From contig NZ_JAOARI010000011.1 of NCBI RefSeq assembly GCF_025210605.1, positions 1 through 64,000 of the forward strand: DNA of 64,000 nucleotides, written 5' to 3'. The notes beneath the pieces are model-generated. The model saw nothing but the letters and a program-made list of their open reading frames with translations, made no database searches and was not told the DNA's origin. The stretch is from Halodesulfovibrio sp. GTDB lineage: Bacteria; Desulfobacterota; Desulfovibrionia; Desulfovibrionales; Desulfovibrionaceae. A program made the translations under genes and the position numbers. Shown here piece after piece: positions 1 through 64,000 of this stretch (its first letter is position 1; each line of letters opens with the position of its first letter).

Positions 1-3
1 GAT

Positions 4-18
4 GTACCGAATCGGTAC
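4..18. promoter_or_regulatory. 15-bp perfect palindrome at window edge
   Basis: GTACCGA-A-TCGGTAC is a perfect inverted repeat with 7-bp arms around one base. It lies in a stretch without coding sequence at the left edge. It looks like an operator for a gene outside the window, but nothing in view shows which gene or regulator it serves. Confidence 0.3.
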
Positions 19-135
19 TTGGTGCCTAGTAGCACGAATAAGAAAAGGAATACTCTTCAAAGAGACCATAAGCAGTTTGCTGACGCAAACCGCTCAAGAA
101 TAGTTTTGGCATTTTACTTGACGTGAGGCCACATA

Positions 136-165
136 AGAAAAGCCCCTCAGTGAGGGGCTTTCTAA
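136..165. terminator. Intrinsic terminator after the PpiD-like gene
   Basis: The hairpin AGCCCCTCA/TGAGGGGCT is flanked by an A-rich left side and TTTCT on the right. It sits 17 bases beyond the stop codon of the minus-strand foldase gene and can end transcription from either side. Confidence 0.75.
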
Positions 166-181
166 TCTTAGCAATGACGGC

Positions 182-2068
182 TTACAGTTTATTGAGGAAC
201 TCTGAGTTTTTGATTTTAATCTCTGCTTTATCAGCAAGAGACTTCACAAAGCTCTGCTCCATTTCCTGTTTTTTGCGCTCAAGAAGTGCTTTATGCACAT
301 CTGATTTTGCTGCCTGCCAAGCTTCTTCAGAAGGTTTATCAACCTTAGCAAGGCGAACAAACACAGCACCGGAAGGAGTTTTGTAAGGACCCATCCATTT
401 TTTCTCGCCAGTTTCGAATACTGCTTTCACAACTTCATCAGCAGAACCAACGCCCGGGATAAAGCCCTGACGATCTACCGGTGGAGTGTTTGCAACTTTT
501 GGCTGACCGGCAATATCGCCTGCGAGAACTTTTTCGGAAACGCCTTTTGCAGCTTCGTATGCAAGTTCACCAGCTTTTTCAGCAACGAGCTGCTCTTTAA
601 TAGAAGCAGACACGTCTTTAAGAGGCATGCTGGATTCAGGCTTAGACTCTTCGACACGGGCAACAATGTAGCCGCCGTTAGACTCAAGCGGAGTATCTAC
701 AGTTGTACCGGCAGGCACTGCAAACAGCTCTTCAGCAGCATCTTTAGCAACACCGATAACAATAGGAGCCTGATCGCGGGAGAATTCCGGAGATGCAACC
801 AGTTTGATATCCTGTTCTTTTGCGATGTCTTCCAAAGACTTACCAGAAAGAATCTGTTCCATTACAACATCAAGAGTTGCTGTAACTTTATCAGCAGCTT
901 TGTCTTCAGCAAGTTTGGTCACAATCTGGTCTTTTACTTTTGCAAAAGCAGGTACAGTGCTTGGCTCAATGCTGTTAAGCTTAATGAGGTGTAAGCCGAA
1001 ACGGGTACGAACCGGTTCGGAAATTTCACCAGCTTTCATTGAGAACACTGCATCTTCAAATGGCTTAACCATCTGACCGCGACCAAAGAAACCAAGCGCG
1101 CCACCAGTAGGTGCGGAAGGTCCTTCAGAGTATTTTTTAGCAAGCTTGCCGAAGTCTTTACCGCTACGTGCAAGTTTGAGTACTTTTTCTGCTTTTGCAG
1201 TTACAGCAGCAACTTCTTTGTCGGAAGCGTTTTCGTCCAGTTTAAAGAGAATGTGGCTTGCATCAGCCTGCTCTTCTGTGCGGAATCCGCTTTCGTGCTC
1301 AGCGTAGTACGCTTCAGCTTCTGCATCATCAACCTTTACAGTATGCGCAAGACCAGCTGGTGTAACAGCAAGGTACTTTACGGAAACCTGTGCAGGCACT
1401 GCATAGCGATCAATGTTTTTGTCGTAGTATGCTTGGATATCAGCATCTGCCACAGCAGCTTTTTTAAGAAAATCGGTTGTGGAGTACATAATGTACTCCA
1501 TAGAACGTTTTTCGCTGGCATAATCAAAAGCATCGCGAGCTTCTTCATCAGAAACGCTTGCAGAAAGAACTGCATTTTCACGAACTTTTTTTGCCAAAAG
1601 GTCTTCTGTAAACTGACGCTCAAAAAGACCGGCAGACATTCCCTGTGCAGCAAGCATCTGCTTGTACACTTCAGGATCAAACTTGCCCTGAGCATTCTGG
1701 AACAGAGGGATAGATGCGATTTCTGTTTTTAATTCAACAGGAGTGACTTTCATACCAAGACGTTCAGCTTCCTGAAGCAGGAGAGTGCGGGCGATAAGAC
1801 CCTGCATAACCTGCTGACCGATTTTCAGCTGTTTAAACTGAGATTCGTCAATGCCAGGAAAACGCTGCTTGATAGCACCCATCTGAAGTTCATATGCTCG
1901 TTTGAACTCAGGCATCATAATAGCAGTATCATTAACAGTAGCTAACACAGCAGAGTTTGAATTGTTGTTCATAGAGCCTACACCCCAGAATACAAACACT
2001 ACAACTATGAGAGCAAAGGCAAGTTTTACACCCCAGGATTGGGAATTTTGCCGAATGGAATCCAACAT
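182..2068 (-). CDS. ppiD: Membrane-anchored periplasmic peptidyl-prolyl isomerase (PpiD/SurA type)
   Basis: This 628-residue protein is a parvulin-type foldase that should help newly exported outer-membrane proteins fold. A short cytoplasmic N-terminus precedes one membrane segment (about residues 14-33, rich in V, F and L) and a long periplasmic part. A SurA_N-like chaperone region covers roughly residues 40-230. A parvulin domain (about 265-370) shows the family signatures ASHIL, GGxLGFFGRGQM and FGLHLI, and a second weaker PPIase-like/chaperone region follows. Length matches PpiD (about 620 residues). The start follows an AGGATG Shine-Dalgarno sequence. It lies 41 bases downstream of aconitase and may be co-transcribed with it. 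The family call is firm; ppiD rather than another SurA-like paralogue is inference. Confidence 0.88.
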   Translation of the reverse strand: MLDSIRQNSQSWGVKLAFALIVVVFVFWGVGSMNNNSNSAVLATVNDTAIMMPEFKRAYELQMGAIKQRFPGIDESQFKQLKIGQQVMQGLIARTLLLQEAERLGMKVTPVELKTEIASIPLFQNAQGKFDPEVYKQMLAAQGMSAGLFERQFTEDLLAKKVRENAVLSASVSDEEARDAFDYASEKRSMEYIMYSTTDFLKKAAVADADIQAYYDKNIDRYAVPAQVSVKYLAVTPAGLAHTVKVDDAEAEAYYAEHESGFRTEEQADASHILFKLDENASDKEVAAVTAKAEKVLKLARSGKDFGKLAKKYSEGPSAPTGGALGFFGRGQMVKPFEDAVFSMKAGEISEPVRTRFGLHLIKLNSIEPSTVPAFAKVKDQIVTKLAEDKAADKVTATLDVVMEQILSGKSLEDIAKEQDIKLVASPEFSRDQAPIVIGVAKDAAEELFAVPAGTTVDTPLESNGGYIVARVEESKPESSMPLKDVSASIKEQLVAEKAGELAYEAAKGVSEKVLAGDIAGQPKVANTPPVDRQGFIPGVGSADEVVKAVFETGEKKWMGPYKTPSGAVFVRLAKVDKPSEEAWQAAKSDVHKALLERKKQEMEQSFVKSLADKAEIKIKNSEFLNKL

Positions 2069-2109
2069 ACGTTACATCCTTTTCTATGAGGATATGGTGA
2101 AGCCCACGC

Positions 2110-4041
2110 CTAGGCTTCACGCCTTTTTGAGAAGCGAACATAATTCAGCAGACCCCCTGCACGAATTATATCCAGTTCCTTTTGCGTCAAATCGTTTGTT
2201 ACAGCCACACGCTTTCCTGCGCTAAGAACAAGTTCAACAGAAGCTCCTGCTTGAAGCTCAAGCGCTGGCACTGTTACATTTTGTTCCTGTTCAAACGCTT
2301 CGTATGCTTCCTTATCCACCAGCATAAGCGGCAAGATACCGAAGTTAACGAGGTTTGCGCGATGAATGCGTGCAAAAGATTTAGCAACAACAGCCCGTAC
2401 ACCTAAATGACGCGGTGCAAGCGCTGCGTGTTCTCGTGATGATCCCTGACCATAGTTTTCACCGGCAACAATGACACCATTTGCTGTATTTTTTGCGCGC
2501 GTAGCAAATGATGCATCCATACGCTCAAATACATGTTCACTGATCGCTGGTACATTAGAACGTAAAGCAGTTATTACTGCTCCTGCTGGCATAATATGGT
2601 CAGTGGTAATATTATCCCCGGCAACAATGACTACATCTGCTTCAATGTCAGCCTCAACAGCTGCAAATTGTTCAAGAGGAACGATATTCGGTCCACGCAC
2701 AACTTCAACATCAGAGCCATCTTCCGGTGGAAAAATAAACTGATCCCGAATAGACGGGGTAGTTTTCGGCAGTTCTGGAATTTGTGGAGCTTCACCCCAC
2801 TCAGCAGGGTCTGTGAACTCTCCATGTAATGCAGCCATTGCCGCAGTCAACGGGCTCACAAGATACACCTGCGCATCCTTAGTACCGGAACGTCCTTCAA
2901 AGTTTCTATTAAAGGTGCGTACCGATACACCTTCCGAAACAGGAGAACCGCCCATTCCAATACAAGGACCGCATGAACACTCTAAAAGGCGAGCACCGGA
3001 ATCAATTAAGTTCTCAAGCAAGCCTTCGCGGGTAAGCATTTTCAGCACCTGCTTGGAGCCGGGGCTGATGAGCGTATCAGTTTCAAATTTAACATGTTTT
3101 CCTGCAAACAAATTTGCCACAGAAGCAAGGTCTGCATAGGAAGAGTTAGTACAGGAACCGATAGCAACCTGATTTACGGTAGTGCCAGCAAGACTGGCAA
3201 CAGTAACAACCTGATCCGGCATGTGCGGTTTAGCAGCAAGCGGAACCAGATCGTTAAGTGTTATGCGAATTTCTTCGTCGTACTCTGCGCCCTCATCCGC
3301 AACAAGTTTTGTCCAGTCTTCAGGACGTCCCATGCGGGTAAGGAATTCGCGAGTGTTATCATCACTCGGAAAAATAGAAGTTGTTGCGCCGAGCTCTGCT
3401 CCCATGTTGGTAATGACAGCACGCTCTGGTACGGAAAGGGTTTCTACACCGGGACCTGCGTATTCAAAAACTTTACCTACGCCGCCCTTCACAGTGAGTT
3501 GACCCAGCAAGTGCAAAATAACATCTTTAGCAGATGCCCAGCCGGTAAGTTCGCCTTCAAGATACACGCGAACAACTTTCGGCATAGTGATGGTGTATGG
3601 TTCACCTGCCATTGCTAACGCAACGGACAGCCCGCCTGCTCCCATAGCAAGAGAACCCAAGCCGCCTGCTGTTGGAGTATGACTGTCAGAACCAACCAGA
3701 GTTGCACCCGGTTTGCCAAAATTTTCAAGATGAAGCTGGTGGCAGATTCCTGTTCCGGCAGGTGAAAACACAATACCGTACTTTTCTGCAACCGTTTTAA
3801 GATAACGATGATCGTCAGGGTTTCTAAAGCCCATTTGCAGTGTATTATGATCTACGTAGCTAACAGATAAATCTGTTTTTACACGGTCAACACCCAATGC
3901 TTCAAACTGGAGGTATGCCATTGTTCCTGTGGCATCCTGTGTCAAAGTCTGGTCAATACGCAGCTCAATTTCGCTGCCTGCACTCATAGTTCCGGAGACC
4001 AGATGTCCGGAAATAATCTTTTGCGTTACGTTCTGTGGCAT
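2110..4041 (-). CDS. acnA: Aconitate hydratase (short, mitochondrial-like type)
   Basis: The enzyme isomerises citrate and isocitrate through cis-aconitate, using a [4Fe-4S] cluster. The 643 residues carry the aconitase signatures in order: SDSHTPTAGGLGSLAMGAGG near residue 113, the cluster cysteines in GSCTNSSY (about 298) and CSCGPCIGMGG (about 355), and the swivel-domain signature YGQGSSREHAALAPR (about 537). This is the roughly 640-residue form common in anaerobes and deltaproteobacteria, much shorter than E. coli AcnA. The start follows AGAGGAA. It lies between a sigma-54 activator upstream and the PpiD gene downstream. The gene symbol is used loosely, because this subfamily is not orthologous to E. 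coli acnA in the strict sense. Confidence 0.93.
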   Translation of the reverse strand: MPQNVTQKIISGHLVSGTMSAGSEIELRIDQTLTQDATGTMAYLQFEALGVDRVKTDLSVSYVDHNTLQMGFRNPDDHRYLKTVAEKYGIVFSPAGTGICHQLHLENFGKPGATLVGSDSHTPTAGGLGSLAMGAGGLSVALAMAGEPYTITMPKVVRVYLEGELTGWASAKDVILHLLGQLTVKGGVGKVFEYAGPGVETLSVPERAVITNMGAELGATTSIFPSDDNTREFLTRMGRPEDWTKLVADEGAEYDEEIRITLNDLVPLAAKPHMPDQVVTVASLAGTTVNQVAIGSCTNSSYADLASVANLFAGKHVKFETDTLISPGSKQVLKMLTREGLLENLIDSGARLLECSCGPCIGMGGSPVSEGVSVRTFNRNFEGRSGTKDAQVYLVSPLTAAMAALHGEFTDPAEWGEAPQIPELPKTTPSIRDQFIFPPEDGSDVEVVRGPNIVPLEQFAAVEADIEADVVIVAGDNITTDHIMPAGAVITALRSNVPAISEHVFERMDASFATRAKNTANGVIVAGENYGQGSSREHAALAPRHLGVRAVVAKSFARIHRANLVNFGILPLMLVDKEAYEAFEQEQNVTVPALELQAGASVELVLSAGKRVAVTNDLTQKELDIIRAGGLLNYVRFSKRREA

Positions 4042-4206
4042 CCCTTGTTCCTCTTTTCGCTACGGGTAGTTCCCTACCCTTTTTTCAAACGATATTGTTG
4101 GTCACTATGAAAGTGCACTGCGCCAGTTATCTGTCGTAATGCAGCCCCATCTGTGAAGAACAACGAATCCATCCCCTGTCAGTACGGTTGAGTGTGTGCT
4201 CGGTGT

Positions 4207-5652
4207 CTAAGGAATTTCAACCCCTTGACTACGGTACTCATTCAGCTTGTTTCGTAAGGTTCGAACAGAAATCCCGAGCAGGTCAGCTGCCTGCGTTCGG
4301 TTGCCCGATGTCTGTTCCAAGCCTTTCAAAATAAGTATGCGTTCCATCTCATGAATTGGAATAACACTACCATTAAAATTGCCGCAACCGCCATCACCTA
4401 AGCCGGAGCAAGAATCTGAATCTGTACCGGTTGCCTGACACTCTTCGACACCCTCGTCTTCGAAAAGCGGCCAATTATCAGGATCAAGCAAAAAGTGGCA
4501 CGGTTCAATGGCGTTACCACCAGCAAGCAGTACTGCGCGCTCCATAAGGTTCTGTAATTCACGAACGTTACCCGGCCAATTGTACGTCTTCAGCCAGGAA
4601 ATCGCCTCGGAAGAAACCTGAGCAGCAGGCAGTGCGTATTCCTTTGTATACATATCAATAAAGAAACGGGCGAGTTCAATAACATCATCGCCACGTTCTG
4701 CAAGCGCCGGAAGTTTTAACGGAATTACGTTAAGGCGGAAATACAAATCCTGTCGGAATTGTCCTTCCTTAACCCAATCTTCGAGATGACGGTTTGTGGT
4801 TGCCAAAACTCTGACATTCACTTTGATGGTTTCTGTACCACCAACACGGTCAAGCTCTCCTTCCTGAAGGACGCGCAATAGCTTTGCCTGCAACGCAAGA
4901 TCCATTTCTGAAATCTCGTCCAGCAGAATTGTACCATTGTGCGCCAGCTCAAATTTTCCGAGCTTACGAGAAATAGCGCCGGTAAATGATCCCTTTTCAT
5001 GCCCGAAAAGTTCGCTTTCTAGCAAGTGTTCTGGCAATGCAGCGCAGTTAACTGCAATAAAAGAATTATCTGCACGGTCTGATTGTGCATGCAGATATCG
5101 TGAGAACATTTCTTTACCGGTACCGGATTCTCCGGAGATTAAAACAGTCGCTTTTGAAGGTGCAACCTGCCGCGCCAATGCAAGTACTCGTTGCATAGCA
5201 CGGTTAGAACCGATGATTGTCGGTCCGTTATCTGTAGCCGGAATAGCCGCTTTATTCCCACCTAATGTAGATGTAGGTGGAACAGCCTTCGGCTTTGTAC
5301 CTTGTTCGGGCACTACTGCACATATTTTTTCAAACAACAGTGGTTCGAGCCAATAATCATGCGCACCCATTTGAAGAAATTTTTCAGCTTCGCTTGCATT
5401 TCCTTTATCAGAAAATACAACAATAGACGGGAAGTCTTTGTCTGCCTCGGCAGCAGTCAAAAGTTCTTCCACTGAATAACCGGATAATGAAGGACGCGAA
5501 AAAATCACATCAGGACGAGACTTGGCAATAAATGCAAGTGCGCCTTTATAATTTTCCGCAAGCCCTACTTCAAAACCTGCGTCTTTAAGCTGGGGGAAAA
5601 TACGAGTAATCGAAGTAGCCGGTGCAAGAAAAAGTATACGTCTTGATGACAT
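4207..5652 (-). CDS. Sigma-54 dependent activator with degenerate receiver domain
   Basis: This 481-residue regulator has the NtrC layout: receiver-like domain (about 1-115), AAA+ domain (about 145-385) and a Fis-type HTH (about 432-478). The AAA+ part shows Walker A GESGTGKE, the sigma-54 contact loop as GSFTGA, and Walker B GTILLDEISEM. The HTH shows QTSGNRTQAADLLGISVRTL. The receiver is atypical: the acidic pair after beta-1 is replaced (LAPATS), the phospho-acceptor Asp position holds Arg53 or Ser52 (PDVIFSRPSLSG), and the conserved Lys is Glu103 (WLEPL). It probably does not work by ordinary phosphorylation. The start follows AGAGGA. It is divergent from the CobD-like gene, with two inverted repeats between them. 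Its target genes are unknown. Confidence 0.92.
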   Translation of the reverse strand: MSSRRILFLAPATSITRIFPQLKDAGFEVGLAENYKGALAFIAKSRPDVIFSRPSLSGYSVEELLTAAEADKDFPSIVVFSDKGNASEAEKFLQMGAHDYWLEPLLFEKICAVVPEQGTKPKAVPPTSTLGGNKAAIPATDNGPTIIGSNRAMQRVLALARQVAPSKATVLISGESGTGKEMFSRYLHAQSDRADNSFIAVNCAALPEHLLESELFGHEKGSFTGAISRKLGKFELAHNGTILLDEISEMDLALQAKLLRVLQEGELDRVGGTETIKVNVRVLATTNRHLEDWVKEGQFRQDLYFRLNVIPLKLPALAERGDDVIELARFFIDMYTKEYALPAAQVSSEAISWLKTYNWPGNVRELQNLMERAVLLAGGNAIEPCHFLLDPDNWPLFEDEGVEECQATGTDSDSCSGLGDGGCGNFNGSVIPIHEMERILILKGLEQTSGNRTQAADLLGISVRTLRNKLNEYRSQGVEIP

Positions 5653-5700
5653 GCAATCCTCTATGGTGACATCAAAAAAACAGAAGTTAAACAGCGGTCA

Positions 5701-5732
5701 ACTTTGCCACAAATTCATCGGATTGGCAAAGT
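5701..5732. promoter_or_regulatory. 9-bp inverted repeat in divergent intergenic region
   Basis: ACTTTGCCA (5701-5709) and TGGCAAAGT (5724-5732) are perfect reverse complements separated by 14 bases. They lie 49 bases upstream of the sigma-54 activator start on the minus strand. The dyad could be an operator or a leader hairpin. I tested it for a sigma-54 promoter (GG-N10-GC) and the spacing does not fit. Confidence 0.4.
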
Positions 5733-5799
5733 GTTGTTATAGCGGCTGCCCGAATGCCTCTTTCAAAAAAAAAACACTTCGAGTATACCCGCATCCACT

Positions 5800-5818
5800 T
5801 ACTGCAAGGCTTGCAGTA
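5800..5818. promoter_or_regulatory. 19-bp perfect palindrome, probable operator
   Basis: TACTGCAAGGCTTGCAGTA reads as 9-bp arms around a central G. It sits 36 bases upstream of the ATG of the CobD-like gene and 148 bases upstream of the divergent activator. Such an exact, compact dyad between divergent genes is typical of a dimeric regulator's binding site; the regulator is unknown. Confidence 0.5.
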
Positions 5819-5854
5819 GAAACCTAACCGCCGAGATTGGAGAATAACACGTTC

Positions 5855-6985
5855 ATGCCCAATTCCACACCATCCCAAAAGCAAGGCTCTCACGGAGGCG
5901 AAATATTTCGCGTTGCCCGCGAAACAGGCGCGGCACTTGCTGATATTATGGATTTTTCCAGCAACGCCAATTCACTGTGCAGAGACACAACAGAAGAAAT
6001 TCTGTTCTCCAACATGAAGGGGGCATACAGCGACTATAACCATTATCCTGACACATGGTCAGCAGATTTGACGGTTGCAATTGCAGAGCACGAGTCGGTT
6101 ACACCACATGAAGTTCTTGTCGGTCACGGTTCTACAGAAACAATATTCTTAACATTTCAGCAAGTTAAACCTAAAAGCGTATTGCTTGTCGGCCCTATGT
6201 TCTCTGAATACGAAAAAGCGTGTTCAATCTTTGCTGAAAGGTATGATGTCGTTACATGCACATCCGATACCAGTTTTGTACCGGATACGGCTGATTTTGC
6301 CAAATCAAGCCAATACGACCTCGTGGTGCTTTGCTCTCCGAATAATCCTGCGACGATAACCTACCCCAACATGCAGGAGATACTCAAAGCTATTTCAAGC
6401 CCATATATATTGATAGATTCCACGTATCGAGAATTTATGTATGGAGAAGAAGCATATGCAGCGACAGAAACAAAGCAGTACCGGAAATGGTGCAACAAAA
6501 ATTCACGCATTATCACCATGCACAGCTTCACTAAATTTTTCTACTGCACTGGAATACGACTGGGATATGCGCTGAGTGACGAAAAGACAATCCAATTGCT
6601 GCAAAAAGGAAAAATGCCGTGGACAGTAACAGCATCCGCCCAAAAAGCGGGACTTAGCTTTCTGAAAAATATTGAGCGATACCGTGACAGGCTTCCGCAG
6701 ATGCGCAACTTCAGGACAGAATTTGTAGAGGCTATTTGTTCAACAAACGTTTTTGCGCCAAACAAAATTTTCGCGGGAGTCAATTTTCTCTTTTGTAGAT
6801 TACAGAATCCGAACCACGGGGCAGATTTCTATGCTTTTCTTTTTGAGCGAAATATCCTCGTCCGGCTTTGTGACAATATCCCGGGGACTGAAAAAGGATT
6901 CATCCGCATGCAGGTGAAGACGCCCCAAGAATGGGAGCCACTTATTAAAGCCTTGCGAGAATGGAGTGCGTTGCTTAACAGATAG
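5855..6985 (+). CDS. CobD/HisC-family PLP aminotransferase (threonine-phosphate decarboxylase-like)
   Basis: This fold-type I PLP enzyme has 376 residues. The N-terminal pattern HGG-(I/N)-F-x-x-A-x-E-x-G followed by DFSSNANSL resembles CobD, which decarboxylates threonine phosphate to aminopropanol phosphate for cobalamin. SPNNPATITYP and the lysine of HSFTKFFYCTGIRLGYA, the expected PLP anchor, mark the aminotransferase core. Histidinol-phosphate aminotransferase is the main alternative. A TTG six codons upstream is possible, but the ATG at 5855 fits the family start and follows GGAG at 5839. It stands alone, ends in two hairpins, and has no cobalamin genes beside it in this window, so the pathway is uncertain. 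Confidence 0.75.
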   Translation: MPNSTPSQKQGSHGGEIFRVARETGAALADIMDFSSNANSLCRDTTEEILFSNMKGAYSDYNHYPDTWSADLTVAIAEHESVTPHEVLVGHGSTETIFLTFQQVKPKSVLLVGPMFSEYEKACSIFAERYDVVTCTSDTSFVPDTADFAKSSQYDLVVLCSPNNPATITYPNMQEILKAISSPYILIDSTYREFMYGEEAYAATETKQYRKWCNKNSRIITMHSFTKFFYCTGIRLGYALSDEKTIQLLQKGKMPWTVTASAQKAGLSFLKNIERYRDRLPQMRNFRTEFVEAICSTNVFAPNKIFAGVNFLFCRLQNPNHGADFYAFLFERNILVRLCDNIPGTEKGFIRMQVKTPQEWEPLIKALREWSALLNR

Positions 6986-7009
6986 AACTTTGACACAACA
7001 CGTTAGAAC

Positions 7010-7046
7010 GACAAAAGCCCAGTGAGGGGAACACTGGGCTTTTGTC
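7010..7046 (+). terminator. Strong intrinsic terminator after the CobD-like gene
   Basis: GACAAAAGCCCAGTG pairs with CACTGGGCTTTTGTC in a 15-bp perfect stem with a 7-base loop. The right arm contains a TTTT run. It lies 24 bases past the stop codon. Confidence 0.85.
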
Positions 7047-7104
7047 AAAAATGAAGCGACTGAATCATTTCCGTGAAGCGAGGGACCACACGGAGTTGAC
7101 ACCG

Positions 7105-7130
7105 AAAAGAGCGGTTATTACCGTTCTTTT
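7105..7130 (+). terminator. Second, weaker terminator-like hairpin
   Basis: AAAAGAGCGGT pairs with ACCGTTCTTTT over a TATT loop, with one G-T wobble. It would act as a back-up terminator before the next plus-strand gene. Confidence 0.45.
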
Positions 7131-7202
7131 GTTTCTGTTATAGCACATCCTGTGCCAAAAACACCGTTCACCGCAATAAGCCGGATAGCAACACTTTTCG
7201 AT

Positions 7203-7256
7203 TGACGCACCAAGCCTACTAAGTTACGAATTTTCGTCGATTACGATTTTTCGTAA
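7203..7256 (+). promoter_or_regulatory. Promoter with tandem TTACGA-N4-TCGTAA repeats upstream of the GAF activator
   Basis: TTGACG at 7203-7208 can serve as a -35 box, with a weak -10 (TACGAA) at 7225-7230. Over and beyond that -10 lie two dyads 17 bp apart. One is TTACGA-N4-TCGTCG (7224-7239), which is imperfect; the other is TTACGA-N4-TCGTAA (7241-7256), which is perfect. The start codon is at 7283. The arrangement suggests autoregulation or control by a dimer; this is inference. Confidence 0.45.
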
Positions 7257-7282
7257 CGAAATAATGGAGCAAGGGGACGATA

Positions 7283-9145
7283 ATGCCAAAATCAGGCGAC
7301 AGCCAGCATCAGGTTCAGGATGCACAAGATGTAAAAAAAGCAAAAGAACGTGTGTTCAGTGCAACCTTTTCTGGAAGAGATGTCACAATCAGTGACTTTC
7401 CACTACCTGATGCGAGCAGCCATGAATCTTTCCCCCTTCCATCAACGCAAGACGAAAGACCTGACGCACAAAAAAAGCATCCTAAAAGCTACCAGCGACT
7501 TCAAACCAAATTGAATTCGTTGGATATTACACCGTTTTTGGATTTGATGCTCTCTGTAGCGCACGAGCGAGATCCTGCCAAAATTATCGAACGCGCTAGT
7601 ACCGGATACAAAGGTACACATGTTACCATGGGCGTATTCTGGTTACGCCCTACTCCCAAAATGGCAGACATAATACCTCCGCACCCGTTATCAGAGAGTA
7701 TGCTGAAGCTTGTTGCCTACTCCGGCATAGGTGACAGTACCCCTTCAGCGTGGAAACATGCGCAAGGAACGTTCGACCTTGTCCCCATCACTGAACCAAT
7801 TTTTGCATCATGCCTTAACGGTATTCCGTCCATCGGCTCTTCTCCAGAAGACTGGGATCGCCCTGCATGGGCAATTCAAGAAGGCTATCAGGCATATTCA
7901 TCATTTCCTGTTATGTATAATGATGAGTTCCTCGGCATTATATCCACATTTTATGACCGCCCAATGGTTGGACCGTTTGCACAACTCCACTCAATGCACC
8001 AGAAAATGCATAAAATTTTTGCGGATACAGTTGCCCGTGCTCTTGTAAATGCTGTTGCATTTGAAGAAATCCAAAAACTACGCGGTGAGCTTGAATTTGA
8101 AAACGAACTGCTGCGCCGTGCTGTTGATGAAAAACGATTAGACGACAATCTCATCGGCGATTCAGATTCGTTAGCCCACGTTATGGAGCAAATCGGTGTG
8201 GTATCGCCAACTGATGCCAGCGTACTAATTTTGGGCGAATCCGGGACAGGTAAAGAATTATTAGCAGGAGCAATCCACAGTCGATCTTCACGTAGCCAAA
8301 ATGCTTTTGTTCGCGTAAACTGCTCTGCTATTCCACACGAATTATTCGAAAGTGAATTTTTTGGACACGTTAAAGGCTCGTTTACCGGTGCTATTCGTGA
8401 TCGTGTCGGACGATTCCAGATGGCTGACGGCGGAACTCTTTTCCTTGATGAAGTCGGAGAAATCCCATTAGAACTTCAAGGCAAGCTCCTCCGAGTCCTT
8501 CAGGAAGGAACATTCGAACCTGTTGGTGACGAACGTTCCAGAAAAGTAAACGTCCGCATTGTTGCCGCTACAAACAAAGACCTGACAAAAGAAGTTGCAG
8601 CAGGACGGTTTAGGCAGGATTTATATTTCCGGCTCTCTGTTTTTCCAATAAACGTGCCGCCACTTCGTGACCGCCGTAACGATATTCCGCTATTGGCGCG
8701 GCATTTTATCCACCTTGCTGCAACACGTATGAACATTACCCCACCGCGCCTTAAACCGCATCATGTTGAAAAACTGCAAGAGTACGATTGGCCGGGTAAC
8801 GTGCGTGAACTTCAGAACGTTGTGGAACGCGCAGTTATTATGTCGCACAGTGGCACTATGGAATTCTACATCCAAGATAACAGCCACGCGACACCGCCAA
8901 CTGAAATGAATGTGCACGCATACTCTGCCACTATCCCAGCGGCAGCGCCGCCTGCATCTGCGCCTCCACCTCAAGATATTATCACTGAGGTGGAATGGAT
9001 TGCCATGCAGCAAGTCAATATTCAACAAGCTCTGGAAGCGACAAACTGGCGAGTTCAGGGGCACGGCGGTGCGGCAGAACTGCTTGGCATTAAACCGACC
9101 ACCCTTCGCTCGCGCATACAGAAACTGGGCATAAAAAAGCCATAG
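7283..9145 (+). CDS. GAF-domain sigma-54 dependent transcriptional activator
   Basis: This 620-residue enhancer-binding protein has a long N-terminal sensor of GAF type (about 85-265), a coiled linker, an AAA+ domain (about 288-520) and a Fis-type HTH at the C-terminus (AAELLGIKPTTLRSRIQKLGI). The AAA+ part shows Walker A GESGTGKELL, the sigma-54 contact loop GSFTGA, Walker B GGTLFLDEVGE and the R-finger region FRQDLYFRL. The layout is that of FhlA/NorR-like regulators that sense a small molecule rather than phosphorylation. A proline/alanine-rich linker (about 551-565) joins the AAA+ and HTH parts. The start follows a GGGGACGATA Shine-Dalgarno region. Ligand and targets are unknown; tandem dyads just upstream may be its own sites. 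Confidence 0.92.
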   Translation: MPKSGDSQHQVQDAQDVKKAKERVFSATFSGRDVTISDFPLPDASSHESFPLPSTQDERPDAQKKHPKSYQRLQTKLNSLDITPFLDLMLSVAHERDPAKIIERASTGYKGTHVTMGVFWLRPTPKMADIIPPHPLSESMLKLVAYSGIGDSTPSAWKHAQGTFDLVPITEPIFASCLNGIPSIGSSPEDWDRPAWAIQEGYQAYSSFPVMYNDEFLGIISTFYDRPMVGPFAQLHSMHQKMHKIFADTVARALVNAVAFEEIQKLRGELEFENELLRRAVDEKRLDDNLIGDSDSLAHVMEQIGVVSPTDASVLILGESGTGKELLAGAIHSRSSRSQNAFVRVNCSAIPHELFESEFFGHVKGSFTGAIRDRVGRFQMADGGTLFLDEVGEIPLELQGKLLRVLQEGTFEPVGDERSRKVNVRIVAATNKDLTKEVAAGRFRQDLYFRLSVFPINVPPLRDRRNDIPLLARHFIHLAATRMNITPPRLKPHHVEKLQEYDWPGNVRELQNVVERAVIMSHSGTMEFYIQDNSHATPPTEMNVHAYSATIPAAAPPASAPPPQDIITEVEWIAMQQVNIQQALEATNWRVQGHGGAAELLGIKPTTLRSRIQKLGIKKP

Positions 9146-9170
9146 GCTCTGCGTGTGGTGCTAGATATAA

Positions 9171-9206
9171 AAAAGCGACTCATCGCTATTTGCGACAGTC
9201 GCTTTT
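9171..9206. terminator. Terminator between the GAF activator and the NifX-like gene
   Basis: AAAAGCGACT and AGTCGCTTTT form a perfect 10-bp stem. A- and T-runs on both sides let it serve the converging genes on each strand. Confidence 0.7.
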
Positions 9207-9237
9207 ACACACTTTTTTTGAAAGCACTTCTGGAAAT

Positions 9238-9552
9238 CTACGAAGCAAAGTATCGGGCTAATGCCTCGTCTACCGTCCCGTCATAGCCGATGGCAGAAAA
9301 AATCCCGCCTTCGCTCAAATAAAATCTTGTTTTTGAACCAACATCTCCACACAAAACGGTGGTGACTCCTTCTTTAATCAGCCACTGGGCAACCTTCTTC
9401 CCTACAGCTTCCGTATCGTCTCGATAAGGATTCTCATGAACTTCACGAGCATCCTTTCCCTTTTCAACCAGTACAAATAAGTCAGCTCGACCAAAAACTG
9501 GCTCAACTACGTACGTGTCATTTCGTTTTTTTGCTGCAACAGCAATCCTCAT
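9238..9552 (-). CDS. NifX/NifB C-terminal-like (dinitrogenase Fe-Mo cofactor family) protein
   Basis: This 104-residue protein starts MRIAVAAKK and holds the pattern PVFGRADLFVLVE, then VTTVLCGDVGSKTRFYLSEGGI, typical of the small stand-alone NifX/MTH1175-like fold. Family members bind or carry iron-sulfur or iron-molybdenum cluster precursors, but many are found outside nitrogen fixation and their role is unknown. I chose the ATG at 9552 because AGGGG precedes it and the family begins M-(K/R)-I-A. It follows thiE by 44 bases and probably shares its transcript. No nif genes are visible. Confidence 0.75.
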   Translation of the reverse strand: MRIAVAAKKRNDTYVVEPVFGRADLFVLVEKGKDAREVHENPYRDDTEAVGKKVAQWLIKEGVTTVLCGDVGSKTRFYLSEGGIFSAIGYDGTVDEALARYFAS

Positions 9553-9596
9553 ATACCCCTCACATCCTGTCGGTAGCCTTGGCAGGCAACAACTGC

Positions 9597-10226
9597 CTAA
9601 ACAAAGGCTGCGTTTCGCAGTTCTTCTGCCGCATCCTTCGGAGACAAAGCACCACAAATTGCAGAGATAACAGCAACACCGTCAGCGCCTGCGGCAATTA
9701 CATCTGCGGCATTCGCTGTGGTAATTCCTTCAAAGCCTACAATCGGGAGATTCGTCATGCTTCGAGCTTTTTCAACGCCTGGCAGTTGCCACGGCTTTGC
9801 ATCTCTTGGCACAGAAGGTGTAGAAAATACAGGAGAAATACCAATATAGTCAATATCTAATGCGTTGGCTTCTTCAATCTGGTCAGGGGTTTCAACGGTA
9901 ATCCCCACAATTGCATCCCCACCAATCAAGGAACGCACATCCTGAACCCGCATGTCGGTCTGTCCCACATGAACACCATCAGCATGCACTGCCAGCGCAA
10001 TATCAACACGGTCATTAATAATCAAAGGAATATCCATAGGAGCTAACAAAGCTCGAAGCTGGCGTGCAACTTCTACAAACTTTCGAGTCTCCATGGTCTT
10101 CTCACGAAGCTGTACCATAGTTACGCCGCCGCGCACGGCAGCTGCAACTGTTTCTTCAAGGGGCATCATTGTGCAGCGGCTGCTGTCTGTTACCAGATAA
10201 AGCGAGAAATCTGCATGTTGCCTCAT
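9597..10226 (-). CDS. thiE: Thiamine-phosphate synthase
   Basis: ThiE joins hydroxymethylpyrimidine diphosphate to thiazole phosphate to give thiamine phosphate. The 209 residues show the TIM-barrel signatures VQLREK, LIINDRVDIALAVHADGVHVGQTD and YIGISPVFSTPSVPRD. Length is normal. The start overlaps the thiM stop by four bases (ATGA), which indicates translational coupling. Confidence 0.95.
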   Translation of the reverse strand: MRQHADFSLYLVTDSSRCTMMPLEETVAAAVRGGVTMVQLREKTMETRKFVEVARQLRALLAPMDIPLIINDRVDIALAVHADGVHVGQTDMRVQDVRSLIGGDAIVGITVETPDQIEEANALDIDYIGISPVFSTPSVPRDAKPWQLPGVEKARSMTNLPIVGFEGITTANAADVIAAGADGVAVISAICGALSPKDAAEELRNAAFV

Positions 10227-11029
10227 TCCACAACCCTCACTTCGACTAGTCGGTTAATATCTTTCTCTGTAAGCTTATGGAGCGCATCAATAAACTGAAC
10301 AGCAAAAGAACCCGGTCCATTTGATGCTGTCGCTGCAAGTCCACCTGCTGCTGCCATGCATCCCATTGCGGAAACAGCTGCTCCGAGCATATCTTCACAA
10401 ATAGCCATATGTGCTCCGCAAAGTGCTGTGGCAATGCACCCCATACCTGTCACCAGTGCCATATATTCACTGCCGCCTCTAATTGTGTACATTGTATCAC
10501 CATCGGTAATAACATCAATACAACCAGAAACAGCCACAACACAGCGGTATTTTTTAGCTAATGCGTTAGCCGCTTTTTCCGCTTCACTTGTATCATGACA
10601 AGAATCAACGCCGCGTGTTGTAGAGGTTATACCAGCCAGCGCCATAATTTCTGAGGCGTTGCCTCGCACAATTGAAATTCCACCTTCTTCAAGAAGAGAT
10701 AATGCCGTTTGGGTTCGCAACGCGGAAGCACCGGCACCAACAGGATCGAGGATAACCGGTTTATAGTTCGCAGCGGCAATGGAAGCGCCCAGACGCATAC
10801 TTTCAATCCATTCCGGACTAAGGGTTCCGATATTCAGAACAAGAGCACCAGCTATGGCAATAAGCTCCTCAAGTTCTTCTTTTGCATGAGCCATAATCGG
10901 TGAGGCGCCAGCGCTGAGAAGTGCGTTTGCGGTAGAGTTCATGACAACATAGTTTGTAATACTATGCACGACAGGACCACTGCCCCGCACTTTATCTATA
11001 TTGTCCCATACAGTGTCGATTGATAACAT
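10223..11029 (-). CDS. thiM: Hydroxyethylthiazole kinase
   Basis: ThiM phosphorylates hydroxyethylthiazole so that it can be salvaged into thiamine by ThiE, encoded next. The 268 residues show the family patterns VHSITNYVVMNSTANALLSAGASPIMAHA, LNIGTL, LDPVGAGAS and GNASEIMALAG. The catalytic region VTGMGC carries the Cys typical of ThiM. It is the first gene of a thiM-thiE-(NifX-like) unit. I looked for a TPP riboswitch in the 168-base leader and did not find its conserved CTGAGA core, so control is probably by a protein (see the dyad at 11082-11099). Confidence 0.95.
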   Translation of the reverse strand: MLSIDTVWDNIDKVRGSGPVVHSITNYVVMNSTANALLSAGASPIMAHAKEELEELIAIAGALVLNIGTLSPEWIESMRLGASIAAANYKPVILDPVGAGASALRTQTALSLLEEGGISIVRGNASEIMALAGITSTTRGVDSCHDTSEAEKAANALAKKYRCVVAVSGCIDVITDGDTMYTIRGGSEYMALVTGMGCIATALCGAHMAICEDMLGAAVSAMGCMAAAGGLAATASNGPGSFAVQFIDALHKLTEKDINRLVEVRVVE

Positions 11030-11081
11030 AAATGCACCTTCCTCTAATGACGTTAAATAGCATAATAATCAGAATAGGGCA

Positions 11082-11099
11082 TAGCTTACGCCTAAGCTA
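11082..11099 (-). promoter_or_regulatory. Dyad at the probable thiM transcription start
   Basis: TAGCTTA and TAAGCTA form a perfect 7-bp inverted repeat with a 4-base centre. It begins directly after the predicted thiM -10 box, so a bound repressor would cover the start site. Confidence 0.45.
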
Positions 11100-11126
11100 C
11101 TATATTGCAATCAAAAAACGGAACAA
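11099..11126 (-). promoter_or_regulatory. Probable sigma-70 promoter of thiM
   Basis: On the minus strand TTGTTC (11126-11121) is followed, after 16 bases, by TATAGT (11104-11099), which matches five of six positions of the -10 consensus. The thiM start codon is about 70 bases downstream. Confidence 0.45.
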
Positions 11127-11197
11127 CCAGTATGCTGCATTAAAATAACGCCGCGACCGCTCATTCCGTCTATCAACCGACCTAATTGTCTTTTTTT

Positions 11198-12034
11198 CTA
11201 AACTAAGCTGCTCTTAAACTCATCATTCACGCCCACAATAGCAATACCATGTTCATTCGCAAGAGCAACAGCTTCATCCCTATCGAAGAAAAGTGTTTTT
11301 CCTGCGTAATACGCAAGACAGCTATATCCACCATCAACAAGATTCTGAATCGTATTCAAGCCAAGAGCTGGCAAATCAATACGTTCGTCCTGATTAGGTT
11401 TCAGCAACTTAATGGCTACGCATCCTTTGCCGCCAAGCTCTGCACCGCGCTTGATGGTTGCATCCGTTCCTTCAAGACATTCAACAGCAACTACCATATT
11501 TTCGCGCACAACAATGCACTGCCCGATATCCATAGCACCGATCTGTTCGCCAATAGGAATACCGTATGCCAAAGTTTCACGTTGCTTGTCTGTAAGCTTC
11601 TTTTTTGTAAGCACGCCAGCAGGACCACGTAAGTTAGGCACTAGCTCCGCTGCCTGCACAATTTGCAATCCATCAGATTCCAACTCATCCAGCACAGCGC
11701 GCAAAAGGACATCGTCCCCTTTAGAGCGGATTTTAAAAAGAAGTTTTGCCGCGCGTAAATCTGGACGAACATCAAGCGCTTTAGGCTTATTGATAGCTCC
11801 GGCAAAGCATACGCGGGTAACACCGTTTTTTCTAAAAAATTGGATCAGTTTTGAAAGTGCTCCCAAATGAAGCATCTCAAAAACATCTGCTTTGCTTTCA
11901 ATTGCAGGGTCTGTGTGCCCGACAAATCCGCACATAACAACTGAAAACCCATCCTTGCGAGCACCTTCAGCCACAAGTTCAGGGAATTGGCCTGCGCCTG
12001 CTATAATGCCGATTTTTTCCCGTAGTGCTGCCAT
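11198..12034 (-). CDS. lpxI: UDP-2,3-diacylglucosamine diphosphatase LpxI
   Basis: LpxI hydrolyses UDP-2,3-diacylglucosamine to lipid X, the step that E. coli performs with the unrelated LpxH. The 278-residue protein begins with IGIIAGAGQFPELVAEGAR, typical of the DUF1009/LpxI family. It continues with VCFAGAINKP, GILxGxxIGEQIGAMDIGQCIVV-like and EGTDATIKRG motifs. It follows lpxA, as in many proteobacteria outside the gammas. A good terminator lies only 20-25 bases upstream of its start, so its expression may depend on read-through. Confidence 0.93.
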   Translation of the reverse strand: MAALREKIGIIAGAGQFPELVAEGARKDGFSVVMCGFVGHTDPAIESKADVFEMLHLGALSKLIQFFRKNGVTRVCFAGAINKPKALDVRPDLRAAKLLFKIRSKGDDVLLRAVLDELESDGLQIVQAAELVPNLRGPAGVLTKKKLTDKQRETLAYGIPIGEQIGAMDIGQCIVVRENMVVAVECLEGTDATIKRGAELGGKGCVAIKLLKPNQDERIDLPALGLNTIQNLVDGGYSCLAYYAGKTLFFDRDEAVALANEHGIAIVGVNDEFKSSLV

Positions 12035-12054
12035 AACGTTTATTGCTCCATAAA

Positions 12055-12089
12055 GTAAAAAAGAAGGAAGGCACTACACCTTCCTTCTT
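12055..12089 (-). terminator. Terminator or attenuator between lpxA and lpxI
   Basis: AAGAAGGAAGG and CCTTCCTTCTT make an 11-bp perfect stem with a 7-base loop. On the minus strand it is followed by six T. It sits in the 79-base space between lpxA and lpxI, so it either ends the lpx operon or lowers lpxI output. Confidence 0.75.
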
Positions 12090-12113
12090 AGTATTGTATT
12101 CCGACAGTGCAGC

Positions 12114-12905
12114 TTAATCGTTATGCGCTGGTAAAATACCGCGTTCACTTTTGCGCACAAAATCTACAAATTCGAGAACTTCAGTAAAGTTTCCAAATTC
12201 ATATTCCAGCTGTTCCAAAGCCTCTTTACGAGGAGTAGAAGAATGCCAGATAAGTTTGTATGCATTTTTAAGCGCACGGATAACTTCACGAGGAGCTTTG
12301 AGTCGTCGTAACCCGACAAGGTTAGGACCATGAACTCCGGCACGGTTACCTGTTGCAAGCATGTATGGTGGCAAATCCTGCCCGATACCGGTCATACCAC
12401 CAACAAAGGCGTGTTTTCCGATACGCACAAATTGATGCACGGCAGAAAGTCCCGCAATAATAGCGTGGTCAGCAACCTGCACATGCCCCGCAAGGGTCGC
12501 ATTGTTAGACATAATGATGCTGTCGCCAAGAACACAGTCATGAGCAACATGCGTATATGCCATCAAAAGGTTACCATTACCGATAACTGTTTCAAAACCG
12601 CCATCTTCAGTTCCGCGATGCAGTGTTGCAAATTCACGAATCACGTTGCTATCGCCGATTTTCAACCAGCTAACTTCTCCGTGGAATTTAAGATCCTGCG
12701 GGACACCGCCAACTGCTGCATACGAATGAATATGGTTGTTTTTGCCCATCTGTGTGTATTGCTTAACAGAGGCAAACGCATCAATCTTTGTACCGTCGCC
12801 GATAATAACATCGTCTTCAATAACAGCACATGGACCGATAACAACACCATCTCCCAGTTCCGCTGTTGGCGAAACAAAGGCAGAAGGATGAATTTCTGTA
12901 GCCAC
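12114..12905 (-). CDS. lpxA: UDP-N-acetylglucosamine acyltransferase
   Basis: LpxA transfers the first 3-hydroxyacyl chain to UDP-GlcNAc, the first step of lipid A synthesis in the cytoplasm. The 263 residues begin with hexapeptide repeats (IHPSAFVSPTAELGDGVVIGP) that form a left-handed beta helix. The catalytic His lies in YTHVAHDC (about residue 127), and GLRRLKAPREVIRALKNAYKL is the family's C-terminal helical region. Only one base separates it from fabZ. Confidence 0.97.
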   Translation of the reverse strand: MATEIHPSAFVSPTAELGDGVVIGPCAVIEDDVIIGDGTKIDAFASVKQYTQMGKNNHIHSYAAVGGVPQDLKFHGEVSWLKIGDSNVIREFATLHRGTEDGGFETVIGNGNLLMAYTHVAHDCVLGDSIIMSNNATLAGHVQVADHAIIAGLSAVHQFVRIGKHAFVGGMTGIGQDLPPYMLATGNRAGVHGPNLVGLRRLKAPREVIRALKNAYKLIWHSSTPRKEALEQLEYEFGNFTEVLEFVDFVRKSERGILPAHND

Positions 12906-12906
12906 G

Positions 12907-13371
12907 CTACATATCCTCCTTATTCATGATAGCAGCTGTCATTTCTGCTTCGGCAGCAAGAACACCGTCTACGTATGCCTTGCCTTCCATCTTCCACAAT
13001 TTCAGTTTGTGGCGAATCAGTCGGCATTTAAGCTCAAGCTTGTCACCAGGGTAAACTGGCTTACGGAAACGCACTTTTTCCATACCGGTAAACAAAAAGA
13101 GCTTGTCTTCGAGCGGCATATCAGTACTTTTGAGTACAAGAAGTCCACCCGCCTGAGCGAGAGCTTCCATGATAAGAACACCCGGCATTACAGGAATGCC
13201 CGGGAAGTGCCCCTGAAAGAAAGGCTCGTTCATAGTTACGTTTTTGTACGCTTCAATAGATTCAAGCGGAGTATAATCTACAACGCGATCTACAAGCAGA
13301 AACGGGTATCTATGTGGAAGTAAATCCAGAATCTGACGAATATCCAGAATATTCTGTTCGGTGGCGGTCAT
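12907..13371 (-). CDS. fabZ: 3-hydroxyacyl-[acyl-carrier-protein] dehydratase
   Basis: FabZ dehydrates 3-hydroxyacyl-ACP in fatty acid elongation and so competes with LpxA and LpxD for substrate, which explains its place between their genes. The 154 residues have the hot-dog fold signatures LPHRYPFLLVDRV and GHFPGIPVMPGVLIMEALAQ. The latter contains the catalytic His and Glu. Length is normal. Confidence 0.97.
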   Translation of the reverse strand: MTATEQNILDIRQILDLLPHRYPFLLVDRVVDYTPLESIEAYKNVTMNEPFFQGHFPGIPVMPGVLIMEALAQAGGLLVLKSTDMPLEDKLFLFTGMEKVRFRKPVYPGDKLELKCRLIRHKLKLWKMEGKAYVDGVLAAEAEMTAAIMNKEDM

Positions 13372-13384
13372 TATATGTGTACCT

Positions 13385-14395
13385 CTATTTTTTCAACGCT
13401 TCGATTTCTTTTTCGAGCTGTTTTACTCGTTTAAACAGATCAGGAATCTTAGGAGAAAGAGTTGTATGGCGCATGAAAATCCCCTTTTCCATCGCCGGCA
13501 TACCAGCCATAGTAACTCCAGCTGGAATGTCTTTGCCCACTCCGGTCTTAGGACCAACAGTAGCACCGTCACCAATATTCAGATGACCTGCAATACCTGC
13601 CTGTCCTGCCATGACTACGCCGTTACCGACTTTAGTCGAACCGGAAATTCCTACCTGTGACACAATAAGGCAGTTACTACCCATTTCAACATTGTGTCCG
13701 AGCATAACAAGATTATCAATTTTTGTTGCATCACCAACGCTGGTAGAACCAAGCACGGCACGGTCGATAGTGGTGTTTGCACCAATTTCTACATCGTTTC
13801 CGATTGTTACTGTACCGATTTGCGGAATTTTCTGCACACCGTATTCAGTTGGAGCAAAGCCAAAGCCATCACCACCAAGAACAACGCCTGCATGGATAAT
13901 GCAGTCATCACCGAGCACAGTTTCTGCCATGAGCACTACATTCGGGTACAGAATACAATCTGACCCGACCACGGAATCTTCCCCGATGTAGCATCCCGGG
14001 AAAACAGTGGTTCCTGCTCCAATGTTGGCACGAGGACCAATAAAGGCGTGCGGATATACAGTGACATCATCAGCAAGTGTTGCAGTTGGATCGATAAAAG
14101 CAAGTTCGGAAACGCCTTTCATCTCTCCCTGCGGCTTGGCAAACATAGCAACGCAACGAGCAAAATCAAAATAAGGATTATCACTGATAAGCGCGCGCTG
14201 AACATTCTCTACCTGTTCGGCAGTACAAACAACTGCACCAGCTTTAGTTTCTGCAAGCTTAGACGCATATTTAGGATTCGCCAAAAAACTAAGTTCTGTT
14301 TCCTGTGCGTCATCAAGGGTGTTTACACCTGTTATTTCAAGGTCTTCACCCGCAAACTCAAGACCAAGATTTTGTGCGATTGTAGAAAGCAGCAT
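13385..14395 (-). CDS. lpxD: UDP-3-O-(3-hydroxyacyl)glucosamine N-acyltransferase
   Basis: LpxD adds the N-linked acyl chain in lipid A synthesis. The 336 residues have an N-terminal uridine-binding domain with [13 protein letters not shown], then a long left-handed helix of hexapeptide repeats. The catalytic His lies in [12 protein letters not shown] (about residue 233). A coiled C-terminal helix ([11 protein letters not shown]) ends the protein. The gene order skp-lpxD-fabZ-lpxA is the classic one. Confidence 0.96.
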
Positions 14396-14410
14396 GCTTA
14401 ACCGTCTTCC

Positions 14411-14974
14411 TTACTTTTTATCTTTTTTAGCTTTTTTCTGGTCAGCTTTAATTTTTTCAAGCTTAGCACGGTACAAACGGTTTACAACAACCATAACCTG
14501 CTTGGTAACATCAACAGGATTTTTAATGTAAAGAACCGCACCCTGTGCTTTAGCAATAATCATTTCGTAGCCGTTCTTTTTGCCAAACTCACGGGTAGCT
14601 TCCAGCATAAGAGCGGACATGTCACGAAGTGCAGACTGTTCTGCTGCACGAGCACGCTGAACAAAAGTCTGCTGACGCTGAGCGAGTTTCATTTCTTCAG
14701 TACGCAATTCTTTAGTCTTAGCTTTTTTAGCGTCTTCGGAAAGAGCCTGACTCTGCACACGGAATTCCTGTACTTTTTTATCAAAAGCAGCTTTGTCTTC
14801 TCTAAGTTTTTTATCTTCAGCGCCAAAAGTCTGCTTCATTGCTTTAGTAATAGCCAATGCTGGTTCAGAATCTTTAGCGATTACTCCAAAATCAACTTCG
14901 CCGTATTTTGCAGCAAAAGCTGATGAAGTACAAAGTAAGGTACAAGCCACTACCGCTAAAAGAATATTACGCAT
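14411..14974 (-). CDS. skp: Skp/OmpH family periplasmic chaperone
   Basis: This 187-residue protein has a clear signal peptide (MRNILLAVVACTLLCTSSAFA) and a mature part dominated by charged helices (DKKLREDKAAFDKKVQEFR...). That matches the coiled-coil arms of Skp, which carries unfolded outer-membrane proteins to BamA. The very Lys-rich C-terminus (KADQKKAKKDKK) is unusual. It is the first gene of the skp-lpxD-fabZ-lpxA group. A 307-base gap separates it from the amidase gene, so it probably has its own promoter. Confidence 0.88.
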   Translation of the reverse strand: MRNILLAVVACTLLCTSSAFAAKYGEVDFGVIAKDSEPALAITKAMKQTFGAEDKKLREDKAAFDKKVQEFRVQSQALSEDAKKAKTKELRTEEMKLAQRQQTFVQRARAAEQSALRDMSALMLEATREFGKKNGYEMIIAKAQGAVLYIKNPVDVTKQVMVVVNRLYRAKLEKIKADQKKAKKDKK

Positions 14975-15281
14975 TTAATGCTCCTAAAAATAAAATTCGT
15001 TACGTAACAATATGTTGTTTATTACCATTAATAAAAACTATCAGGGCGATTGAGTGGATAGCTCCAACGCATTCCTCAGTCAAGAACTTGTAAGCGTTCC
15101 TGCGTACAATCTATAACTGGTAACGCATGCTGAATGCATCCACAGTCCGCACAGAGCACTGCACATGTGCAAAGATAACCCTTCTATATGACGAGACTTA
15201 TTCACAAAAATCAGTACTACACAAAAAGCTTCGGTGCTGTCAGTGAGAAATCGACAAGCACTCGCATTATTTTATCAGCAG
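14975..15281. other. Non-coding gap between skp and the amidase gene
   Basis: These 307 bases hold no convincing gene. A 10-bp palindrome GTTACGTAAC lies at 14999-15008, just upstream of skp, and TGCACATGTGCA lies further out. The region should contain the skp promoter and the 3' end of the amidase message. I could not fix either with confidence. Confidence 0.4.
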
Positions 15282-17060
15282 CTACATAGCTGCATAATTT
15301 TTCAAATTACGCCTGTACGTGCTCAACGCATTCGCAATGCCATCAGCAAGAAGATTCAAGTACGAACTATTGCGCAATCTTTTTGCTTCAGTCGCGTTTG
15401 AACAATATCCCAATTCCACAAGAATGGACGGCATCTTAGCACCCATAAGTACATAGAATGGAGCACTTCGTACGCCATTGCTTTTGGATTTCCACCCTCT
15501 GGCACGTACAGTTTTGACCATACTTTTCTGTACCAGTTCCGCAAGAGCTTTTGACTCCTGCATCTTCGAGTTAAGCATCAAATCAGTCAAAATAAATTGC
15601 AGGTCGCTTATTCGTTTTTCTGTGATGGCGTTCTCTCGCGCAGCTACACGGCGGGCACTTTTGGATCGCGCAAGGTTCAAGTAGTACGTTTCAATACCGT
15701 TGACGCTTCGTTTTCTGTTTGCATTAATATGCAATGAAACGAATAAATCAACCTTCTGTACGTTGGCTTTTGCTGTACGCTCTTCCAGAGGAATAAAAAC
15801 GTCTCTTGAACGTGTATACAACACGTTAAAGCCTTTTGCCTTAAGTTTTTTACCCAGCATTTTCGCAACCTTAAGGACATAATCTTTTTCACGAATCCTG
15901 TTTTTCGATGCACCGGGGTCTTTGCCACCATGCCCTGCATCAATCATAACAGTTTTCACGGTAAGCCCAAGTTGTTCGATAAGGTCTGGCACCTTGCGGG
16001 AAGGTGGAATAGTGCGGGAAGGCTTTTTATTCGGTTTTGGCGCAGCAAATTTTTTCGACAAATCCACAGGAGGATGGCTCATTTTTCCATCTTTTGGCGC
16101 AGATACATCTACCACAACCCTATATGGATTTTCTAAAGCAAATACGGTGTACTTTTGCACAGATTCAAAATCAAGCACGACCCTGCTTGTTGTTGGAACC
16201 GGCTTGCCTACACGGATCATCCGTAAGATACCATCATAGATTTTCAATTCATCTTTGACAGATTTTACAGGAGCCGTGCCCTCAAGATCGATATACAGTC
16301 GAAATGGCAAATTCCGAGAAGGGTCTGCATTAAGAAATTTGTATTGATATCTCGCATCACCGCTTAAATCCAGCACTACACGAGTGTAGTCATTACTGCT
16401 TGTAAAACGGATATCTTTAAGAGCAACTTTGCTGGCTGCTCTGTGCGACTTCTTTCTAACAGTAGAGACAGACTTGGCAGCTTCTGCAACAGCTTTAGAA
16501 ACCGCGTGAGAGCCAGAGTTTGATTTTGCTTTGCTTGAATTTATATCGGCAACAATTTTTCTGTGCAACGCAATAGCAGACTTGTATTTATCGCCATTTT
16601 TATATTTGCGCAGAATAATATTGAGAGTCCGGCGTGCATCAGCAGCTTTATTCAAATTGTAATATTGAATACGAGAAAGTCGGTACAAAGAATCGTCAGT
16701 CCAAGAATGCTTGGTAAAACGTCTTGCACAACGATTGTAGTAGTCCACAGCGGCTTGGTAGTCAGAGCTAAGATATGAACGCTTTGCCAGCTCTTCATTC
16801 ACACGCCCCATGTAGTACAGCACCTTGGGGGCATGCGCTCCATCAGGATTAGCCTGATAAATTGCAAGAAATTTATCTTCCAGCCGTTTCCAGTTTGACC
16901 GATAGCGAGCCTGTTTAGAATTTTTTGCAAGTGCTCTAAATTGATTTAACGCGGAATTATAATCCTGACTGATTGTAGCGTAGGAGTTGGTAACTGAGAT
17001 AAGAAATATAAGAAGAAGCAAAGGTAAGCAGAGCACACCTCTTTTTCTGATAATTAGCAT
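15282..17060 (-). CDS. Periplasmic N-acetylmuramoyl-L-alanine amidase with AMIN domain (AmiC type)
   Basis: This zinc amidase cleaves peptide side chains from glycan strands, typically at division sites. The 592 residues have a signal peptide (about 1-28) and TPR-like helices (about 30-160; YYMGRVNEELAKRSYLSSDYQAAVDYY). An AMIN domain follows (about 215-335), then a linker and the Amidase_3 domain (about 370-585). Zinc ligands and catalytic residues appear in IDAGHGGKDPGA, EKDYVL, LFVSLHINAN and ILVELGYCSN. The N-terminal TPR module is an addition to the E. coli layout and may dock protein partners. It lies between bamA and skp. A promoter fits at 17120-17148. Confidence 0.92.
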   Translation of the reverse strand: MLIIRKRGVLCLPLLLLIFLISVTNSYATISQDYNSALNQFRALAKNSKQARYRSNWKRLEDKFLAIYQANPDGAHAPKVLYYMGRVNEELAKRSYLSSDYQAAVDYYNRCARRFTKHSWTDDSLYRLSRIQYYNLNKAADARRTLNIILRKYKNGDKYKSAIALHRKIVADINSSKAKSNSGSHAVSKAVAEAAKSVSTVRKKSHRAASKVALKDIRFTSSNDYTRVVLDLSGDARYQYKFLNADPSRNLPFRLYIDLEGTAPVKSVKDELKIYDGILRMIRVGKPVPTTSRVVLDFESVQKYTVFALENPYRVVVDVSAPKDGKMSHPPVDLSKKFAAPKPNKKPSRTIPPSRKVPDLIEQLGLTVKTVMIDAGHGGKDPGASKNRIREKDYVLKVAKMLGKKLKAKGFNVLYTRSRDVFIPLEERTAKANVQKVDLFVSLHINANRKRSVNGIETYYLNLARSKSARRVAARENAITEKRISDLQFILTDLMLNSKMQESKALAELVQKSMVKTVRARGWKSKSNGVRSAPFYVLMGAKMPSILVELGYCSNATEAKRLRNSSYLNLLADGIANALSTYRRNLKNYAAM

Positions 17061-17119
17061 AATGTTCCTAGATAACCCGCGCAGACATGTTGGAGGTTGA
17101 TAAAAGCAGCCAGTCGCAA

Positions 17120-17148
17120 ATTATTAGTAGGATACTTAAACCTGCCAA
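17120..17148 (-). promoter_or_regulatory. Probable sigma-70 promoter of the amidase gene
   Basis: On the minus strand TTGGCA (17148-17143) is followed, after exactly 17 bases, by AATAAT (17125-17120). The bamA terminator lies just upstream, so the amidase gene needs its own promoter here. Confidence 0.5.
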
Positions 17149-17180
17149 GGGGTGCAACCCCGACAAATACTTTAGCATAA

Positions 17181-17210
17181 AAAAAAGCGCGGCATTATGC
17201 CGCGCTTTTT
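17181..17210. terminator. Terminator after bamA
   Basis: AAAAAGCGCGGCAT pairs with ATGCCGCGCTTTTT in a long perfect stem with T/A runs on both sides. It lies 12 bases past the bamA stop. Confidence 0.85.
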
Positions 17211-17221
17211 CATAACTAGCT

Positions 17222-19909
17222 CTAAAACGCCTGTCCCATTGCAAACTCAAAGCGAGGATCTTGCTTTTCCCCGTTTACATCAGCAAGCGGGATACCATAC
17301 GCGAAGCGTAAATCACCCATTGGTGAGCGCCAGCGCAGTTCCAGACCTGTACTGTACAGCCACTCTTTGTTTGAAGTGAGACCATCATCTTTATCATCGA
17401 AGTTGATACCAACGTCGAAGAATGGAACCAAGGTCATGCCAAGGTCATTTTCAAAGTACCACTGATATTCAAAGTTAGCGAATGCCATGCGTGTACCACC
17501 AATTTTGTCGCCATCAGCCTGACGTACTGCAAAGTCGTTGATATCGTAACCACGCACACTGTTGATGCCACCAACCCAGAAACGCTCTACAATCGGGATA
17601 TCGTCATGAGAGCCACCGTTAGGCAGCAACATGCCACCTTTTGCACGCGCCATCAGAACGTTATTATCATTCAAAGCGTAGAATTGACGGGCTTCACCAA
17701 CCAGCTTGATGAAATCATCCGTACCCTGAAGGAATCCACCACCGTAGTTTACAGTAAAGTTTACAACGTTACCGGAAGTCGGGCGCTGGAAGTTATCCAT
17801 TGTATTGCGGCTGAAAGATGCATGAAGAACACTAGCATGACGGATACCATCATCTGCCTGTTCTCTGATAAGGCTACTTGCATCCGCTTCTACGCCAGTA
17901 ATTTCGTACTGGTCGTAACGGTAGCCAGTGTAGACACGAGACCACTTACCGATTGGGTAACCGAAGCTAACCTTACCACCGGTTTTGTTGTAGTCGTAGT
18001 CATCATATTCAGTTTTTGTAATGTAGGTACGACCGCTGAATGAAAGGTCACTGTCATACACGCTCGGGTTCAGGAAGCTGAAGTCGTATGAAGTCTTCTT
18101 GGAAGAGAAACTTGCAGTCGCCGCAACTTTATATCCTTTACCCCACAGGTTATCTTCCTTGATAGAGCCGGAGAAGCCAACACCATCGTATGAAGACCAA
18201 CCTACACCAGCCATAACAGAGCCGGTATTTTTCTCTTTGACCTTAACTTTCAGGTCGACTTCATCAGGGTTATCAGTCGGAACAAGAGTTACACTTGCTT
18301 CGGAGAAGTAGCCTAAGTTATTCAACTTGCGGTTACTTTCACGTAACTGATTACCGTTAAAAAGTTCACCGTCAGTCAATTCAACAGCACGGCGCACTAC
18401 GTTGTCACGGGTTCGGGTGTTCCCTTCCATCACAACTCGGCGAACATAAACTTTGTTCTTTTTATCAATTTTAAAGGCAACGTTCGCAATATTGTCTTCC
18501 TGACGCTGAATGCCGAAATCAACATCCGCATAGGCATAGCCGTAGTTTGCGTACCAATCGCCAATTTTTGTGCTGTCTTCACGAAGAACAGTATAGTTAA
18601 GGTACTCTTCTTCTTCTTTCCACTCATCCGTACCGATAATAGAGAAGTACGTTGCATCCGGCTCAATAAGGTCACCAGAGAAGGTAATTGTGCCGAGTTT
18701 GTAGCGTGGACCTTCGGAAACAGGGAAAGTAATTACAATGCCGTCTTCCTCGTAATCAACACGAGCACTACCAACACGTACATCAAGGAAGCCACGGTTC
18801 AGGTAGTAAGCTGCAATAGCTGCAACATCGCGTTCAAGGTAATCTTCACGCAACACGCCGGAACCTGTAAGCCATGAGAAGATACCGCGTTCAGATAAAG
18901 CGAGTGCTGTTTTTACATCATCCGCATCAAGGACTTCTGTCCCTTCCAGCGCAATATCCTTAATGTACAGCTTCTCACCTTCGTTTACATTGAAGGTAAG
19001 GGTAGCACCGGTACTGCCGCGTTCAATCTTGTAATCGACTTCAGCAAGATAGTACCCTTCTTTTCTGTAGAGATCACGAACACGGGCGATGTCATCAGAA
19101 AGGAATTTTTCGTTGAGAACAGCACCCTGCTTGGAGCTGATTGCAGCAAGAATATCTTCTTCATCTACAGCGTCAGAACCTGAAATAACAATATTATTAA
19201 TTCTAGGTTTTTCCACTACAGTGATAACAAGCTCATTACCATCGCGTTTTTTATCGACGGAAACCTGCACATCACTAAAGTAGCCAAGGCCGTAAATGCG
19301 TTTAATTTCTTCGTTTATCTTTTTGCCATCCAATGCATCACCTTTTTGGATTCGCATACGCATGAGAACAACGTCTGGATCCAATACCTTGGTGCCACGG
19401 ATAACAATGTTTGAAATAGACTGCTTGCGCAGCATCTCGTTTGATGCCTGTGCCACAAGCTCATCAACAGCAGGCAGGACGTTAATAAGTCCTGATTTAT
19501 TGATGAAAATAGGCTTAGCAGGCTGAAGCCCGTATGCTTCAACTAATCGGGCATCAATAGAAAGCTGTTCTCCAACCTGTGTAAAGCTACCGTACAAAGC
19601 GTAATCTGCATTGGACAGCAAAGACAGGTCGCGAACAACTGAAATATTTAATTCCGTAATGGAATTTTCAGCTAAGATTCTTTCCAGCTCATTATCGGGC
19701 ACTACTGAAAAGTTTTTTGTAGCTAAACGCTCCCTGATTAATTCAGGCAGTCCGTCTTCCAAATAACTCAGGTCTTCTCCAGAGTTAACCGAAAACGGCA
19801 AAACAAGCACCCGAATACCATTCCCCGGCGCAGCAAATGCACTTACAGCAAACAATAGCGTAAGCAACGTGCAGATCGTGACTACGCACGATCTAAACTG
19901 TTTGGACAT
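17222..19909 (-). CDS. bamA: Outer-membrane assembly factor BamA with an extra N-terminal TolB/CsgG-like domain
   Basis: BamA inserts beta-barrel proteins into the outer membrane. The 895-residue protein has a signal peptide (about 1-26), an extra domain (about 31-160), five POTRA repeats (about 165-590) and a 16-strand barrel with the VRGY loop motif (GGINSVRGYDIND) and a C-terminal Phe. POTRA starts are marked by ISNIVIRGTKVLD, INNIVISGSDAVD, IKDIALEGTEVLD, LGTITFSGDLI and VRRVVMEGNTRTR. The extra domain (VLVLPFS, YLEDGLPELIRERLA, YALYGSFTQVGEQLSIDARLV) resembles TolB-N/FlgO/CsgG-like folds and is absent from E. coli BamA. I chose the ATG at 19909 because GGAG precedes it and a signal peptide follows. 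It overlaps lolD by 17 bases. Confidence 0.93.
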   Translation of the reverse strand: MSKQFRSCVVTICTLLTLLFAVSAFAAPGNGIRVLVLPFSVNSGEDLSYLEDGLPELIRERLATKNFSVVPDNELERILAENSITELNISVVRDLSLLSNADYALYGSFTQVGEQLSIDARLVEAYGLQPAKPIFINKSGLINVLPAVDELVAQASNEMLRKQSISNIVIRGTKVLDPDVVLMRMRIQKGDALDGKKINEEIKRIYGLGYFSDVQVSVDKKRDGNELVITVVEKPRINNIVISGSDAVDEEDILAAISSKQGAVLNEKFLSDDIARVRDLYRKEGYYLAEVDYKIERGSTGATLTFNVNEGEKLYIKDIALEGTEVLDADDVKTALALSERGIFSWLTGSGVLREDYLERDVAAIAAYYLNRGFLDVRVGSARVDYEEDGIVITFPVSEGPRYKLGTITFSGDLIEPDATYFSIIGTDEWKEEEEYLNYTVLREDSTKIGDWYANYGYAYADVDFGIQRQEDNIANVAFKIDKKNKVYVRRVVMEGNTRTRDNVVRRAVELTDGELFNGNQLRESNRKLNNLGYFSEASVTLVPTDNPDEVDLKVKVKEKNTGSVMAGVGWSSYDGVGFSGSIKEDNLWGKGYKVAATASFSSKKTSYDFSFLNPSVYDSDLSFSGRTYITKTEYDDYDYNKTGGKVSFGYPIGKWSRVYTGYRYDQYEITGVEADASSLIREQADDGIRHASVLHASFSRNTMDNFQRPTSGNVVNFTVNYGGGFLQGTDDFIKLVGEARQFYALNDNNVLMARAKGGMLLPNGGSHDDIPIVERFWVGGINSVRGYDINDFAVRQADGDKIGGTRMAFANFEYQWYFENDLGMTLVPFFDVGINFDDKDDGLTSNKEWLYSTGLELRWRSPMGDLRFAYGIPLADVNGEKQDPRFEFAMGQAF

Positions 19910-20582
19910 AAAGTTCTCCAGCTCGCAGTTCAAGGCGGCGACGCATAATATCCGAAAGTTCTGGATTATGCGTAACTACAACCAACGTCATACCCAGCTC
20001 ATCATTTAGTCTAAGAAGTAGTTCTCCGACTGATTCGCCAGTGCGTTCATCTAAATTTCCTGTAGGTTCATCTGCAAGTAATACAGAAGGGCGCATAAGA
20101 ATGGCACGGGCAATAGCCGCCCGCTGTCTCTCACCGCCAGATAACGTTGTCACCTTATGGTTTAGCCTTCCTCCAAGCCCGACAAGCTTTAGCATTTCGG
20201 CAGCACGGGAAAAGGCTTCTTTTTTGGCAACACCCCCAATAATGGCTTGCATGGCTACGTTTTCAACAGTTGAAAATTCCGGCAATAAATGATGAAACTG
20301 AAAGACAAAACCTATCTCATGATTTCGTACAGCAGCTTTTGCATCATCGGATAATTCAGCTAGATTACGCCCGTTGAAAAACAGTTCGCCCCTTGAAGGG
20401 ATATCAAGGGTTCCCAACAGATGCAAGAGGGTACTTTTTCCTGATCCGGAAGCACCGGTGATGGCGAGCGCTTCACCCTGTTCTATCACCAGATCAAGAT
20501 TATTTATAACAGTAAGCAGTTCGGCAGGACCTTCATAATCCTTACCCACACCCTTTAATTCATATAATGGTGCAGTACTCAT
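19893..20582 (-). CDS. lolD: Lipoprotein-releasing ABC transporter ATPase LolD
   Basis: LolD powers release of lipoproteins from the inner membrane to the periplasmic carrier. The 229 residues show Walker A GASGSGKSTLL, the signature LSGGERQRAAIARAI, Walker B VLLADEPTGNLD and VVVTHN. The start is the ATG at 20582, which shares one base with the stop of the permease gene (TAATG). This gives tight translational coupling. Confidence 0.95.
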   Translation of the reverse strand: MSTAPLYELKGVGKDYEGPAELLTVINNLDLVIEQGEALAITGASGSGKSTLLHLLGTLDIPSRGELFFNGRNLAELSDDAKAAVRNHEIGFVFQFHHLLPEFSTVENVAMQAIIGGVAKKEAFSRAAEMLKLVGLGGRLNHKVTTLSGGERQRAAIARAILMRPSVLLADEPTGNLDERTGESVGELLLRLNDELGMTLVVVTHNPELSDIMRRRLELRAGELYVQTV

Positions 20583-21808
20583 TACTCGTACCTCAAGGCA
20601 TCTGCCGGTTCGAGCTTCGCTGCCTGTTTTGCAGGGTACAGTGTAGCAATAAAACAAAGAACCATTGCTGACGCACCGATTATAACCAGATCAGTCCAGT
20701 CATAAATGATAGGAAGCTTGTCCAAAGAGTACACGCCCTTAGGCAGTTGTACAAATTGATAGCGCTTTAACAGCTCCCCTACGCCAAGCCCAAGAGCGAA
20801 GCCCAATGCAGTTCCCACTACACCAATAATAGTACCTTGCAGCATGAAAATTCCACGGATTTGCTTTTTTGTTGCGCCCATTGACATGAGCACAGCTATA
20901 TCGCGTGTTTTTTCCATAACAAGCATTACTAGTGTAGTAATGATTGAAAAAGAACCAACAAGTACAATAAGTGTAAGGATGACACCCATTGCTGTTTTTT
21001 CCAACTTCAACGCTGCAAATAAGTTAGCGTTCATATCCATCCAGCTTCGAGCATAGAAAGGATAGCCACCGAGGCGCTCTGTAATTTTCTTGGCTATTTT
21101 ATCTGCGTTGTTCACATTACTAACAGAGAGTTCCAGCCCTGTTACCGCATTGTTTTCCCAGCCTAGTAATTCTCGCGCAGATTTAAGCGTAACAAATGCA
21201 AGGGAAGAATCGTACTCCCACATGCCTGTTTTATATATCCCCACAACCCTAAAATTGCGGACTCGTGGCACAAAGCCCTGAGATGTTTTTTTACCGGAAG
21301 GTGAAAGAAGGTTAATACGCCTGCCGATACCGACTCCAAGGCGCTTGGCAAGTTCGTTGCCAATAATTATTCCGGGAAGCCCTTCGCGGACAAGATCAGG
21401 AAACCCGCCATCTTTCATATACTTACGGATGGTAAGCACCTTATCGGCAGACTCCGGCTGCACACCGCGTAGAATAATACCCTTCACTCCATGAGATGAG
21501 GAAGCCATGAGTTCTGAGTAAATAAAAGGGGTGACTCCGGTTACACCGGAGACACCCTCGATTTCTTTCGACAACTCAGTATAGCCAGAAATATTCCCAG
21601 CTGCACTCATGGTAATTACGTGAGCATTCACGCCCAGAATTTTATCCCTCAAGTCCTTTGTGAAGCCATTCATCACACCCAGAACTACGATAAGCGAGGC
21701 AACACCAAGGCCTACTCCGAGAACAGAAATTATCGATATTACCGATATAAAAGACTGTTGTCGGCGCGCAAACAAGTATCGCAACGCAATGAAGGACTCA
21801 AATTTCAT
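20582..21808 (-). CDS. lolC: Lipoprotein-releasing ABC transporter permease (LolC/LolE family)
   Basis: This 408-residue permease has the MacB/FtsX layout. One N-terminal membrane segment (about 20-48) is followed by a periplasmic domain (about 49-260) and three C-terminal segments (about 270-300, 320-350, 375-395). The start FESFIALRYLFARRQQSFISVISIISVLGVGLGVASLIVV-like pattern is typical of LolC/E. Only one permease gene is present beside lolD, so the transporter may be a homodimer of a LolF-like protein rather than a LolC-LolE pair. It follows lysS by nine bases. Confidence 0.92.
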   Translation of the reverse strand: MKFESFIALRYLFARRQQSFISVISIISVLGVGLGVASLIVVLGVMNGFTKDLRDKILGVNAHVITMSAAGNISGYTELSKEIEGVSGVTGVTPFIYSELMASSSHGVKGIILRGVQPESADKVLTIRKYMKDGGFPDLVREGLPGIIIGNELAKRLGVGIGRRINLLSPSGKKTSQGFVPRVRNFRVVGIYKTGMWEYDSSLAFVTLKSARELLGWENNAVTGLELSVSNVNNADKIAKKITERLGGYPFYARSWMDMNANLFAALKLEKTAMGVILTLIVLVGSFSIITTLVMLVMEKTRDIAVLMSMGATKKQIRGIFMLQGTIIGVVGTALGFALGLGVGELLKRYQFVQLPKGVYSLDKLPIIYDWTDLVIIGASAMVLCFIATLYPAKQAAKLEPADALRYE

Positions 21809-21817
21809 AAGCTATGG

Positions 21818-23401
21818 CTAACTCTCCGGTTTAAGGAGCGGGAACAGAATAACCTCACGAATTGACGGGGAATCAGTAAGAAGCATTACAAGACGGTCAA
21901 TACCAATACCCTGTCCGGCTGCCGGAGGCATACCGTATTCAAGAGCACGAAGGTAGTCTTCGTCCATGTAGTGTGCTTCGTCATCACCCGCTTCTTTTTC
22001 TGCAACCTGATCGAGGAAACGCAAACGCTGATCAACAGGATCATTAAGTTCTGAGAATGCGTTACCAAGTTCGCGACCTGTCATGAAGAGTTCATAACGG
22101 TCAGTAAAACGAGGATCATCTTCGTTTTTGCGAGAAAGCGGAGAGATGTCTGTCGGGTAGTTGTAAATAAAGGTAGGCTGAACCAGCTCCTGCTCAACAT
22201 CAAGGTCAAACAATTTTGCCTGAAGTTTAGCAAGCTTTTCACCTTCAACAACTTTTTCCCCGCGGCTTTTCACGTATGCAGCAAGCTTGTCGTAGTCTTC
22301 GTAAAGTTCCTTGGAGTGACCACCAATAACTTCTAAAGACTCAAGGAAGCCGATACGACGCCATGTGCCCGGAGTCAGGTCAATTTCCTGCCCCTGATAG
22401 GTGATGATAGTAGAACCACACACCTTCTTGGCAATATGTCCAAAAAGTTCTTCTGTAAGATCCATTAAATCTTCAAAAGTTGCATATGCCCAGTAAAATT
22501 CACACATGGTAAATTCAGGGTTATGCTGGGTAGAAACACCTTCGTTACGGAAGTTACGGTTGATTTCAAAAACCTTTTCGAAACCACCAACGAGGAGGCG
22601 CTTCAAGTACAGTTCCGGTGCAATACGCATGTACATGTCATGGTCTTGCGCGTTGTGGTGCGTTACAAACGGACGAGCAGTCGCACCACCGGGAATAGGA
22701 TGCATCATAGGAGTTTCTACTTCCATGAAGCCTCTGTCTTCCATAAATCTACGGAACTCACGTACTATAGCAGTACGTTTGCGGAAAATTTCGCGGGTCT
22801 TCGGAGTTACAATAAGGTCAACATAACGCTGGCGATATCGAATCTCAACGTCTTTAAGACCATGATATTTTTCCGGAAGCGGGCGAATAGACTTAGTAAG
22901 GAGCTGCACACTCTTACAGTCTACTGTAAGCTCACCTGTTTTAGTGCGGAACAACGTGCCCACAACACCAACAATATCGCCGATGTCGAACTTTTTAAAC
23001 TTCTGGTACGATTCCGCACCAAGAGTATCACGGGCAGCGTAGCACTGCATTTTACCACTTTTATCAAGAACGTGGAAAAAGGTTACTTTACCAAAAGAAC
23101 GAAGACCGACAATACGGCCAGCACAGTAGAATTCCTTATCAAGAGATTCTAATTCTTCGGCATCAAGTCCTTCATATTCTGCACGAATTTGAGAAAAATC
23201 GTCTTCCTTTTTAAACCCGTTAGGGTACAAGGAAATGCCTGCGTCCATTAAGTCGCAGGACTTTGCCACTCTATTCTTCACCACTTCGTTTAACTCATCG
23301 CGGTCAACAAAGCTTTCCAGCATTGGCATAAAGTATTCTGCCTGACTGGATTTTGTGGGAAGTTTTATTTTTTTACGTTTTGACTGTTCCTGTTCGCTCA
23401 C
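21818..23401 (-). CDS. lysS: Lysyl-tRNA synthetase, class II
   Basis: LysS charges tRNA-Lys. The protein has an N-terminal OB-fold anticodon-binding domain (AGRIVGLRSFGKVTFFHVLDKSGKMQCY). The class II catalytic domain follows, with motif 1 (MEVETPMMHPIPGGATARPF), motif 2 (RNFRNEGVSTQHNPEFTMCEFYWAY) and motif 3 (GMPPAAGQGIGIDRLVMLLTD). I chose the GTG at 23401 (527 residues) because GGAG lies seven bases before it. An internal ATG at 23329 or an upstream ATG at 23431 are alternatives. It heads the lysS-lolC-lolD-bamA run; this linkage of a synthetase to envelope genes recurs in related bacteria. Confidence 0.95.
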   Translation of the reverse strand: MSEQEQSKRKKIKLPTKSSQAEYFMPMLESFVDRDELNEVVKNRVAKSCDLMDAGISLYPNGFKKEDDFSQIRAEYEGLDAEELESLDKEFYCAGRIVGLRSFGKVTFFHVLDKSGKMQCYAARDTLGAESYQKFKKFDIGDIVGVVGTLFRTKTGELTVDCKSVQLLTKSIRPLPEKYHGLKDVEIRYRQRYVDLIVTPKTREIFRKRTAIVREFRRFMEDRGFMEVETPMMHPIPGGATARPFVTHHNAQDHDMYMRIAPELYLKRLLVGGFEKVFEINRNFRNEGVSTQHNPEFTMCEFYWAYATFEDLMDLTEELFGHIAKKVCGSTIITYQGQEIDLTPGTWRRIGFLESLEVIGGHSKELYEDYDKLAAYVKSRGEKVVEGEKLAKLQAKLFDLDVEQELVQPTFIYNYPTDISPLSRKNEDDPRFTDRYELFMTGRELGNAFSELNDPVDQRLRFLDQVAEKEAGDDEAHYMDEDYLRALEYGMPPAAGQGIGIDRLVMLLTDSPSIREVILFPLLKPES

Positions 23402-23542
23402 GGGATCACTCCGTATAATGAATTCGATCACTGCTGAATTGGGAAGGGTTATGCCAATTACCAGAAATCGTCAAGGAACCCTCTTCGTCTCTGCGCATAA
23501 ATTTCAATTTTACACTTTTTTTCGTAAAAAAATAAAAAATGC

Positions 23543-23571
23543 TTGACCACTCCACAGGTTTTCTCTAAACA
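23543..23571 (+). promoter_or_regulatory. Promoter of tRNA-Asn copy 1
   Basis: TTGACC, 17 bases, TAAACA. The same spacing appears before all four tRNA copies. A GC-rich leader containing GCTGAGGGAAAC follows before the tRNA. Confidence 0.7.
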
Positions 23572-23607
23572 ACTTTTCGCGCTGAGGGAAACCAAAGCAC
23601 ATAATAT

Positions 23608-23683
23608 TCCTCGATGGCTCAATAGGCAGAGCGGGTGACTGTTAATCACTAGGTTGTAGGTTCAAGTCCTACTCGAGGAGCCA
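23608..23683 (+). tRNA. tRNA-Asn(GTT), copy 1
   Basis: The 76-base gene folds into a full cloverleaf. The acceptor TCCTCGA pairs with TCGAGGA, the anticodon loop is CTGTTAA with anticodon GTT, the T-loop is TTCAAGT, the discriminator is G and CCA is encoded. All four copies are identical over the whole gene. Confidence 0.97.
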
Positions 23684-23690
23684 GATTTTA

Positions 23691-23720
23691 AGCCTCTTTC
23701 GAAAGAAAGAGGCTTTTTTT
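23691..23720 (+). terminator. Terminator of tRNA-Asn copy 1
   Basis: AGCCTCTTTC-GAAA-GAAAGAGGCT is followed by a T run. The GNRA-type tetraloop hairpin is repeated unchanged after each tRNA copy. Confidence 0.9.
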
Positions 23721-23913
23721 GTACTATACAGTACAAAATTGCCTCAAAATACATTCCCACCAAACGACACAATAGCACAGCACGCTGTAACTATTTTACA
23801 TTATACATGATTCAACACCAAAAAACAGATTTTTCTCACACTTCGTATAGGTAACAACAACTACTGTATGGAGATCATCCAACACAAAATCAAAGAACTT
23901 TTTCTTTTTCCTC

Positions 23914-23942
23914 TTGACCTCCCATCGCAGAATCCGTATACA
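23914..23942 (+). promoter_or_regulatory. Promoter of tRNA-Asn copy 2
   Basis: TTGACC, 17 bases, TATACA. The downstream leader has diverged from the other copies (GCTGATTGATTC instead of GCTGAGGGAAAC). Confidence 0.7.
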
Positions 23943-23972
23943 GAATCTCGCGCTGATTGATTCAGCACATAT

Positions 23973-24048
23973 TCCTCGATGGCTCAATAGGCAGAGCGGG
24001 TGACTGTTAATCACTAGGTTGTAGGTTCAAGTCCTACTCGAGGAGCCA
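23973..24048 (+). tRNA. tRNA-Asn(GTT), copy 2
   Basis: Identical in sequence to copy 1, including the encoded CCA. It starts 365 bases after copy 1. Confidence 0.97.
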
Positions 24049-24056
24049 GATTTCAA

Positions 24057-24087
24057 AGCCTCTTTCGAAAGAAAGAGGCTTTTTTTG
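24057..24087 (+). terminator. Terminator of tRNA-Asn copy 2
   Basis: Same AGCCTCTTTC-GAAA-GAAAGAGGCT hairpin plus seven T, eight bases past the CCA. Confidence 0.9.
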
Positions 24088-24316
24088 TATTCTTAGATTT
24101 TCATCGGCTTTTCATTGGGGTTACCACCGCTCAAACTTTTGCTCCTCAACAAGTCACTCAGAATCAATCTATATACTGTTACCCGATGCAAACATTGCTT
24201 CCTACAAAAAGAGGTAGCCCACACCTTCTTTTTAGAAAAAGACATTCTCGCAATACAAAGCAGGAATTCCCTCGAACACGCTTTGATCTCTTTTTTAAAA
24301 TTTTTTATTTTTTTGC

Positions 24317-24345
24317 TTGACGGCATTCTCTCTTTTCCATAAAAG
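24317..24345 (+). promoter_or_regulatory. Promoter of tRNA-Asn copy 3
   Basis: TTGACG, 17 bases, TAAAAG, followed by a leader with CACTGAGGGAAAC. Confidence 0.65.
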
Positions 24346-24383
24346 CTTTTCCGCACTGAGGGAAACACCTCAAGCAAACATAT

Positions 24384-24459
24384 TCCTCGATGGCTCAATA
24401 GGCAGAGCGGGTGACTGTTAATCACTAGGTTGTAGGTTCAAGTCCTACTCGAGGAGCCA
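24384..24459 (+). tRNA. tRNA-Asn(GTT), copy 3
   Basis: Identical to copies 1, 2 and 4 over 76 bases. It starts 411 bases after copy 2. Confidence 0.97.
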
Positions 24460-24467
24460 GATTTCAA

Positions 24468-24497
24468 AGCCTCTTTCGAAAGAAAGAGGCTTTTTTT
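24468..24497 (+). terminator. Terminator of tRNA-Asn copy 3
   Basis: Same hairpin and T run as after the other copies. Confidence 0.9.
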
Positions 24498-24580
24498 GTG
24501 CCTTGACGTAAACTTCAGAAGTACGGAATGCACACTTCTTGTATTTATTTCCACTTTTTTCAAATTTATTGATTTTTTTG

Positions 24581-24609
24581 TTGACGAGCACGAAGCAAAT
24601 CCGTAAACA
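24581..24609 (+). promoter_or_regulatory. Promoter of tRNA-Asn copy 4
   Basis: TTGACG, 17 bases, TAAACA, then the GCGCTGAGGGAAAC leader, closely matching copy 1. Confidence 0.7.
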
Positions 24610-24645
24610 CATTTTCGCGCTGAGGGAAACCGAAGCACACAATAT

Positions 24646-24721
24646 TCCTCGATGGCTCAATAGGCAGAGCGGGTGACTGTTAATCACTAGGTTGTAGGTT
24701 CAAGTCCTACTCGAGGAGCCA
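24646..24721 (+). tRNA. tRNA-Asn(GTT), copy 4
   Basis: Identical to the other three copies. It starts 262 bases after copy 3, the shortest interval in the array. Confidence 0.97.
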
Positions 24722-24729
24722 GATTTTAA

Positions 24730-24758
24730 AGCCTCTTTCGAAAGAAAGAGGCTTTTTT
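24730..24758 (+). terminator. Terminator of tRNA-Asn copy 4
   Basis: Same hairpin with a slightly shorter T run. Confidence 0.9.
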
Positions 24759-25024
24759 GTATTATTTGAAAGCCCTCCCCAGCATAGCCCTACGCTCCAC
24801 AACGCCTCATCCTTTGTTACCTGTATAGTTTTTTTACACGGTAGACGCATGGCATTTTCCTAGGTATTCTAGCCAAACTGATTTTGCAGAATAGAAAATT
24901 TTCCTTTTTTGTTGCTGCACTTACAAACATAACACAGGATACTACCGCTGATTCAATTGCGATCCTGTGCCGCGCATAAACCTGCACAGTGTTGTTGCCA
25001 CAACCTGCTGCACAAGGAGATATT

Positions 25025-25363
25025 ATGAAAAAAATTCTTTTTGCTCTTGCTATCGTATGTATTTTTGCCACTGCTGCATCCGCTCAAAGTAAATTTGAAA
25101 AAATGGATTCCAATAACGACGCCAGCGTCAGTTGGGAAGAATTTTCCAAAACCTACCCTTCCATGAAAGAACTCGCTTTTCAGACAATTGATAAAGATGG
25201 TTCCAAAGGAATTTCAGAAGAAGAATGGAAAGCCTTCATGTCCGGTCACAATACTGGCGGCAAAAAAGGCGGCGGCATGATGGGTGGAAAAATGGGCGGC
25301 GGCATGATGGGCGGTAAAAAAGCTTCCGGTGCTCCAGAACTTATTGCGCCTCCAAGCAAATAA
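25025..25363 (+). CDS. Small secreted EF-hand protein with Gly/Met/Lys-rich tail
   Basis: This 112-residue protein has a signal peptide (about 1-21, ending ASA). It carries two EF-hand-like calcium loops: DSNNDASVSWEE (about 26-37) and DKDGSKGISEEE (about 54-65). A low-complexity tail (about 75-102) repeats GGGMMGG and GGKK blocks. The EF-hands suggest periplasmic calcium binding. The Met-rich tail could bind soft metals such as copper, but that is speculation. AAGGAG lies seven bases before the start. It stands alone with its own terminator. An 8-bp dyad CACAGGAT/ATCCTGTG lies in its leader (24933-24969). Confidence 0.85.
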   Translation: MKKILFALAIVCIFATAASAQSKFEKMDSNNDASVSWEEFSKTYPSMKELAFQTIDKDGSKGISEEEWKAFMSGHNTGGKKGGGMMGGKMGGGMMGGKKASGAPELIAPPSK

Positions 25364-25383
25364 AAATCAAAAGTTACTCCCAT

Positions 25384-25415
25384 AAAAAAGGTCGACCATT
25401 CAGTCGGCTTTTTTT
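25384..25415 (+). terminator. Terminator of the EF-hand gene
   Basis: AAAAAAGGTCGAC pairs with GTCGGCTTTTTTT with one wobble, and ends in seven T, 20 bases past the stop. Confidence 0.75.
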
Positions 25416-25529
25416 ATGTCGTTCTTGCACAGAACTGTAATTAAGTAGCTCCTCTAAAAGCCTTTTTGCGGTATGATGCCAAGAGCACGTATTCGTTTAC
25501 CCTTTTCACACCATAGGAACAGCGCACTA

Positions 25530-26174
25530 ATGAGCCTTGCTTTACTCTTTTTTTTCTTCAAAGGACTTATTATCGGTCTTACCATCGCCGCTCCCGTCGG
25601 GCCGGTTGGCGTTCTGTGTGTCCACCGAACATTACGGTATGGCAAGCTTGTGGGGGTAATCTCCGGTCTTGGAGCCGCCTTTGCTGATCTTTTTTACGGA
25701 GCGGTAGCTGCATTCGGACTGGTTGCCATAACCAATCTCATCACAAATTCGAGCACAGCCATCCGCCTTGTTGGGGGCTTATTGTTTATGGCAATCGGCG
25801 TCCATATGCTCCGTCAACACCCCGCACCTGCAACAGAGTCAGACGATGAAACCATTAACAGGCATAAACCGGGACTTCTCACAGCCTGCTTCAGCACCTT
25901 TGTCCTTACAGTTATGAACCCCGGAACAATTGTAGCTTTTACAGTTATTTTTGCGACATTCGGCATTAACCACAAAGCCAACGTAGTCGATGCCGCACTT
26001 CTCGTGCTTGGTGTATTTATAGGCTCTGCAATCTGGTGGTGCGGATTAGCTTTCTGTGCCAACGCAATGCGGACATACGTAGAAAAACACACTCAGCTTA
26101 TCAGCAAAATATCCGGTACAATTATCGTCACTTTCGGTTGTCTTTCGCTTCTAAGCCTTATTGTCGAACTATAA
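25530..26174 (+). CDS. LysE/RhtB family amino-acid exporter
   Basis: This 214-residue inner-membrane protein has about six hydrophobic segments. The family pattern is GLIIGLTIAAPVGPVGVLCVHRTLRYGKLVGVISGLGAAFADLFYG near the N-terminus, and NPGTIVAFTVIFA follows in the middle. LysE-family proteins export amino acids or related small molecules by proton exchange. Substrate cannot be told from sequence. I chose the ATG at 25530 because it places the first segment at the N-terminus as in the family. An earlier ATG at 25473 would add a charged 19-residue extension. Confidence 0.85.
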   Translation: MSLALLFFFFKGLIIGLTIAAPVGPVGVLCVHRTLRYGKLVGVISGLGAAFADLFYGAVAAFGLVAITNLITNSSTAIRLVGGLLFMAIGVHMLRQHPAPATESDDETINRHKPGLLTACFSTFVLTVMNPGTIVAFTVIFATFGINHKANVVDAALLVLGVFIGSAIWWCGLAFCANAMRTYVEKHTQLISKISGTIIVTFGCLSLLSLIVEL

Positions 26175-26262
26175 TTTTACTAAAAGTAAAGAGCTGCATA
26201 GTAATTTCTCCACACGGGAATTGTCTATTGCCAGAGCACAGTGCAATCCTTATATTCCGCGC

Positions 26263-28254
26263 ATGACAAAAACATGGAAACAAAAATCTAGCCGCCTTGT
26301 ACTTGGGCGCACACCGCTTGAGCAGCCTGCTTTTCTTCCAATGTCCAAAAAAGAAATGGACGAGCTTGGCTGGGATGAGCTTGATATACTTTTCGTTACA
26401 GGTGACTCTTATGTAGATCACCCAAGTTTTGCCGCTGCTCTGTTAGGACGTTGGCTGGTAGCACATGGATACCGAGTAGGGATTGTTGCGCAGCCCCGCT
26501 GGGATTCTCCTGAGGATCTTTGTGCTATGGGACGTCCTCGGCTGTTCGCCTCTGTGAGTGCAGGTGCTATTGATTCCATGCTGGCGCATTACACTGCGTT
26601 CAGAAAAAAACGCCACGATGATGCGTACACACCGGGTGGTAAAGCAGGAGCACGCCCGAACCGCGCCACAATCGTATATTCAAACCTTATTCGCAGCGCA
26701 TTTCCAAACATTCCTGTGGTTATCGGCGGTATTGAAGCTTCATTACGTCGTATTACCCATTATGATTTCTGGACAGATAAGCTTCGCCGCTCCATTTTAT
26801 TAGATAGCAAAGCAGACTGCATAGTTTACGGCATGGGTGAATACGCCATGCTCCACATTGCGCATGTTCTCGATCAGTACGGCGAAACATCCGGCACTCC
26901 TTTTTCCTATATCGCACAGGATGTCAGAGGCATTGCCTATATGGGCACACACGATGATATTCCGCCGCAAGCAAAACTTGTAGAACTGCCTTCGCACGAA
27001 GAAATCGAAGCTGATGCAAAACAATTGATGACAGCCACGCTCAAACTGGAACGTCATGTTCAAGCAGCCGATGGATGGGCAATTCAACCTGTGGGCAAGC
27101 GTGCAGTCATTTTAGCTCCGCCAGCATTACCATTGTCTGAAGAAGAAATGGACGAATTGTATGGTCTGCCCTACGCCAAAACGCAACATCCTTCCTACAA
27201 AGAAAAAATTCCATGCGTAGACATGATGACAACCAGTATTACAACTCACCGTGGTTGTGGTGGTGGATGCTCATTCTGCTCACTTGCCCTGCATCAAGGC
27301 AGACGGATTGCATCGCGCAGTAAAGAATCCATTATGCAGGAAATAGAAACCCTCATCCGCAACAAACGCTTCAAAGGTTCCATAAGCGATGTGGGCGGTC
27401 CTTCCGCAAACATGTGGCAGGCATACTGCAAGGCAAGTCCTGAAAAATGTAAGCGACAAAGCTGCATGCACCCGAAGGTTTGCCCGCAGTTCACCGTCAA
27501 TCAGGCAGAAGGCATTGCACTGCTTCGAGATATCCAAAAAACAGCGGGGATTAAAAATGTCCGCGTCGCAAGCGGCGTGCGATATGATCTGGCACAAAAA
27601 GAAGAAACTGCGCTGCGTGCCTATACAATGGAATTTACCGGCGGACAGCTAAAAGTTGCTCCTGAGCATATTTGTGACGGCGTGCTAAATCGTATGCGTA
27701 AGCCAGGTCTTGCGTCATTCGAACGATTCCTTGATGCGTTTAAAAAATACTCCGAGCAAGCAGGCAAGGAACAATATGTTATCCCTTACCTTATGAGTGC
27801 ATTTCCGGGGTGTACTGACAACCATATGCACGAGCTTGGCAACTGGCTTCGCGCCCGTGGCTGGCAGCCACAGCAGGTTCAATGCTTTATCCCTACACCG
27901 GGGACTGTAGCTACTGCCTCGTATTACGCAAAAATCGATGAAAAAGGGAACGAGCTTTATGTAGCGCGCACTGATGCGGAGCGACTTCGTCAACATCACA
28001 TTCTTATGCCAAGTGTAGGACGAAAAAAAACGCACACACAACGCGGTAACCGCGGTGCATATGCTGCTAAAAAATCTGACGACTATTCAGATTCTAACCA
28101 GCGTTCCAATAAAAGAAAAACAAAACACGACGGCAAGCCTAAACATAAAAACCATGCAAAAAATGGCAACCGTTCTACACAGGGAAAGCGTTCATCACGA
28201 AATGCCCAATCTGGTCAGGGCAAGGCATCCCCTTTTGCAATCAACAAGAGGTAG
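26263..28254 (+). CDS. YgiQ family radical SAM protein
   Basis: This 663-residue protein aligns from memory with E. coli YgiQ along its length: PFLPMSxxEMDELGWDxxDILFVTGDSYVDHPSF, RHDDAYTPGG, GGIEASLRRI and ASGVRYDLA. The radical-SAM cluster motif CGGGCSFC is near residue 330, and further cysteines are in KRQSCMHPKVCPQF. A lysine/serine/asparagine-rich tail (about 590-663) is likely disordered and basic, perhaps for RNA contact. The reaction is unknown. Start choice is uncertain: the ATG at 26263 places the family core correctly but lacks a good Shine-Dalgarno sequence, and an upstream TTG at 26161 is possible. Confidence 0.9.
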   Translation: MTKTWKQKSSRLVLGRTPLEQPAFLPMSKKEMDELGWDELDILFVTGDSYVDHPSFAAALLGRWLVAHGYRVGIVAQPRWDSPEDLCAMGRPRLFASVSAGAIDSMLAHYTAFRKKRHDDAYTPGGKAGARPNRATIVYSNLIRSAFPNIPVVIGGIEASLRRITHYDFWTDKLRRSILLDSKADCIVYGMGEYAMLHIAHVLDQYGETSGTPFSYIAQDVRGIAYMGTHDDIPPQAKLVELPSHEEIEADAKQLMTATLKLERHVQAADGWAIQPVGKRAVILAPPALPLSEEEMDELYGLPYAKTQHPSYKEKIPCVDMMTTSITTHRGCGGGCSFCSLALHQGRRIASRSKESIMQEIETLIRNKRFKGSISDVGGPSANMWQAYCKASPEKCKRQSCMHPKVCPQFTVNQAEGIALLRDIQKTAGIKNVRVASGVRYDLAQKEETALRAYTMEFTGGQLKVAPEHICDGVLNRMRKPGLASFERFLDAFKKYSEQAGKEQYVIPYLMSAFPGCTDNHMHELGNWLRARGWQPQQVQCFIPTPGTVATASYYAKIDEKGNELYVARTDAERLRQHHILMPSVGRKKTHTQRGNRGAYAAKKSDDYSDSNQRSNKRKTKHDGKPKHKNHAKNGNRSTQGKRSSRNAQSGQGKASPFAINKR

Positions 28255-28311
28255 CGTATCCTTATCCGCTAATGCTCTGCTCTAGTGGCAACGATATTTA
28301 CAGCTTATATT

Positions 28312-28343
28312 CGACGTGCAGAATTTCTGCACGTCGTTTTTTA
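28312..28343 (+). terminator. Terminator of the ygiQ-like gene
   Basis: CGACGTGCAGA and TCTGCACGTCG form an 11-bp perfect stem with a 3-base loop, followed by six T. Confidence 0.85.
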
Positions 28344-28376
28344 TTGTTCAGTAAAGCAACAGAATTTCCTTCAAAA

Positions 28377-30347
28377 TTATTCACGGGAAACATTGTTCAG
28401 CAGCCACTCCACCGTTCCTGAGACAGCCCACCGTTCTTTTCCCGGCATGCTTATAATTTCTTTTTCTGTCCTACTTTCAAGCTGCACTATAAGATGATTT
28501 TCTAATAGCGTTATGCATTCAGGCTCAATTCTCTTTTCGTGTTCTAGCTGCAACATTATTTCTTTTTGCTCCGCAGCGGAAAATTCTTCAAACAATTGCG
28601 CAGCGTAGTCCCTGTCTGTTCTCAGCAACAATATTATAGCAGCCCGCTGAATAGCTACAGGCTCATTGCGTAGCACTGCTACAATCTCTTTTACTGGCAC
28701 AGAAATAATCGGTGCAAACGGCATGTGCACCCTGTCATTCCGACATAATGCTACAACTTGAGCCATATCCTTTGCAGCAATGGCGCGTATCATAAGCCTT
28801 CGTACCAAAGCACTGTCTACAACAAGCGCTCCGGTACTTACTATTGAGCTATTACGGCTTCGCAATAATGCTTTTACCTGCTCGGGATACAACGAAGGTA
28901 ACTTCCCCGCCTCCCGCAAAAAACCGGCGGCTGCTTCTGGCGAAAAACTACTGAGCACTTGTGCTGCATGCGATTCACCCAAGGCAAGCACTGAGGCAAC
29001 AAACTGCTGCGATTCAGACAATACAACTTCAACTCCAGCTCTATGCCCTGCTCGCCGCTCGATAGCCTCCTGTTTTTCAAAAGGCATTTTTTCTACCAGC
29101 GCATACCTTCTGTCCTCTGAAAGTTGGGATAAAATAACTGCTGCTGAAAGGGGGTGCTGACTCATAAGTTCTATGCGTAATGTATCATTATCAAGACGCA
29201 CCAGCTTTTCGATAGCCGACGCATTCATCTCGGCAAATTCCGGTACTAAAATTTCCTGCTTGCCTGTGAGTATTGGAATGATCTCTCCAAGTGCCTTCTC
29301 AGGGAAAACAAGCATCATTGTACCGTTCATTCCATTAGAACCATCTTGATGTCTACCTTCATCACCTACACTCACAGACAACTCACAGACAATGCACGAT
29401 TGATCCAACTCAAAATAGTTTGCGTACTCTGCCTGTTCACTAGATTTACCATGAATTGACTCTATCTCGTAATACGGCGCAAAAGCCCATTCCATTTCAA
29501 GCAACAATAAATGTAGCAGATGTCTCACAACACTCTTGGCAATTGGAAACCCACAAGTCTCTTTTGATTTTTTTTGCTTTGCTATCCTCGATAACAGTAC
29601 ACGCGATGACTCTTGCGTACCCGCAGAATAGAGTGCATGTGCAAGCCCTACTGCGACGTCCCTTTCCAGTCCCACAAAATTCACTCCATCTAATGGGAAC
29701 ATGGAAAAACTCGTTGCAACAGGATGATCCATACGCAGCCAGACATCGAATGGAGCGCGAACAGTCCGCACTGGCGTTACGCTGCACGGACATCCTGTCA
29801 ATTTGCGAAGCCGCTTTGTAGCACCTGATGCAAATTGACTCATAATTTTGTCCAGCACAGGAAATTGTACAGTCTTCCGGTAACGATATTCGAGCAGCTG
29901 TGTAAGCGTACCATTTTTTTGCGCTTCTGCTAGCTGTTCGGGTGCTAGTCCTGCTAACACCCCTTCACTGCCTGAAGGTATAAGCCCGTCACTGGGATCT
30001 GTGCCTGCTTCTGCATCCAGAGAATTTTCAGATTCAAACGGGCGCTTCAACAGCCACTGCATTTCTTCTACGGTCACATCATTTGCTGATGACGGATTTT
30101 CTTCAGCCCCAAACAGCTCAGACACAAGATCACTTTCTACCCCTGTCAGTGATGCCTGCCATGCCTCATCAGACCATGGGTCAAACTGGACTGTTACTTC
30201 AGTACGCTTTGGCACATTACAAGACTTTTGCCGTGCATCCTCTTCAGCCTCTAGAGAACGAGAGTACGAGCCATCACTTGAAGCTTTCGAAGCAGAGTCA
30301 TTTATCTGAAATGGAAGAACTTTTCCCATATTCTTTTTATCAGCCAT
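28377..30347 (-). CDS. FliM-FliG-like fusion protein, orphan from flagellar genes
   Basis: The 656 residues combine parts of two flagellar switch proteins. Residues 1-145 are acidic, low complexity and without clear family. Residues about 150-365 follow the FliM middle (CheC-like) domain: a helix LDKIMSQFASGATKRLRKL, then SVTPVRTVRAPFDVWL, HPVATSFSMFPLDG and, after a linker, SVVRHLLHLLLLEMEWAF with the beta strand MMLVFPEKAL. Residues about 380-435 resemble the FliG middle domain (SQHPLSAAVILSQL against the EHPQ-type motif). Residues about 452-482 and 560-622 look like further FliG-type helical repeats (QRAAIILLL, AAQLFEEFS). I chose the ATG at 30347 (AGGA before it). No flagellar gene is nearby; it is divergent from a DAC-like gene. 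Function unknown. Confidence 0.7.
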   Translation of the reverse strand: MADKKNMGKVLPFQINDSASKASSDGSYSRSLEAEEDARQKSCNVPKRTEVTVQFDPWSDEAWQASLTGVESDLVSELFGAEENPSSANDVTVEEMQWLLKRPFESENSLDAEAGTDPSDGLIPSGSEGVLAGLAPEQLAEAQKNGTLTQLLEYRYRKTVQFPVLDKIMSQFASGATKRLRKLTGCPCSVTPVRTVRAPFDVWLRMDHPVATSFSMFPLDGVNFVGLERDVAVGLAHALYSAGTQESSRVLLSRIAKQKKSKETCGFPIAKSVVRHLLHLLLLEMEWAFAPYYEIESIHGKSSEQAEYANYFELDQSCIVCELSVSVGDEGRHQDGSNGMNGTMMLVFPEKALGEIIPILTGKQEILVPEFAEMNASAIEKLVRLDNDTLRIELMSQHPLSAAVILSQLSEDRRYALVEKMPFEKQEAIERRAGHRAGVEVVLSESQQFVASVLALGESHAAQVLSSFSPEAAAGFLREAGKLPSLYPEQVKALLRSRNSSIVSTGALVVDSALVRRLMIRAIAAKDMAQVVALCRNDRVHMPFAPIISVPVKEIVAVLRNEPVAIQRAAIILLLRTDRDYAAQLFEEFSAAEQKEIMLQLEHEKRIEPECITLLENHLIVQLESRTEKEIISMPGKERWAVSGTVEWLLNNVSRE

Positions 30348-30715
30348 ATATTTTTCCTGAAAATACGGTTCGAGGTGCACTTTTTCATATCTGGAATGCA
30401 AATACGCTGGTTGAGCTTACGTATATCTATACAACAGATTCAATTTTTTGCACTACCCAAGCGATTATATATAGTAATTTAATGGATATATTACGTTCTA
30501 ACGGCACACTATTCCTTGCCCCTTTCCCAACATGCAGATAGTCTGTGAAGTATTATAATTAACACAGCTCCATGGAGCAATTTTAATTAGTTATACTAAA
30601 TTAACTATACATTTCACAATGACGCATTGTCATTACTTGAAATAGATATTCTACAAGTAACTTGCTGGTTTTACACTGCAAAGAATGACGCAAAATCTGT
30701 CGGGAGGATCAAAAA
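30348..30715. promoter_or_regulatory. AT-rich divergent intergenic region with several dyads
   Basis: The 368 bases separate the FliM-FliG-like and DAC-like genes and hold no gene. Three dyads stand out: GCTCCATGGAGC (30567-30578), TAGTTA-N8-TAACTA (30588-30607) and AATGAC-N5-GTCATT (30618-30634). They cluster 80-150 bases upstream of the DAC-like gene, which suggests regulated divergent promoters. I could not fix promoter boxes. Confidence 0.4.
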
Positions 30716-32131
30716 ATGACCATGATGCATACATCCCAGTGGAGAAGGAGTATTTATAATATTCTTGACGGATTGAGCGATGGGTTATCGCACTTTGCCG
30801 GTGCCAGCCGAGTTGCGTTAATTATTTGCCTTGAGCGTAACGAACCTTTTTATATTCTCGATCCGCAAAATTTGCTTGATGGACATCAGCCTCGCCTCAA
30901 AGATCTTTTCAAGAGCTTCCAAGACACAGTTTCGCACAATTTGCGTTCCGAATTTGATCCGGCTAACGATCCACAACTAACGGGACTCATAGCATATGGC
31001 GGCTCGTGCACTACATTGCCGTTTCAAATGTGGTTTACGGAGGAACACCCAGATATCTGTTCCAAAGGACCTACGTTACGCTGGCTGGAATATGCAGCCA
31101 CTCAATTGTGCGCTGATTTCAGCCAAGATGCCGGACTGCGCAACGATACCTCCAGCTATGTACTGCAAGGCTATGCACAACACGCCATCCGCGATTATAT
31201 CATCGATAAACGTAGCGAGGCACTAGGTATGGACACATACCTGCGTATCTATCCAACATTGAATGCAATTTTAGGAATTTCAAATACACGGGAGGAAGGA
31301 GCATGGCCGAGGGGGAAAATAGCCTTTGTTGAACCGCGCCTGTTACAGCACGTCCAGTTTCTTGCATCGTTTCCACGAATGGAGCAGCCACTGCTCGTAA
31401 ACCTCAGGCATTGCAGAAAAACATTGCAAGCTGTAGAAAATACAGACCGGTATCTTATTTCGGATGGCTGCACCCTTGCGGGAATTGCAGCGGGAGAATT
31501 ACCGCCTGGCACTATTGTCGCAACATTCGAGGGAAACCACGGGCTGGTCACTCTGGATGATGAACTTATTTGCAGTTTTGCATCAGGAAATTTTCTTGCT
31601 ACCAACCGCCGCCCGAACCTCGTTCAACTTGAAGAAGCCCTGTTTGAATCCACCGTAACACCAGAGCAGCGGCACAGCCTTTTTCAGTATACAACCCGTG
31701 TTGTAATCCGCGCACGAGAGCGTAAGCATGGTTGCACCCTTGTATTAGACCTTAATACAATCCCCCGTAATATTGCAGGACAGACACTGCAAACCCCGCT
31801 TGATTTAAGCCTGCCGGAAAATATTGACATAGCCTGTTCACTTGCCAAAGTAGACGGCGCATTGCACATCAGCAAGACATCTACCCTGCTGGGTTTTGCC
31901 TGCCTTCTGGATGGTCGAGCTGTCCCCGGAGAAAACAGGGCACGCGGTGCTCGATTTAACTCGGCATTACGATTCACTGCGCTACATAAAAATATTATCG
32001 CTATTGTGGTTTCTTCCGACAGACCTGTTTCAGTAATCCAGCATGGTGTTGAACTTACAGCACAATGCAGCTGGAAACCCATCAGTTACAATTGCACACC
32101 ACCGTTACTCTCAGACTGGATAAACGAATAG
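30716..32131 (+). CDS. Protein with degenerate diadenylate-cyclase (DisA_N-like) domain
   Basis: The 471-residue soluble protein has an N-terminal region without clear family (about 1-200), a middle region (about 225-300) and a C-terminal DAC-like domain (about 325-450). The last part keeps the DGA motif (VDGALHIS, 380-382), the strand FACLLDG, and a match to the nucleotide-site motif in GARFNSAL (411-418). There the canonical RHR of c-di-AMP synthases is R-F-N. After it IIAIVVSSDRPVSVI fits the final strands. Loss of His and the second Arg suggests ligand binding rather than synthesis, as in predicted DACN-type sensor domains, but activity is not excluded. The start follows GGGAGGATC. Divergent from the FliM-FliG-like gene. 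Confidence 0.65.
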   Translation: MTMMHTSQWRRSIYNILDGLSDGLSHFAGASRVALIICLERNEPFYILDPQNLLDGHQPRLKDLFKSFQDTVSHNLRSEFDPANDPQLTGLIAYGGSCTTLPFQMWFTEEHPDICSKGPTLRWLEYAATQLCADFSQDAGLRNDTSSYVLQGYAQHAIRDYIIDKRSEALGMDTYLRIYPTLNAILGISNTREEGAWPRGKIAFVEPRLLQHVQFLASFPRMEQPLLVNLRHCRKTLQAVENTDRYLISDGCTLAGIAAGELPPGTIVATFEGNHGLVTLDDELICSFASGNFLATNRRPNLVQLEEALFESTVTPEQRHSLFQYTTRVVIRARERKHGCTLVLDLNTIPRNIAGQTLQTPLDLSLPENIDIACSLAKVDGALHISKTSTLLGFACLLDGRAVPGENRARGARFNSALRFTALHKNIIAIVVSSDRPVSVIQHGVELTAQCSWKPISYNCTPPLLSDWINE

Positions 32132-32133
32132 CT

Positions 32134-32604
32134 CTATTGAATAGGAACAGCTTGGGATACAAAAGCAAAACCATAGGATGAACCTGTACCGAGCATTATG
32201 CTCTCTACAATGGGTACGTCCACGGCTCTGTCGGCTTCCCATTTAAGAATAAAATTTGCGCCAGACCCACCGGAGTCATCATCAAGGCTAATGACATACC
32301 GTAAGGACTGAAGTGGATTCATGACCGCTGGAAGATCATCATAGCGACGCAATAATTTCCCATCAGTATCAAAAAATTCTAAACTCGTAATGCGGATTGA
32401 CTCTGTCCTACTTGTATTGCGTACGCTTAATGTTGTTGTAACATTTATTTTTGCTTCTTTATTTCCATGATAAATGTACGCGTATGCTGGAACATACAAA
32501 GTTTGCCCATTCTGTCTGGTACGAGCCGAACTATTACTGGGAAATGCTATTGCAGCCACAAAAAACAATATACCTGTAGCCCATACGATACGAAAAGCAC
32601 TCAT
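32134..32604 (-). CDS. DUF3124 family secreted protein
   Basis: This 156-residue protein has a signal peptide (about 1-27) and the DUF3124 signatures LYVPAYAYIYHGNKE, LSVRNTS, FFDTDGKLLRRY and DDSGGSGANFILKW, with SIMLGTGSSYGFAFVSQ at the end. The family is periplasmic and of unknown function, frequent in cyanobacteria and deltaproteobacteria. It converges on the DAC-like gene with only two bases between the stop codons. Confidence 0.85.
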   Translation of the reverse strand: MSAFRIVWATGILFFVAAIAFPSNSSARTRQNGQTLYVPAYAYIYHGNKEAKINVTTTLSVRNTSRTESIRITSLEFFDTDGKLLRRYDDLPAVMNPLQSLRYVISLDDDSGGSGANFILKWEADRAVDVPIVESIMLGTGSSYGFAFVSQAVPIQ

Positions 32605-32973
32605 ACGAACCTCGTGTAATATAAATTACATATTATTTTGAGAGTGCAGCATAGCAGAGTTACATTTTTTAAAAAAGCGTAATCATCTATTTTATTGGTA
32701 TATTACGAAAAAACACTTCTATCTATAACAACACGACTTCTCTATAGCCGCTACCACAGCCTCATTCACTCATATGTACATTTAATCTCGTACAAAGAAA
32801 TCCGTTACCGACTTGCTAAAACTGTGCTACGCTCTGACCACCATCGTAAGTTGCATTCCAAATACGCACCACTGCACTTGTATTCAAAAACGGACTACGC
32901 TAATCTGTTGATATAGAAATATGTTCGACACCAAGGCTGTTGCCCAGTCTTCATAATAGAAACGGAGCGTACT
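32605..32973. other. Non-coding gap between the DUF3124 and EVE genes
   Basis: The 369 bases are AT-rich and divergent between the two genes, so both promoters should lie here. A 73-codon open frame on the plus strand (32695-32916) has no Shine-Dalgarno sequence and an unnatural composition, and I do not accept it as a gene. Confidence 0.4.
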
Positions 32974-33444
32974 ATGGCAAACTACTGGCTCGTTAAGTCT
33001 GAACCTGGATGCTACTCTATCGACACATTGGAAAATGAGCCGAATCAGGTCACCTCATGGGACGGCGTACGAAATTATCAGGCACGCAATTTCATGCGCG
33101 ATGATATGAAACTTGGCGATAAGGTATTATTTTACCACAGCGTCACCAAGCCTTCAGTTGTCGGCGTATGTGAAGTCGTCAGAGAAAGTTACCCCGACCA
33201 TACTGCGTGGAATCCGGAAGACGATCATTTTGATCCAAAATCAACTGAAGATAATCCACGTTGGTTTATGGTAGACGTAAAATTTGTCGAAAAATTTCCC
33301 CGCGCTCTTACATTAAAAGAGTTACGACAGATTCCGGGACTTGAGAACATGGAGCTGTTACGCAAAGGTTCACGCCTTTCCGTAATGCCAGTTGATAAAA
33401 AAGAATTCGATATCATCTGCAACCTTGCAAAGGAGCAGGCATGA
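32974..33444 (+). CDS. EVE domain protein
   Basis: This 156-residue protein is a complete EVE domain of the PUA superfamily, related to thymocyte nuclear protein 1. It shows YWLVKSEPGCYSID, TSWDGVRNYQARNFMRDDMKLGD, VLFYHS, GVCEVVRESYPDHTAW and RWFMVDVKF. EVE domains bind modified bases in DNA or RNA (for example methylcytosine), and some occur in restriction systems. Here the neighbour is slyX, not a nuclease, so the target is unknown. Its stop overlaps the slyX start by four bases. AACGGAGCG lies before the start. Confidence 0.93.
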   Translation: MANYWLVKSEPGCYSIDTLENEPNQVTSWDGVRNYQARNFMRDDMKLGDKVLFYHSVTKPSVVGVCEVVRESYPDHTAWNPEDDHFDPKSTEDNPRWFMVDVKFVEKFPRALTLKELRQIPGLENMELLRKGSRLSVMPVDKKEFDIICNLAKEQA

Positions 33445-33665
33445 AAGAAACCAAAGAACGCCTCACGCAGTTAGAAGAACAGCTGTATTTTCAAGAAAAG
33501 ACTATTACTGAACTCAATGAAGCGTTGACGAATCAACAATTTCAAATCGATGAAATGGAAAAAAAGATGGAGGCTATGATTCTGCGAATTCGCCAGCTTA
33601 GCCCTGTTCTTGACGATGGCGGTGTTGATGATGGTCCACCACCACATTATGGTGGCAATATCTAG
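33441..33665 (+). CDS. slyX: SlyX family protein
   Basis: This 74-residue protein is a coiled coil (RLTQLEEQLYFQEKTITELNEAL...) with the family's C-terminal PPHYGG motif. SlyX is widespread and of unknown function. It is translationally coupled to the EVE gene by an ATGA overlap, an association worth noting because slyX otherwise tends to lie near slyD or fkpA. Confidence 0.88.
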   Translation: MKETKERLTQLEEQLYFQEKTITELNEALTNQQFQIDEMEKKMEAMILRIRQLSPVLDDGGVDDGPPPHYGGNI

Positions 33666-33970
33666 CCCATTGCCAAATCAACATCATCCGCGAATACGCA
33701 AACGCTGGCTTCTAAGCCCATGTTGCGCTATCGACAGTAAAATAAAAAAGGTTGCCTTTCTCTGAGAAAGGCAACCTTTTTTATGCTTATGTACCACTTT
33801 TCATCACAGACTACCCCGTTGCAAAGCAATGTTGCGCTAAAGCTAGTCTTAAAAATGATATGCAATCATATAATAACTGGGGCAAAGGAATCGAAGGGTT
33901 CTGCTTACCAAAGGCATCTTGCAAAAAACAAGAACATATATTGCTCCCCCTTCAAAGGTGTCTACGAAAC
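33666..33970. other. Gap between slyX and livF
   Basis: These 305 bases contain the shared terminator at 33744-33782. I see nothing else; short open frames on the plus strand lack start signals. Confidence 0.5.
33744..33782. terminator. Bidirectional terminator between slyX and livF
   Basis: A perfect stem of about 16 bp (GGTTGCCTTTCTC/GAGAAAGGCAACC with A/T extensions) is flanked by A and T runs. It can serve slyX on the plus strand and the liv operon on the minus strand. Confidence 0.85.
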
Positions 33971-34687
33971 CTATTTCCCCTTACCACCAAGGTATGCAGA
34001 CTGAATTTCCGGATTAGAAAGTAGGGTATCTGCATTATCTGCAAGTACAATGTTGCCTACTTCCATTACGTATCCGCGATCCGCAAGTTTAAGCGCAGCA
34101 CGTGCGTTCTGTTCTACAAGAATAACAGTAAGCCCATGCTTGTTAATCTTACGGATAGTTTCAAAAATCGACTTTACAAGAATCGGTGCAAGACCAAGCG
34201 AAGGTTCATCAAGCAGCAACAGTCGAGGGCTGGACATCAATGCACGACCGATTGCGAGCATTTGCTGCTCACCGCCGGAAAGAGTACCGGCAAGCTGGCT
34301 ACGACGTTCCAGCAGACGCGGAAACAAGTCGTAAATCCATTCTCTATTGCGTTCGATTTTCGCCTTATCCTTCAGTGTAAAGGCGCCAAGATCCATGTTC
34401 TCTTCTACAGTAAGTGTAGAAAATACACGACGCCCCTCTGGAGATTGGGAAATACCAAGCTTAACAATATTATGTGCAGGAATTGAATGGATAGGCTTGC
34501 CATCAAGAAGAATTTCTCCCTTGGCAGCCTTCACAAGCCCACAGATAGAGTTAAGCGTCGTTGATTTTCCCGCCCCGTTTGCGCCGAGAATAGTAACAAT
34601 CTCACCTTCTTCTACTGTGAGGTTGATGCCGTGCAGTGCTTCTACGTTGCCGTAGTTTACGTGCAGATCACGAAGTTCTAGTAGCAT
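33971..34687 (-). CDS. livF: Branched-chain amino-acid ABC transporter ATPase LivF
   Basis: LivF is one of two ATPases of the high-affinity leucine/isoleucine/valine importer. The 238 residues show Walker A GANGAGKSTT, signature LSGGEQQMLAIGRAL, Walker B LLLLDEPSLGLAP and VEQNA. Length is typical. It is the last gene of livK-H-M-G-F, 14 bases after livG. Confidence 0.96.
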   Translation of the reverse strand: MLLELRDLHVNYGNVEALHGINLTVEEGEIVTILGANGAGKSTTLNSICGLVKAAKGEILLDGKPIHSIPAHNIVKLGISQSPEGRRVFSTLTVEENMDLGAFTLKDKAKIERNREWIYDLFPRLLERRSQLAGTLSGGEQQMLAIGRALMSSPRLLLLDEPSLGLAPILVKSIFETIRKINKHGLTVILVEQNARAALKLADRGYVMEVGNIVLADNADTLLSNPEIQSAYLGGKGK

Positions 34688-34701
34688 ATGGCAGGTCTCC
34701 C

Positions 34702-35472
34702 TTACAGCAGATCATCATCAGCACCGAGGTATGCTTCGATAACTCGGGGATCATTTTTAATTGTTTCAGGATCGCCTTCTGCAATCACAGCACCGTATTC
34801 AAGAACAACAAGATGCTCACAGATTTTCATAACAAGACTCATGTCGTGTTCAATCAGCAGAACAGTAATTCCGCGGTCACGAATAGCCTTAATAAGATCA
34901 ATAAGCTCCTGCGTTTCCTGATCGTTCATACCGCCAGCAGGCTCATCAAGAATAATGAACTTTGGTTCTGTCGCCAATGCACGGGCAATTTCCAGCAAGC
35001 GCTGCTTTCCGTAGGATAAACTGTCAGCCTGCGTATCCCACTGGTCTTTCAAGCCGACAAATTCTAGTTCTGCCATGGCTTTTTCAAGCACGTGTTTTTC
35101 TTCAACACGCTGTGCAGGAGTACGGAACATGGAAGCAAAAATACCGGATTTCATACGGCAATGACAGCCGGAGAGCACATTTTCTAACGCACTCAAACTC
35201 TTGAAGAGTCGAATTGTCTGAAACGTACGGGCAATACCGAGATTAACAATGCGGTGGGTCTGCATGCCCACAACATCTTTACCGTTGAAAACAGCTTCGC
35301 CAGTGTCTGGAACATAGTTGCCCGTAATCAGGTTAAATACTGTAGTCTTGCCAGCGCCGTTAGGACCAATAAGCCCTACGATAGTTCCCTCTTCAACGCT
35401 AAAGGAAACGTCATTAACGGCAAGCAACCCACCGAAGCTTTTTGTTAAGTTTTTAAGCTCAATAAGACTCAT
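34702..35472 (-). CDS. livG: Branched-chain amino-acid ABC transporter ATPase LivG
   Basis: The 256-residue ATPase has Walker [13 protein letters not shown], the long LivG-type insertion before the signature [15 protein letters not shown], Walker [13 protein letters not shown] and the switch region [10 protein letters not shown]. The start shares one base with the livM stop. Confidence 0.96.
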
Positions 35473-36437
35473 TACTGCTCTCCTTCAGCGTTGCTGAAAA
35501 AGCGGGCAACATTGTATTTTCGCGGTAACGGCGGCAACAGCCCCTGAGTACGGAAAATCATCATGGCGATCATTGCTGCACCGAATACAAGCATTCGAGC
35601 TGATGCAAAATCACGGAATAATTCAGGCAGACCAATAATAAGGAAAGCACCAAGAAGCACCCCGCGAATAGATCCCATGCCGCCAAGAATAACAATGGTG
35701 AATAGAAGTACAGATTCCCAGAAAGAAAATGATTCCGGTGAAATAATCTTCATTTTCCCAGCAAAGATAGTGCCCACCATACCAGCCCAAAATGCGCCGA
35801 TAACAAAAGCAATAAGCTTGTAGCGGGAAATATCAATACCGGAGCCTTCAGCAGCGACATCATCATCTTTAATGTAGTTTAACGCCCTGCCGAAGCGTGA
35901 GTTTTCCAAACGGTGGAATAAGAATATCGTAGCCGCACAGAATCCCCAGATAAGGTAGAAGAACTGATACGGACGCTTAATTTTAAGACCGAACAACATT
36001 GGACGATCAATGCCGAAAATGCCGTTTGCACCACCGGTTAATCCGCCAACGTCATTGATAAGTGCAATGCGGATAATCTCTACAATACCGATAGTCACAA
36101 TAAGCAGGTAGTCACCGCGCAGGTGAATAATCGGTCTTGCTACAATCAACCCGAACAAACCGGCGAGGATACCAGCCAATGGCATAGTCCACAGCAGAGG
36201 TATGTCGAACATTGTATTCAAAATTGCAGAGGTGTACGCACCTACAGCAAAAAACGCAGCATGCCCCATCTGGAAAAGACCACACTGACCGAGGATAATA
36301 TTCAGACTAAGCGCAAGGATTGCGTACAGCCCAATGTTATTCAATACATCAGTCCAATATGCATTCAGCACCAGCGGTGCACAAGCAAACAGCGCTACTC
36401 CTGCAAGGCACAGCATATCTTGTTTTCTAATAATCAT
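35472..36437 (-). CDS. livM: Branched-chain amino-acid ABC transporter permease LivM
   Basis: The 321-residue permease has about eight to ten hydrophobic segments and family patterns: [73 protein letters not shown] and [15 protein letters not shown]. The start overlaps the livH stop by four bases. Confidence 0.96.
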
Positions 36438-37339
36438 ACCTTGTCAGCCACCCTTTCGCCCAATAATCCGGTAGGACGGACGATCAAAATGAGAATGAGA
36501 ACAAGGAAGGAGATTGCGTCTTTCCATGCAATGGAAATGTACGCAGCCCCTAGCGATTCCACAACACCAAGCAACAAACCACCGAGCATTGCACCCGGAA
36601 TGTTACCGATGCCGCCGAGAATTGCAGCAGTAAATGCTTTAAGACCATACAGCCAGCCCATGGTGAAACTGATCTGACCATAGTACAAGCCGACCATAAC
36701 GCCAGCAGCACCACCAAGTGCAGGACCGATCATAAACACAAGGCTGATTACGCGGTTAACATCAATTCCCATCAGCTTTGCTGCACCCTGATCGATAGCA
36801 GCTGCGCGGATAGCAGTACCAATACGTGTTTTATGCGTCAGGTAGTATAACGCGCACATAAGCACTACAGAGATGGCAAACATTAAAATACGGATTAACG
36901 GCAATTCCACACCTAATATATTCACGGTGATATTAGGCAGTAAGCCGTGCGGGTAAACTAACGGACGCGCACCCCAGATAAGCATGATTGCATTCTGGAA
37001 AAAGATGGAAGCACCAAGAGCACTTACAACCGCAGAAAGACGCGGCGAAGTCCTAAGCGGGCGATAGGCTATACGCTCTAGCAAAAAGCCAACCACGCCT
37101 ACTAAAATAACAACCATCACTGCCAAAAGAATCAATCCTGCAACAGGTCCGATTGCATCTGTAAGTCCCAGTGAGGTGAGCAGTGTGAGTCCTAAAAAAG
37201 CACCAATGGTAAAAAGATCGCCGTGTGCAAAGTTAATCAGCTTTAGCACACCGTACACCATGGTATATCCTAGTGCGATAAGCGCATAAATACCGCCGAC
37301 CGCCAAGCCATTTGTCAATTGTTGAAAAAATTCTTCCAT
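36434..37339 (-). CDS. livH: Branched-chain amino-acid ABC transporter permease LivH
   Basis: The 301-residue permease shows the LivH start QQLTNGLAVGGIYALIALGYTMVYGVLKLINFAHGD and later AAIDQGAAKLMGIDVNRVISLVF and GGIGNIPGAMLGGLLLG. The ATG at 37339 fits the family, with GGGAT before it. An in-frame ATG 14 codons upstream is less likely. A strong hairpin separates it from livK. Confidence 0.95.
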   Translation of the reverse strand: MEEFFQQLTNGLAVGGIYALIALGYTMVYGVLKLINFAHGDLFTIGAFLGLTLLTSLGLTDAIGPVAGLILLAVMVVILVGVVGFLLERIAYRPLRTSPRLSAVVSALGASIFFQNAIMLIWGARPLVYPHGLLPNITVNILGVELPLIRILMFAISVVLMCALYYLTHKTRIGTAIRAAAIDQGAAKLMGIDVNRVISLVFMIGPALGGAAGVMVGLYYGQISFTMGWLYGLKAFTAAILGGIGNIPGAMLGGLLLGVVESLGAAYISIAWKDAISFLVLILILIVRPTGLLGERVADKV

Positions 37340-37372
37340 AAGGAAATCCCGTTGAGAAAAAAACGGTAAAAT

Positions 37373-37407
37373 CCAGAGCACAGCACCCTTGCCGTGCTGT
37401 GCTCTGG
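37373..37407 (-). terminator. 14-bp hairpin between livK and livH (partial terminator or mRNA stabiliser)
   Basis: CCAGAGCACAGCAC and GTGCTGTGCTCTGG pair perfectly around a 7-base loop. On the minus strand it is followed by ATTTTACCGTTTTTTT rather than an immediate T run. Placed right after the binding-protein gene, it should lower permease expression or protect livK mRNA. Confidence 0.7.
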
Positions 37408-37423
37408 AAAAGAGAAGCCGAAA

Positions 37424-38545
37424 TTACGGTAACATTACGAACTGGCCGTTAGCATCAACTTCGCTAACGCGATAGAACTTACCGGCACGGTCACCTTTTT
37501 TATCAAAAGCGATGGTGCCTGTCAGCCCAGGATAGTTGTCCATTTTGTTACGTAAGTACTCGGAGAGAACTTCCGGATCAGTGGAGTCGGTCTGACGGAT
37601 TGCTTCAACAATAGCAAGGAATGCATCGCCAGCAAATACAGACCAGATAGAGGCAGGAAGTGCGTTGTACTTTGCCTTATAGGTATCCAGAATTTCTTTT
37701 GCAAAAGGAGAAGTAAGGTCGTTTACACCCGGAGGGCTTACAAAGAAGAACCCTTTAGCTGCGTCGTTTCCAGCAATTTTAACAAGATCAAGGTTGTTGG
37801 TAGCGTCGCCGCCCATCATATCAACATCCCACTTCATTTCTTTTTTCTGGCGCAGCAGCAAGCCTGCTTCATTAAAGTAGCCAGTGTAGAAAATTACGTC
37901 AGGATTGAACCCTTTAATCTTGGTAAGGATGGTGTTGTAATCCTGCTCGCCCGGATTAAGTGCATCAAAAAATACAACTGTATTTCCGTCGAGAAGTTTA
38001 CGGGTCTCATCCGCCAGACCTTTTGCGTATGAAGAGTTGTCGTGCAGGATAGCAATGCGCTTATATCCGCGATCTTTCAAAACCTGTGCAGCGGCTGCGC
38101 CCTGAGAATCGTCACGAGGACATGTGCGGAAGAAGTTAGCAAGACCTTTTTCAGTCAAACGCACCATGGTAGAACCTGTTGCAATCTGAATCACATCTTC
38201 TTCGTCATAAATGTCCTGTGCTGCTTCAGTAATAGAAGAGCCATAGGTACCAATAACCGCAACTACACCGGATGTAATCAGGCGCTGAGCGGCAAGAGCT
38301 GCTGTTTTAGGGTCAAATGCATCGTCTTCTGCGATAATTTCAACTTTCTTGCCGTTAATACCGCCGTCAGCATTGACTTTCGCAGCCAGAATCTCAACGA
38401 GATTCTTCATATCAAGACCTTCTGATGCATATTTGCCGGTGAGCGGAGCTTGCAAGCCGATTTTAATAGTATCTGCTAATGCAGCAGATGACATCAACAT
38501 TGAAGCAACCAGCCCAAAGGCTAAAACGTGCATAAATCTTTTCAT
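37424..38545 (-). CDS. livK: Branched-chain amino-acid binding protein
   Basis: The 373-residue periplasmic receptor has a signal peptide (about 1-24, ending ALA). The type I binding fold follows: IKIGLQAPLTGKYASEG, then LAAQRLITSGVVAVIGTYGSSITEAAQDIYDEEDVIQIATGST, VIFYTGYFNEAGLLLRQ and FAGDAFLAIVEAIRQ. It delivers branched-chain or related amino acids to LivHMGF. It is first in the operon; the upstream 900-base gap should hold the promoter. Confidence 0.95.
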   Translation of the reverse strand: MKRFMHVLAFGLVASMLMSSAALADTIKIGLQAPLTGKYASEGLDMKNLVEILAAKVNADGGINGKKVEIIAEDDAFDPKTAALAAQRLITSGVVAVIGTYGSSITEAAQDIYDEEDVIQIATGSTMVRLTEKGLANFFRTCPRDDSQGAAAAQVLKDRGYKRIAILHDNSSYAKGLADETRKLLDGNTVVFFDALNPGEQDYNTILTKIKGFNPDVIFYTGYFNEAGLLLRQKKEMKWDVDMMGGDATNNLDLVKIAGNDAAKGFFFVSPPGVNDLTSPFAKEILDTYKAKYNALPASIWSVFAGDAFLAIVEAIRQTDSTDPEVLSEYLRNKMDNYPGLTGTIAFDKKGDRAGKFYRVSEVDANGQFVMLP

Positions 38546-39457
38546 TCGAAATCCTCCTATGGATGACTTTCTATAAAAATCCTACAAATAATTCCCTCTC
38601 CTTTATCGAAAACCAACCTAACAACCCGATCTCACAGGGCTTCAGGTATACTCTTCTCACATAGCAACCCACGACAATTTTGTCAAAAAATATGCGTTTT
38701 AATGTGATAGAACACTAATTTTCTATTGCAAAGTACGCCCTACTGCGTGAAAAAATACATAATTTTTTCACAGTGCACGCGTTTAACCTGTCCAATTCAT
38801 TGTTGGCTTCAACGCATTGAATGATTCTTCAATCAATACAAAATTGGCAGTACTCGGCAAAAAAATGAAAGGGAGTGTATGAATGTAAAAACTGCATTGC
38901 ATAAAAAAGTGAGTTATGCACATCCGAAACAAGAACTGAATATTTCAAATAGAATCCAGCAAAAATACTTCTCAATAGCTACTTATTCACTATTGTCCGC
39001 TTGCCAGCTTCATAAAGCAGGCTCATACTGTAGAATTCACGATTTTTCTCATTTCGGTATCTTTGCAACACCTTGATGACTCATACACTCGTGTCATCAA
39101 AATTCATTACAAAGACAGCACCACCCAACTTCAATGCAGGAACCCTTTCTTATACACAATTTATGACAAATATAAAGGGGCAAATGGGAGCTTCCATTTA
39201 AGGCATTTATATTGCATGCAAGATATATTACGTTTTTGTATATAAAAAGAACACTTACCTTACACTCTCCTTCTATTCTGTACACTCTTACCACACTAGA
39301 ACATACCACAACATATTCTTTTTTTTCAAAAAAAACGGCTACCCTGCTTATGAAAATAAGCAGAGTAGCCAAATCACGTACATTCCCCCTTTAACTATCA
39401 CGGATAACCACACTACTAGCTAATGCATTCCCAAAGCAAAATTAGGCGAGTAAAAAT
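38546..39457. other. 912-base AT-rich non-coding stretch
   Basis: I see no believable gene here. A 65-codon frame at 38879 has a Shine-Dalgarno-like GGGAG only three bases from its ATG and no natural composition. The only clear element is the minus-strand terminator at 39328-39370, which belongs to the phage cassette to the right. The length and AT content beside orphan phage genes suggest eroded prophage DNA; this is inference. Confidence 0.4.
39328..39370 (-). terminator. Terminator of the phage-like cassette
   Basis: GGCTACcCTGCTTA pairs with TAAGCAGaGTAGCC (one mismatch), with eight T following on the minus strand. It lies 88 bases beyond the terminase small-subunit stop. Confidence 0.75.
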
Positions 39458-40120
39458 TTATTCATTGTCTTTAAAGACTGCTTCAGGCTCTTTCACATCA
39501 TCTGTGATAATGCCATAAATAGCTTCCAGACGTTTTTTCAGCACAGGCGAAAGCTCTTCCAAACTTTGAGTGCCGTGCTCAACTTCCGGCGGGTCATACA
39601 AGCCTACATGCTTTGCCAGCATTTCTAATGCCTTTAACTTCGAATGCTGCTTTACACGAACTGTCCCACCACGGCTTGTTACCGTTTCCGTAATTTCTGC
39701 AATGGAAGCTGCTTGAGCGCTATTTATATCTTGCGAATTACGCAATGTCAGATGCCCGTCATCCCACGCACAAACATCCTTCAGCGTAGCAAATCCAACC
39801 GCGGCTAATTCTCTGACAACTGCGTCCTGCGTAATTTCCGTACGCTGCGCACGTTGTGCCTGCTTCCTGCTAATCGCCTGCATAATTTCGGGCAGCGCAA
39901 GAAGTCTTGTAGCCGTAGCACCAGCAGATTTCTGGGCATATCCAGCACGGCATGCAGCAAGTCGTCCGTTGTAGTCTAGCAGGTACTCATCAACAAAACG
40001 CCGCTGTTTGACTGAAAGTGTCTTACCTGCACCCTTCTGCTGAACAGCTGGCTTTCGTGCCTTCTTGTTTTCTGCACGATCTTCAGCCGACACGACTTCG
40101 GAACCTTCTTCAGCCATCAC
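39458..40120 (-). CDS. Phage terminase small subunit
   Basis: This 220-residue protein has the Terminase_2/XtmA pattern: a basic N-terminus, then LSVKQRRFVDEYLLDYNGRLAACRAGY as the DNA-binding HTH region, SAGATATRLLALPEIMQAI, and a C-terminal oligomerisation part with KLKALEMLAKHVGLYD. The small subunit recognises phage DNA for packaging and hands it to a large-subunit nuclease. No large subunit follows: a terminator and a long non-coding gap come next. It overlaps the preceding gene by four bases. Confidence 0.85.
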   Translation of the reverse strand: MMAEEGSEVVSAEDRAENKKARKPAVQQKGAGKTLSVKQRRFVDEYLLDYNGRLAACRAGYAQKSAGATATRLLALPEIMQAISRKQAQRAQRTEITQDAVVRELAAVGFATLKDVCAWDDGHLTLRNSQDINSAQAASIAEITETVTSRGGTVRVKQHSKLKALEMLAKHVGLYDPPEVEHGTQSLEELSPVLKKRLEAIYGIITDDVKEPEAVFKDNE

Positions 40121-40362
40121 TTTTTCACTCCCCGCAGTTCAGCCTTAATCTCTGACAGAACTTCCTGCATGGCTGCAACTCTCTCATCAATCCGCGCTAC
40201 TTTAATAACTACTTGCTGCTGTGCAACGTACTCTTTCGATAACGTACCGGTAACTTGCTCTACATGATCCAGCCGAGCACTAAAACTACTGAATACTCCT
40301 GCTAACGTTGCCACGGTAGTAACAAGCCCGACAGCAGCACTCAACGTCACTTTTCTATCCAT
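40117..40362 (-). CDS. Small phage membrane protein with coiled coil (DUF2730-like)
   Basis: This 81-residue protein has one N-terminal membrane segment (about 5-24, VTLSAAVGLVTTVATLAGVF) followed by a coiled coil (about 28-78). Its position between a holin and a terminase small subunit, and its size, fit DUF2730-type proteins of Mu-like prophages; a spanin-like role is also possible. Start choice is uncertain: ATG 40362 gives a family-like N-terminus. ATG 40404, inside the holin gene and after AGGA, is the alternative. Confidence 0.6.
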   Translation of the reverse strand: MDRKVTLSAAVGLVTTVATLAGVFSSFSARLDHVEQVTGTLSKEYVAQQQVVIKVARIDERVAAMQEVLSEIKAELRGVKK

Positions 40363-40381
40363 GCGCCAACGCGCTTCACTG

Positions 40382-40912
40382 TTACATCCCACTGCTGCCA
40401 CCATTTCCTGCTGTATCTTTTCTGTATGATCCCAAGGATGATCCAAGGTAATAATTAACCACTGCCCCAAATGCAGTTCCCAACGAACCAAGCAGCAATA
40501 ATGCTGGCTCGCTAACATCGGGAGCCGCTACCACTTCGCTAAGCATCCAAAAAAATCCGCAAATAACCACAAGAGAGACAATACCAGTAATCCACGCACC
40601 GCCATGCCCTGCTTTAGCAAGTGCAACCTCACGCGCCCTAGCGCCCTGCACGTTTTGTAATTCTGCTTCCAACTGTGCACGCTGCCAGCCAAGCAGTTGC
40701 GCCTGTTGCTCTACCTCAAGCTCTTTCAATTTTAACAGCACCTGTGGATTTTCCAATGCGGCAGCAACTGCCTGCGGCTCTGGATCTACCCCTAAGAAAC
40801 TGCTGATAAGTGTTCCGGCAGCACCCGCAATTGCACCCACCGGTCCTCCTAAAGCTGCTCCTAATACTGGCGCAACCTTTGCCACACTCGTTGCCAGCTC
40901 TTTCCAATCCAT
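40382..40912 (-). CDS. Holin of the three-TM (gene-transfer release) type
   Basis: This 176-residue protein has a glycine/alanine-rich hydrophobic N-terminal segment (about 12-40), a long charged helix (about 45-100), and two membrane segments (about 106-127 and 136-157). That layout, with VDPEPQAVAAALENPQVLLKLKELE, matches the GTA_holin_3TM family found in prophages and gene transfer agents, where it helps particles escape. It is the first gene of a three-gene cassette with no lysozyme beside it. Confidence 0.75.
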   Translation of the reverse strand: MDWKELATSVAKVAPVLGAALGGPVGAIAGAAGTLISSFLGVDPEPQAVAAALENPQVLLKLKELEVEQQAQLLGWQRAQLEAELQNVQGARAREVALAKAGHGGAWITGIVSLVVICGFFWMLSEVVAAPDVSEPALLLLGSLGTAFGAVVNYYLGSSLGSYRKDTAGNGGSSGM

Positions 40913-41041
40913 ACTGCCTCCTTATCTTTGCACCGACTATACTCCGCAAAAAAACGACAATTATCGAAACCCCAACGATACAAGGCTGAGCGCGCACTCT
41001 TAACCATACGCTGACTGGATTGACGATAGACCTGATGGCGC

Positions 41042-41073
41042 AAAAAAAAGCATCTTCCCAAACAGGAAGATGC
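41042..41073 (-). terminator. Terminator of the TPR lipoprotein gene
   Basis: GCATCTTCC and GGAAGATGC form a 9-bp perfect stem with a 6-base loop and are followed on the minus strand by eight T. Confidence 0.8.
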
Positions 41074-41156
41074 TTCATTTTGAAATAATCAACTCTGCTA
41101 CCCTAGAGCAGAAAAAACATACAGCTTATGAACGCGGTCAGAAGTAAAAAAACTGA

Positions 41157-41738
41157 TTATGGAACGCACACACCGCGTTCAATTGCAGCATCATACGGTT
41201 CGCCATACCCAAGTGCTGATCCTTCTTCCAAAGCGTCGCACCCCTCGTCTATTTTAAGTTGAGCAAGGAGAAGTTCACCTAAGAAATTCCAAGCTGTTCC
41301 GCTCTTCGAATCAAGTTCCAACGCTCTTTCGTAATTCTTTTTAGCACCCATATAATTGCCAAGTCCAAACTCTGCATAGCCCCGATAAGCATAGGAATCA
41401 CTCTGCGGGTAATACCGCACAGCTTTATCTAAATCTTCAACAGCCGCTTCATATTCTTCAAACTGGATCAATAGACGTCCGCGGCGCAACCATGCTTCAC
41501 CGTATTTCGGTTCAATACGCAGTGCCTCGCGCAACAACCCAGCAGCCTTTGCAGGATTTTCGCATACACCGTTTTTCCAAAGCACATGCGCTTTTGCATA
41601 TGCAAGCTGTGCATCGTGATGTAAAGCTCCCGATATTCCAGTCGGATTATGGGTAACCTTCGGTTGAGCTACTGTTCCAGAACAGCCTGAAAGGAAGAAG
41701 GCTGTTGTCAGAAGCAACACTATACAACGCTTTATCAT
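41157..41738 (-). CDS. TPR-repeat lipoprotein
   Basis: The 193-residue protein has a lipoprotein signal with lipobox LSGC (Cys at about 19) and four TPR-like repeats (AWLRRGRLLIQFEEYEAAVEDLDKAVRYYP, YAYRGYAEFGLGNYMGAKKNYERALEL and others). The repeats should hold a protein partner in the periplasm or at the outer membrane, similar to NlpI or PilF-like proteins. No partner is indicated by neighbours. Confidence 0.87.
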   Translation of the reverse strand: MIKRCIVLLLTTAFFLSGCSGTVAQPKVTHNPTGISGALHHDAQLAYAKAHVLWKNGVCENPAKAAGLLREALRIEPKYGEAWLRRGRLLIQFEEYEAAVEDLDKAVRYYPQSDSYAYRGYAEFGLGNYMGAKKNYERALELDSKSGTAWNFLGELLLAQLKIDEGCDALEEGSALGYGEPYDAAIERGVCVP

Positions 41739-41790
41739 GTAAATACCTTACGGAAGCACCACAACTATTAGGTAAGTTGGGAAAAAAAGA

Positions 41791-41819
41791 TTGACTCATT
41801 TTGCAGCACGATTTATCGA
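41791..41819 (+). promoter_or_regulatory. Probable promoter of the gene at 41855
   Basis: TTGACT is followed by 17 bases and TATCGA. The start codon is 35 bases further. Confidence 0.45.
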
Positions 41820-41854
41820 ATCCTCTATACTAATTTGTTTATACAGGAGTTTTC

Positions 41855-42322
41855 ATGTTTTCGTCTGCAGCTACACGCACTAAAATTCATTCTCTCATGC
41901 AGCAGCTTCGTTCCTACCCCTTTTTGCACCAAAAAGAAAATGCGGAAAGATGCGTCCGGTTACTTGAAACTATTGATGAGCAGTACGCCATTTACTCTCA
42001 ACTCTGCCACTCGCAAAGCCACTTTATTCATCATTTTCAAGATATTTTGCATAAACACCGCATTGAAGAAGACGATATTTTTTGCCTACTGGAAGACCTG
42101 CTCATTTTAGTACGTGAAAAAACTCTCCGGACAGGAATTCCGCAAGCCAATAAGGCAGAACTTGCTGCTCTTACACTTGTTTTTGACGGTAAAGACTGGA
42201 GCAAAGACGATGGCACGCTCTTTTCCGAAACTTTTTTCTACAAAGTTCCACTTAGCCTTATTCATGCAATTTCTGACGAACTGCACGGAAATCAACAGGA
42301 TGCTCAATATCTGCCACAATAA
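41855..42322 (+). CDS. Hypothetical protein, 155 residues
   Basis: I do not recognise this protein. It is soluble, helical and rich in His, Leu and Glu (HSQSHFIHHFQDILHKHRIEEDD), with no signal peptide or membrane segment. ACAGGAG lies five bases before the ATG and a promoter fits upstream, so I believe it is expressed. It lies on the plus strand before a diguanylate cyclase gene, but 113 bases separate them and a shared role is not evident. Confidence 0.65.
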   Translation: MFSSAATRTKIHSLMQQLRSYPFLHQKENAERCVRLLETIDEQYAIYSQLCHSQSHFIHHFQDILHKHRIEEDDIFCLLEDLLILVREKTLRTGIPQANKAELAALTLVFDGKDWSKDDGTLFSETFFYKVPLSLIHAISDELHGNQQDAQYLPQ

Positions 42323-42435
42323 GTTTTCATAAATTTATATATAATTCTACAAGCCCTATTCCCCGCACTGGCAGATTCTGCTACTATTTAGGAAAGATAG
42401 AAACAAGCAATAATCGATGGGGGGCTGTATCGGTT

Positions 42436-44019
42436 ATGAGCAGAATACCGCGGTCTACTTTTATAGGGAAGAGTAGACCGGCTCTTTTCTTCATTATCGC
42501 CACGTGCTGCGCAATATGCTATCACCTTGCCGTTCACCAATGGTTCACGGAGTCTTCTCCCGTGCACTTTTTTCTTCCACTATTTTTAGGAACTATAATT
42601 TTCCTTTTCACAAGCTATTTCGCCTCCCAGAACAGCAAGATTGAAGAAATTGCAAATTCCCGCCTAGAACAACTGGCTGCGACAAAAACGGAAGTCACGC
42701 AACTCCGCATGCGACTTGTTGACGTGGAACGCAGGGCACGCTCTGCACGCCGAGAAGCACAACGCTTGCGGTTGGAACGTTGCACTCCACGCATTGAATT
42801 AACCAATAAATTTGAAACAACATTCCACGCCACGCCGGACTCAATTCTTTTGGCAGACATGGAGTCCGGTCTTGTAACTGATGTTAACGAGAGCTTTCTC
42901 AGGTTACTCGATTATGACTGGAATGACGTTTACAATAATCCGGTCAACACCCTTTTTACATGGGCAAATGAACAAGATGCTCAAGAGTTTGCAACAGCAC
43001 TCATAACGGGGCAAACAGCAAACAATCTACAGGCAATATCTCAATCTCAAAACAGGGCAGACTTTTTTGCTTTGGTGTCAATGCGGTCAGTATCAATTTC
43101 TGGAAAGCGTACACTCGTTATTGCTGTACGCGATTGTTCAGACCTTCATGCAGCTCACGATAAAATCCGTACTTTTTCGACAGCACTTGAACAAAGTCCA
43201 GTCGGCACAGCAATTCTTTCAAGCGATGGCTGTGTCGTGCACATCAATACACGATTTGCAAAGCTAACAGGATATACTGCCGAAGAACTCCACGGCAACA
43301 AAATTCCTTTTTTCGAGAACCTTCCAGAAGAATCTGTCTTATCGTGGGAAAACTTGGCAACAAAATCCGAATGGCATAGCGAAATTTATGCTCCCTGCTG
43401 CAAAAAAGGTAACTGCTGGTTTTCTATTTCTATTTCACCTGTCACAGAAAATGGCAAAGCCTCTCGATATGTATTGATTCTTGAAGACATAACCAAGAAA
43501 AAAGCACAAGAGCGCCATATTCAACACATGGCAATGCATGACGGGCTTACAGGGGTCGCGAACCGTCGCCATTTCAAAATGCAGCTGAAACAATCGATAG
43601 AATTGCAGCGCAGAAGCCAAATTCCATTTGCACTCATTTTTATGGATTTAAACAAGTTCAAAGAAATCAACGACACTAGGGGACATGACTTTGGTGATGA
43701 AGTCTTAAAAAAGACAGCCAGTCGCCTTAAAAGTGTTCTGCGAGAGGTAGACTTGGTTGCGCGTCCTGGTGGAGATGAATTCTTGCTTCTTCTTAGCGGC
43801 ATCCAGTCCATGGACGATCTACAAGCGACTCTGACTCGAATTGCCTATCATACCGCACAGCAAGTAACATTTTGTGATAACACGACTATCAACGTCACGG
43901 CTGCCATGGGCGTTGCGCTCTGTCCAGAACACGGTACAAATGCAGATGATCTCCTTTCTAAAGCAGACCACGCCATGTATGCATGCAAGCGGACAGAGTC
44001 CAGCCCGTTTGTCGTTTGA
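42436..44019 (+). CDS. Membrane diguanylate cyclase with two PAS domains
   Basis: The 527-residue protein has two N-terminal membrane segments (about 16-35 and 44-62), a coiled-coil linker (65-115), PAS domain 1 (about 125-235), PAS domain 2 (about 245-360) and a GGDEF domain (about 370-525). The active-site motif GGDEF is intact in RPGGDEFLLLL. The product-inhibition site RxxD (REVD) stands at the right distance before it. It should make cyclic di-GMP in response to a signal sensed by the PAS domains. No haem or flavin ligand can be assigned by eye. Confidence 0.93.
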   Translation: MSRIPRSTFIGKSRPALFFIIATCCAICYHLAVHQWFTESSPVHFFLPLFLGTIIFLFTSYFASQNSKIEEIANSRLEQLAATKTEVTQLRMRLVDVERRARSARREAQRLRLERCTPRIELTNKFETTFHATPDSILLADMESGLVTDVNESFLRLLDYDWNDVYNNPVNTLFTWANEQDAQEFATALITGQTANNLQAISQSQNRADFFALVSMRSVSISGKRTLVIAVRDCSDLHAAHDKIRTFSTALEQSPVGTAILSSDGCVVHINTRFAKLTGYTAEELHGNKIPFFENLPEESVLSWENLATKSEWHSEIYAPCCKKGNCWFSISISPVTENGKASRYVLILEDITKKKAQERHIQHMAMHDGLTGVANRRHFKMQLKQSIELQRRSQIPFALIFMDLNKFKEINDTRGHDFGDEVLKKTASRLKSVLREVDLVARPGGDEFLLLLSGIQSMDDLQATLTRIAYHTAQQVTFCDNTTINVTAAMGVALCPEHGTNADDLLSKADHAMYACKRTESSPFVV

Positions 44020-44092
44020 GAGCCATCAATGGAAATGAACTCCTGTCGCAGATAACCGCACCCGAACAGTACGGTTATCTACTAAAAAAAGA

Positions 44093-45016
44093 TTAGTAGT
44101 CGATCGTCACATCATTTCGCTGCCACTGAATTTTGCCTCTGCTCTTTTTGTACTTACGCAGCAGCACATACAATGCTCCAGCGCCGCCATCCTTATTTTG
44201 TGCAGTGCAAAATGCCAAAACAACACGCTTAAAAGGGTCACGAGTGAGCCATTCCTGAATGCGCTCACGCAACACAGCATACCCTTCTGGAGAATTTTTC
44301 CCACGCCCCGGTATGAGCAACACAGTGCGTTTTCCTTTATTATAAGAAGCACGAAGGAAACAAACCAAGGCTTCGTACGCTTCCTGCGCGACCATACCAT
44401 GCATGTCAAGATGCCCTTCTGGACTTAACTGCCCTGCACGCAACTTTCCCAGTATTATAGGGTCTAGCCCCTCAACATGTCCTTGAATATACTCATTGGT
44501 ATATTCGAGCCTAAACTCAACCTCACCGTCCAACAACGCTTGCAAGGCTTTGACCGGATCATCGGCAGCAGTTCCTTTTTTTGCACTTAGCACAACATCG
44601 GGCACAACTTCGCGTCCCTTGTTGCTCAATCCGGTTACACCTTTCATTGCAGCAGCAAATGCGTCCTCTTCAGGAACCTCAACCTTCGGTTTTACAGAAC
44701 TTACAGCTTCTTTGGATCGCTCACGTGCTGTCTGTTTTTTACTCTTTTTCTTAGAAGCTTTTGAGAAGCCTTTCGCATCCTCCATCCGCATTGCCGGTTC
44801 ATTGGAATGAATGCATTTTTTCACTTTTCCCTGACCACCATCTAAGTTGGATACATTTGACATTGCTTGAAAAAACAAGTCTTCATCATCTGAAGGAACT
44901 GAAAACAACTCTTCTTCAGGAATATGTTTTTTTGTGTGCTTTGCTTTTTTCTTCTTTGGTGCACTGGGGTCAGGAAAATCTTTTTTATTCAATTTTTTAA
45001 AAGGATTATTGTCCAT
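44093..45016 (-). CDS. Smr domain protein
   Basis: The 307-residue protein has a long charged, Lys-rich N-terminal half without clear fold (NNPFKKLNKKDFPDPSAPKKKKAKHTKK). The C-terminal Smr domain (about 205-305) shows LDMHGMVAQEAYEALVCFL, LLIPGRGKNSPEG and the GALYVLLRK end. Smr domains nick branched or paired DNA or RNA and also occur in MutS2 and YdaL-type proteins. AAGGTG precedes the ATG at 45016. Substrate unknown. Confidence 0.88.
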   Translation of the reverse strand: MDNNPFKKLNKKDFPDPSAPKKKKAKHTKKHIPEEELFSVPSDDEDLFFQAMSNVSNLDGGQGKVKKCIHSNEPAMRMEDAKGFSKASKKKSKKQTARERSKEAVSSVKPKVEVPEEDAFAAAMKGVTGLSNKGREVVPDVVLSAKKGTAADDPVKALQALLDGEVEFRLEYTNEYIQGHVEGLDPIILGKLRAGQLSPEGHLDMHGMVAQEAYEALVCFLRASYNKGKRTVLLIPGRGKNSPEGYAVLRERIQEWLTRDPFKRVVLAFCTAQNKDGGAGALYVLLRKYKKSRGKIQWQRNDVTIDY

Positions 45017-45123
45017 ATCTATCACCTTCACTACGCATTATCATAAAAAAATATCGATACAAAACACCCTTTACAAGGACGCTTTAGTGCTCTTATAACC
45101 GTCGAGCAAAATAAGGAGCATAC

Positions 45124-45423
45124 ATGTATTCTTTTACCCCAACTGGTGTCTGTGCTAAACAGATTCTGTTCGACATAACCGATGGTGCTATCCACGACGT
45201 TAAATTTGTTAAAGGCTGTCCCGGCTCCCTTTCCGCATTAAGCAAAATGCTTGAAGGGAAAGCTGTTGAAGAAGTTATTTCTCTCCTCAGAGGAACTCTT
45301 TGCGGTACAAAAAACACTTCCTGTCCAGATCGACTTGCTGAAGCTCTTGAAGAAATTCAGAAAGGCAATGTTACTCCGTATGAAGTAAAAGCAGCCTCAA
45401 GCGGTTTCAACCCGTTTTCATAA
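45124..45423 (+). CDS. TSCPD domain protein (TIGR03905 type)
   Basis: This 99-residue protein shows YSFTPTGVCAKQILFDITDGAIHDVKFVKGCPGSLSALSKMLEGK, typical of small stand-alone TSCPD proteins. Its conserved Cys residues (GVCAKQI, KGCPG, GTLCGTKNTSCPDRLAEAL) resemble the C-terminal domain of vitamin B12-dependent ribonucleotide reductases. Stand-alone members have been proposed to bind metal or assist such reductases; the role is not established. AAGGAG precedes the start. Confidence 0.85.
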   Translation: MYSFTPTGVCAKQILFDITDGAIHDVKFVKGCPGSLSALSKMLEGKAVEEVISLLRGTLCGTKNTSCPDRLAEALEEIQKGNVTPYEVKAASSGFNPFS

Positions 45424-45489
45424 CAGCTGATACATTTTTTCTGTGTACCAGCAGATGCTAACGCAGCATTAGAAATAGTTCTTTATGCG

Positions 45490-45527
45490 AAAAAAATACC
45501 CTGACACCGTCGTGTCAGGGTATTTTT
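45490..45527. terminator. Bidirectional terminator between TSCPD and recJ genes
   Basis: TACCCTGACAC and GTGTCAGGGTA form an 11-bp stem with a 4-base loop, with A runs on the left and T runs on the right. Confidence 0.85.
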
Positions 45528-45531
45528 ACAT

Positions 45532-47241
45532 CTAACTTAAAAATTCCCAATCTTTTATTTTCAGGTCCACACTGGCACTGCCGTTGTACCGGTCAATTCT
45601 TGGAGAATATGCAAGACGCAACTTCCTGCCCTCCATAGAAGGCGGTATGTCATCAACCATTCTCCATGCTTTTGCATGCAATGTAATACCGGAATCCAAG
45701 TCGAGCAATTCCAACTTCAAATGCTTACGAGCGAATATGCGACGGGACTTGAGAAGTAACACTGGCGAAGTAAAAACAGGTTCGCTGTTTCCCATACCAA
45801 ACGGCTGTAACAGCTCAAGCTCTTTAAGTAAGGTGAAGTCTGCTGCTAACTCAAATCCCATTGGAGCATCAAATTTCAATGTTGCTGTTAACTGCTTATC
45901 CCCAACAGTCTCAATCACAATCTCGTTGAATCGCTCACGCAACTCATCCAGATTGTCCGCTGCCAGAGACATTCCCGCAGCAAGCTTATGCCCACCGAAC
46001 CCAAGCAACAAATCTTTGCAACGACAAAGACCTTCGTGAAGATGAAACTCGCTTATTGACCGACCTGAGCCTTTAATATTGTCACCTTCACGGCATAGGA
46101 TCAGCGTCGGCTTGTAAAACTTTTCCACAACCCGTGAAGCCACAATACCGATAACACCGGAGTGCCAGTCTTCTCCGTACAGAACTAACCCCATTCTGTC
46201 AGACTGAGCTTCTGCCTGTTCCATAGCGGCATTGAGAATACGCTCTTCTTCATTTTTGCGCTCTTCATTCATCACATCAAGCTCACGGGCAAGCTGGCGA
46301 GAACGCTCATAATCATCAGTAAGCAGCATTTCCAGAGCAATATCAGCCTTACCCATTCGTCCTGCCGCATTTATGCGTGGGGCAAGACCAAAAGCAACCT
46401 GTCCTGCTTCAACAGCTCCACCAGCAGCGTAACCGGAAACTTCTTTCAAAGCTGCAATGCCGGGGCGTCGAGCATCTTTAATTTTGAGCAAACCATTTTT
46501 AACTAAAATTCTGTTTTGACCGGAAAGGCTCACTACATCGGCAATAGTGCCAAGTGCAACGAGATCAAGTAAATCCCGCACATCTACTTTTATCTTGGAT
46601 TCTTTTACAAGGTGAGCATTTAGTGCACACATTAAAAAGAATGCAACACCGACACCGGCAAGATGCGGGCACGGGCATTCACTAAGCCTAGGATTACAAA
46701 TAGCGTGTGCATCCGGCAACGTTTCAGCAGGAAGGTGGTGATCTGAGACAACAACAGTCATCCCCAGCTCTCGAGCTTTGGCAATCGGTGCAAAATCTGT
46801 GATGCCGCAGTCTACTGTAAGCAGAAGCTCTACACCATCCTCAGCTAGGCGCTCAATCCATGCCTCGTTAAGACCATAGCCTTCTTCCATACGATTCGGG
46901 ATGTGCTGGATAATGTCATACCCGTGCGCTTTAACCATCTGGGTAACAACTGCGGATGATGTTACGCCATCCACATCATAGTCGCCCCATACAGCCATTT
47001 TTTTACCTGCACCCAATGCATCTGCAAGTACAGCGGCGCTCTCTTCCAGCCCCGGCCACTTGCAAAACGGCTCAAGATATTTAAGCCCCGGCGAAAGATA
47101 CTGCTGCATATCCTCTGGCGTGTGCATGCCACGCAACCATAGGATATCAATCAGTGTCTGAGAAATTTCTAACTGTCCCGCCCAGTCTGTCAATTCGGAA
47201 GGTGCGCTTTCGCCTTCACGCTGTACCCAATTTTTAGCCAA
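45532..47241 (-). CDS. recJ: Single-stranded-DNA exonuclease RecJ
   Basis: RecJ degrades single-stranded DNA 5' to 3' in recombination and repair. The 569 residues show the DHH-family motifs in order: GDYDVDGVTSSAVV (about 80), LTVDCGITDF, VVSDHHLPAE (about 156), and HLAGVGVAFFLMCAL. DHHA1 follows (GSGRSISEFHLHEGL, LLGFGGHKLAAGMSL), then a C-terminal OB fold. Length is normal. Confidence 0.95.
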   Translation of the reverse strand: MAKNWVQREGESAPSELTDWAGQLEISQTLIDILWLRGMHTPEDMQQYLSPGLKYLEPFCKWPGLEESAAVLADALGAGKKMAVWGDYDVDGVTSSAVVTQMVKAHGYDIIQHIPNRMEEGYGLNEAWIERLAEDGVELLLTVDCGITDFAPIAKARELGMTVVVSDHHLPAETLPDAHAICNPRLSECPCPHLAGVGVAFFLMCALNAHLVKESKIKVDVRDLLDLVALGTIADVVSLSGQNRILVKNGLLKIKDARRPGIAALKEVSGYAAGGAVEAGQVAFGLAPRINAAGRMGKADIALEMLLTDDYERSRQLARELDVMNEERKNEEERILNAAMEQAEAQSDRMGLVLYGEDWHSGVIGIVASRVVEKFYKPTLILCREGDNIKGSGRSISEFHLHEGLCRCKDLLLGFGGHKLAAGMSLAADNLDELRERFNEIVIETVGDKQLTATLKFDAPMGFELAADFTLLKELELLQPFGMGNSEPVFTSPVLLLKSRRIFARKHLKLELLDLDSGITLHAKAWRMVDDIPPSMEGRKLRLAYSPRIDRYNGSASVDLKIKDWEFLS

Positions 47242-47282
47242 AACAACTCCAGTACGGTAACAATATCATCTAATGTAAAAGT

Positions 47283-47318
47283 AACAGCAGAGAATTACAT
47301 AGGTAATTCTCTGCTGTT
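47283..47318. terminator. 16-bp hairpin terminator downstream of the TPR gene
   Basis: AACAGCAGAGAATTAC and GTAATTCTCTGCTGTT pair perfectly around ATAG. On the minus strand a T-rich tract follows, so it should end the pyrF-TPR transcript before recJ. Confidence 0.65.
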
Positions 47319-47351
47319 CAAAGTAACGTATCGTAATAAAATAGTAAGAAG

Positions 47352-48305
47352 CTATTCTAAAAACAAGTCATCATCGTCGTCATCACTGCCGAATACGTCG
47401 TCCGCTGAAGGTGATGGTTCCGGTGCTTTTTCCGGCTTTGCAGATTCAAGCTCAAGTCCGTTCCCTACAGCAGCTGAGACTTCTTCTTTTCTACTTGCCG
47501 CAACTTGAGCTGTACGAACAGCAGTGCGTACTTCTGAAACTCGATCTTTAGGTACAAGATTTTTATCAAGAAGCCATAAGAAGAATTTGATAACAACATC
47601 AAAACCAGGGTTAACTTCAATTGCCTTCATAAGATAATCTACGCACGGGGCATATTCTTTATTTTCAAAGTAGGCGCGAGCAATGTTGTAATAAAGGTGA
47701 TCGTCACCACCCGACAATTCAAGAGCTCTGTTGTAGTATTCCAAAGACTGTTTCGTCATCTGGTTTTTACGAAGGCTTATGCCGAACTCGTTAAATAAAT
47801 GTTTGTGCTTTCCTTCAAACGCAGCATCCAGCTTAACAAGTCTTTCAAAGATGTTATTAGCTTTGCTGGTTTCTCCGCGATCAAGGTAGGTTAACCCCAG
47901 CCCGAAGTTAGCACGAACATTTTCTTCATCAACCTGTAGAGCATTGCCGTATTCAAATTCCGCAGTAAAGTTCTCACCGTTATTTCTGTGCGTGTCGGCA
48001 CGGTCAACAGTATCGGCAAGTTCCTGCATTTTCGGGAACACTGTTGTTACATAAAACTCAGGTTCCGGCTGAAAACGTGCAATAAGATCTTCCAGCGTGA
48101 TGAAACGTTTTTTTCCTGAAGGGATATAATTTGCGTTAAGAGGCTGAACTTCCATTTTCCCGTCCAGCTCTTCCACAAACCAGAAAGTTTTCTGTACGGA
48201 CTTACGAACGCCAGTACCGGTCTCTGTCTTTTTCACTTCCTGCGTGGAAAAAATGCCTTTAATCGGCTCCCGTTCTTCCTTTGAAATTACTTCCTGTACA
48301 CCCAC
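47352..48305 (-). CDS. Cytoplasmic TPR-repeat protein
   Basis: The 317-residue protein has an N-terminal domain of about 110 residues (KGIFSTQEVKKTETGTGVRKSVQKTFWFVEEL) followed by four TPR units (about 115-250). It ends in an acidic tail (SDDDDDDLFLE). There is no signal peptide. The first part, with its KTFWFVEELDGKMEVQPLNANYIP pattern, recurs in Desulfovibrio TPR proteins but has no known role. It follows pyrF by 33 bases and likely shares the yicC-remA-gmk-pyrF transcript. Confidence 0.8.
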   Translation of the reverse strand: MGVQEVISKEEREPIKGIFSTQEVKKTETGTGVRKSVQKTFWFVEELDGKMEVQPLNANYIPSGKKRFITLEDLIARFQPEPEFYVTTVFPKMQELADTVDRADTHRNNGENFTAEFEYGNALQVDEENVRANFGLGLTYLDRGETSKANNIFERLVKLDAAFEGKHKHLFNEFGISLRKNQMTKQSLEYYNRALELSGGDDHLYYNIARAYFENKEYAPCVDYLMKAIEVNPGFDVVIKFFLWLLDKNLVPKDRVSEVRTAVRTAQVAASRKEEVSAAVGNGLELESAKPEKAPEPSPSADDVFGSDDDDDDLFLE

Positions 48306-48338
48306 TTCAACCTCCTCAGATCCAGCAGAAACTCGTGG

Positions 48339-49034
48339 TTATATTTTCATGGACTCCAGAATCTCCTGTGCAGCATGCAATGGAGATTCCGCCCCTGTTA
48401 CAGGACGCCCGACAACCAGATAGTCAGATCCGGCTTTCACAGCTTGTGCCGGAGTCATTGTACGTCTCTGGTCATCACCAAGGGAAACCGGACGGATTCC
48501 CGGGGTAAGACAAATAAACTCATTCCCGCAAGATTTTTTGATTGTATCAACTTCAAAACCGGAGCAGACAACGCCGTTAATGCCCCATTCCTTACCGGAT
48601 GTAGCAAACGATACTACTGTATCTTCGAGCGATGTTGTCATTCCTTTAGGTAAATCTTCCTGAGACATTGATGTAAGTACAGTTACACCGAGCAGCAACG
48701 GTGAAACACCAGAATCTACAGAACCTTCTGCCAGACCTGCAACAGCAGCTCTAGCCATGCGCTCTCCGCCCATAAGGTGAATATTTACCATGTCCACACC
48801 GTGCCGTACGCTGGAGCGCACTGCACCTTGAACAGTATTCGGAATATCAAAGAACTTCATATCAAGAAAGACTTTGAAGCCCATTTCTTTTAATTCACCA
48901 ATAATTTCAGGGCCTGCGGCTGTAAAAAGCTCCAACCCTACCTTTACCCAGACATCAGCACCTTTGAGCATTCGCGCCATAGCAAGTGCTCCTGCTTTAT
49001 CCGGATAATCAAGCGCAATAACAAGATTCGCCAT
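48339..49034 (-). CDS. pyrF: Orotidine 5'-phosphate decarboxylase
   Basis: PyrF makes UMP. The 231-residue TIM barrel shows LVIALDYPD, the catalytic motif [13 protein letters not shown] (Asp-Lys-Asp), LGVTVLTS and [35 protein letters not shown]. It starts two bases after the gmk stop, an uncommon but coherent pairing of two nucleotide-synthesis genes. Confidence 0.96.
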
Positions 49035-49036
49035 GC

Positions 49037-49696
49037 TTATCTCCAGTCTTCCATAATAGAATCAACGAGATCAGGAGAGCTTTGTGGTGACAGCGTAGCA
49101 GCGATATATGCACTGCGCAGCTGATCGTACGCTTTATCCAGATCATCGTTAACAATCCATGCGTTAAACCAGTGTGCCTGCTCCAACTCTTTTTGAGCAT
49201 TTGCAATACGACGCATAATTGTCGACTCATCATCAGTGCCGCGACCACGCAAGCGCTTTTCCAGTTCTTCACGGGAAGGAGGCAAAATAAATACGTAGCA
49301 ACCTTGCTTTAAGTTTCCGTAAAGCTGGCTTGCGCCCTGCACATCTATATCAAATATAATGTCATACCCTTGCTGGAGCATTTCTAAGGTTGCCTCTTTA
49401 GGCGTACCATAGAACTTGCCATGCACCTCAGCCCACTCTGCAAAGAAACCGGCATCACGCTTTTCGCAAAACTCTTCTTCGGATACGAAGTAATAATCTT
49501 TGCCGTGAACTTCGCCCTCACGAGGCTGTCGGGTAGTGTATGAAATCGAAAACGAAAATCGAGGAAATTCTTTCAGCAGACGTCTTGTCAAAGTAGTCTT
49601 GCCAGTGCCGGAAGGTGCACACAGTACGAGAACAATTCCCCGTCGACCAGTTGAATCAAAAGCTGTATCGACGTTACTGGAAATATCGAGAGTCAT
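49037..49696 (-). CDS. gmk: Guanylate kinase
   Basis: Gmk phosphorylates GMP to GDP. The 219 residues carry the P-loop [15 protein letters not shown], the GMP-binding pattern [27 protein letters not shown] and IDVQGASQL. The start shares a base with the remA stop, continuing the conserved yicC-remA-gmk order. Confidence 0.96.
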
Positions 49697-49950
49697 TAGT
49701 CGTTATCCTCCTGTAGGAAACGCTGACTAATAGTTTCAGCCTGAATGGCAGATAAAATTACATGATTTGAATCTGTGATAATTATTGAGCGTGTTTTTCG
49801 CCCGTGTGTTGCATCAACAAGCCGCCCTTCATTTTTTGCATCTTCCCGAACACGACGCATAGGAGAAGACGTGGGCGTCACAATACTTACAACACGGTGA
49901 TGCACAACATAATTACCAAAACCGATGTTAAGCAGTTTACTGCTTTTCAT
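49696..49950 (-). CDS. remA: RemA/DUF370 family regulatory protein
   Basis: The 84-residue protein shows [65 protein letters not shown], the full-length DUF370 pattern (given here as family landmarks around NIGFGNYV and [10 protein letters not shown]). In Bacillus, RemA is a DNA-binding activator of biofilm genes. The deltaproteobacterial form always sits between yicC and gmk and its targets are unknown. Confidence 0.9.
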
Positions 49951-49953
49951 ACG

Positions 49954-50835
49954 TTACTCCAGATTCTGCACCTGTTCCCGGCATTTCTCGAGTTCGTTTT
50001 TGAAATCAACGATGATACGTGCAATTTGCTGATCTTGAATTTTGTTGCCGCATGTATTCACTTCGCGGAAACATTCCTGCAACGTAAAATCAAGACGCTT
50101 ACCAGCTTCGCCACCGCCTTTGATAAGCTCATCCAAACGCTCAATATGCGCGTTCAAACGGGTGATTTCTTCACTTACATCAAGCTTATCGGACAGAACT
50201 GTAATTTCCTGTAAGAAACGTTGTTCTTCCAGTTCAGCTTCGACACGGGCGAGGACTTCGGTAATGCGGTCACGCAATGTTTCAAAGCGCTCTTCTTTAA
50301 TCTGCGGTGCACGCTCTGTAATGGTAGAAACCCATTCGCGCATACGTGCTGTGCGCTCAAGCATGTCAGCAGAAAGAGCTGTCGCTTCAGTTGCGCGAGC
50401 TTTGTTCCAGTCAGCAAGCGCAAGTTCGAGACCTTCAACAAGCTGGTTAGAAAATTCTTTTTCCGGTTCTTTATTACTGTCTTCCCAGAGAAAAGACATG
50501 CCGAGCATACGGGTGTAGTCCGGTGCAAACTCATCACCGCGTTTCTGGGCAAAGGCAGCCAGTTCATCAAGCATCGCTGTTGCCTGAGCCGTATTAAACG
50601 CAACTGCCTGCAACTCTGCGCGCTGAATCTGCAAGTTGAGTGTAATTTCTACACGACCACGCTGCCCGAATTTGCGCACAGATTTTTCAAAACGGGTTTC
50701 CAGTGAGCGCGCCAGCATAGGGAGACGCCATTTGATATCAAGATGACGGCTGTTAACGCTTCGGATTTCCCAAGTCATGGTAAAGCCGTCGCCTTCGTGG
50801 GTGCAACGACCGTATCCTGTCATGCTTTTAAGCAT
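49954..50835 (-). CDS. yicC: YicC family RNA endoribonuclease
   Basis: This 293-residue protein starts with MTGYGR, the hallmark of YicC. It continues with IRSVNSRHLDIKWRLP and ends with the signature LDFTLQECFREVNTCGNKIQDQQIARIIVDFKNELEKCREQVQNLE, quoted here in part as the DUF1732 end. YicC-type proteins cleave RNA in E. coli. I chose the ATG at 50835 because GAGGAA precedes it and the family begins M-x-x-S-M-T-G-Y-G. It heads the yicC-remA-gmk-pyrF run. Confidence 0.93.
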   Translation of the reverse strand: MLKSMTGYGRCTHEGDGFTMTWEIRSVNSRHLDIKWRLPMLARSLETRFEKSVRKFGQRGRVEITLNLQIQRAELQAVAFNTAQATAMLDELAAFAQKRGDEFAPDYTRMLGMSFLWEDSNKEPEKEFSNQLVEGLELALADWNKARATEATALSADMLERTARMREWVSTITERAPQIKEERFETLRDRITEVLARVEAELEEQRFLQEITVLSDKLDVSEEITRLNAHIERLDELIKGGGEAGKRLDFTLQECFREVNTCGNKIQDQQIARIIVDFKNELEKCREQVQNLE

Positions 50836-51102
50836 ATATTCCTCTCTATATGTCAAAGCCCTGCGGTACTATTGCAGGGCATACGTTTTTTTTTGCATAC
50901 AGGAGTTCTCTCCTGCATAAGGGAATAGCCGCAACAAGTTGCTTGCTACGGCGCTCCACGCTTCCTACTCTACATCCATTCGTTATTCAAGACATGTTAT
51001 AACATAGAGTTGAAACTTTTCGGAAAATAACCGTGGAGTATACAGAAAAATAATACTCTATACTAAAAAGCAGCCGGACAAGTGCCCGACTGCTCATATG
51101 TT
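50836..51102 (-). promoter_or_regulatory. Structured leader upstream of yicC
   Basis: Three dyads lie in this gap: GCCCTGC-N9-GCAGGGC, CAGGAG-N4-CTCCTG and GCAACAAGTTGC. The first ends about 25 bases from the yicC start. On the minus strand these would form a chain of hairpins in the 5' leader. Whether they regulate is not shown. Confidence 0.35.
51065..51094 (-). terminator. Terminator of mtaB
   Basis: AGCAG-x-CGG pairs with CCG-x-CTGCT with one internal mismatch, followed on the minus strand by five T. Confidence 0.65.
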
Positions 51103-52401
51103 TTATTCTGCGACAACACGCAATCCACTTTTTTCAAATGCGACAGCTGTGCCGGTTGCTATCTCCCGTAATCCACAACCAAACGGGAGCGTTTCAAAAT
51201 AACATTCTGTATAAAACTGCGAAACACCTTTTTTCTCATCCGTAGACTGCACAACAACATCCAAAGGAATTTTTTCATCAATCAGTTGTTGCAGGAAAGT
51301 TTTTTTCTTTGCAGCAATGACATCACGCACAGCCTTTGCCCGTTCTTTTTTTATCTGCTTAGGCAATTGATTCGACATGGTTGCTGCCGCAGTACCCGGA
51401 CGAATAGAGTATGGGAAAACATGGGCATAGGTTATAGGCATAGCCTCAATAAACGCCATTGTTTCTGCAAACTCTTCTTCTGTTTCCCCCGGAAAGCCCA
51501 TGAGGATGTCGGCACCAAGCCCATACACAGGCCAAATTGCGTGCAATTTTTCTAAAAAATCTAAAAGAGGGGCTGTCTTATAATGTCCGCGTCCCATGCG
51601 TTTTAAAACAGAATCGCTCCCTGATTGCAACGAAATATGAAGCTGAGGCGCAACCATTGTGCTGCGAGCCAAGACATTCAAAGCTTTTTCTCCAAGTTGC
51701 CCCGGTTCAAGCGATGAAATTCTGAAACGGGCTTTGCCACCCCATTTTTTGCCAAGTGCAGATTCCAATTCGTCAATCAAGTCCCAAAAATCGGGAGTAC
51801 CATCAAGGTCACGCCCAAATTGCCGCAAATTCACACCGGAAAGAATAAGTTCTCTGAAACCGGATTCCAGTAAGGTTCTGGCTTCTGTCACGATATCCGC
51901 GATACTCCGAGAACGGGAGCGTCCACGAGTCAATGGAACGATGCAGTATGTGCAACGGTGTGAACAGCCATCCTGTACTTTTACAACAGCACGGGCACGA
52001 TTATACTTAGTTACCGCAAAATCAGGAAATACATTTTCCGGCTCAGTCATGCCTTCTTTTAATTCCGGCCATGTCTTAAGAGATGTTTTTGCATCTTGTG
52101 GAACAATGCGAACAACACCCGGTAACACTTTTAGTTCGTCGCCCATAACTTGTGCGGCACAACCTGTAACAACAATCTGTGCGTTTTCGTTTGCCCTATG
52201 CAACTGGCGCACAGTAGACCGTACGTCACTGACAGCTTTTGCAGTCACTGCACAAGAGTTTACGAGAATAAAATCAGCACCCGCCGCGGAGTCCGATTCT
52301 AAAAATCCGCGGGCAATCCACACTTCGCGTAGCGCCTGTGTTTCGTACTGATTAATTTTGCAGCCAAGTGTTGCTGCATAAAATGTATAAGATTCACTCA
52401 T
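51103..52401 (-). CDS. mtaB: tRNA t6A37 methylthiotransferase MtaB
   Basis: MtaB converts t6A37 to ms2t6A37 in tRNAs that read ANN codons. The 432 residues have the N-terminal UPF0004 cluster-binding domain (TLGCKINQYETQ, NSCAVTAKA, VTGCAAQV). The radical-SAM cluster CSHRCTYC follows (about residue 146), then GRSRSR, ELILSGVNLRQFGRD, HISLQSGSD and DILMGFPGETEEEF. The C-terminal TRAM domain is short. It transcribes alone, with a terminator behind it. Confidence 0.94.
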   Translation of the reverse strand: MSESYTFYAATLGCKINQYETQALREVWIARGFLESDSAAGADFILVNSCAVTAKAVSDVRSTVRQLHRANENAQIVVTGCAAQVMGDELKVLPGVVRIVPQDAKTSLKTWPELKEGMTEPENVFPDFAVTKYNRARAVVKVQDGCSHRCTYCIVPLTRGRSRSRSIADIVTEARTLLESGFRELILSGVNLRQFGRDLDGTPDFWDLIDELESALGKKWGGKARFRISSLEPGQLGEKALNVLARSTMVAPQLHISLQSGSDSVLKRMGRGHYKTAPLLDFLEKLHAIWPVYGLGADILMGFPGETEEEFAETMAFIEAMPITYAHVFPYSIRPGTAAATMSNQLPKQIKKERAKAVRDVIAAKKKTFLQQLIDEKIPLDVVVQSTDEKKGVSQFYTECYFETLPFGCGLREIATGTAVAFEKSGLRVVAE

Positions 52402-52724
52402 TCAAATTCTGCTCCGGCGTAATGTCGCCTTTTGCAGACTAGCCGGAAAATTTGCTGTGTCAACCGGTAAGACGCAAGCTAAAGCTGACATCGTTTTTCC
52501 CTCTGCTAAAAAAATCCTCTCCACCAACATATTGTTGTTTCGGTTAATCGCCACAACTCTTCGTTTCTAATCCGTATTTATATTCAACTACTTTTTCGTT
52601 TGCTGTTACCATAGCAACCACAAAGGGAGTTGTGCTGCTATTACCCAGCGCTGCAAGGCAACATTTTTATACAAACTTCCGGCACGAACAGAACATTAGA
52701 TGCTCTTGCTACACAGGTTCTTCT
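52402..52724. other. Gap between mtaB and the methyltransferase gene
   Basis: These 323 bases separate divergent genes and should hold both promoters. I see no gene and no clear dyad. Confidence 0.4.
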
Positions 52725-53435
52725 ATGACCGTACATGAAAATGAAACGAAAAAATCCGAGGCGTTCGCTCACAAGACTAAAGGATACTCAATGCGCTCAT
52801 CCCGTTGGAGTATGTTACGAGAATTTTTACGCGACCCTTTTTCCACCGGCACTGTCTGTTCCAGCAGTCCGAGTCTTTGCCGTATGATAGCCAGCAACGA
52901 ATCGCTGCAACATGCTGACGTTGTGGTTGAGCTAGGAGCTGGCACTGGTTGCATTTCAAAACACCTGTTGCAGACAGTGAAACAAGAAGCCACATTTATT
53001 TCGATTGAGAAAAATCCCCACCTCTATAAAACACTTATCGCGCAGTACTCGCACTCGTATTTTGTTTTAGGCAGTGCAGAAAATCTCCCCGACATTCTTT
53101 GCGAAAAATCCATTCCCAAAGCAGACGTCATAATTTCATCACTGCCGTGGGCATCATTTTCTTCCGATTTGCAAGATCAAATCACGCAGGCAATACGCGC
53201 CAGCCTCAAACCTAATGGCATATTCATCACATATGCCTATGTATGCGGTGCAATTCTGCCTTCTTTTGCAACATTCCGCAGACAGTTAACGCAATCATTC
53301 TGCAACGTGGATACATCACAAATTGTCTGGAATAATTTCCCGCCTGCCTTTCTTTACCAGTGTCGACAACCAGTTCCAGTTTTCACAGAAACAACAACGG
53401 CAAAGCCTTCAACCCGCTCAAAATATACCTGTTAA
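52725..53435 (+). CDS. SAM-dependent methyltransferase, PmtA-like
   Basis: The 236-residue protein has a class I methyltransferase core: ADVVVELGAGTGCISKHLL (SAM-binding motif I, about 65-83), a motif II Glu in FISIEKNP, and ADVIISSLPWASF in the position of motif IV. The region before motif I (DPFSTGTVCSSSPSLCRMI) resembles phospholipid N-methyltransferase PmtA, where a similar stretch helps bind membrane. I infer a phospholipid or lipid substrate with low certainty. An rRNA adenine methylase-like enzyme is an alternative. Start choice rests on AGG before ATG 52725; ATG 52791 is possible. Confidence 0.75.
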   Translation: MTVHENETKKSEAFAHKTKGYSMRSSRWSMLREFLRDPFSTGTVCSSSPSLCRMIASNESLQHADVVVELGAGTGCISKHLLQTVKQEATFISIEKNPHLYKTLIAQYSHSYFVLGSAENLPDILCEKSIPKADVIISSLPWASFSSDLQDQITQAIRASLKPNGIFITYAYVCGAILPSFATFRRQLTQSFCNVDTSQIVWNNFPPAFLYQCRQPVPVFTETTTAKPSTRSKYTC

Positions 53436-53467
53436 AAAACCTCCCGAAAGTTTTTTCAGGAGGTTTT
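53434..53467. terminator. Bidirectional terminator between converging genes
   Basis: AAAACCTCC and GGAGGTTTT form the stem around a loop that contains a T run. Its outer A/T runs serve both the methyltransferase gene and the NlpC/P60 gene. Confidence 0.7.
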
Positions 53468-53471
53468 GTTA

Positions 53472-55016
53472 CTACTCTTTTTTCCATGTACCCGGTCGAA
53501 GTTGGAGCTTTTCTATCCGGCTATAAAAATAATCTTCTGGCACATCGCGCCGCTCCTCTCCAGGGCGTAAACTTGTAATTCCCAGTCGTCCAATAATTGC
53601 CCGACCTTCTTGTCCTGCCTTCATGGTTCGCACACCCCACACGTCATGGAGCATTATTGGTTGCTGTGCAACTTCATCGTACCCTAAATAAATCCCGATG
53701 TGCCCTTTCATACCGATAAGTGAGAAGAACGGCACACCGTTTTCTATGATGATGTCGCGCTTGTCAGCTGCGGTCAGACCTTGCAAAGAGATAGCCTTTT
53801 CTCCTTTATCTGCTTGCAAGCTAGAGTTCCTTGGCATCCACACACCGAATACCGCGAATAAATCACGCACGGTTGACGAGCAATCTCTGTCTTCAAACAA
53901 ACCGCCCCACCCGTAGCGTTGCCCCACTATATGGCTGGCAAGCTCTGCCAACGCGCGTGGCGTGAACACCATAGGAATCTGCGCCACATACTTGCAACGC
54001 ATAGGCACTGCAAAAAACTCCACTTTCCCAAGCGCATTTCGAGCCGGAACCAATAGCTGAACACATGCAACCGGCGTAACTTTCGGAGCACACACTCTGA
54101 TTGTATTTTTACCAATTTTTTTAACAAAAACTGTTTCGCTGGCTTCTGGTACATCAACAGCATTCGCTTGGACATTTTCTGTTTGTCCCCCAACGCTTCC
54201 GAATGAAGGAGGAGCAGTCGGGAGCATCCCACCAACAAAACCTGTTGAAAGATACATCCCCTGCGCTGTTTTTAAAGCAAGGTTATCCCGCATAAGCGCA
54301 TACAGCGTTCCTGACATGAACATTTCTTTCTGCTGTTCTGATACATACGCAACATCGTTTGCCGGAATCCAACCACTGGCATAGGAAGTTTCTACATAAA
54401 GCCATTTACCGGATACCGACACATGAGAGACAAATAGTGGAGTGCCTACATGAACAGCAGAATTTTGGAAATAATCAAAAGGAAATCCTTCACCAGCCTG
54501 TGTAGGATTTAAAAAGTATGGTTTGACGGTTGGAAACACACGTAAAGAAGAGTGGCGCACGGTAATGGCATATCGCGCCATACACGGATACGTCTCCATG
54601 TTTTGACGCGCTATTAAGCAATCCATCGCCTTTTTTGACCATGGCAATAAATTTTCAGCGTATCCTTTGGAATATGGGTACGCTGCAATGCCCCAAAACG
54701 CATCTTCTTTAGATCGTGTAGGGCTATCCTGACGCCAAGGTGCAAAATGATATTCCCGTAACGCAGCAAACTGCTCTGCCTGTTCGGCAGGTGTCATTAC
54801 AGGTGTATGTGCGGTGTATGCTAAATACGATGTCGGGTTTTGGGATAGGTTCTCTAAATCTGCAACAGTATTCTTTTCCAGATATTCCTGCGCGGTATAC
54901 TGACAATGCGAACCGCAACCGGAAAGCCCTAAACTCACGCAAAAGACAATGACAGGCAGTAAAAAAAATCTATACACAGTACGATATCGTTTTGAATCCC
55001 TCACAAATCCTGTCAC
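53472..55016 (-). CDS. SH3/NlpC-P60 peptidoglycan hydrolase lipoprotein
   Basis: The 514-residue protein has a lipoprotein signal (lipobox LSGC near residue 33) and an N-terminal stabilising domain (about 60-160). Two SH3-like regions follow (about 160-260 and 270-350; VTVRHSSLRVFP, GKWLYVETSYASGWI), then a C-terminal NlpC/P60 domain (about 365-500). The catalytic Cys is in DRDCSST (about 379) and the His in KGHIGIYLG. It should cut stem peptides of peptidoglycan at the outer membrane. The layout equals that of related Desulfovibrio proteins of the N_NLPC_P60/SH3 type. Confidence 0.9.
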   Translation of the reverse strand: MTGFVRDSKRYRTVYRFFLLPVIVFCVSLGLSGCGSHCQYTAQEYLEKNTVADLENLSQNPTSYLAYTAHTPVMTPAEQAEQFAALREYHFAPWRQDSPTRSKEDAFWGIAAYPYSKGYAENLLPWSKKAMDCLIARQNMETYPCMARYAITVRHSSLRVFPTVKPYFLNPTQAGEGFPFDYFQNSAVHVGTPLFVSHVSVSGKWLYVETSYASGWIPANDVAYVSEQQKEMFMSGTLYALMRDNLALKTAQGMYLSTGFVGGMLPTAPPSFGSVGGQTENVQANAVDVPEASETVFVKKIGKNTIRVCAPKVTPVACVQLLVPARNALGKVEFFAVPMRCKYVAQIPMVFTPRALAELASHIVGQRYGWGGLFEDRDCSSTVRDLFAVFGVWMPRNSSLQADKGEKAISLQGLTAADKRDIIIENGVPFFSLIGMKGHIGIYLGYDEVAQQPIMLHDVWGVRTMKAGQEGRAIIGRLGITSLRPGEERRDVPEDYFYSRIEKLQLRPGTWKKE

Positions 55017-55041
55017 GCTATTCCCCCACTACCCTCTCGGG

Positions 55042-55533
55042 CTAATTTCTCCAACCGCAGCGACTGGCTGCACCTTGCAAATCATCTTCAGTTAAACCGA
55101 CCTGCACATCATACTCAACAATCTTTGCTAAAGCTTGGAATCGTTTAATGAGAAGCAACTTTCCAATTGTCAGTTGTACGCCGAAAAACAACAGCCAGAA
55201 AATACTGTGTGACCACAGAGCGGTAAGAAATGCCACCATTGGAAACAAAAACATCAGCAGCATAACATTGCGCTCTTCAACAGAGCGGATAACACTCCAG
55301 ATCCTGAAACCGTCTGTAGCGCGGGTGACCCAACTTTCATAATCAGTTGCCGGAGGTGCAAAAAAGAGCACTCCAGCTTCTACGAAAAATAGAAAAATTA
55401 TCCACCATGCCGACTGCGACCAGAAAGCAATAAAAATAAGCAGAGTCAGAATGACTCGTGGCCAAAATGTAAGAGGATTACGTGTTTTTTGCCAGAACAA
55501 CCCTGTCAAAGATTCTGCTTTTTGATAATTCAT
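55042..55533 (-). CDS. Hypothetical membrane protein, 163 residues
   Basis: I recognise no family. Four hydrophobic stretches can be seen (about 25-42, 43-58, 88-105 and 107-124), with Trp- and Phe-rich segments such as FWSQSAWWIIFLFF. The C-terminal tail is soluble (KIVEYDVQVGLTEDDLQGAASRCGWRN). GGAGG-like CCTCC on the plus strand precedes the start. It lies just upstream of the NlpC/P60 gene on the same strand with 25 bases between them, so the two may share a transcript. Confidence 0.7.
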   Translation of the reverse strand: MNYQKAESLTGLFWQKTRNPLTFWPRVILTLLIFIAFWSQSAWWIIFLFFVEAGVLFFAPPATDYESWVTRATDGFRIWSVIRSVEERNVMLLMFLFPMVAFLTALWSHSIFWLLFFGVQLTIGKLLLIKRFQALAKIVEYDVQVGLTEDDLQGAASRCGWRN

Positions 55534-55841
55534 ACGCCCCTCCTAATGCTGTGTACGCGAGTATGTATGACTCAAGTTGTGCTTATGTCCAAAGTGCACT
55601 GAAATAACTTACAGCAGTTCAACTACCACCTGCACATATCCCTTTGTCATTACCTGTACATACTACCAAGCTGCACATGCGTACTTTTCAGCGTGATATT
55701 CACAATCGTAGTCTTTTCGGTACACTGAAAAAGTTTTTTTGAGAATATCACATGGCAGGAAAAAAGAAATACACACTCATTATTTTATCATCCCGTTATG
55801 CTTACATCTATTCCTCACACAGCTATATGTCTGCTGCCAAC

Positions 55842-55879
55842 AAAAAAAGCGCCTTCACCTTTTACAGCGAAGACGCTTT
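55842..55879 (-). terminator. Terminator of the S24 repressor gene
   Basis: AAAGCG-x-CTTC pairs with GAAG-x-CGCTTT, and seven T follow on the minus strand. It lies 61 bases beyond the repressor stop. Confidence 0.7.
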
Positions 55880-55917
55880 GCACACAAAATTTATGAACAA
55901 AGTATTGCACAGCATTT

Positions 55918-55932
55918 TGCACATTATGTGCA
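55918..55932. promoter_or_regulatory. Operator-like 15-bp palindrome, site C
   Basis: TGCACATTATGTGCA is a perfect palindrome around a central T, placed between the repressor stop codon and its terminator. It differs at only three positions from site A in the repressor's divergent promoter region, so it is probably bound by the same repressor. Confidence 0.55.
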
Positions 55933-55939
55933 CAGAAAC

Positions 55940-56710
55940 TTATAAATCCTTTCCTGCCCAGATTACCCGCCCGATTACCTCCCAGCTACGGGACTCATCA
56001 CGCGGGTCAATTTCAATATCTTGATACGCCAGCTCGCGATTATCACCGCGGAACAGATATTTTCCTGGAATACGGGAAAAGCGTTTTACGTATATTTCAT
56101 CATCAAGGCGAACCACATACACCCTGTCTTCAACAAGCTGCTTATCTGACTGATTTACCAGACAAAGATCTCCATTATGCAACGTACTTTCCATAGAACG
56201 CCCCATAACTTCCATAATTTTCAAGCTATTGGCATCCTGTGTTTTATGCAGAATCCAATCAAGTCGAAATGCGTAACGCCCATCTGAAGAATCACTTGTT
56301 GCTAAAGATCCGCCACCTGCGCTTGGTCGCGCTTCAGCCTTATCAACAAAAATAAATTCTTCCTGATGCCCGTTCCCTTCCCGTGCAGGAGCGAGAAAAG
56401 TTGTAGCAGAGTCGTCCTGCGAAGCATCTTCGTACACATGTTCCTGCATACTACGTCGCTCTGCTCCAACAGAAAGTGGAAAGTACAATTCCGTTGAAGA
56501 CTCGGTTTGCTCGGCTACTTTTTCAAGATGACTCGTTAATCTTTTTAAGTTTTGCCTATTCGGGTATCGCTCACCTTTTTTCCAAGCATACACTGTACGT
56601 GAGCTTACCCCTGCAATAGCTGCAAGTTCTGGAACCCCACCCACGAGCGTAATCGCCTCGGCAATAAACTCTTGAAGCTGCCATTCTTCTTCACTGTAAT
56701 CTTTGTTCAT
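55940..56710 (-). CDS. Phage-type repressor with HTH and S24 (LexA-like) peptidase domain
   Basis: The 256-residue protein has a CI-type HTH (about 18-62; GGVPELAAIAGVSSRTVYAWKKGERYP) and a long linker. The C-terminal S24 domain (about 160-256) has catalytic Ser172 in MGRSMEST and Lys209 in EIYVKRF. A plausible self-cleavage site is Ala131-Gly132 in the linker (SAGGGS). It should repress the divergent genes and be inactivated by RecA after DNA damage. Two matching operator-like sites lie in the divergent region and one behind its own gene. No integrase or structural phage genes are adjacent. Confidence 0.9.
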   Translation of the reverse strand: MNKDYSEEEWQLQEFIAEAITLVGGVPELAAIAGVSSRTVYAWKKGERYPNRQNLKRLTSHLEKVAEQTESSTELYFPLSVGAERRSMQEHVYEDASQDDSATTFLAPAREGNGHQEEFIFVDKAEARPSAGGGSLATSDSSDGRYAFRLDWILHKTQDANSLKIMEVMGRSMESTLHNGDLCLVNQSDKQLVEDRVYVVRLDDEIYVKRFSRIPGKYLFRGDNRELAYQDIEIDPRDESRSWEVIGRVIWAGKDL

Positions 56711-56753
56711 ATGTATGAAATACCATAATGTTCAAAAAAATAAAACAAGTTTT

Positions 56754-56768
56754 TGCACAAAATGTACA
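56754..56768. promoter_or_regulatory. Operator-like site A of the S24 repressor
   Basis: TGCACAAAATGTACA, near-palindromic. Its centre is 31 bp (three helical turns) from that of site B. It lies just before the TTGACG box of the plus-strand promoter. Confidence 0.6.
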
Positions 56769-56774
56769 AACAGC

Positions 56775-56803
56775 TTGACGTGAATGTGCATTTTGTGAAC
56801 AAT
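56775..56803 (+). promoter_or_regulatory. Probable promoter of the zinc-finger genes
   Basis: TTGACG, 17 bases, AACAAT. Operator-like site B covers the spacer and overlaps the -10 box, so repressor binding would block RNA polymerase. Confidence 0.5.
56785..56799. promoter_or_regulatory. Operator-like site B of the S24 repressor
   Basis: TGTGCATTTTGTGAA on the plus strand, i.e. TTCACAAAATGCACA on the minus strand. It matches site A at 13 of 15 positions and lies between the -35 and -10 boxes of the plus-strand promoter. Confidence 0.6.
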
Positions 56804-56891
56804 ATGCTCACTTCGCCACTTCATGGTCACTTTTTTCAATCAGAAAGTATGGTTAAAAACTTTCTGAGGCATATTCGGAGGAACACGCATT

Positions 56892-57200
56892 ATGTCCGGT
56901 TATTTTTATCACGCCCCAGAACGCACCCGTTGTACAGTGTGTGGTCGTAACTTTTCCCGACCTTGGAGAATGGCGTGCGTAGGGCTTGCTATCTGCCCTG
57001 AGTGTAACCAGCCCCGTACAGGAAGCGGATACCAGCCTATGGTGCAAATAGAGGTAGGAGAACACCAGCGCTTGCTACAGCTGTACTATGCTGAGTTTAA
57101 CCACCATGCAGCACCAACCCCTAACTCTGGTCACGCAGTTATGCGGGCAATTGAAAGATGCAACACGTTTTATAATGGAGGACGGTCATGCCAATCGTAG
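56892..57200 (+). CDS. Small zinc-finger protein, phage-like
   Basis: The 102-residue protein has one four-Cys zinc-finger-like motif (CTVCGRNFSRPWRMACVGLAICPEC). The remainder has no recognised fold but contains several His and an Asn/His-rich stretch (FNHHAAPTPNSGH). CGGAGG precedes the start. It is the first gene read from the promoter facing the S24 repressor. It overlaps the next gene by 13 bases. Its role is unknown; small zinc proteins of this kind are frequent among early genes of prophages. Confidence 0.7.
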   Translation: MSGYFYHAPERTRCTVCGRNFSRPWRMACVGLAICPECNQPRTGSGYQPMVQIEVGEHQRLLQLYYAEFNHHAAPTPNSGHAVMRAIERCNTFYNGGRSCQS

Positions 57201-57634
57201 CTTGTAACCAGTGCGGAGCTGAGTTTTATGTCCGACCGGCACGCTACAACGCCGGAAAAGGGAAATTTTGTTCCCGAAAATGCGCTGCGGAATCAAAGCG
57301 AATCAAACAAACCGTCAGCTGCCCGTGGTGCGGGCGGCACTTTGTAAAACGTGCATCGCAAATATATTGCTCCCGCTCGTGCGCTGCTTCGGCAAACCAT
57401 GCCGCACACGACAGGCATAGCAGTGATGAAAAGTACTGCATTGTTTGCGGAAAAAAATTCACGACCGGTGTAAGCAACAAACTATGCAGCAACGCATGTC
57501 TTGCACAACACAGAAACGGCACACGAACAGGTGGATATTCTCTGTTTGACGACCCTTGGGCAACCGGCGCAATTCCACCGGACAGATACGCCAGAGACTT
57601 ATTCCGCATGCCGGATATCGGGCTTGGCTTCTAA
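57188..57634 (+). CDS. Protein with three four-Cys zinc-finger units
   Basis: The 148-residue protein repeats a treble-clef-like unit three times: CNQCGAEF...FCSRKC (about 6-30), CPWCGRHF...YCSRSC (about 43-63) and CIVCGKKF...LCSNAC (about 82-102). Each pairs CxxC with CSxxC. Such units resemble MYM/HNH-associated zinc fingers of phage proteins that bind nucleic acid. No HNH nuclease motif follows the fingers. GGAGG precedes the start, inside the end of the preceding gene. Confidence 0.75.
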   Translation: MPIVACNQCGAEFYVRPARYNAGKGKFCSRKCAAESKRIKQTVSCPWCGRHFVKRASQIYCSRSCAASANHAAHDRHSSDEKYCIVCGKKFTTGVSNKLCSNACLAQHRNGTRTGGYSLFDDPWATGAIPPDRYARDLFRMPDIGLGF

Positions 57635-57666
57635 ACTTTCCCCACGAACCTACTCAAAGGATATGC

Positions 57667-57969
57667 ATGAACACGTACGGTTACGACAATGACAATGGCT
57701 ACAGACCCGAAATAGCACCGGAATACCCACAGATGTTCCAAGCTCCGGCGGGCTTTCCGAACAAATCGGGAGCATCTATTCCAAATGGACAAATAATTCT
57801 GGTGGGACTTGCAGCAATCTGCAAGGCGGTGGGCGCTGGTCCAAGTACTATTAAAAAATGGATCAGAGAAGAAGACTTTCCGGTACGCAAGTGCTCTGAC
57901 GGCATTTATAGAGCTTCGCCGGAATCCATTCGGGACTGGTTTGCAATGTCCCGTCCACACAAAATGTAA
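57667..57969 (+). CDS. Excisionase/AlpA/Nu1-like HTH protein
   Basis: The 100-residue protein has a Pro/Tyr/Asn-rich N-terminal third and then a MerR-like winged HTH (about 41-95): LAAICKAVGAGPSTIKKWIREEDFPVRKCSDGIYRASPESIRDWF, quoted by its landmarks STIKKWI and ESIRDWF. The same fold serves phage excisionases, AlpA regulators and Nu1-type terminase small subunits. I cannot decide between them. AAGGA lies six bases before the ATG at 57667. It ends the short phage-like operon, and a strong terminator follows. Confidence 0.75.
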   Translation: MNTYGYDNDNGYRPEIAPEYPQMFQAPAGFPNKSGASIPNGQIILVGLAAICKAVGAGPSTIKKWIREEDFPVRKCSDGIYRASPESIRDWFAMSRPHKM

Positions 57970-58040
57970 ACATCAAATTCGAGCTTTGCGGTGAATGCTT
58001 CGACCACTCTTAAAAGCCCTCTATTCCAGCCTTTAGACAT

Positions 58041-58077
58041 AAAAAAACGGGGATGAATACATCATCCCCGTTTTTTT
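58041..58077. terminator. Bidirectional terminator between the phage-like and CarD-like genes
   Basis: AACGGGGATGA and TCATCCCCGTT form a perfect stem around ATACA, with seven A on the left and seven T on the right. Confidence 0.9.
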
Positions 58078-58088
58078 ACGAAATATAC

Positions 58089-58601
58089 CTACACACGGCA
58101 GCGCAAAACTTTAACACCATCTTCGAACAAAACTTCCATTTTGTTCGGCTTGGTTACGGTCTGCACTTCCCCCATACCAAAGGTAGGATGCTGTACAACA
58201 TCGCCTTTAGTAAAAGTGTCGTTCATGCTGTATGTACGAGCTCCGTCAGAACCCTTAGCGACCATTGCAGTTTTCCATGCAATCATAACAGCTTCTGCTT
58301 CCTGTTTTGCACGCTGTGCAGCACGGGTCTGAGCAGCTTTTTTAGCAGCAGCAGAACGAGCAGCGGAAATTGCTTCTTTACGGGAATCGCCATTGCGAAC
58401 TTTCTTCACAGTGGAAACCTGTGCTTTGCTCTTAGGGGCACGAGCTTCACGGTATTTGTGCACACTACCGCAAGCCTGACATTCCACCTTAACAATTTCG
58501 CTTCCAACCATTGCCACAATCACATGCCCTGTAATGTCACTACAGCGCGTACATTTAGTATCAATACGATCACCTGCAGTGAGGCTGCCTGTTTTGCTCA
58601 T
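58089..58601 (-). CDS. CarD-like protein with N-terminal zinc ribbon
   Basis: The 170-residue protein has a zinc ribbon (CTRCSDITGH...VECQAC, about 17-43) and a long Ala/Lys/Arg-rich helix (about 70-110). The C-terminal small beta domain (about 125-170) shows FTKGDVVQHPTFGMGEVQTVTKPNKMEVLFEDGVKVL, the CarD/TRCF-like pattern. CarD-type domains contact RNA polymerase. The mix suggests a nucleic-acid- or polymerase-binding role, but no function is known for this form, which I recall as common in deltaproteobacteria. Confidence 0.75.
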   Translation of the reverse strand: MSKTGSLTAGDRIDTKCTRCSDITGHVIVAMVGSEIVKVECQACGSVHKYREARAPKSKAQVSTVKKVRNGDSRKEAISAARSAAAKKAAQTRAAQRAKQEAEAVMIAWKTAMVAKGSDGARTYSMNDTFTKGDVVQHPTFGMGEVQTVTKPNKMEVLFEDGVKVLRCRV

Positions 58602-59005
58602 ATCTAATCTCTATTTATTGCAACGTTATATCTAATCTTATAATTCAGGAAGAAAAAAGCCACAGGGCTGAGCCTGCGGCGTGTTTTCTGCCAATAGGAA
58701 GGTGCGCACCATACAGCTTTGACTATCTGATGGCAAGAACTCAAACAGAACTTCAGCAAGTTTTATCTTTTTTTCACTCAAGTTATTACAAGTTCAACAC
58801 CTTCATCCCCCCTAAAGGCATGCTGCATAACAAGCCGTAATTCAATAGTAAATCATAAAATTTTTTCTATTTCAATTTTATTCCATACTATATCCATCCA
58901 GAATTCGATCCGGTTATTTTTTATCCCTTACAATTCCTACTTGCAGGGAACCGCTTGTCGAGGTAGGCAAGAGCGCACAAACTACTTTGCTATAACGGAG
59001 CATCC
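58602..59005. other. 404-base gap with a minus-strand terminator but no gene
   Basis: No protein gene is visible. The minus-strand terminator at 58653-58680 has no known gene behind it on that strand, so a small RNA may be transcribed here. A possible start is a TTGTAA-N18-GATAAA box pair on the minus strand about 100 bases upstream of the hairpin. Confidence 0.35.
58653..58680 (-). terminator. Orphan minus-strand terminator upstream of the CarD-like gene
   Basis: GCC-A-CAGG pairs with CCTG-C-GGC with one internal mismatch around a 6-base loop. Six T follow on the minus strand. It is 52 bases upstream of the CarD-like start, so it is either the end of a small RNA or an attenuator. Confidence 0.5.
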
Positions 59006-59908
59006 ATGAAAATTACTGTTGAGATTGGAAACAGCAAACAACGTAAAGATATTGTTGATGAACTTGGAATAATCGGTGAAGCTGCAAAGCACGCCACAAT
59101 GGCGTTTCGCATTCAGGAAGTCATCGTTCCACAAGATTTTGACGCAAAAGTGAACGAGCTTCAGGGCACAAATGACTTCAGGTCTATTCCGGGTGCAGAG
59201 CCTGTTGCACGTAGCATCTTTCACGAAAAAGGCTACTACCTGCTGTTCCATCCCAACCTGTTTACAAAGCATTATGACAATCAGGTTCGCTTTTCTATCT
59301 ACTGGCACGAGTTTACTCTTATCGTAAACAAGGGGCGCTTCCCTGTGCTTACTCGTCATAAACTGGATCGCTACGCGAACTACTTTATGAACCTGTATCA
59401 ACTGTTCGACCAGTACGACGCAGTACGCAAGTCATTTGAATTCCGTGATGCTATAGTCAAAAATGTACTTCAGTCAGAACTTTCAGACACAGCGCGAACC
59501 GATCTTGAAACATCCCTTATGGGCAACCTTGCCCTGATTAATAATAAACCTGAGTACTATGACTGGATTAAATTCCAGCAGCAGGAATTTGCGACACACA
59601 AAAATGTTTCTCAGTTCCTTGCTCAGATTCAAGGTAAAATTTCTCAGCTTTCGTTCTCCATTATTTTTGCCTACGCAACAATGGATCATTACGAATACCT
59701 GCGCGAAAAAGAACAGCTTATCAGTGAAGCGCCAATGCTGGATAACAATACACGAGTTCTGCTTGAGTACTTCCGCTTGAAGTATGAAGAAGGCAGCCCT
59801 GACCTTTCCGACGGCGTTGATATTATGGAAGCATTCTGGGCAAACTTCGGCATTCGTTTTGTTGACGGCAGCCACTCCCTGCAATGCGAAGTCGTTCCAC
59901 TGGGCTAA
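59006..59908 (+). CDS. Hypothetical conserved-looking protein, 300 residues
   Basis: I recognise no family. The protein is soluble and mostly alpha-helical, with no signal peptide. Landmarks are KITVEIGNSKQRKDIVDELG at the start, HEKGYYLLFHPNLFTKHY and IYWHEFTLIVNKGRFPVL in the first half, and KFQQQEFATHKNVSQFLAQIQGKISQLSF in the second. The WHEFTLI segment does not extend to HExxH, so I do not call it a protease. The start follows ACGGAGC. It ends in a strong terminator and appears to be a single-gene unit. Confidence 0.7.
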   Translation: MKITVEIGNSKQRKDIVDELGIIGEAAKHATMAFRIQEVIVPQDFDAKVNELQGTNDFRSIPGAEPVARSIFHEKGYYLLFHPNLFTKHYDNQVRFSIYWHEFTLIVNKGRFPVLTRHKLDRYANYFMNLYQLFDQYDAVRKSFEFRDAIVKNVLQSELSDTARTDLETSLMGNLALINNKPEYYDWIKFQQQEFATHKNVSQFLAQIQGKISQLSFSIIFAYATMDHYEYLREKEQLISEAPMLDNNTRVLLEYFRLKYEEGSPDLSDGVDIMEAFWANFGIRFVDGSHSLQCEVVPLG

Positions 59909-59930
59909 GCATATCTTTTGTTTTTCCACA

Positions 59931-59967
59931 AAAAAAGACCCTCTGTTTTTTGCAGAGGGTCTTTTTT
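59931..59967. terminator. Bidirectional terminator between the hypothetical and CBS genes
   Basis: AAAGACCCTCTG pairs with CAGAGGGTCTTT; A and T runs flank the stem. Confidence 0.9.
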
Positions 59968-59977
59968 CTATTCTCAA

Positions 59978-60457
59978 TTAACCGCGAGCCAAAATTTGGT
60001 CACTGATCTCTTTGTAGATATCGTTAATCATAATTACGCCGATAACATGACCGCCTTCCATCACAACCGCATAGCTGCGACCTTTTTTGACAAAGTCTTC
60101 CAGCACAAGCAGTAACGGTTCATCAGGACGTATTACCGTCATTTCCTTATCCATAACGTCTTTTACAGAAATGGAACCAGAAACCTTGCAAGCATTTGTA
60201 AACATCTGCTCATAACGGTTTTCATCAAGGCACTTCATGCCGTCGCCATGCAACAACGTATCTTCCATAAAACGCATTGTGTCCCATATTGAAACTGCGC
60301 CTTTCACCCGACCGTTTCTATCTTTGACCAAAGCACACAAACACCCTTCGGAAGCACAGGCATTCAATTTCCGAATAGCCTCTGCGAGTGGATCATCTAT
60401 TTTTACAACAGGATAATCATCACGTAAAATATCCCACGCACGTCTACGTAATAGCAT
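59978..60457 (-). CDS. CBS-domain pair protein
   Basis: The 159-residue protein consists of two CBS motifs (about 12-75 and 92-150): VVKIDDPLAEAIRKLN...LVKDRNGRVKGAVSIWDTMRF and MTVIRPDEPLLLVLEDFVKKGRSYAVVMEGGHVIGVIMINDI. CBS pairs bind adenine nucleotides and act as sensors. There is no attached enzyme domain, so its partner is unknown. CysGluGly-rich CASEGCLCALV lies inside the first motif. Confidence 0.85.
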   Translation of the reverse strand: MLLRRRAWDILRDDYPVVKIDDPLAEAIRKLNACASEGCLCALVKDRNGRVKGAVSIWDTMRFMEDTLLHGDGMKCLDENRYEQMFTNACKVSGSISVKDVMDKEMTVIRPDEPLLLVLEDFVKKGRSYAVVMEGGHVIGVIMINDIYKEISDQILARG

Positions 60458-60775
60458 AATCGAAACTCCTAATATTCCAGAGTACGGTTAGTCTCTCACA
60501 CTGAGCGAATAACTGGCAAGCTGCGATAATTTGCTGCCGCTATTCAACAATGCACTTAATAGGCTGCAATTCAGGTGGTTATGACTGTATTGCGTTAGAG
60601 TAACGGTAAACATTTGTGAGCAGGACGTAAAGCTGATTCGAAAACTTTTTGTGAAAAAAATAACAAACGCACTATTCGTACCTGTACAACGCGCTGGTTG
60701 TACCATTTTTTTCAATTACGACAACCTATTCCACATACATAAAAAAAGATCATCACTACGAATGCATCGTTATTT
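60458..60775. other. Gap upstream of the CBS gene
   Basis: These 318 bases should hold the CBS gene promoter and the end of the message from the next minus-strand gene. I see no gene and no clear terminator. Confidence 0.4.
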
Positions 60776-61213
60776 TTACAGCAAACTGATAACCAGAGCA
60801 GGCATCAAAACTTCAATTTCAACTTTCGGAGTACGCTTGCGCTCAGGGCTATATTTAAGCTTCTTTACATTTCGGGCTAAAATATACCCATACTTATTTC
60901 TGCTTGGAATGCGCACCTCGTAAACAACAGCATCGAGATGGTCGAGCATAATTGAACGCATACGAATGACACGTCGCCCTTTTCCTAAATGAGAAATCTG
61001 ATTGCGACGCATGAAGCGGTTAACTTTTTTGGGGTGATACGCAGCAACTTTAAAAAATTTTTCAAGTGTTCGTAGGTCGGGATAAACCTTGCTTAGTCGC
61101 TTTGTAACAAATACATCTTTATAGCGCGTTGCTTCTGCCTTTTTTTCCATTGCCATAGTCACGAGTGCACCAGCCATTACCAGTACTAAAAGTACCTTCG
61201 TCAGCGTGTTCAT
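60776..61213 (-). CDS. Small secreted, strongly basic protein
   Basis: The 145-residue protein has a signal peptide (about 1-28, ending AEA) and a mature part rich in Lys, Arg and Tyr. No family is recognised. The stretch MRSIMLDHLDAVVYEVRIPSRNKYGYILARNVKKL has the look of a bacterial SH3-like fold ending in YGYI, which would bind cell-wall peptide. It is a single-gene unit on the minus strand. Confidence 0.65.
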   Translation of the reverse strand: MNTLTKVLLVLVMAGALVTMAMEKKAEATRYKDVFVTKRLSKVYPDLRTLEKFFKVAAYHPKKVNRFMRRNQISHLGKGRRVIRMRSIMLDHLDAVVYEVRIPSRNKYGYILARNVKKLKYSPERKRTPKVEIEVLMPALVISLL

Positions 61214-61573
61214 TACTCATCCTCTCTTTCTATGCATGAAATCACATGCGATACGGAATATTACCCTTCACACAGTGCAGCCTCAGCTCCCCCAAAAAGC
61301 TACCGTTACAAATCGATAACAATTCGAATGCTAATTGCAGTTGTGCATATCCCTTCGCAACGCACTATCATACTAGCTAGTTAGACATATTTGCCCCCCA
61401 AATACTGCCTTTACATATACTTCAAAACCAATTTTTTAACGTGCCGAAAAGAGGCGAGGCATTTCTGCAACTTGCATAGTACATTACCACCCTGTGCAGG
61501 CACCGATTCCCCCTTTCCGGCACGACATCACCTAATTTGCAGTCAACTTCTTACACCAAGTATACTTTACGGC
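61214..61573. other. Gap between two small secreted-protein genes
   Basis: These 360 bases contain no gene I can support. A 10-bp palindrome ACTAGCTAGT lies near 61372. The promoter for the basic secreted protein should be here. Confidence 0.35.
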
Positions 61574-61966
61574 TTATTGCTTACCTTCGGAACTCATTCC
61601 AACTTTATCACGCAATTCACTTACAGCCTTATCAAATTCCTGCATTTGCGTGGAATCGAGAACTTTTGCCACATCGGCTCGAACTGAATCTTTTAATTTA
61701 TCTAACTCAGTACGAACTTCCTGCAACGATTCCTCTGTCTTAGTTGGTTCATGAAGGCGAGCCATAAGAAGACTGCGATCCTCCCTAGCTTTAGCCATAA
61801 TCTTTTTAATTTCAGTATGCTGTGCTTCTGTCAACTGTAGCCGCTTAACAATTTTATTTTCAAGCTGGGCATAGTATCCAGAGCACCCACACACATCTGC
61901 AAAAGAAATAGTAAAAAAGCTTAAAAGAATCCCTAACATTACCGTCAAATTAAGTAAACGAGTCAT
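61574..61966 (-). CDS. Spy/CpxP-like periplasmic protein with LTxxQ motifs
   Basis: The 130-residue protein has a signal peptide (about 1-23, ending SFA). A helical mature part carries two LTxxQ-type motifs (RLQLTEAQHTEI, about 43-54, and LDSTQMQEFD, about 103-112), as in Spy, CpxP and heavy-metal sensor ZraP. Two Cys in DVCGCSGYY at the mature N-terminus could bind metal or form a disulfide. It probably acts as a periplasmic chaperone or stress sensor. I chose the ATG at 61966 because a signal peptide begins there. No sensor kinase is adjacent. Confidence 0.75.
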   Translation of the reverse strand: MTRLLNLTVMLGILLSFFTISFADVCGCSGYYAQLENKIVKRLQLTEAQHTEIKKIMAKAREDRSLLMARLHEPTKTEESLQEVRTELDKLKDSVRADVAKVLDSTQMQEFDKAVSELRDKVGMSSEGKQ

Positions 61967-62108
61967 AATAACAACCTTATTTTTATGATGTGCAAAGACC
62001 ATCAGTTAAAAATGCATCCTATTCAGGACAAAAAATGGTGTAGCAGCTCATATATTACATCGTTTCACAACACTTGGCGGTTACAATTTTTACTATTTAC
62101 ATCCACAT

Positions 62109-62142
62109 AAAAAAACTCCCCTTTTTATCAAGAGGAGTTTTT
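62109..62142. terminator. Bidirectional terminator-like hairpin
   Basis: AAAAACTCC-x-CT pairs with AG-x-GGAGTTTTT. A and T runs flank it. It lies between the HD gene and the Spy-like gene, both read on the minus strand. Confidence 0.55.
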
Positions 62143-62170
62143 GAAAATATGATCCGCTCTTAACGGTATC

Positions 62171-62203
62171 AAAAAAAACAGCGCTTGCGCTCCAAGAGCG
62201 CAC
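62171..62203 (-). terminator. Probable terminator of the HD gene
   Basis: On the minus strand TGCGCTC-N3-GAGCGCA is followed by AGCGCTG and eight T. The T run is a little far from the stem, so confidence is moderate. Confidence 0.45.
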
Positions 62204-62298
62204 CCACATTAAGTCTATTCATCTACAAGAACACGTTGCGTTTTAATTTGCAGAAAACAACGCTGTTGCATTACAAATAGCCGCTGAATAATACCCAC

Positions 62299-63540
62299 TT
62301 AATCAAAATCAGACATTAAAGCGCCTATATGAATGTTACCAATGGATATTTTGCGGTACTTATCACGCAGCCGCCACATAGCTTGATTTAATTCATTTAT
62401 AGAAATTCCATTGCGCACTGCTGTATATGCTTCAATATATGCAGCAAGCTCGTCGCATACTTTTAGCATTTCCCCATCTTTAGGATTTACAGAGTTATCA
62501 TTATATATTGATTGAAGCTCATCAAATGTAACGCGCTGGACTTTACCGTTTTGTTCAATGCAATCATGAAACTCTGAACCTGTTTCTGTTCCTAAGAAAT
62601 ATCCAAGCCTGTCTGCTATGTCGGTGTACCCTTCGTCACGCAACGGCTGAAAGACTCGGCGCTCAAGTTCTTCATCCTCATACGCTTTAATCAGTACATC
62701 CAATTCCTTAACAGATTTTTTTACTGGAGAGATAATATCCCGTGTCAGCATCTCCGGTAGGTCATGGAACAGTCCGCAGAAAAAGTTATTCTGTCTACGT
62801 GCTGGACAAGCATCCTGCACAACAGAAAAGAAATAGCTGTAGCAACCGACCAAAAACATGTGTCCCATAACGGAGGTTTCTGGAATCCTAGGCATCTGTG
62901 ACCAACGCTTTTGGAATCGCAGTTGACCGCAAAGATTGGCAAGTTTACCCAGCGCATGGGTTTTCGGGTTCATTAACTCTGGAAATCCTTTAAGAGCCTG
63001 AAATTCTTTTTGCTGATCTAAAAACGATTCACGAATTTCATCCAGTTCATCATCAAAGGCATTTAGCCCTTCAATAAGCTTAAATTCCCAGCTGCTGGCG
63101 TAACAATGAGCAGCAGCAAGAATATCATCAGCAAGTTCATGCTTTCGATCTGAATCAAAATAGGCAAGAAAACGCATCCAAAAATCAGCACCCAAGGTGC
63201 TCAACACTGGCTCCAATTCTCCCTGTACCCATGCAACCAACTGACGGTAGTGCTCCGGATTTTCTTTAATACGATAGTAAACAGGTGGCTTAATATCGGT
63301 AATAACAAGTCGGAAAAGATAATCAAAAATTCCCCATTCAACAATTCTATCACCAAGGACAAGCCGCTCTTCAGCAGTCATATCACGCGAGTTTTCCTGT
63401 AACAACAACCACGCAATGATCATTTTATGAGCTTGCTTATCTACCTCATATAACTCTGCGGGACGTAATTTATCATTCCAGCGTTTCATATATGCACCAG
63501 AGAAAACAGTTTGCAGCAGTCCCTTACGAATACTTGACAT
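62299..63540 (-). CDS. HD-domain phosphohydrolase
   Basis: The 413-residue protein has an N-terminal helical region (about 1-215) and a C-terminal HD domain (about 220-400). His in SVMGHMFLV and the His-Asp pair in FHDLPE (about 261) are the metal ligands, with a further Asp in VCDELAAYIEAY. The layout resembles YfbR/HD_3-type proteins that act on nucleotides; DLPEMLTRDIISPVK is typical of that group. It lies upstream of a small periplasmic protein gene and divergent from rplM. The long N-terminal half is not part of short YfbR proteins. Confidence 0.85.
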   Translation of the reverse strand: MSSIRKGLLQTVFSGAYMKRWNDKLRPAELYEVDKQAHKMIIAWLLLQENSRDMTAEERLVLGDRIVEWGIFDYLFRLVITDIKPPVYYRIKENPEHYRQLVAWVQGELEPVLSTLGADFWMRFLAYFDSDRKHELADDILAAAHCYASSWEFKLIEGLNAFDDELDEIRESFLDQQKEFQALKGFPELMNPKTHALGKLANLCGQLRFQKRWSQMPRIPETSVMGHMFLVGCYSYFFSVVQDACPARRQNNFFCGLFHDLPEMLTRDIISPVKKSVKELDVLIKAYEDEELERRVFQPLRDEGYTDIADRLGYFLGTETGSEFHDCIEQNGKVQRVTFDELQSIYNDNSVNPKDGEMLKVCDELAAYIEAYTAVRNGISINELNQAMWRLRDKYRKISIGNIHIGALMSDFD

Positions 63541-63704
63541 AATAAAAAATCCTCATATTTTCAGAAAAATCACTTGGCAACGAAACAGTCATGGTATAAG
63601 AACGTTGTTTCCGCACGAAGCCGGAGGTCTTTTCCAGGATTTTTCACGAATCCGGATCCCCCCGTACAACCGCCGACTTTGGGCTGACCGATCTTATTGT
63701 TATA

Positions 63705-63733
63705 TTGACATGGAAACAAGAACTCCATAAGAG
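63705..63733 (+). promoter_or_regulatory. Probable rplM promoter
   Basis: A perfect TTGACA at 63705-63710 is followed by 17 bases and a weak TAAGAG. The start codon is 32 bases further. Confidence 0.5.
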
Positions 63734-63764
63734 CCAACGTGTTTCGACACTAGGAGTAATATAG

Positions 63765-64000
63765 ATGAAAACTTTCAGCCCTAAGCCTGAAGATATCACA
63801 CGCGAGTGGTTTGTAGTTGACGCTGAGGATCAGATCCTCGGTCGCCTCGCTACCCAGATCGCTCACCGCCTTCGTGGCAAACATAAGCCAGAATTCGCAC
63901 CTCACGTTGACAACGGTGATTTCATCGTAGTCGTGAATTGTGAAAAAATCAAAGTTACCGGTAACAAGATGGCAGACAAAATGTACTACCGTCACACCGG
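63765..64000 (+). CDS. rplM: 50S ribosomal protein L13 (5' part)
   Basis: The first 78 residues of L13 are present; the gene runs off the window. The protein begins MKTFSPKP and shows [21 protein letters not shown] and [33 protein letters not shown], given as landmarks of the family. TAGGAG lies before the ATG. rpsI normally follows. Confidence 0.96.

Follow-up and report, generated by a model that had tools for sequence, protein, structure and literature searches.

The hybrid gene and its surroundings

The window analysed here, a 64-kb stretch (64,000 nucleotides) of a Halodesulfovibrio sp. contig, contains a gene for a protein that joins a FliM middle-domain-like region (FliM_M) to three FliG-like segments in the order M1-N-M2 (Table 1). 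This gene, hereafter referred to as the hybrid, lies between a convergent ygiQ gene and a divergent diadenylate cyclase gene. As a terminator-like palindrome parts it from ygiQ, the hybrid looks like a one-gene transcription unit. The initial annotation had placed the fusion outside any flagellar operon, and indeed no flagellar gene was seen across the 64-kb window, no flagellar neighbour was recognised around the hybrid, and no convincing sigma-28 or sigma-54 promoter site was found upstream of it. ygiQ and an EVE gene were close to the hybrid in all 15 contexts examined; in genome G008 these two genes adjoin each other and the hybrid is lacking. No match to phage or defence-system families was obtained.

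Table 1. Features of the hybrid gene and the adjoining region (window positions; residue numbers refer to the hybrid protein)
Feature	Position	Strand	Basis or remark
Hybrid gene, FliM_M-FliG(M1-N-M2), 656 aa	28377..30347	-	ORF: ATG 30347, stop 28377
Conserved basic/hydrophobic N-terminal peptide KVLPF, residues 9-13	30309..30323	-	Ortholog alignment
Acidic linker, residues 21-155, low-confidence, little conserved across clades	29883..30287	-	Alignment and model
FliM middle-domain fold, residues ~160-361	29265..29870	-	Profile-profile and fold search
M1, first FliG_M-like ARM unit, residues 376-438	29034..29222	-	His398-Pro399 of FliM-binding motif invariant
FliG_N-like domain, residues 441-533	28749..29027	-	Best-conserved part of the hybrid
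M2, second FliG_M-like unit, residues 545-625	28473..28715	-	HP-motif His gone
Shared upstream region of the divergent hybrid and diadenylate cyclase genes	30348..30715	.	Blocks conserved in six species
Terminator-like palindrome between convergent ygiQ and hybrid	28312..28336	+	
Diadenylate cyclase, DACND-DACNH-DAC (DACND and DACNH sensor domains)	30716-32131	+	

Canonical fliG and fliM are present elsewhere in the same genome (C35 and C37, respectively), together with a second FliMN_C gene, encoding 193 aa (C31), which we read as fliN; PF01052 matches in this genome were confined to C31 and C37. Thus, the hybrid is neither the only FliG nor the only FliM of the organism, and with canonical fliG, fliM and fliN intact it is an addition rather than a replacement.

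Relationship to FliM and FliG

The FliG-like half of the protein was recognised directly. FliG_M (E=9.9e-12, 45.4 bits) and FliG_N (E=8.2e-8, 33.2 bits) both exceeded the Pfam cut-off of 25, and each was matched by 14/14 hybrid orthologues at E<=0.01, although the FliG_N match of one of them (L039) was below the Pfam cut-off. In profile-profile comparison, hybrid residues 441-623 were collinear with FliG 14-194 (score 122, against 24 for the control), and residues 356-441 aligned to FliG 93-180 (score 42). A PDB profile search likewise returned FliG at residues 545-632 (E 5.5e-7) and 380-438 (E 5.5e-6). In a tree of the FliG parts the hybrids formed one clade, separate from the canonical FliGs, on branches too long for a donor to be named. 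A single-sequence scan of the genome contigs with the hybrid gave no matches.

The FliM-like half was more divergent. In the single-sequence scan of the window protein, residues 161-361 gave a sub-threshold match to NCBIfam FliM (TIGR01397, E=0.0038) and Pfam FliM gave none; among the 14 orthologues, TIGR01397 was matched by eight (best 8.6e-7) and Pfam FliM at E<=0.01 by four. By hhalign, residues 160-361 aligned to FliM 49-230 with a score of 66.6, whereas the best of 40 column-shuffled control alignments scored 22.7; the PDB profile search contained a weak FliM match at residues 163-257 (E 0.028). In a Foldseek search of the PDB with the AlphaFold model of the hybrid, which is of modest confidence (mean pLDDT 60.0), FliM chains and middle domains ranked first (TM by target length 0.71-0.74 for 4gc8) and FliG entries next. 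Because a FliM profile comparison made with the second carrier genus alone (see below) scored 17.7, below its control maximum of 22.1, we made a second structure model, of a relative from that genus, and the FliM fold was recovered, FliM again being the top match (7dm9, TM 0.82 by target length); this model was built on the same mixed alignment and is not fully independent of the first. It also matched FliG_M of the T. maritima FliM-FliG complex with 37-39% identity over ~60 columns, at weak E-values.

These results, taken together, bear out the initial annotation in its central point, the presence of FliM-like and FliG-like domains in one protein. Its description of the C-terminal half as FliG-like helical repeats stands in part: the region is FliG-like, but it has the order M1-N-M2 instead of simple repeats and lacks FliG_C. 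The residues near 398, which had been likened to the EHPQ motif, are its equivalent: HPLSAAVILSQL occupies the place of the FliG_M EHPQ motif in M1, with the HP invariant in 14/14 aligned orthologues and HPQT present in three of four sequences of the second genus. The corresponding His of M2 is lost. On the FliM side, the FliG-binding GGxG loop is degenerate, and in five relatives the loop bears a long insert.

The domains that would complete a switch protein are missing. FliMN_C (SpoA) was found in none of the 14 orthologues by domain scan, and FliG_C, the torque domain, at the proper C-terminal place in none of them; the sole FliG_C match over the cut-off, in L032, sits on the M1 ARM unit and was rejected. 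Absence of FliG_C and SpoA argues against a complete second rotary switch. Canonical FliM of the same genome begins MNKILAQDEVDALLRGL, and by inspection no CheY-binding peptide like the canonical ILAQDEVDALL is present at the N-terminus of the hybrid. The KVLPF-type peptide, in which K9 is invariant and V10 and L11 are at least 90% conserved among the 14 aligned orthologues, stands in its place. The linker that follows is probably disordered, judging from the model, in which the N-terminal quarter (residues 1-158) has pLDDT values <50. The N-terminus is hydrophilic, with no membrane anchor or export signal on inspection.

Because the defining domains are missing, the hybrid is a member of neither FliM nor FliG, and it failed the equivalog cut-offs of both (16.4 against 219.6 bits for FliM TIGR01397 and 19.7 against 226.7 bits for FliG TIGR00207). 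It has in common with FliM (TIGR01397/PF02154) the middle-domain fold and the order of its elements, and with FliG (TIGR00207/PF14842, PF14841, PF01706) the collinear N and M domains, from which it differs by the extra M unit before N. A CheC-like fold is common to FliM_M and CheC/FliY, but FliM outranked those two in each of the fold searches. MgtE_N scored below its cut-off in the window protein (21.3 against 25.9 bits). The same ARM-like type of superhelix occurs in the MgtE_N/MotE-FlgY proteins, and ARM-like domains also build the periplasmic E-ring protein FlgY (PMC13023049, PMC11870540). FlgY-type proteins, however, are short, possess a long helix but no FliM_M, and are either secreted or anchored in the membrane; the hybrid is otherwise unlike them.

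Distribution and rate of change

We mapped the hybrid across the Desulfovibrionales, as had been suggested, in a survey covering one phylum. It occurs in 10/10 Halodesulfovibrio genomes and in 6/8 genomes of one related genus, which includes Desulfovibrio sp. A2; one of these six is a fragment on a short contig, and the two genomes with no match are a 75%-complete assembly and one in ~820 contigs. Profile scanning covered 297 genomes from the order and 297 from the phylum, with no more than three candidates scored per genome; it revealed no hybrid in any other genus and gave only canonical FliG and MgtE there. Proteins of ~486 residues from genus g40, whose weak matches made them look like short relatives, are MgtE. 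Among the genomes covered, full-length orthologues were thus confined to Halodesulfovibrio and one related genus, and related flagellated genera lack the hybrid. In the FliM tree both carrier genera fall in one ten-row clade together with hybrid-less genera, a topology compatible with one gain followed by several losses as well as with a more complex history. In one genome (G100) the gene is split in two frames (L043, G100:C6, 8729-11500, covering profile positions 1-333 and 339-674), by either a real frameshift or a sequencing error.

The hybrid is under purifying selection, with dN/dS of ~0.08-0.14 where synonymous sites were not fully saturated, values that are rough since dS is high (1.4-2.5). 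It nevertheless evolves much faster than the motor proteins: identity between the two Halodesulfovibrio clades is ~28%, against 93% for canonical FliM, a divergence not expected of a subunit fitted closely into a ring. In within-clade pairs, its dN exceeded the dN of ygiQ and of the cyclase by a factor of ~1.4 to 4.7. Conservation is uneven along the protein, identities within the close clade being 92% for the FliG_N-like domain, 75% for M1, 68% for FliM_M and 60% for M2.

Possible roles of the hybrid

In canonical motors, FliG_N binds FliF, FliG_M binds FliM via EHPQ and FliG_C meets the stators; the FliM_M-FliG_M contact is the core of the flagellar switch. The hybrid keeps the kinds of element that bind FliF and FliM and is missing FliG_C and the FliN-like domain, the pattern expected of a torque-less regulator or assembly inhibitor that docks on the rotor. 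We therefore favour, tentatively, the reading that it serves the normal flagellar motor as a torque-less accessory protein in the cytosol, located on the MS/C-ring and tuning switching or assembly. Docking on the MS/C-ring would be through the FliG_N-like domain, which would contact either the C-terminus of FliF or the FliG lattice. M1, whose HP motif is intact, would bind FliM_M, either that of the hybrid or that of canonical FliM. Hybrid units might then fill rotor positions without contacting stators or carrying FliN, and could thereby shift the switching bias, reduce motor speed or govern how the C-ring assembles.

Retention of the FliG_N-like core, the M1 HP motif and the FliM_M fold counts for this reading, which it fits at least as well as it fits repurposing of the protein. 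Against it count the degenerate GGxG loop, the lack of a recognised flagellar neighbour and of a convincing flagellar-type promoter, the ~28% identity between clades and the flagellated relatives that have no hybrid; because the protein changes fast, lies in a non-flagellar position and has no flagellar-type promoter, our confidence falls somewhat short of an even chance. If the accessory reading holds, the hybrid would work like the lineage-restricted C-ring regulators CheO and MotV. CheO binds FliM/FliY (PMC9665402) and MotV interacts genetically with FliG/FliM (PMC8789113). Together with YcgR, CheO and MotV/ZomB are possible functional analogues; no homology of CheO or MotV to switch proteins is stated in the passages covered, whereas the hybrid is built of switch-protein domains.

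It would be more surprising, and we consider it unlikely, if this torque-less FliM-FliG chimera were built into the rotor itself or formed a small ring of its own on it; if so, it would be a kind of rotor subunit not described before, tuning the motor from within. A literature search that omitted most subscription journals turned up no description of a natural FliM-FliG fusion. The hybrid possibly represents a new class of motor regulator, and a natural single-chain FliM_M-FliG that lacks the torque and FliN-binding domains, present beside the normal parts, offers a ready-made probe of rotor assembly and tuning.

The initial annotation had raised repurposing of the switch proteins for polarity, secretion or another machine. 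In such a case the hybrid would work off the flagellum. Together, the ARM-like superhelix and the FliM_M fold would build a polar, envelope or signalling scaffold, for which the conserved N-terminal peptide would act as a recruiting tag. Its location away from flagellar genes and near ygiQ/EVE, its fast divergence, its degenerate GGxG loop and the conservation of a KVLPF-type peptide on a disordered linker would all suit this. However, no gene cluster of partners for another machine accompanies it, conservation is strongest in the FliG_N-like core and the HP motif, and canonical FliM is kept in 3/3 carrier genomes checked. As nothing points to a non-flagellar system and motor-binding elements are retained, we regard a repurposed scaffold as doubtful.

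Another role at the motor, quite improbable in our estimation, is that of an assembly checkpoint, in which a soluble mimic of FliM_M:FliG would bind free FliM/FliG or FlhF/FlhG and limit C-ring assembly or polar flagellar number. FlhG is linked to the C-ring in polar flagellates, and a FliM_M-FliG architecture without ring-building or torque domains would be apt for such a protein, but the present data do not set this role apart from that of a motor accessory.

The genomic context brings the diadenylate cyclase to mind as a partner, with the hybrid serving as a c-di-AMP-linked effector. The two genes are adjacent in all ten Halodesulfovibrio contexts, the window included, and the region between them is partly conserved in six of the ten. 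DACND, on the other hand, was found in 83/199 genomes of the family, most of them lacking the hybrid; the second carrier genus yielded none. Furthermore, ygiQ and the cyclase gene adjoin each other without the hybrid in genus g8, so that an old gene order explains the adjacency. The distribution of DACND and the older ygiQ-cyclase neighbourhood weaken the case for the cyclase as a functional partner, and we rate such a link as very unlikely. Least credible of all is a fusion of duplicated pieces of fliM and fliG that has no function or is decaying, an idea which the rapid divergence and the split frame of G100 might suggest but which is disfavoured by the low dN/dS, a frame that is open in 10/10 Halodesulfovibrio genomes and the conservation of the FliG_N-like core.

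Several minor observations were made in the window. A block at ~30507-30541 (TATCTGCATGTTGG.AAAGGGGCAAGG), between the cyclase and hybrid genes, is conserved in six Halodesulfovibrio species. Between the cyclase and EVE genes lies one for a DUF3124 protein that probably carries a signal peptide (32134-32604, minus strand). A terminase small subunit gene (Terminase_2, E=2.1e-31; 39458-40120, minus strand) lies amid ordinary genes and is a possible phage remnant. Finally, two adjacent ORFs at 24093-24687 (minus strand) start with an identical MINSHPLCLLSHRGI, which suggests a short repeated DNA segment.
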